From positions 1 through 21,434 of IMG/VR virus record IMGVR_UViG_3300049737_000657: a stretch of 21,434 nt of DNA. The stretch is one strand, 5' to 3'. This document shows, in pieces, positions 1 through 21,434 of the stretch; within the stretch, counting starts at the first letter, position 1; every line of letters starts with the position of its first letter. The stretch comes from a virus. Position numbers and translations under genes: made by a program. The notes under the pieces are model-generated. The model had not been told where the DNA came from. It did no database searches and was given only the letters and a program-made list of their open reading frames with translations.

Positions 1-1214
1 AAGCAGCTGCAGAAGCAGGAACACATTTTGTATACGGCTTTGGAGTAAAAGGTAAATACATTCCTGGTACTGCAAATCCTCATGTACTTGCTAAATTAAG
101 AGGTAAAATACCAATTCCTGCTGATTTCGATAGAAATCGAAGTGAATTAAAAGAAGCATGGTCTTCATTAACTCCTAAACCTGGAGCAGATCATCCATTA
201 GCTGATGGTAATTTACTACTTAATAACCAATTAAAAAATCCATCTAAAATATCAGCATATGATTTTGTAAAAAGTAAATCTAATGATACTATAGGAGATG
301 GTGTAATAAAAGATTTTACTAAAACTGAAGATACTCCAACTGGAATAGCCCCTCAGAAAATAAGTAATGAGGTAAAAAAAGAAACTAGAATAGGATTATC
401 TAAAAATAAAAGACTAGCAAAATATACTGATTCATATGTATCTTTCGATACTCAATTTAGTGATTTAAGAAACCTGTTAGAACCTACAACAGATCCAGCT
501 ACAGTAAAAGATCACATAAAATTTAAATTTAGTATAATTAACCCTGATGAAGACGATAATATAAATCTTTATTTTAGAGCATTTTTATCTAATTTTAGCG
601 ATAGCTATCAAGGATCTTGGAATAACACTAAATATTTAGGTAGAGCAGAAGATTTTTATACTTATCAAGGATTTAGTAGAACTATTAATTTAGGGTTTAA
701 AGCAGCTGCTTTTAGTAGAAGAGAATTAGAACCCATATTTAAAAAATTAGTTATGCTTGCTTCTACTACTGCACCTACTTATTCTAATAATAACGGATTT
801 ATGAGAGGTACTTTAGTTACTACAACTGTTGGAGACTATATAGTAGATCAACCAGGATTTATAAGTTCAGTAGATTATTCTTGGCAAACTGATTATCCTT
901 GGGAAGTAAAATTATCAGGTATTGAAGATTTTGGTGTACAGCAACTACCCCATGTATTAGACGTATCGTTATCGTTTACTCCTATTCATAGATTCTCAGT
1001 ACAGACTGGACAGCTACACTATATAACTAATAAAGATGCTGGAGTAAACTTTTTAGATGGAGTTCCGATTAATGAACCAAAACCTGAGCCTTTTGATACT
1101 GATGCTGCTATGCTAAAATTAGGCGGAAAAGAAGCTGCTGCAGATTTTTCAAAATTTACTGGAGTACAGCAACCATCAGCACCGGATGATTTTTCTAGAT
1201 TTTTAGGAAATTAA
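1..1214 (+). CDS. Baseplate or tail-tube-end structural protein, C-terminal part (5' truncated)
   Basis: The reading frame is open from base 3 to the stop at 1212-1214, giving 403 visible residues; the true start lies before the window. The ATG at 753 is internal, because the open frame runs through it with the same composition. A conserved-looking core lies at about visible residues 195-345. It contains YTYQGFSRTI, a stretch RRELEPIFKKL, then RGTLV, VGDYI, QPGFI and a PWEVKL strand, ending in SLSFTPIHRF. That final motif is common in baseplate-proximal proteins of contractile phages. The tail is Pro/Asp/Phe rich with repeated DFSKF/DFSRF elements (about 376-400). The gene is followed after 6 bases by a LysM-like baseplate gene and then a hub gene, an order that fits a tube-initiator or baseplate component. 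The structural class is well supported by context; the exact T4 equivalent is not. Confidence 0.6.
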   Translation, partial: AAAEAGTHFVYGFGVKGKYIPGTANPHVLAKLRGKIPIPADFDRNRSELKEAWSSLTPKPGADHPLADGNLLLNNQLKNPSKISAYDFVKSKSNDTIGDGVIKDFTKTEDTPTGIAPQKISNEVKKETRIGLSKNKRLAKYTDSYVSFDTQFSDLRNLLEPTTDPATVKDHIKFKFSIINPDEDDNINLYFRAFLSNFSDSYQGSWNNTKYLGRAEDFYTYQGFSRTINLGFKAAAFSRRELEPIFKKLVMLASTTAPTYSNNNGFMRGTLVTTTVGDYIVDQPGFISSVDYSWQTDYPWEVKLSGIEDFGVQQLPHVLDVSLSFTPIHRFSVQTGQLHYITNKDAGVNFLDGVPINEPKPEPFDTDAAMLKLGGKEAAADFSKFTGVQQPSAPDDFSRFLGN

Positions 1215-1220
1215 TAAAAT

Positions 1221-1526
1221 ATGTTTAGACGATATAATAATATAAAAAAATTAGTTTCCGACGAAGGAAAAAATTACTATCTTAATCCTGTATATCCTGA
1301 TATACCAGATAGTGAAGAGGATATATATGTCATAAGTACTGGCGGAGATAGATTTGATACTCTTGCATTACAATTTTATGGAGATTCCTCACTATGGTGG
1401 GTAATAGCTTCTGCAAATACATCTGTAAGAGATAGTTTAGTAGTAAGACCAGGCGTGCAGTTAAAAATACCTTTAAGTAAATCAAGGGTTTTAGATCTGT
1501 ATAGAGCCGCAAATAATAATAGATAA
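1221..1526 (+). CDS. Small LysM-like baseplate wedge protein, gp53-type
   Basis: This 101-residue protein has a LysM-like fold signature. After a DIYVIS strand (34-39) come a helix RFDTLALQFYGD (44-55), the aromatic turn LWWVIASAN (58-66) and a final hydrophobic VRPGVQLKIP strand. The pattern 'do not stop early, helix, W-x-I-A-x-x-N, G-x-x-L-x-I-P' is typical of T4 gp53 and of the small LysM tail proteins that tie the baseplate to the hub. It is about half the length of T4 gp53, so it is essentially the LysM core alone. There is no signal peptide, so it is unlikely to be a secreted cell-wall binder. Its stop overlaps the next ATG by one base (TAATG), which suggests coupled translation with the hub-like gene. 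Confidence 0.7.
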   Translation: MFRRYNNIKKLVSDEGKNYYLNPVYPDIPDSEEDIYVISTGGDRFDTLALQFYGDSSLWWVIASANTSVRDSLVVRPGVQLKIPLSKSRVLDLYRAANNNR

Positions 1527-3718
1527 TGGCTGCACCTTTAATAGGAGCTCCTTTTAAACTTGAAGTACAAGAGCAGTTACAAGTACGTAGTCAAAAAAGA
1601 GCTTCTCAAAATTTAACGGATAGAGACTTAGCAGTTCAACACGGCAGTACCGGTTGGGCAAGAATATCTTCTGGAGTAATTATTGATGAAGAAACTGATC
1701 CAAAATTTAAAGCTGAAAATAATATACTTCAAGGCGGGATTTTAAATAAATTAAATAAAGGTTTTAATCAAACAGGAAAAGATTCATCATATACTAAAGA
1801 CGGAGCTTTAGGGTTTAGACCTATACCAGGAGTAGATAGTATAGAAATAGTTACTCAAAATGATCAAGGTACTATCCGTAAAACTGATGTAGCTTTTAAA
1901 GTAAATAGTTTAGAGCAGTTAGAGATATTTGAAAGACTGTATTTAAGACCCGGGTATACTTTATTGTTAGAATATGGTCATAGTTCGTATTATGATAATA
2001 ATAGAAACATCATTAATGATGTTCCATCAGTAATAGATTTTTTTAATACTAGTAAAAGGACTGATATAGCAAAAAAAATAGAAGAATTAAAACAATCTTC
2101 AGATTATAACTACGATGCTATATTAGGATTCTGTATGAATTTTCAATATTCTTTTAATATTGAGGGTGGGTATGATTGTACGTTTTATATTATAAGTGCC
2201 GGAGGTATTATAGACTCAATAAAAGCACTAACATCAGGAGAAATAAAAAATATAAAAGGACCTGATTCTTTATCATTCATAGATCAGGTAAGTGAATCCG
2301 CTGCAATGGCTCAAGGTCTACTTACAGGTAAAAAATCTGAGTCTTCGTCTATGGATAAAATTTCTACGGTTTTAGAAATTTTTAATAATATATACACTAC
2401 TACAGGGCAAAGAGGTTCTCAAATTGATGAATTAAAAGGTAACTTTCCTATAGGTTTAGATAGAGGAGATAGACCGTACTATTTACACGATGTTAACACA
2501 GATATTAAAAACGGAAGCAAAAAAGTTTATATCACTTTTAGTAGTTTTTTCAAAATACTTAACAATACGGTCAATATGTATGTAAATGGAAAAACTAATG
2601 CTCTAGTAAAGTTTGGTTATAATGATGAAGAATCAAAGATTCGAGTTAATAGCCCATTTTTGACTTACGATGATCATATATCATCTAATCCTCATGTTTG
2701 TTTATTAAAAAAGAAACCAAATAATAAAAGATTAGATTTTGGAGCTGGTGTAGATGAAAAAGAATTTCCAAGAGCTTCATTTTTAGGTAATCAACTTTAT
2801 AGTGATATTTTATTAGACGTTAATTTTTTAATTAGAACGTTAAGTGATCTATCAGATGCTCCTGAAGAAGATAGAACAATAGTTGACTATGTAAAAAATA
2901 TCTTTAAAAAAATTCAACCTGCTTTAGGGGGAATAAACGAATTTGATTTTCATTACCTTGAAAATTATGAAACAAAAGATACATTTGAACCTGCAACTTT
3001 ATTTATAGTAGATAGAAAAACTACTCCAACATCAAAAGATATAAGAAGGAATATATTACCATGTTATGGCAAAGGAGGATTATTATCTAATATTAGTGTT
3101 ACTTCTAAAATAAGTAATGATATCATGAATATGATGGCTATTGCTGCACAAAAATCTGCTACTGACATTGATAATAAAGGCTTGCCATTATTTTCTTTTA
3201 ATGCAGGGTTGACTGATAGATTTAAAGGTGATCTTAAAGCACAAGATCAAAAATCTACTGAAGAAAGCGGTAAAGAGTATAAAGATAAAATAAGTAAAAT
3301 AGAGGAAGTAGTTGAAAGTTTTGTTGGAGGTAGATCTTTTAGTAAATCAGATGGAGATAGTTTAGAACAGATTCATAACTTTATAAGCAAACAAGATATA
3401 CAATTGGCAACAAACCCTAACCCTGGAATACTTCCATTCGAACTTTCTTTTACTATGCAGGGAATAGCAGGTTTACTTATAGGTCAAGGATTTAAATTAC
3501 AAGATGGTATACTTCCTGGTTATATAAATGATACTGCTGGATTTATAATAAAAAGTATAAATCATTCTATTCAAAGTAATTCTTGGACTACTGATATAAC
3601 TGCGTATATGTGTATTTGTGAACCTGACCCTAAAAGAGTAGTTAAAACTTTTAACACAGTAAATTTAAAAAGTAGTATTAAAAGTAAGGTAGAAAACTTT
3701 AAAGATAAAACAGCATAA
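1526..3718 (+). CDS. Putative baseplate hub protein
   Basis: This is a 730-residue virion protein. Two regions look diagnostic. The first, at about residues 129-153, reads LEQLEIFERLYLRPGYTLLL then EYGHS; it resembles the start of a hub barrel in contractile-tail phages. The second, at about residues 645-700, has PFELSFTMQGIAGLLIGQGF, then LPGYIND, GFIIKSINHSI and NSWTTDITAY. This 'G-F-I-I-x-x-I-N-H-x-I-x-x-N-x-W-x-T' pattern recurs at the C-terminal end of gp27/gpD/VgrG-like hub proteins. The middle (about 270-650) is unrecognised and probably phage specific. Position directly after a LysM baseplate gene supports the hub role. No lysozyme or peptidase motif was seen, so any cell-wall-cutting domain must be encoded elsewhere. 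The start ATG overlaps the previous stop. Confidence 0.6.
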   Translation: MAAPLIGAPFKLEVQEQLQVRSQKRASQNLTDRDLAVQHGSTGWARISSGVIIDEETDPKFKAENNILQGGILNKLNKGFNQTGKDSSYTKDGALGFRPIPGVDSIEIVTQNDQGTIRKTDVAFKVNSLEQLEIFERLYLRPGYTLLLEYGHSSYYDNNRNIINDVPSVIDFFNTSKRTDIAKKIEELKQSSDYNYDAILGFCMNFQYSFNIEGGYDCTFYIISAGGIIDSIKALTSGEIKNIKGPDSLSFIDQVSESAAMAQGLLTGKKSESSSMDKISTVLEIFNNIYTTTGQRGSQIDELKGNFPIGLDRGDRPYYLHDVNTDIKNGSKKVYITFSSFFKILNNTVNMYVNGKTNALVKFGYNDEESKIRVNSPFLTYDDHISSNPHVCLLKKKPNNKRLDFGAGVDEKEFPRASFLGNQLYSDILLDVNFLIRTLSDLSDAPEEDRTIVDYVKNIFKKIQPALGGINEFDFHYLENYETKDTFEPATLFIVDRKTTPTSKDIRRNILPCYGKGGLLSNISVTSKISNDIMNMMAIAAQKSATDIDNKGLPLFSFNAGLTDRFKGDLKAQDQKSTEESGKEYKDKISKIEEVVESFVGGRSFSKSDGDSLEQIHNFISKQDIQLATNPNPGILPFELSFTMQGIAGLLIGQGFKLQDGILPGYINDTAGFIIKSINHSIQSNSWTTDITAYMCICEPDPKRVVKTFNTVNLKSSIKSKVENFKDKTA

Positions 3719-3719
3719 T

Positions 3720-5426
3720 ATGTACCTACCTAAATCCATGCGAAAAAAGTTACCGCCAGGTTTCGATCTAGATTTTGACCTTAACAAAATTATAGATAAG
3801 CTTTTGAATAAGGTATTTGGTGTGGTGGATAAAACGTTGGGTATTGGGGGTGCTGGAAGTAAAAAATCTGGAGTACCTGGAGTTACGTTGAGCAATAAAG
3901 ATGTCGAAGTATTTACTACCAGAAATCTTCAAGTATTTGCAATGAATAAAGAAGATTTGGAAAAAGGTGATTTTGATAAAGCAGTATTCGTATCAAATGA
4001 AGTACCAATAGAAGAAGATTCTGAACCAGTAATAGTAAGATTCAGACCAAGACCACTTTTAGAAGATTATAAAAGAGGAACTATCGATAGATATTTTTTA
4101 TTTGATATTAGAAATAGTGAAATAATAGAAGTAAGCCAGGATGATTATGTAGAATTTAGATCTTTAAGATATAAAAGATCATTCGTTATTTCATGGTATA
4201 TTTTCGGTAAAGCAGATGATTTTCAAATAAAAAAATATATCTACCCTGGAGTTAGAAATAACAACATAGATGTACTAGCTCAAGCTGAATCTACCATACC
4301 CGGTATAAGTGATTATTTAGAAGATAAAATAGAATATCTTTTAGAAAGCTTAGACGATTACTCAGGAGATCCTGAGATAGTAAATTTACCTGAACCTGAA
4401 GAAGATTTAAATGATAAAGCTGAGGAAATAGAAGATTTAGGATTTGGTTCTAACACATTAGAATTACCTCAACTTCCTAAATTAGATTTAGATTTTGCAG
4501 ATGATTTAGCTGGGGACTTTACAGCTGCTGATGAAATACTGGGCAACGTATCAGCATCTATAGAAGATCTGCTTGCTGAACAAGATCAGGTAACTGCTGA
4601 ACAAGAATCTTTAAAGAATGAAGAAGAAGGTAGACTAAGGAAAATTGAAGAAGAACAGGAACAGCAAAAACGCAAAAATGCATTTAATGAGATACTTAAT
4701 GATATGTCCGGTCAAGAAGGCAAATGGGTTCAAAATATTGTAGAAATGAGCTCAGGTGCTAAAAATAAAAGGAAAAAAAGAAGATTAGATCAAAGAAGAG
4801 ATGAAGAAAAAGCAGTTCTTTTATTTAGAAGTTTATTTCATCAATTTAAATGGAAAAACGATAAAGATGAACCATACAAATTTACTCCTAAAGAAATGGT
4901 AGGATGGGTTAATGATTCTAAGTTGAATACTCGAATGAGATTAAGATTAACATCCAAAGCACTGTATGCTCAATGGACTAGAGATAATAAAACTTATTCA
5001 GGTAGAACGACTCTTAAAAGAATAACTCAAGCTAATATACAAAGAGAACTCGATATACCTGATCCTTCAAATAACTACGATGCTATAGAACTATCTGGTA
5101 GTGAACGTAGAGCTGCTTTAGCTTTATTAAGAGGTAGAGATAACAGAAAACCTGAATTAAGATCAATTATTATAAAAATATGGAAAGAACAAAAACTCGT
5201 TTATAGAGATAATGTAGGAACTTATCCCGAGGAAACCTCGGATATTAGAAACGATGTTTTAGATAGATTTAATGCTTATCGAAGACTTAATTCTTCAAAT
5301 CAAACTGGTAGGTATAGTCAAAGAGCAGGAGCTGCTACTGCAGGAAGTCGAAACAATAGAGTTATAGAAGCTCCTCAATACAGAGATAATAGAGGAAATC
5401 GAAACAGAAACCTTAGAGCTACATAA
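3720..5426 (+). CDS. Charged coiled-coil virion-region protein, function unknown
   Basis: I do not recognise this 568-residue protein. Its N-terminus (1-50) is basic and hydrophobic with a Gly-rich GIGGAGSKK turn. Residues about 65-185 look like a compact beta-rich domain with RYFLFDIRNSEIIEV and RSFVISWYIFG strands. Residues about 195-280 are acidic and Leu/Pro rich. A Glu/Gln-rich coiled coil runs from about 282 to 326, followed by a Lys/Arg cluster at about 349-360 (NKRKKRRLDQRR). The region 360-510 is helical and charged, and the last about 40 residues are Arg/Asn rich and probably disordered. It begins one base after the hub gene stop and is the last gene before the replication block, so a baseplate or tail-associated structural role is the best inference. 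A chaperone or virion-packaged DNA-binding role is also possible because of the basic segments. Confidence 0.45.
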   Translation: MYLPKSMRKKLPPGFDLDFDLNKIIDKLLNKVFGVVDKTLGIGGAGSKKSGVPGVTLSNKDVEVFTTRNLQVFAMNKEDLEKGDFDKAVFVSNEVPIEEDSEPVIVRFRPRPLLEDYKRGTIDRYFLFDIRNSEIIEVSQDDYVEFRSLRYKRSFVISWYIFGKADDFQIKKYIYPGVRNNNIDVLAQAESTIPGISDYLEDKIEYLLESLDDYSGDPEIVNLPEPEEDLNDKAEEIEDLGFGSNTLELPQLPKLDLDFADDLAGDFTAADEILGNVSASIEDLLAEQDQVTAEQESLKNEEEGRLRKIEEEQEQQKRKNAFNEILNDMSGQEGKWVQNIVEMSSGAKNKRKKRRLDQRRDEEKAVLLFRSLFHQFKWKNDKDEPYKFTPKEMVGWVNDSKLNTRMRLRLTSKALYAQWTRDNKTYSGRTTLKRITQANIQRELDIPDPSNNYDAIELSGSERRAALALLRGRDNRKPELRSIIIKIWKEQKLVYRDNVGTYPEETSDIRNDVLDRFNAYRRLNSSNQTGRYSQRAGAATAGSRNNRVIEAPQYRDNRGNRNRNLRAT

Positions 5427-5451
5427 AAGTTTGATAGCTATATAATTTTTC

Positions 5452-5477
5452 TTATATTATAAAAAAGGTTATAAGTG
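5452..5477 (+). promoter_or_regulatory. Shared upstream element, copy 1 (polymerase gene)
   Basis: The element reads TTATATTATAA, one variable base, AAAGGTTATAA, then GTG. It matches copies before the gp32 gene (7289) and the gp41 gene (10974). The 3' half holds an AGG Shine-Dalgarno core six bases before the GTG start, so the element covers both a TATAAT-like box and the ribosome site. It could be a phage promoter with a very short leader or a translational operator of the RegA kind. Confidence 0.6.
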
Positions 5478-6800
5478 TTTTATATAGTAGAGCAAGAAGA
5501 AAAATTAATTAGTCTAGAGAAACTAGCTAGATTAGGAGTTTATGTAGATATTATACCTACTAATAACTACTTTCACCCTAAACTTAGCTCTACTGTTGCA
5601 ATCTACCTTAGACTTTTAGGTTCTGACCATGGGTATATTATTCCTATTAATCATAGCGAAGGTTTAAACGTATCAAAAGATCGTGTCTATGCTATTTTAA
5701 AAAAAGCAAGTAAGCTATATACTTTAAATAAAAAAGAACTACTCTACCACTTTAACTTACAGGATGCTATAGATATATCACTACTTTACTCTATGGTAAA
5801 ATTTGATAGATTAGAATTTACCTCGGAAAGTAATGCTTTAAATTACTTTTATAGTAAATTTAAAAGTTTTGATAAAGTAAATCAGTTAATTCCAATTTCA
5901 AAACTTTATGAAATAAGTTCAAAAAAATATGATCAAGTTAAAGAAGTTATAGGATACAGTATTCCAGAAGGATTTAATTTCTACAATAAAACCGCTACTA
6001 ATGTATTTTACTTATTAGAGCAATCAGGTTTGGGAGTTTTCTACGATAACTATATTGAAATGTTCAATCCTAATAACCCTTTATACAACACTATAGATAA
6101 TTCAGTATTAACTTTATACAATTTATATAATGCTACCTCCAGACCAACTAATGCTTTTAATAGCGTTAATTTCGCTGCTATTCCTAAGTCTCAACAACAT
6201 AGAAAAAGCTTCAGACCTCAAAACGACTACTTTATTGAGTTTGATTTTGACGGTTATCACTTGCGTTTACTTTGTGATCAGATTGATTATGCGCTAACTA
6301 ATGAGTCTGCTCATAAACAGTTAGCTAAACAGTACTTTAACAAAGAAGAAATTACAGAAGAAGAATATGATAAAGCAAAACAGATTAACTTTCATGCAAT
6401 TTACGGAAAAATCCCGGAGAAATACGCTTTTCTCGAAGTGTTTACAAAAATCGATGAATTTATCAAAGGTCTATGGACCGAATACGAAACTAACGGAAGA
6501 GTCTTGGCGCCAATTAGTAATAAACCGTTCACTAAAGCGTTAAAAGACATGAATCCTCAAAAGTTAATGAACTATATCATGCAATCGTTAGAGACTTCAA
6601 GAAATATTCTTATATTAAAAGAAGTACTAAGGTATCTACAGAATAAAAAGACTAATATAGTTTTATATACTTACGATGCGTTATTATTTGATTTTGATAA
6701 AGAAGACGGTAAAGAAACCTTGGAACAAATTAAAGAGATCTTAGAAGAAGATGGAAAATACCCAGTTAAATTTAAATACTCAAAAGATCTGTGTTTATAA
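5475..6800 (+). CDS. Divergent family A (Pol I-like) DNA polymerase with degenerate exonuclease domain
   Basis: This 441-residue protein carries the three family A palm and finger motifs. Motif A is EFDFDGYHLRLL with the metal aspartate at D257. Motif B is KAKQINFHAIYG (300-311), with K302, F306 and Y310 at the E. coli K758, F762 and Y766 positions. Motif C is YTYDALLF with D401. The MNYIMQS segment matches the Q-helix region. Residues about 20-115 follow the layout of a Pol I 3'-5' exonuclease domain, but the first D-x-E is D25-I-I and the second Asp is absent, so proofreading is predicted lost. Compared with E. coli Pol I, the steric-gate Glu710 aligns with H262, Arg754 with Y298, and His881-Asp-Glu883 with Y-D-A. 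It is much shorter than a Klenow fragment. The GTG start is preferred because AGG lies six bases upstream and no early in-frame ATG exists. Confidence 0.85.
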   Translation: MFYIVEQEEKLISLEKLARLGVYVDIIPTNNYFHPKLSSTVAIYLRLLGSDHGYIIPINHSEGLNVSKDRVYAILKKASKLYTLNKKELLYHFNLQDAIDISLLYSMVKFDRLEFTSESNALNYFYSKFKSFDKVNQLIPISKLYEISSKKYDQVKEVIGYSIPEGFNFYNKTATNVFYLLEQSGLGVFYDNYIEMFNPNNPLYNTIDNSVLTLYNLYNATSRPTNAFNSVNFAAIPKSQQHRKSFRPQNDYFIEFDFDGYHLRLLCDQIDYALTNESAHKQLAKQYFNKEEITEEEYDKAKQINFHAIYGKIPEKYAFLEVFTKIDEFIKGLWTEYETNGRVLAPISNKPFTKALKDMNPQKLMNYIMQSLETSRNILILKEVLRYLQNKKTNIVLYTYDALLFDFDKEDGKETLEQIKEILEEDGKYPVKFKYSKDLCL

Positions 6801-6819
6801 ACAGTAAAGATATTTATAT

Positions 6820-7278
6820 ATGATACAAGAAGCTATCGTAAAAGGTTTCGATTATGATATCGATCCCATTTATTTAAATGAAGATATGAGCAATAAACTT
6901 TTCTGTACCTTTGCTACTCAAGATACTTTAGATTCAGTCCTTGAGCAAGTCAAAGAAAGGTATAAAATCATATATAACAAAATCTTTGTTCTTTATTCAA
7001 AAAGCCAAGATGAGTATATATGTACTTATAATGTGGATTTCGGCAATGTAGGGTCTTTTTTAGAAAATACTATTTTAGTACACCGTAAAAAAGAATCAAA
7101 TACTCTCTATACGATTAATGCACTTAATACATTAATAAAAGAACTAAATGGAGGTGTTCTAGATACTTCTTATAGAATAAACTGGTTAGATTACCGCAAC
7201 TGTATACTACTTACAAAAGGGCCAGAACTTAAAAGAGTAAACACTAAACTTTACAAGATAATAGAGTTGGAGAACTAA
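6820..7278 (+). CDS. Small conserved-looking protein of unknown function in the replication block
   Basis: I cannot assign this 152-residue protein. It is soluble-looking, with no signal peptide or membrane segment. The N-terminal half mixes short strands (KLFCTFATQ, KIFVLYSKS, EYICTYNVDF). The C-terminal half has a distinctive run, ILVHRKKESNTLYTINALN followed by TLIKELNGG, then a WLDYRNCILL strand, which suggests a small globular domain under selection. The HRK motif and the basic stretch would suit nucleic-acid or regulator binding, but that is speculation. It starts 19 bases after the polymerase stop with only a weak ribosome site (AAAG) and lies before gp32. A small replication regulator is one possible role. 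Confidence 0.7.
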   Translation: MIQEAIVKGFDYDIDPIYLNEDMSNKLFCTFATQDTLDSVLEQVKERYKIIYNKIFVLYSKSQDEYICTYNVDFGNVGSFLENTILVHRKKESNTLYTINALNTLIKELNGGVLDTSYRINWLDYRNCILLTKGPELKRVNTKLYKIIELEN

Positions 7279-7288
7279 AAAATAGTTC

Positions 7289-7314
7289 TTATATTATAAT
7301 AAACGTTATAAATA
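7289..7314 (+). promoter_or_regulatory. Shared upstream element, copy 2 (gp32 gene)
   Basis: This copy reads TTATATTATAA, T, AAACGTTATAA, then ATA. It is nearly identical to the copies at 5452 and 10974. Here the AGG core has become ACG and the start codon has moved about 11 bases downstream, to the ATG at 7325. The upstream half is therefore conserved even where the ribosome-site half is lost. That favours a promoter or protein-binding role over a simple ribosome site. Confidence 0.55.
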
Positions 7315-7324
7315 AATTAGTTAT

Positions 7325-8122
7325 ATGGATTTAAATGCTATACGCGCAAAGCTGGATACGTTAAATAATAGCGGCCAGCAAAGAGAGAAAACAGATTATT
7401 CAAAAATATTTTGGAAACCTGAACTAGGTAAGCAAACCGTACGTATCGTACCTTCTGCTTATGATCCTACTTTTCCGTTTAAGGAATTAAAATTTCACTA
7501 CGGAGTAGGAAAGTACCCGATGGTAGCCTTATCAAACTTTGGTAAGCAAGACCCAATCGAAGAGTTCGTTAAAGAACTAAGAAAAACTAACGATAAAGAT
7601 AATTGGTCTCTATCAGGTAAACTTAACCCTAAAACCAGAGTTTTTGCTCCTGTTGTTGTAAGAGGAGAAGAAGATAAAGGTGTAAGACTATGGGGCTTTG
7701 GTATTACTATCTATAAAGCATTACTTGCTTTAGCAGAAGATGAAGATATCGGAGACTTCACAGACGTTATTAACGGATGGGATATGGTGGTAGAACAAGT
7801 ACAAGGTAATCCTTACCCTGAGACTACTGTTCGTATTAAACCTAAACAAACTCCTTTATCTGATAATAATGATTTAGTCGATACATGGATTAAGACTCAA
7901 CCTAATCCTACTGAAGTTCATACTGAGTATGATTACGACTTTATTAAAAAACAACTACAAAGTTATTTAAACCCTGGAGCTGAGGAGACTAGTACTCCTA
8001 CTGCAGGTGCTGAAACTAAGCCAGAAAGCACAAGTCCTCAAAAAACAGACTTTACTTTGGAAACAGCTACGGCTGGCAACCAAGACACAGTTAGTAAATT
8101 TGATGACTTATTTAATGAATAA
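7325..8122 (+). CDS. gp32: gp32-like single-stranded DNA-binding protein
   Basis: This 265-residue protein coats ssDNA during replication and recombination and contacts the polymerase, helicase and recombinase. The core has WKPELGKQTVRIVPS, then PFKELKFHYGV and RVFAPVVVRGEED followed by GVRLWGFG, the order of strands in T4 gp32. The last about 45 residues are a Thr/Ser/Pro/Gln linker ending in the acidic tip TVSKFDDLFNE. Such a tip is the usual partner-docking tail of phage SSBs. T4 gp32 binds zinc through three Cys and one His. This protein contains no cysteine at all, so the zinc site is absent. Its stop overlaps the uvsX start by one base (TAATG), so the two are probably translated together. 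Confidence 0.9.
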   Translation: MDLNAIRAKLDTLNNSGQQREKTDYSKIFWKPELGKQTVRIVPSAYDPTFPFKELKFHYGVGKYPMVALSNFGKQDPIEEFVKELRKTNDKDNWSLSGKLNPKTRVFAPVVVRGEEDKGVRLWGFGITIYKALLALAEDEDIGDFTDVINGWDMVVEQVQGNPYPETTVRIKPKQTPLSDNNDLVDTWIKTQPNPTEVHTEYDYDFIKKQLQSYLNPGAEETSTPTAGAETKPESTSPQKTDFTLETATAGNQDTVSKFDDLFNE

Positions 8123-9192
8123 TGGCGAAAAATAAAGAAGTACAACAAAAAGCGACCGCTGCTGTACGCAAGTCGTTTAATTTAGGTAATTTTAAGAAAA
8201 AGAAAGGTTTTGCTAATGCTTCTGTAAAGTTTAAGGAGCAAGGGTGGATACCACTCTCTAAAGCTTTTCAAGATATTACTTCCCTACCCGGTATTCCTAC
8301 CGGTCATATCACTCTCTTGCGTGGACATAGTGATACGGGCAAAACAACTGCCCTGATAGAAGCTGCGGTGAATGCTCAAAAACAGGGCATTCTCCCAGTC
8401 TTTATTGTTACTGAGATGAAATGGTCTTGGGAACATGCTAAAGAGATGGGTCTAGAGTTTAAGGAAGTAACTGATGCTAATGGTACTGTTATTGACTACG
8501 AAGGTCATTTCTTATACGCAGACAGAGGTCAACTTAATACTATTGAAGAGGTAGCGGTTTATATTGCCGATCTTATGGACGAACAAGCTAAAGGTAACTT
8601 ACCTTACGATATGTGTTTCTTCTGGGATAGTATCGGTTCAGTACCTTGCGATTTATCAGTACGTTCTAATAAGAATAACAACGAATGGAATGCAGGTGCT
8701 ATGTCTACTCAGTTCGGTAATAATCTTAATCAGAAGATTCTATTATCTAGAAAAGAGAACTCACCCTATACTAATACGTTAGTAGCTATTAATAAAGTAT
8801 GGACTATGAAACCTGAATCGCCTATGGGTCAACCTAAGCTTCAGAACAAAGGTGGAATGTCTATGTGGTATGATGCTACTTTAGTAGTTACTTTCGGTAA
8901 CATAACTAATCCAGGTACATCTAAGATTAAAGCTATTAAAGCTGGTATGCAGGTAGAGTTTGCTAAACGTACTAACGTTCAAGTAGAGAAGAATCATATC
9001 GGCGGAGTACAGTCAAGAGGTAGAATAGTAATGACACCTCATGGTTTTATAGCTGATGATAAGAGAGATATAGATAAATATAAAGATGCCCATAAAGATC
9101 ACTGGTTAAAATTAGTTGGCTCAGTAGACTTCGATTTAATTGAAGAAGGAGATTTAGAGGAAACCCCGATTACTCCTAATATTCTTGATTAA
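8122..9192 (+). CDS. uvsX: UvsX/RecA-type recombinase
   Basis: This 356-residue ATPase drives strand invasion for recombination-dependent replication. Walker A is GHSDTGKT at 68-75. Walker B is YDMCFFWDSIGSV with D169 at its end. An IVTEMKW segment (about residue 100) supplies the glutamate-bearing strand after Walker A. Residues about 185-245 (NNNEWNAGAMSTQFG and NTLVAINKVW) resemble the L1 and L2 DNA-binding loop region. The length is close to T4 UvsX (about 390) and bacterial RecA (about 350). The N-terminus (1-35) is basic. It lies between gp32 and RNase H with one-base TAATG overlaps at both ends. RecA of bacterial origin is less likely because the spacing and loops follow the phage type and the neighbours are T4-core genes. 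Confidence 0.9.
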   Translation: MAKNKEVQQKATAAVRKSFNLGNFKKKKGFANASVKFKEQGWIPLSKAFQDITSLPGIPTGHITLLRGHSDTGKTTALIEAAVNAQKQGILPVFIVTEMKWSWEHAKEMGLEFKEVTDANGTVIDYEGHFLYADRGQLNTIEEVAVYIADLMDEQAKGNLPYDMCFFWDSIGSVPCDLSVRSNKNNNEWNAGAMSTQFGNNLNQKILLSRKENSPYTNTLVAINKVWTMKPESPMGQPKLQNKGGMSMWYDATLVVTFGNITNPGTSKIKAIKAGMQVEFAKRTNVQVEKNHIGGVQSRGRIVMTPHGFIADDKRDIDKYKDAHKDHWLKLVGSVDFDLIEEGDLEETPITPNILD

Positions 9193-10205
9193 TGCCGTAC
9201 GATAAAATTCTAAAGAATTTAAAGGAGACCCCACCCCGAGCCCTTAATGATCATATTTTGATCGTTGATGCGATGAATACCTTAATAAGGTCTTTTTCAC
9301 TGCTCAAAGCGATGAACCCATCAGGTGCCCATATAGGGGGCCTGGTAGGGTTTCTTCGTTCTTTAGGGTATATAACTCGGATATTTGATCCTACTAGGGT
9401 GGTTATAGTATGGGACGGTAAAGGAGGATCTTCAAATAGAAAAAATATAGACCCTAACTATAAAGCACAGCGTGCTACTAGTAGAATTACCCATTGGGGG
9501 CTATATGATAATAAAGAAGAAGAAACCGAAGCTTTAATAGGACAATTATTTAGAACTCAAGACTACTTAGAATGCTTACCAGTACAACAATTGACTATGG
9601 AAAAGTTAGAAGCTGATGATATAATGGCTTATCTAGCTAAAAGAGCATCTAATGCGGGTAAAAAAGTTACTATAGTCTCTTCTGATAAAGATTTTTTACA
9701 GTTAGTAGATGACAATATAGAAATATATGCTCCGGTCAAGAAAAAAACTTTTACAAAAAATAATATATTTGAAGAAATAAAAGTACTACCTACAAACTTC
9801 AACCTAGTAAAAGCATTACTAGGAGATAATTCTGATAATTTACCAGGAGTCAAAGGATTAGGTATAAAAACTGTAGTAGCAGAGTTTCCTAAATTACTAA
9901 CTGAAAAAACAGACTTAGATTATATATTTAAAGTTGCAGAAGAAAAATTAGAAGGTAAAAAGATATTTGCAAAAATCATACACAGCTGGGATAGAGTAGA
10001 GACTAATTTTAAATTGATGGATCTACATGATACTTCTTTAGATGATAAAGAAATAAAATATGTAGAAGATATTTTTAAAAGCAATATACCTAAATTACAG
10101 ACAGGAGTATTTTTATCTCTATTAGACCAAGATAAAATAGAAGGTATTACCAAAAATACAGAAGGTTGGTTAGAAAATTTTAGAGGGTTAACTACAGTAA
10201 AATGA
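9192..10205 (+). CDS. rnh: RNase H-like 5'-3' exonuclease (FEN/T4 RNase H family)
   Basis: This 337-residue nuclease removes RNA primers and flaps from lagging-strand fragments. The acidic residues expected for the two-metal site are all visible: D26 (ILIVDAMN), D75 (VVIVWDG), E140 with D142 and D143 (KLEADDIMAYL), D165 and D167 (SSDKDFLQL), and D212 with D215 (LLGDNSDNLPG). The last pair leads into a helix-three-turn-helix, GVKGLGIKTV. A basic bridge region (NRKNIDPNYKAQR) follows D75. The length is slightly above T4 RNase H (305). It overlaps uvsX by one base and the next gene by four (ATGA), so it is part of the same coupled unit. Confidence 0.92.
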   Translation: MPYDKILKNLKETPPRALNDHILIVDAMNTLIRSFSLLKAMNPSGAHIGGLVGFLRSLGYITRIFDPTRVVIVWDGKGGSSNRKNIDPNYKAQRATSRITHWGLYDNKEEETEALIGQLFRTQDYLECLPVQQLTMEKLEADDIMAYLAKRASNAGKKVTIVSSDKDFLQLVDDNIEIYAPVKKKTFTKNNIFEEIKVLPTNFNLVKALLGDNSDNLPGVKGLGIKTVVAEFPKLLTEKTDLDYIFKVAEEKLEGKKIFAKIIHSWDRVETNFKLMDLHDTSLDDKEIKYVEDIFKSNIPKLQTGVFLSLLDQDKIEGITKNTEGWLENFRGLTTVK

Positions 10206-10558
10206 ATTATAAGTCATTAATTTTAGGATTGATATTATTTCTTGTGGCACAGTCACTTGCATGGTTTCAAACAAACGGTCAGTTTTTAAGTTCATGGGTA
10301 AAGGATCATCCTATACTTGTTTCAGGCCTTATGGGTATTCCCGTAGGAGCATCGTATATATTTGGTACTACTTATATTGTAGAATTTTTTAACGGACAAC
10401 TATGGCCGTCTAGAATTATTGCTTTTGCTACCGGTATATTTAGTTTTTATATTCTGACTTTAATTTTTATGAAAGAAGGAATAAATATTAAAACTGGTAC
10501 TATATTAGTTCTGGCATCAATGATTATAATTTTACAGGTCTTTTGGAAGTATGAATAA
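10202..10558 (+). CDS. Small four-helix membrane protein of unknown function
   Basis: This 118-residue protein has four likely transmembrane segments at about 5-22, 38-62, 71-90 and 98-115. Short polar links separate them, including QTNGQF, a GQLWPSR turn and KEGINIK. No enzyme motif or signal peptide is seen. It overlaps the RNase H gene by four bases (ATGA) and the nucleotidyltransferase gene by eight bases, so it is co-expressed with DNA-replication genes. Membrane anchoring of the replication machinery, or an effect on the host inner membrane, are inferences. It does not look like a holin, because it sits outside a lysis context. Confidence 0.75.
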   Translation: MNYKSLILGLILFLVAQSLAWFQTNGQFLSSWVKDHPILVSGLMGIPVGASYIFGTTYIVEFFNGQLWPSRIIAFATGIFSFYILTLIFMKEGINIKTGTILVLASMIIILQVFWKYE

Positions 10559-10973
10559 AGCTATAATAGTTAGCGGATATTTTAACCCTCTGCATAAAGG
10601 TCATATTGAATTATTTGAAATATCTAAAGCTATAGGGGATATGCTTATAGTTATTGTAAACTCTGATTTACAGAGATTTTTAAAAGGAAGTAAGGAATTT
10701 CAGCTTGAACAAGAAAGGTTAGAAATAATCAAAGCTATAAAATATGTAGACTGGGCTATGATTTCTATAGACAAAGACAAAACTCAGAATGAAAGCATTG
10801 AAGAGGTTTACGAAATTTATAAAGATACTCATAAATTAGCATTTGCTAATGGAGGAGACCAAAATAATGATACTATCCCTGAGTCTAAAGTTTGTAGGAA
10901 ATTAGGTATAGAATTAATAGAAGGTTTAGGAAATAAAATGCAATCAAGCAGTTGGTTATTAGATAAAAAATAA
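10551..10973 (+). CDS. HxGH nucleotidyltransferase (cytidylyl/adenylyltransferase-like)
   Basis: This 140-residue single-domain enzyme has the nucleotidyltransferase signature GYFNPLHKGH, with HKGH at 15-18, right at the N-terminus. Near the C-terminus are a FANGGDQNN loop (about 104-112) and GLGNKMQSSSWLL (about 125-137). The serine run matches the S-S-S/T motif that binds nucleotide phosphate in glycerol-3-phosphate cytidylyltransferase and in the adenylyltransferase domain of heptose enzymes. The reaction is transfer of an NMP to a phosphorylated sugar or polyol; the exact substrate and nucleotide cannot be read from sequence. It may supply activated sugar to the glycosyltransferases about 4.2 kb downstream, although it sits inside the replication block. 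NMN adenylyltransferase is an alternative. Confidence 0.82.
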   Translation: MNKAIIVSGYFNPLHKGHIELFEISKAIGDMLIVIVNSDLQRFLKGSKEFQLEQERLEIIKAIKYVDWAMISIDKDKTQNESIEEVYEIYKDTHKLAFANGGDQNNDTIPESKVCRKLGIELIEGLGNKMQSSSWLLDKK

Positions 10974-10999
10974 TTATATTATAACAAAGGTTTTAAATG
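10974..10999 (+). promoter_or_regulatory. Shared upstream element, copy 3 (gp41 helicase gene)
   Basis: This copy reads TTATATTATAA, C, AAAGGTTTTAA, then ATG. It occupies the whole gap between the preceding stop (10971-10973) and the helicase start. Spacing from AGG to the start codon is six bases, exactly as in the polymerase copy at 5452. Perfect retention of the TTATATTATAA half in all three copies makes chance unlikely even in AT-rich DNA. Confidence 0.6.
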
Positions 11000-12334
11000 A
11001 CATTAAAGAGTTTACAGCAGTACGGCAAGGGGTTTCAATTAAAGGTTTTAGGATCGTTACTTACTGATAAAAAGTTTCTTCTAAACGTAAGAGACGTGTT
11101 ACATGATCATTACTTCGACGCCGATTCTCATAAATGGATAATCAACCAGATTTGTGAATACTTTGACAAATACCACACTAACGTTACTATGGATGTTCTT
11201 AAAGTTGAACTTCAAAAGTTAGAAAATGAAGTACTTCAAGTAGCTTTAAAAGAAGAGTTAAGAAACTCCTATCAAGCTACACAAGACGATTTAGAATATG
11301 TACAGGAAGAGTTTCAAACTTTCTGTAAGAATCAAGAAATGAAAAACGCTATACTTAACTCAGCCGATCTACTTAAAGAAGGAGACTTCGATGGTATTAG
11401 AAATCAGGTGGAAAAAGCTATGAAGGCAGGTATGGACAAAAATATGGGACATGAATATAATAAAGATATTGAAACTAGGTATAGAGTTAATTACCGTCCT
11501 ACCATTCCTTCTCCTTGGCCTATTCTTAATGATGGTATTCAAGGTGGGTTCGGTCCTGGCGATCTGGGTATTGTTTTTGGTAACCCTGGTGGCGGTAAGT
11601 CATGGTGTATGGTTGCTATTGCTGCTCATGCTGTCTCTCTTGGTTATAAAGTTAATTACTATACGCTCGAGCTCGGAGAGGACTATGTGGGTAAAAGATT
11701 TGACTGCTACTTTACAGGATACTCTATTGATGAGGTTAATAAACACCGTAAGGAAGTCCAAACGTATGTAGATAATCTTAAAGGTAAATTAATAGTTAAA
11801 GAATACCCTCCTAAAGGAGCTACAGTTAATACTATTAAATCTCATATACAGAAATGTATGGATATGGAGCATAAACCTGATTTAGTAGTTATAGATTACG
11901 TAGATTATTTAAGGGCTCCTTCAAGAGGAAAAACTTTTGAAAGAAAAGACGAAATAGATGATGTGTTTATAGCTACTAAAGGATTAGCTAAAGAATTAAA
12001 AATACCAGTATTAACTCCTTCTCAGGTAAATAGAATGGGGGCTAGGGATAATGTTATTGAGGGGGATAAAGCAGCAGGTAGTTACGATAAAATGATGGTA
12101 GCAGATATTTGTTTATCTCTATCTCGTCAGAAGGAAGATAAAGTTCTTGGAACTGGAAGAGTACACGTTATGAAGAATCGTTACGGACAAGATGGAATGA
12201 CTTATAACGTAAAAATGGATACTAATAATGGACATATTGAATTCGATGGTAAGGCAGATCCTGCAGACTTATTAGAGGAAACTAATAAACCTAAGTTTAA
12301 TTTGTCACGTGAAACTTTATCCAAATTAATATGA
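10997..12334 (+). CDS. gp41: gp41/DnaB-type replicative helicase
   Basis: This 445-residue hexameric helicase unwinds the fork ahead of the polymerase. An N-terminal helical domain (1-150) begins GFQLKVLGSLLTD, the usual DnaB-family opening. The RecA-like motor has Walker A GNPGGGKSW (195-203), a YYTLELGED strand carrying the catalytic glutamate region, and Walker B PDLVVIDYVDYLR. Next come LTPSQVNRMG (sensor-like Q) and a C-terminal RVHVMKNRYGQDG with the arginine-finger region. Length is close to T4 gp41 (475). It is the last gene before a likely terminator. The ATG is preceded by AAAGG at six bases. No fused primase domain is present, so a separate primase must lie elsewhere. Confidence 0.92.
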   Translation: MTLKSLQQYGKGFQLKVLGSLLTDKKFLLNVRDVLHDHYFDADSHKWIINQICEYFDKYHTNVTMDVLKVELQKLENEVLQVALKEELRNSYQATQDDLEYVQEEFQTFCKNQEMKNAILNSADLLKEGDFDGIRNQVEKAMKAGMDKNMGHEYNKDIETRYRVNYRPTIPSPWPILNDGIQGGFGPGDLGIVFGNPGGGKSWCMVAIAAHAVSLGYKVNYYTLELGEDYVGKRFDCYFTGYSIDEVNKHRKEVQTYVDNLKGKLIVKEYPPKGATVNTIKSHIQKCMDMEHKPDLVVIDYVDYLRAPSRGKTFERKDEIDDVFIATKGLAKELKIPVLTPSQVNRMGARDNVIEGDKAAGSYDKMMVADICLSLSRQKEDKVLGTGRVHVMKNRYGQDGMTYNVKMDTNNGHIEFDGKADPADLLEETNKPKFNLSRETLSKLI

Positions 12335-12378
12335 TTTTTTTCGGCTGAATGTTGAATATATATCATATTTATTATCGG

Positions 12379-12408
12379 CCCGAAGGATACTATCCAACGG
12401 GTGTTTTT
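12379..12408 (+). terminator. Likely rho-independent terminator after gp41
   Basis: An inverted repeat pairs CCCG with CGGG and, inside it, GGAT with ATCC around an ACT loop. AA/AA internal mismatches lie between the two stems. TGTTTTTGT follows directly. The hairpin stands in a 106-base gene-free gap, far more GC-rich than its surroundings. It probably ends the replication transcript before nrdB. Confidence 0.6.
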
Positions 12409-12440
12409 GTCTAAAATATTAAAATATATAAGTATATAAT
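12409..12440 (+). promoter_or_regulatory. AT-rich leader with possible promoter for nrdBA
   Basis: Between the terminator and the nrdB start lies almost pure A/T sequence with TATATAAG and TATATAAT boxes just before the ATG. It lacks the shared TTATATTATAA-AAAGG element and has no Shine-Dalgarno core. A promoter is expected here because a terminator precedes it, but the exact boxes are uncertain. Confidence 0.35.
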
Positions 12441-13418
12441 ATGAGTTTATTAGAAGAAAGAGTTGTGTACAAACCCTTCGAGTACCCCAAAGCATACGAT
12501 TACTGGTTAAAACAACAACAAGCACACTGGTTGCATACAGAAGTTCCTATGGCACAAGACGTCACGGATTGGAAATCAAATATGAAACCTCACGAAAAAA
12601 ATGTAGTAGGTCAAATTTTAAAAGGATTTGCGCAAACTGAAACTATAGTTAATGACTACTGGTCAACTTTAGTTACTAAATGGTTTAGGAAGCCGGAAGT
12701 TATAATGATGGGGACTACATTAGGGTCAAGTGAAACTATACATGCTGAAGCTTATTCATTGTTAAATGAGCAGCTAGGATTAGATGATTTTAGTGAGTTT
12801 TTAGAAGACGAAGCTACTATGGCTAAAATAGAAGCTTTGATGAACGTTAGAGATAATCACGATGGTACAGCTAACTGGCATGAAAGAGCTAAATCATTGG
12901 CTATATTCTCAGCATTTACAGAAGGAGTTAATTTATTTAGTTCTTTTGCAGTTTTATTATCTTATAAAATGAGAAACTTACTTAAAGGAGTAGGACAGAT
13001 AGTAGAATGGTCTGTAAGAGATGAAAGTTTACATTCAGAAGCAGGATGTTGGTTATTTAGAACTCTTATGAAAGAACACCCAGAGTTCAAAACTAAAAAA
13101 TTAATTAAGGAAATCGAGGAAGCAGCTCTTTTAGCTTCACAGTTAGAGTTTGATTTTATAGATAAAGTATTTGAAATGGGAGATCTTGAAAATTTAAGTA
13201 AAGAAGAATTAAAGAATTTTATTCGTCATAGAGTTAATACAAAAATGGCTGATTTAGGATTAAGCCCTATCATACCAGCTGATGAGATAGATAAAGGAGC
13301 ATTAAAAACTATGAAATGGTTTGACGCAGTTATAGCTGGTAAGCAACAAACCGATTTCTTTGCAAATAGAGTTACTAACTATAGTAAGGGGCACATTGAT
13401 TGGTCCGCTGCTTTTTAA
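12441..13418 (+). CDS. nrdB: Ribonucleotide reductase small subunit (class I, NrdB)
   Basis: This 325-residue ferritin-like subunit makes the radical used to reduce ribonucleotides. The metal ligands are readable: E67 (QTETIVND), E98 and H101 (SSETIHAEAY), E161 (FTEGVN), and E195 with H198 (RDESLH). The spacings E67-E98 (31) and E161-E195 (34) equal those of E. coli D84-E115 and E204-E238. The first ligand is therefore Glu where classical enzymes have Asp. The radical tyrosine is kept at Y105, four residues after H101 as in E. coli Y122. D194 and W30 fit the radical-transfer path, and a tyrosine near the C-terminus (TNYSKG) may complete it. No ATP-cone is present. It is followed by nrdA after 10 bases, the reverse of the T4 order. 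Confidence 0.95.
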   Translation: MSLLEERVVYKPFEYPKAYDYWLKQQQAHWLHTEVPMAQDVTDWKSNMKPHEKNVVGQILKGFAQTETIVNDYWSTLVTKWFRKPEVIMMGTTLGSSETIHAEAYSLLNEQLGLDDFSEFLEDEATMAKIEALMNVRDNHDGTANWHERAKSLAIFSAFTEGVNLFSSFAVLLSYKMRNLLKGVGQIVEWSVRDESLHSEAGCWLFRTLMKEHPEFKTKKLIKEIEEAALLASQLEFDFIDKVFEMGDLENLSKEELKNFIRHRVNTKMADLGLSPIIPADEIDKGALKTMKWFDAVIAGKQQTDFFANRVTNYSKGHIDWSAAF

Positions 13419-13428
13419 ATAGAAAGTT

Positions 13429-15144
13429 ATGTCAGTAGTAGTAGATACCAGCAACTGGGAAGCTGGTAAGGATTACCCAGAATGGATGAACGAAGTTTCG
13501 ATAGCAACTATCTCTAAAGGATATCTGTTATCTGACGAAACTCCTAAAAAAGCATATAGAAGAGTTGCTGATAGAATAGCACATAGATTAGATCGACCCG
13601 ATTTAGCGAATAAATTTTTTCGTTATATGTGGAAAGGTTGGTTGAACTTAGCCTCGCCTGTACTTTCAAATACAGGAACCGATAGAGGATTGCCCATCTC
13701 TTGTTTTGGAATTGATACCCCTGATTCTATAAGAGGAATCGGCCTTACTAACGCAGAGTTAATGAGGCTGACTTCCCTCGGTGGTGGAGTAGGTGTAGGG
13801 TTATCTAAAGTTAGAGGTAGAGGTAATAAAATAGGTAAAGATGATATGGGTCAATCTGAAGGTATAGTACCTTGGGCTAAGATATACGACTCAACTATAA
13901 TTGCTACTAATCAAGGAGCAGTAAGAAGAGGAGCAGCATCTGTAAACCTAGACATTAATCACCCAGATATCCATGAATTCCTAGAAATAAGACGCCCTAA
14001 AGGAGATCCTAATAGACAGTGTCTTAACCTTCATCAATGCGTTGTAGTGGATGATATCTTTATGCAAAAACTAGAGCATAGAGACGCTGAGGCAATGGAA
14101 TTATGGGTAAAAATTTTAAAATCTAGAGTAGAAACAGGAGAACCTTACGTTATGTATAAGGATAATGTTAATAATGCTAATCCTCCTGCATATAAAAAGA
14201 ACAATCTAGAAGTTTCGATGACGAATATATGTTCGGAAATAACTCTTCATACAGATGAAGAGCATAGTTTTATTTGTTGTTTATCAAGTGTTAATTTAAC
14301 TAAATGGGATGAATGGAAAAACACGGATCTTGTCGAAACCGCCATATACTTTTTAGACGGTGTATTAGAAGAATTTTTATCAAAAACTTCTGGAAGGGAT
14401 TCACTAATAAGAGCTCACAGATCCGCTAAAAAAGGTAGAGCTATTGGTTTAGGAGTACTTGGATGGCATACTTTTTTACAGAATGAAAGAATACCTTTTA
14501 ATTCTATAAGAGCTACATCGTTAACTCATCAAATTTTTTCTCAAATTCGTACTCAAGCAGAAAATGCTTCAAGACAGCTTGCTGATGAATATGGAGAACC
14601 AGTATGGTGTAAAGGAACCGGTATGAGAAATACACATTTACTTGCAATAGCTCCTACAGTTTCTAATTCTACGATATCAGGAGGAGTATCCGCAGGTATC
14701 GAACCAGTACCAGCTAATGTTTATACATTTAATTCAGCAAAAGGTACTTTTATTAGAAAAAATCCTGCATTAGTTGATTATCTTGAAGAAAAAGGTGCTA
14801 ATACTGAAGAAGTATGGGATGAAATAATGAGAGATAGAGGTTCTATAGCTAATTTACCTGAAGATGTAATGCCTGCTGAAGATAAACCAATATTTTTAAC
14901 GTTTGCAGAAATAAATCAATTACAATTAGTCGAACAAGCAGCAGCGAGACAAAAATACATAGATCAAACTCAATCTTTAAATTTAGCTTTTGACCCCACC
15001 GACAGTCCAAAGTTTATAAACGAAGTTCACCAAACTGCTTGGAGATTAGGAATAAAAACCTTATATTATTTAAGGACCGACTCTGTCATCAATGGAGATA
15101 TAGGTAGTAGAACATCTACCGATTGTCTTTCTTGTGATGGATAA
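13429..15144 (+). CDS. nrdA: Ribonucleotide reductase large subunit (class I, NrdA), compact
   Basis: This 571-residue catalytic subunit reduces ribonucleoside diphosphates for phage DNA synthesis. Active-site residues are all seen: C92 (LPISCFG), N266, C268 and E270 (MTNICSEI), C283 (FICCLSS), and the tyrosine pair Y546-Y547 (KTLYYLRT). The tail ends C-L-S-C-D-G, with C566 and C569 as the redox pair that is re-reduced by thioredoxin or glutaredoxin. E. coli NrdA has about 760 residues. Here the N-terminal ATP-cone is missing and the protein starts directly with the helical part of the barrel domain. An in-frame TAG at 13420 rules out a longer N-terminus. Lack of the cone predicts no dATP shut-off through this subunit. 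A GGGVG loop and RRGAAS strand support the fold. Confidence 0.95.
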   Translation: MSVVVDTSNWEAGKDYPEWMNEVSIATISKGYLLSDETPKKAYRRVADRIAHRLDRPDLANKFFRYMWKGWLNLASPVLSNTGTDRGLPISCFGIDTPDSIRGIGLTNAELMRLTSLGGGVGVGLSKVRGRGNKIGKDDMGQSEGIVPWAKIYDSTIIATNQGAVRRGAASVNLDINHPDIHEFLEIRRPKGDPNRQCLNLHQCVVVDDIFMQKLEHRDAEAMELWVKILKSRVETGEPYVMYKDNVNNANPPAYKKNNLEVSMTNICSEITLHTDEEHSFICCLSSVNLTKWDEWKNTDLVETAIYFLDGVLEEFLSKTSGRDSLIRAHRSAKKGRAIGLGVLGWHTFLQNERIPFNSIRATSLTHQIFSQIRTQAENASRQLADEYGEPVWCKGTGMRNTHLLAIAPTVSNSTISGGVSAGIEPVPANVYTFNSAKGTFIRKNPALVDYLEEKGANTEEVWDEIMRDRGSIANLPEDVMPAEDKPIFLTFAEINQLQLVEQAAARQKYIDQTQSLNLAFDPTDSPKFINEVHQTAWRLGIKTLYYLRTDSVINGDIGSRTSTDCLSCDG

Positions 15145-15158
15145 AATTAATTTTAGTT

Positions 15159-16436
15159 ATGGCAAAAAGAGATACAATTTTTATCTCTATAGCAAGTTAT
15201 AGAGACAAAGAACTACTACCAACTATTGAAGACTGTTTAGAGCAGGCTGAATACCCCGATAGATTAAGATTTGGAATATGCTGGCAGCATAGTAAAGAAG
15301 ATCTGTGGGACAATTTAGATTTATATAAAAATGATAAAAGATTTCATATAGTTGATGTAGACTATAAAGACTCTAAAGGAGCATGCTGGGCTAGACATCA
15401 GATTCAAAAGTTTTATGATGACGAAACTTACTCTTTACAGCTAGATTCTCATCATAGATTTATTGAGAAATGGGATGAGGAATGTATTAAGATGTACAAA
15501 CTTGCAATTAAACAAGGATACCCTAAACCTTTACTAACTACTTATTTAGGTTCTTATTTTCCAGATAAAGATCCAAAGGATAGAGAAAAAAATGTATGGT
15601 ACTTATGTTTTGATAGAATAGCTCCAGAAGGACCTCTTCATACTAAACCACATACATTAAATGAATGGGAAACATTAGAAGGACCTATACCTCATAGATT
15701 TTTCTCAGGTCATTTTGCTTTTACTGACGGTAAGTTTCAAGAAACCGTCTTATATGATCCAGCTCTTTATTTTCATGGTGAAGAAATTACTATGGCGGTA
15801 AGAGCTTATACTCATGGTTATGATTTACTTTGCCCCCATAAACCTCTAGCCTATCATTATTATGAAAGAAATGACGGAGTTAAGCATTGGTCTGATCACG
15901 ATTTTGATTTGCGAGATAAAGTCTCATTTTCTAGAGTAAGAACTTTACTAGGAGTAGGAAAACCTAAATGTAGGCCGTGTGTATTGAAGCAATTAGAACC
16001 ATATGCTTTAGGAAAAGAAAGAACTATAGTGGACTATGAACAATATGCAGGAATAGATTTTACTACTAAAAGAATACAAAAGCATACTTTAGATCATTTT
16101 TATCCTCCTAACCCAACTAACTTTGAGACAGTTGATGGATATGGCGATTCGTTTTTACATTACAATAAGTATATAGTGGACGTTCATTCGTCTCATTTTA
16201 ATGAAGATGATTATGAATTTTGTGTATTATCTTTCGAAGGTGAAGAACCTGAAGATGTTATTTTTAGAGAAGACATAAAAGGTAAAAACTTATTAGATTT
16301 AATAGAAAATGCAAAAGGAGGTTTTTTACAAATTGAAAAAGACTTTTACGGTAGAGAACCATATAAACTAATTGTATGGCCTTACAGTAAAAAAAATGGT
16401 TATGTTGAAAGATTTGAACATATTTTTCCTCGGTAA
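15159..16436 (+). CDS. GlcNAc-transferase-like glycosyltransferase, paralog 1
   Basis: This 425-residue protein belongs to the family of Skp1-type GlcNAc transferases. The N-terminal strand IFISIASYRDKELLPTIEDC opens a GT-A fold. The metal-binding motif is QLDSHHRF (94-101), with D96 and H98. FSGHFAF (about residue 180) and YFHGEEITMAVRAYTHGYD complete the family pattern of acceptor loop and catalytic Glu pair. Residues about 260-425 form a second region, containing LGKERT, DYEQYAG and a PPNP stretch, then a beta-rich tail. Its paralog follows after two bases with the same architecture. The expected product is sugar addition from a nucleotide sugar; the acceptor (virion protein, host glycan or DNA base) is unknown. 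The weak ribosome site suggests translation coupled to nrdA. Confidence 0.82.
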   Translation: MAKRDTIFISIASYRDKELLPTIEDCLEQAEYPDRLRFGICWQHSKEDLWDNLDLYKNDKRFHIVDVDYKDSKGACWARHQIQKFYDDETYSLQLDSHHRFIEKWDEECIKMYKLAIKQGYPKPLLTTYLGSYFPDKDPKDREKNVWYLCFDRIAPEGPLHTKPHTLNEWETLEGPIPHRFFSGHFAFTDGKFQETVLYDPALYFHGEEITMAVRAYTHGYDLLCPHKPLAYHYYERNDGVKHWSDHDFDLRDKVSFSRVRTLLGVGKPKCRPCVLKQLEPYALGKERTIVDYEQYAGIDFTTKRIQKHTLDHFYPPNPTNFETVDGYGDSFLHYNKYIVDVHSSHFNEDDYEFCVLSFEGEEPEDVIFREDIKGKNLLDLIENAKGGFLQIEKDFYGREPYKLIVWPYSKKNGYVERFEHIFPR

Positions 16437-16438
16437 TA

Positions 16439-17713
16439 ATGAGCAAAAATTCTATCATATTTTTACATTTACCAGCATATAGAGAACCTGAGCTTTTACC
16501 TACTATAAAAGATGCTCTTTCTCAAGCTAAATATCCGCAAAGATTACATTTTGGTATCTGCAGGCAGTATGAACCTTCTGACGGATTTGACGATTTAACT
16601 GAATATAAAAAGAATCCTAACTTTCATATACATGAAATGCTCGCTAAAGACGCTCAAGGTTTACCTTATGCAAGAGCTATAATAAATGAAAAGTTATTAA
16701 CTAATCAAGATTACGTACTACAATTAGATTCACATCATAGGTTTGTGAAAGATTGGGATGAGACGTTAATTAATATGCATGAAGGGTTAGAAAAGAAAGG
16801 CTATAGACCTATACTTACCGGATACTTACCAGAATACAAGCCCTTTGAAGAACCTGAAGGAAGAGCAGATTGCCCATGGTTGAGTATACCTAATTGTTTC
16901 TATCCTCACGGTACTATTTTTATTCAACCTACTAAATTAGAAGGATGGGAAGATTTAACTGAACCTGTACCTTCTCGTTTTATTTGTGGTCATTTTGCTT
17001 TTGCTAGAAATAAATGGGCCAAAGAAATTAAACATGACCCAGATTTATATTTTTCTGGAGAAGAGATTAATTTAACTGTTCGAAGTTTTACTCACGGATA
17101 TGATCTATTTCATCCTCATAGATTAGTTATATGGCATGCTACTATGAGAGAAGAACGGGATGGTATTTTAGTATGGGATGACCAAGCAAAGGCTGGTAAT
17201 GAAATGTACTGGAAAAAGCAAGATTCTGGTAGAGCAAAGATAAGACAATTATTTAGAGTAGAAGATAATGGATTTGATTTAACTGGGTATGATTTAGGTA
17301 AAGAACGTACATTTAGAGACTATGAGATATATGCTGGTTTACATTTTAAAAACAGAGCAATGCAGCAACATACTTTGGATATGAAGTATCCTCCTAATCC
17401 TATTATAGGAGAAAATGAAGAAGAGTGGGAAGAATCTTTTTCGAAATCTCATTATCATTTAGTTAATATAGATCCTAATTTTTTCAGTAAAAAAGATTAT
17501 GATTTTATATTAGTAGCTTTTGACGATAAAAATGGAAAAAGTATCGAAAGTATATTTATAGATGATAGCAGGTTATCAAAGTTTTTAGAAAATGGAACTC
17601 CTATTCACTTCGAACAAACCTTTATGAGCGTAGAGCAACCAACTAGGGTAGTATACTGGGCACATAGCAAGAGTGAAGGATGGGCAGAAAGGCAAGAATT
17701 TGAGTATAAATAA
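16439..17713 (+). CDS. GlcNAc-transferase-like glycosyltransferase, paralog 2
   Basis: This 424-residue protein has the same domain order as the gene before it: IIFLHLPAYREPELLPTIKD, QLDSHHRF at 95-102 with D97 and H99, FICGHFAFARN, FSGEEINLTVRSFTHGYD, then LGKERTFRDYEIYAG and a beta-rich end. The two copies are clearly homologous but well diverged outside the motifs, so the duplication is old rather than an assembly artefact. Both keep the catalytic residues, which suggests two different acceptors or successive transfers. The tail of each (a strand pattern ending VVYWAHSKSEGW or LIVWPYSKKNGY) looks like a separate binding domain. The stop overlaps the next ATG by one base. Confidence 0.82.
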   Translation: MSKNSIIFLHLPAYREPELLPTIKDALSQAKYPQRLHFGICRQYEPSDGFDDLTEYKKNPNFHIHEMLAKDAQGLPYARAIINEKLLTNQDYVLQLDSHHRFVKDWDETLINMHEGLEKKGYRPILTGYLPEYKPFEEPEGRADCPWLSIPNCFYPHGTIFIQPTKLEGWEDLTEPVPSRFICGHFAFARNKWAKEIKHDPDLYFSGEEINLTVRSFTHGYDLFHPHRLVIWHATMREERDGILVWDDQAKAGNEMYWKKQDSGRAKIRQLFRVEDNGFDLTGYDLGKERTFRDYEIYAGLHFKNRAMQQHTLDMKYPPNPIIGENEEEWEESFSKSHYHLVNIDPNFFSKKDYDFILVAFDDKNGKSIESIFIDDSRLSKFLENGTPIHFEQTFMSVEQPTRVVYWAHSKSEGWAERQEFEYK

Positions 17714-18654
17714 TGAAGTATATACTCTACCATAATCATAATGCAACTATGTTTCAGTCTACTGTTTTGGATAGAGTGGCTAATACTATTATAGAGAAGT
17801 ATCCGGAACATGAATTCGAGATTATTGATCCTCATCCTAAATATGAGAAATTATACCCAAATTGCGGACCAGGATGTAAATACAGCAATCATCATTATCT
17901 TTATATACTTAACCCAGATACAGGTAAATACTTTCTATTTTCTTTTTGGGATAGGTTAGAAGATATAGTTAATATCGACCCTACTGTTACTGGTTGGGAT
18001 ACTGAGAATATAGTTGAAATATTTACCTCATGTGGAGTAACTGATTTATTTTGTCACCAATTAATTCCATCCTTAGACGAAGCATACACTCCCTGGTGTT
18101 ATACTTATAATAATCCTCGATTACATGAAAGTTTAGATACATATAAAAGTATGGCTAAAAAATTTATTCCCAGTAAACCTTCTTTTAATGGTTCAGTCTA
18201 TTCCTTTAGAGAATACCTTACTAAAGACAGTAGATTTAATGTAAGTTCAGATATTCTCGAAGAAGAAAAATATTATACTTGGTTAGCTTCTAATAAAATA
18301 AATTTTAATATAAATGGCGCTGGAGAGGTATGTCATAGAGATATGGAAATACTAGCTGTAAAATCAGCTCTTTTTAGAGAAAAACTTAATAGTAAATTCC
18401 ATAACAACTTGATACCTGATTACCATTACATAAGCGTAGACTGTAGTGATTTAAAGCGTACTGAGCAATACGAGGGTTTATATAAAGCCAAAGCTGATAG
18501 AATTTTAGATAGATATAATGAAGTTATAAAAGATCCTGAATATTTAGAGTTTGTTGCTGATAATGGACACCAATGGTGGTTGGATAACAGTAAGATAGAT
18601 AGTATAGCTAATATTTCAAAAAAATTAATTAATATAGATAAGTTAGATGAATGA
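17713..18654 (+). CDS. Probable sugar-transfer protein of the surface-glycan cassette
   Basis: This 313-residue protein is not firmly assigned. The segment FNINGAGEVCHRDMEILAV (about 198-216) and LIPDYHYISVD (about 233-243) resemble the nucleotide-sugar-binding half of GT90/exostosin-like glycosyltransferases, in which an Arg-Asp pair and an I-P-x-x-H-Y-I strand are typical. The N-terminus (MKYILYHNHNA, then an IDPHPKYE region) and the Cys-rich PNCGPGCKYSNHHY stretch (about 49-64) are unusual. No membrane segment or signal peptide is visible. It lies between two glycosyltransferases and a carbamoyltransferase, overlapping its neighbours by one and eight bases, which supports a shared pathway. 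Without a structure comparison the enzymatic role stays an inference. Confidence 0.6.
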   Translation: MKYILYHNHNATMFQSTVLDRVANTIIEKYPEHEFEIIDPHPKYEKLYPNCGPGCKYSNHHYLYILNPDTGKYFLFSFWDRLEDIVNIDPTVTGWDTENIVEIFTSCGVTDLFCHQLIPSLDEAYTPWCYTYNNPRLHESLDTYKSMAKKFIPSKPSFNGSVYSFREYLTKDSRFNVSSDILEEEKYYTWLASNKINFNINGAGEVCHRDMEILAVKSALFREKLNSKFHNNLIPDYHYISVDCSDLKRTEQYEGLYKAKADRILDRYNEVIKDPEYLEFVADNGHQWWLDNSKIDSIANISKKLINIDKLDE

Positions 18655-20350
18655 TTTTTATATTCTCGGTATTAATGGTTCCCATAATGGCGGTATTACA
18701 GTTGCCAAAAACGATAAGGTAGTTTTAACATTAGAGTTTGAACGTTTATTTAATGAAAAAAATGTAGGGTTAGCCCAATATAAAACAATCAAAGGCTCAG
18801 ATATAGTCTTTATGATGAAGTATATTTCTAAATATATTTTAAATTATTTTGGAATTAAAAAATTTAATAAGATAGTAGCATTAAATACAGGAGTAAATTT
18901 TGGTCAAGGACAAGACCAAGAAACTTATATAGCTGAGAATTATATACCAGCCGACGAGTATATTTACGGTCATCACCATGCTGCTCATGCATTTAATGTT
19001 CTTTATACTTCTCCTCATGATAAGGCGTTGATAGTCTCATTTGATGGAGGGGGAAACGATGGATTTTTTAATGTATATTTAGGAGATAAGAAAAATAAAA
19101 TAAGTGATAAGTACGATCATATAGACTTATTAGAAACAGTTAAACATCCAAATGCCGGGAGTCCTCATGTATTTTTAGACTTAGGTTTACCTTATGCATC
19201 TTTCGGAGAAGTTTTACAAGATATAAGAAGAGAAGGAGACTTATCTAACGGTATACTTGTATACCCAGGTAAAATTATGGGATTAGCTTCGTATGGTGAA
19301 GTTAGAAAAGAATGGTTAGATAGATTTATTCAGTACTATATTGGTAATGTACATCAAGGTAATAGTTATGTAGATCACATGAAAAATTTATTTGATGATT
19401 TAAAAATAGAACATAACGATACCCTTTTTCACAACCGATATGAAGAAGATAGACTTTCAGGCAAAGTAGCATACGATATTGCTGCTACTTCTCAAAAAGC
19501 ATTTGAAGAAGCATTTTTAGTATTTGCTAAACCTTGGATGGAACGTTATAATGATATACCTATGTGTCTAGCGGGAGGATGTGGATTAAATATTATACTC
19601 AACACTAGACTTAAAGAAGAATTTGGTAGAGAAGTATTTGTAGGACCTGCTCCTAGTGATTGCGGAATTAGTACAGGACTATGCTTACAAGAGTTAAAAC
19701 CTAAAATACCTGCTGATATTACTTATGCTGGATTACCTTTATTAGACCCTAATTCTGTTTTTGAACATATTAACGACCACTGGTGGTTTACAAGTCACGA
19801 TGTAGATGAAGGTGATATAGTAGATAGTTTAGCAAAAGGAGAAATTATTGGACTTATAAAAGGCAACTCTGAACATGGACCTAGAGCTTTAGGAAATAGA
19901 AGTATATTATGTAATCCTTCTATTAAGAAAATGAAAGATATACTCAATGAAAAAGTTAAAAATAGAGAGTTTTATAGGCCTTTTGCCCCTGTTGTAAGAT
20001 TAGAAGATGTTTCAGAGTATTTTGAATTTGAAGGAGAGTCAAGATGGATGACTTTTTGTCCTAAGGTAAGAACAGAATGGAGAGAAAAATTAGCAGCTAT
20101 TACCCACGTTGATGGTACTGCTAGAATTCAAACTATTACTAGAGAGCAAAATACTTTCTTATACGATTTAATTTCTAAATTTAAAGATAAAACAGGCATT
20201 GGAGTTTTATTAAATACTTCATTTAATATAGCTGGTAAACCTATTACTAATACTGTTAAAGACGCAATGACTTTATTTAGAGATACAGAACTAGATAAAC
20301 TGATAATTAACGACATATACTTTAAAAAATGCCAAAAAACGTTACTATAG
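18647..20350 (+). CDS. NodU/CmcH-type O-carbamoyltransferase
   Basis: This 567-residue enzyme transfers a carbamoyl group, made from carbamoyl phosphate and ATP, to a hydroxyl group, commonly on a sugar. The N-terminal half has the ILGINGSHNGGITV opening, the metal- and nucleotide-binding HHHAAH (109-114) and SFDGGG (131-136). LAGGCGLN and VGPAPSDCGIS follow. The C-terminal YrdC-like half has GNSEHGPRALGNRS (406-419) and FYRPFAPVVR. These match TobZ/CmcH/NodU order and length. The overlap with the gene before is eight bases and with the gene after is 22 bases. Carbamoylation of a glycan made by the flanking transferases is the simplest role; modification of a DNA-linked sugar is possible. Nothing appears truncated. 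Confidence 0.92.
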   Translation: MNDFYILGINGSHNGGITVAKNDKVVLTLEFERLFNEKNVGLAQYKTIKGSDIVFMMKYISKYILNYFGIKKFNKIVALNTGVNFGQGQDQETYIAENYIPADEYIYGHHHAAHAFNVLYTSPHDKALIVSFDGGGNDGFFNVYLGDKKNKISDKYDHIDLLETVKHPNAGSPHVFLDLGLPYASFGEVLQDIRREGDLSNGILVYPGKIMGLASYGEVRKEWLDRFIQYYIGNVHQGNSYVDHMKNLFDDLKIEHNDTLFHNRYEEDRLSGKVAYDIAATSQKAFEEAFLVFAKPWMERYNDIPMCLAGGCGLNIILNTRLKEEFGREVFVGPAPSDCGISTGLCLQELKPKIPADITYAGLPLLDPNSVFEHINDHWWFTSHDVDEGDIVDSLAKGEIIGLIKGNSEHGPRALGNRSILCNPSIKKMKDILNEKVKNREFYRPFAPVVRLEDVSEYFEFEGESRWMTFCPKVRTEWREKLAAITHVDGTARIQTITREQNTFLYDLISKFKDKTGIGVLLNTSFNIAGKPITNTVKDAMTLFRDTELDKLIINDIYFKKCQKTLL

Positions 20351-21434
20351 TATCAGGGTTATGGAATATAGGTAGAGACGAAAGAAATTTCGAAAGCCAT
20401 TATTTATCTAAATTCGAAGAGTTTTTACAGATAGATGCTAATATGATACTTTTCTTACCTAAAGAATTAGAAGAGTTTGTGTGGAAGCATAGAAAACCTG
20501 AAAATACTTTTATAAAAATTACTGAGTTAGAAGATTTAAAAACTAATTTATATGCTCCTCATTGGGATAAGACACAAGGTATAAGAACTAGCAAAGAATG
20601 GTTAAACATAACTGGAGAAGGAGGATGGTTAACTACAAGCCCACAAGCTACTTTAGAATACTATAACCCAGTAGTAATGTCTAAAATGTTTATGCTTCAT
20701 GATGCTAGTCTTTACAATAATTTTAATACCGAGTATTTTTATTGGTTAGATGCAGGAATAACTAATACTGTTCCAAAAACTCATTTAGTCGAAAATAAAG
20801 TTTTAGATAAAGTAGCAGACTATACTGATAATTTTTTATTTTTATCGTGGCCCTATCTTAATGGAGATGAAATTCACGGATTTAAATGGAATGATATCAA
20901 CCGATTTGCAGGTGCAGAAGTAGACATTGTATGTAGAGGAGGGTTTTTTGGAGGACATAAAGAAGCAATAAGTGAAGCAAATTCAACTTATTATTCTTAC
21001 TTGAGTGATAGCTTGAGTGAAGGTCTAATGGGTACTGAAGAAAGTATTTTTGCTATAATGGCCGTTTCTGAACCAGCAAGATATAGGAGATATCAACTAG
21101 ATGATAATGGATTAATTTTAAAATTTACTCAAGCAATTTTAGATGATAATGTAAAATTAGTTCCTATAGAAAGTAACGTTAAACCTGAAATAATAATTAG
21201 TCAAAAACAACTTGACAGCATAAAAACTAATTTATATATACTTACTTTTAATTTTCCAGAACAACTCCTTCATACTATTGAATCAATGAAAAAAACTCCT
21301 GAATGGTTAGAAAAACCTTTCAAGGTATTATTAGACAATTCTATTGATAAAAATGCTCAAGAAGAAAATAAAAAAATTGCTGATGAATATAATTTCGAGT
21401 ATATCTGGTTAGAAGGTAATAAAGGAATATGTGG
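20329..21434 (+). CDS. HtrL/YibB-like and GT-A glycosyltransferase fusion (3' truncated)
   Basis: The open frame from the ATG at 20329 runs to the window end, 368 complete codons. It overlaps the carbamoyltransferase 3' end by 22 bases. Residues about 1-270 resemble the HtrL/YibB (WlaTC) family: IVSGLWNIGR at the start, YYNPVVMSKMFMLHDAS (111-127), and YFYWLDAGI (136-144), where the Asp takes the place of a GT-A D-x-D. GGFFGG and GTEESIFAI follow. From about residue 300 a second domain begins: NLYILTFNFPEQLLHTIESM, VLLDNS and EGNKGICG. This is the opening of a family-2-like GT-A glycosyltransferase. The protein is thus probably bifunctional. The downstream catalytic half is outside the window. 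Confidence 0.7.
   Translation, partial: MPKNVTIVSGLWNIGRDERNFESHYLSKFEEFLQIDANMILFLPKELEEFVWKHRKPENTFIKITELEDLKTNLYAPHWDKTQGIRTSKEWLNITGEGGWLTTSPQATLEYYNPVVMSKMFMLHDASLYNNFNTEYFYWLDAGITNTVPKTHLVENKVLDKVADYTDNFLFLSWPYLNGDEIHGFKWNDINRFAGAEVDIVCRGGFFGGHKEAISEANSTYYSYLSDSLSEGLMGTEESIFAIMAVSEPARYRRYQLDDNGLILKFTQAILDDNVKLVPIESNVKPEIIISQKQLDSIKTNLYILTFNFPEQLLHTIESMKKTPEWLEKPFKVLLDNSIDKNAQEENKKIADEYNFEYIWLEGNKGIC

Follow-up and report, generated by a model that had tools for sequence, protein, structure and literature searches.

The window analysed here (the whole stretch of 21,434 nucleotides of viral DNA) encodes a compact family A DNA polymerase that is a member of divPolA1, a published family whose description we take to be the work of Yutin and colleagues. 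We propose, with a probability of about 0.6, that divPolA1 serves large T4-like phages as a second, accessory family A polymerase, catalytically competent but specialised, which would be held by partner proteins and fill gaps. The family forms a clade with a His gate in every member examined and two further substitutions in the dNTP site, and thus offers a natural test of rebuilt sugar selection. Many aquatic phages appear to carry an ordinary DNA polymerase together with a small second one with such fixed substitutions in its pocket.

divPolA1 was described from 14 phages, including the immuto group, as an extra PolA beside a regular family A, B or C polymerase (PMC11348598, Virol J 2024). 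In that description, the thumb is truncated, the exonuclease is inactivated by replacement of all three catalytic Asp residues, and both the main catalytic residues of the palm and the downstream genes are conserved; the replication-gene context was taken as a sign of a role in replication, the functionality of the regular enzymes being less obvious. The window protein has in common with divPolA1 (PMC11348598) the homology over the full length, the presence of an extra polymerase, the truncated thumb, an apparently degenerate exonuclease and the replication genes downstream, which in the window encode gp32, UvsX, a 5' nuclease and a DnaB-type helicase. In the literature searched, the term divPolA1 is confined to that article and its preprint. 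The word "steric" is absent from the main text of the article (the Figure 5 alignments and supplements aside), and neither "710" nor "steric" occurs in Nasko 2018 (PMC6302109). On this literature, the His/Tyr/Tyr/Asp signature described below and its breadth may be unpublished, Figure 5 and the supplements of PMC11348598 aside. What is added here to PMC11348598 is that signature and several hundred relatives from IMG/VR.

The polymerase of the window (Table 1) scored 40.9 bits against Pfam DNA_pol_A (curated cut-off, 34.3), and its match to PHROG 17 was weak (E 2.4e-5); at E ≤ 1, the Pfam profile matched 13 of the 27 members of the family alignment A3. By tblastn, the protein was 59.4% identical to gp001 of Flavobacterium phage immuto over 441/441 residues (E 1e-172), and its dN/dS against five close relatives was about 0.13–0.17. 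An AlphaFold2 model, with 27 family sequences as the input alignment, had a pLDDT of 91.9 and a pTM of 0.90. The top Foldseek match of this model in the PDB was the Klenow fragment (E 3.5e-16), and the Bst Pol I large fragment aligned to the whole model, residues 1–441, with a Z score of 26.4 and an rmsd of 4.3 over 411/441 residues. The fold, the catalytic Asp pair and the equivalents of R668, K758, F762, Y766 and Q849 are common to the window polymerase and the Klenow and Bst large fragments. In contrast, the canonical Pol I-type signature of Glu710, Arg754 and His881 is replaced by His, Tyr and Tyr in the window polymerase, the thumb is a short segment, and the D705–D882 span is shorter.

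Table 1. Coordinates of the polymerase, its segments and motifs, and the operon neighbours in the window
Feature	Position	Strand	Basis or remark
divPolA1-type compact family A polymerase, 441 aa	5475..6800 including stop (ORF 5475-6797)	+	GTG start
N-terminal domain, residues 1-181, at the place of the Pol I 3'-5' exonuclease domain	5475..6017	+	judged inactive
E182-R223 segment at the thumb position, truncated	6018..6143	+	anchor spacing
Motif A DFDGYHLR: D257 catalytic, D259 (=Ser707), H262 (=Glu710 gate)	6243..6266	+	alignments
Motif B / O helix: Y298 (=Arg754), K302, F306, Y310, G311	6366..6407	+	alignments
Motif C YDA: Y400 (=His881), D401 catalytic, A402 (=Glu883)	6672..6680	+	alignments
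Conserved 152-aa protein, operon neighbour	6820..7278	+	no Pfam or PHROG match
gp32-like single-strand DNA binding protein	7325..8122	+	Pfam gp32 4.1e-10
UvsX-like recombinase	8122..9192	+	phrog_97 1e-16
5'-3' exonuclease (Pol I 5' nuclease type), separate gene	9192..10205	+	Pfam 5_3_exonuc_N 2.4e-33
DnaB/gp41-like replicative helicase	10997..12334	+	phrog_19 5.8e-75

The active-site residues were paired with those of E. coli Pol I by an hhalign profile-profile alignment (probability 95.9, E 5.2e-9) and by aligning 63 palms jointly with MAFFT. The two alignments agreed on the pairs that the initial annotation had proposed (D257=D705, H262=E710, Y298=R754, K302=K758, F306=F762, Y310=Y766, Y400=H881, D401=D882 and A402=E883), and bore out its reading that D257, D401, K302, F306 and Y310 are kept and that Glu710 is exchanged for His, and Arg754 and His881 for Tyr. 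On these sequence and profile alignments, H262 is assigned to the steric-gate position. Numbered from the GTG at 5475, all of the listed codons fall inside 6231–6680: D257 at 6243 (GAT), D259 at 6249, H262 at 6258 (CAC), Y298 at 6366, K302 at 6378, F306 at 6390, Y310 at 6402, Y400 at 6672, D401 at 6675 and A402 at 6678. In addition, the Ser707 position is occupied by Asp259, which was absent from the initial annotation.

The exchange of Glu883 for A402, which had been listed as an anomaly, proved to be ordinary, since the canonical sequences have E (8), Q (8), S (6) or A (5) at position 883 (n = 27). An acid relocation, in which the change of Ser707 to Asp would offset that of Glu883 to Ala, was set aside as weak, because A, S or Q occupies position 883 in many of the canonical phage PolAs although they lack Asp707. 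The equivalents of R668 and Q849 (R223 and Q370) are kept in the window polymerase. R668 and H881 matter for the kinetics of Pol I, and mutation of H881 costs about tenfold in kcat (PMC11122685); by analogy with Gln1102 of Pol gamma, Q849 would be the third member of an R668-Q849-H881 set, in which Tyr400 would replace His881.

The conservation of the pocket was counted in 296 homologues including the window protein, which are best-ranked subsets of longer lists and comprise 134 sequences of group A (window/immuto), 81 of group B (Mel-JY01), 80 of group C and one jumbo sequence. Tblastn gave seven phage records, namely four immuto phages (59% identity), LR756508 (32%), Mel-JY01 (28%) and one gut clone; the gut clone was rejected as a family member, as it proved to hold a canonical PolA. 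LR756508 is an unannotated 484-kb phage record. In Microcystis phage Mel-JY01, the protein (L003:14938-16158) is annotated as hypothetical and was missed by PF00476 at E 0.001, yet is a clear family member. From IMG/VR, the best 80 of 186 relatives were taken with the window protein as the query, the best 80 of 109 with the Mel-JY01 protein, and the best 80 of at least 592 with a mixed alignment ranked on LR756508; an alignment query matched at least 600 stretches with at least 586 relatives, of which the best 80 were taken and 51 were new. With the LR756508 protein as the sole query, the IMG/VR scan yielded no relatives, and one relative was found among 84,980 bacterial and archaeal genomes, in a MAG contig. 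Two canonical PolAs (L004 and L085) were left out of the 216-row alignment before the counts.

D257, D259, H262, K302, F306 and Y310 were each found in 296/296 sequences, Y298 and Q370 in 295/296 (one Met and one Glu, respectively), and Y400 and D401 in 295/295 (one gap), and the position of A402 held A in 210 and S in 85 (n = 295). After removal of redundancy at 90%, 175 sequences were left with a median pairwise identity of 31%, and 31 of the 441 columns reached 98%; the other groups are about 27–32% identical to the window polymerase. The invariance of the pocket residues at this median identity therefore indicates that the pattern is not due to chance. Close relatives with Glu at the gate and His-Asp-Glu in motif C, which would speak against the reading of the initial annotation, were looked for, and no relative with Glu at the gate was present among the 296 examined from the best-ranked subsets of the scans.

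The search patterns made from the window protein contained none of the residues in question, and all of their 80 loci have His (84/84 rows). For the other three scans, one pattern included the gate; a gate-free pattern also fits 26/51, 21/80 and 1/80 of their loci, all with His. The invariance of the gate is thus well shown for group A, fairly for group B and hardly independently for group C, because one search pattern contains the gate His and a single group-C locus fits the gate-free pattern. A survey of IMG/VR with a DNA pattern of motif B gave mostly chance matches, with a PolA in 4/80 loci, all of which have Glu710/Arg754/His881.

In family A enzymes, the gate Glu is generally regarded as invariant. 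A canonical sample of 28 sequences (E. coli, T7, Staphylococcus phage P108, phages from tblastn lists, four viral contigs, a gut clone and regular PolAs of divPolA1-type phages) had Glu710 in 28/28, Arg754 in 28/28 and His881 in 27/27, and never Asp at 707; this sample is not random, since eight of the sequences are the regular PolAs from phages with a divPolA1, and an identical palm is shared by two viral contigs. In a tree from which the five trait columns were dropped, the 35 family representatives formed a single branch with an SH-aLRT of 99, and one change of the gate label sufficed; the tree was made by a quick method, with long branches flagged by the program and a root that was not inferred, and crAss cr116, whose frame has no motif C, was left out. 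RM378, which has a split polymerase, was dropped as a comparison, since its polymerase reads as family B, to which we take the motif DFTSLYPS to belong.

For divPolA2 (AUR84708, Vibrio phage 1.063.O), which like divPolA1 is an extra divergent PolA with neither the usual thumb nor the exonuclease (PMC11348598), Glu is kept at the gate (DFKAFE) and motif C is FDE, unlike divPolA1. In the immuto phage, the regular PolA (gp199) is a family A enzyme encoded in the same genome as divPolA1. Unlike divPolA1, it has the exonuclease motifs, keeps Glu710, Arg754 and His881, and has Leu762, and in the tree it groups with Listeria phage LP-037 and not with divPolA1.

For the N-terminal domain of the window polymerase, DxE is absent from the first strand, and the exonuclease is judged to be dead on this basis. 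Four acid-conserved columns (E6, E62, D100 and E146) are left in residues 1–180, which the profile alignment did not reach. Fewer than 100 residues precede E182 in 11/294 homologues, all of group C and at least one possibly truncated where its contig stops, and much of the domain is therefore missing there. The distance between the anchors E541 and R668 (E182 and R223 in the window polymerase) is 23–41 residues with a median of 37 in 294 family members, compared to 125–269 in the 28 canonical sequences; judged by this spacing, the thumb is all but gone in the family. The D705–D882 span is 137–147 residues in 295 members, compared to 164–270 in 27 canonical sequences.

Operon conservation was counted with the window and Mel-JY01 proteins as queries in the 157/295 loci with 4.5 kb downstream of the polymerase. 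The gp32-like gene and UvsX were each found in 61/61 group-A, 47/47 group-B, 46/48 group-C and 1/1 jumbo loci, the gp32 label in groups B and C and in the jumbo locus resting partly on a Mel-JY01 hypothetical protein that is a putative gp32. The 5' nuclease was found in 60 A, 41 B, 37 C and 1 jumbo loci, and the gp41 helicase in 57, 36, 34 and 1, respectively; every counted match lies on the same strand as the polymerase. In 61/61 group-A and 47/48 group-C loci and in the jumbo locus, an ORF close to the polymerase had the 152-aa neighbour as its top match, and as a query this neighbour matched an ORF in 274/295 loci. This protein has a conserved HRKK..NTLYTINxLN stretch and a fairly confident model (pLDDT 86.7), for which Foldseek gave no match with E < 0.001 and the best VIA-align result was Z 6.5 over 67 residues; it may be a partner subunit of the polymerase. 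A cytidylyltransferase-like (NMNAT-type) gene (10551-10973, + strand) also lies inside the replication operon and is found in 38/61 group-A loci.

Of the 39 records checked, 27 encode a further polymerase belonging to family A, B or C (9/10 in group A, 9/14 in group B, 1/1 jumbo and 8/14 in group C). In group A, PF00476 detected a full-length regular PolA in 9/10 records (open frames of 775–804 codons), the tenth record being a 54-kb contig. One of these (G002) is a 91-kb contig from the same virus as the window and encodes a regular PolA with an open frame of 804 codons; over 12,970 bp, a stretch of this contig (L006) and the window share 99.98% identity. The group-A regular PolAs have the exonuclease motifs DTET, HNASFD and YAxADTD together with E710, R754, K758, Leu762 and HDQ. 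PF00136 (family B) matched in 9/14 group-B records including Mel-JY01, in pieces in the jumbo record and in 8/14 group-C records; for the 14 group-C records, PF00476 found the compact protein alone, in 8/14. A search with PF07733, which covered the 25 records outside group C, gave a PolIII alpha match in the jumbo record and one in a MAG (G009), presumably from bacterial DNA. The 12/39 records in which a second polymerase was not found (G008, G013-G017 and six group-C contigs) are all fragments. One contig with a divPolA1-type polymerase lies inside a bacterial MAG (L140, CALMEO010000055.1), with the regular PolA on another contig of the bin.

Because a regular polymerase co-occurs with it, the window polymerase is probably an accessory enzyme and not part of a clade of replicases. 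Of the initial proposal of a distinct clade of phage replicases, the distinct clade is thus retained, with its SH-aLRT of 99 and single gate change, and the replicase role is not.

The immuto phage is annotated with QueC, QueD, QueE, QueF, FolE and DpdA; the last belongs to the 7-deazaguanine pathway and acts after DNA synthesis. DpdA homologues were found in 9/9 group-A, 0/7 group-B, 0/1 jumbo and 1/5 group-C records, the last being a weak match of 24% identity. Judged by the 7-deazaguanine pathway, the suggestion that the enzyme tolerates modified nucleotides does not hold as a general cause of the pocket, and 7-deazaguanine was rejected as such a cause, because DpdA goes with group A only, apart from the weak group-C match, and the same gate is present in all groups. 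The divPolA1 clade might yield enzymes for use with modified nucleotides. The DpdA matches G002:C1:37267-38061 and G004:C1:42001-42795 each contain one in-frame stop (TAA and TAG, respectively), possibly at the end. A DnaG homologue was found in all three whole phage records and in 5/19 records overall, 16 of the 19 being viral contigs and possibly fragments. Priming therefore needs no stand-in in the three whole phage records, and replacement of the primase was rejected as a general role.

The conservation of the metal-binding Asp residues, R223, K302, Y310 and Q370 argues for catalysis, and two-metal nucleotidyl transfer would be retained with D257 and D401. His/Tyr/Tyr and D259 would form a rebuilt nucleotide pocket that was fixed once in the family, with His262 probably taking over the gate function next to Phe306 and Tyr310. 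With neither thumb nor proofreading, the enzyme would synthesise DNA locally and over short distances, with gp32, UvsX, the 5' nuclease, gp41 and perhaps the 152-aa protein keeping it in position; it might, for example, fill gaps or elongate 3' ends at recombination intermediates and at RNA primers after their processing. divPolA1 would thus resemble a Pol I with the 5' nuclease as a separate gene, a division of labour read from gene order alone, and bulk copying would be left to the regular polymerase of family A, B or C, depending on the lineage. The co-occurring regular polymerase, the conserved operon, the single clade, the shortened thumb and the invariance of the active site support this accessory role. 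They also raise the question of why a second polymerase with neither thumb nor recognisable proofreading lies inside the core replication operon. A bolder reading, which we put forward only tentatively, is that the His gate, Asp707 and Tyr754/Tyr881 make a second kind of pocket, with a sugar or primer selectivity unlike that of any studied Pol I, by which very common aquatic phages, equipped with a replicase of its own kind for the rest, would initiate or complete short DNA-RNA junctions.

The operon itself speaks against the accessory role, in that divPolA1 has a more "replicative" gene context than the regular polymerase does. divPolA1 might be the main replicase or one half of a two-polymerase replisome, with the regular polymerase as the accessory enzyme: it lies in a conserved replication operon in groups A, B and C and in the jumbo phage, the family of the other polymerase varies by group, and divPolA1 is held to be involved in replication (PMC11348598). 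However, the thumb is all but gone, recognisable proofreading motifs are lacking and three pocket residues are changed, whereas the group-A regular PolA keeps the thumb, these motifs and the canonical pocket residues, and we consider the replicase reading unlikely. At the other extreme, divPolA1 could have lost catalysis altogether, its polymerase fold being retained as a replisome scaffold or loader. The truncated thumb and degenerate exonuclease would suit such a function, as would the loss of Arg754 and His881, which help bind the dNTP and the primer end. This reading is very improbable, since both metal-binding Asp residues and the equivalents of R668, K758, Y766 and Q849 are kept across the groups, the Asp, Lys and Tyr residues with no exception.

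The loss of Glu710 could also mean that the enzyme tolerates the sugar and inserts or extends ribonucleotides, for example on RNA-DNA primers as a starter enzyme. The Glu replaced in 296/296 homologues is the gate of Pol I, as Glu480 is in T7 (PMC13228545), and the gene lies beside those of the helicase and gp32. However, His is bulky, and in E. coli DnaE a His (H760, in the fingers) is presumed to act as the steric gate (PMC8485763), so that an exchange of Glu for His need not mean the loss of the gate, although the likeness is one of chemistry and not of position, H760 belonging to another part of DnaE. Since Phe306 and Tyr310 are kept as well, and a DnaG homologue is present in the three whole phage records, sugar tolerance seems doubtful, and we favour the accessory, gap-filling polymerase.

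Elsewhere in the window, a NodU-type carbamoyltransferase gene (18647-20350, + strand) matched NF041651 at 1e-46, but with 159.9 bits against a cut-off of 1000. The ORFs upstream of it (15159-17713), which gave no NCBIfam match, look by eye like related glycosyltransferases.
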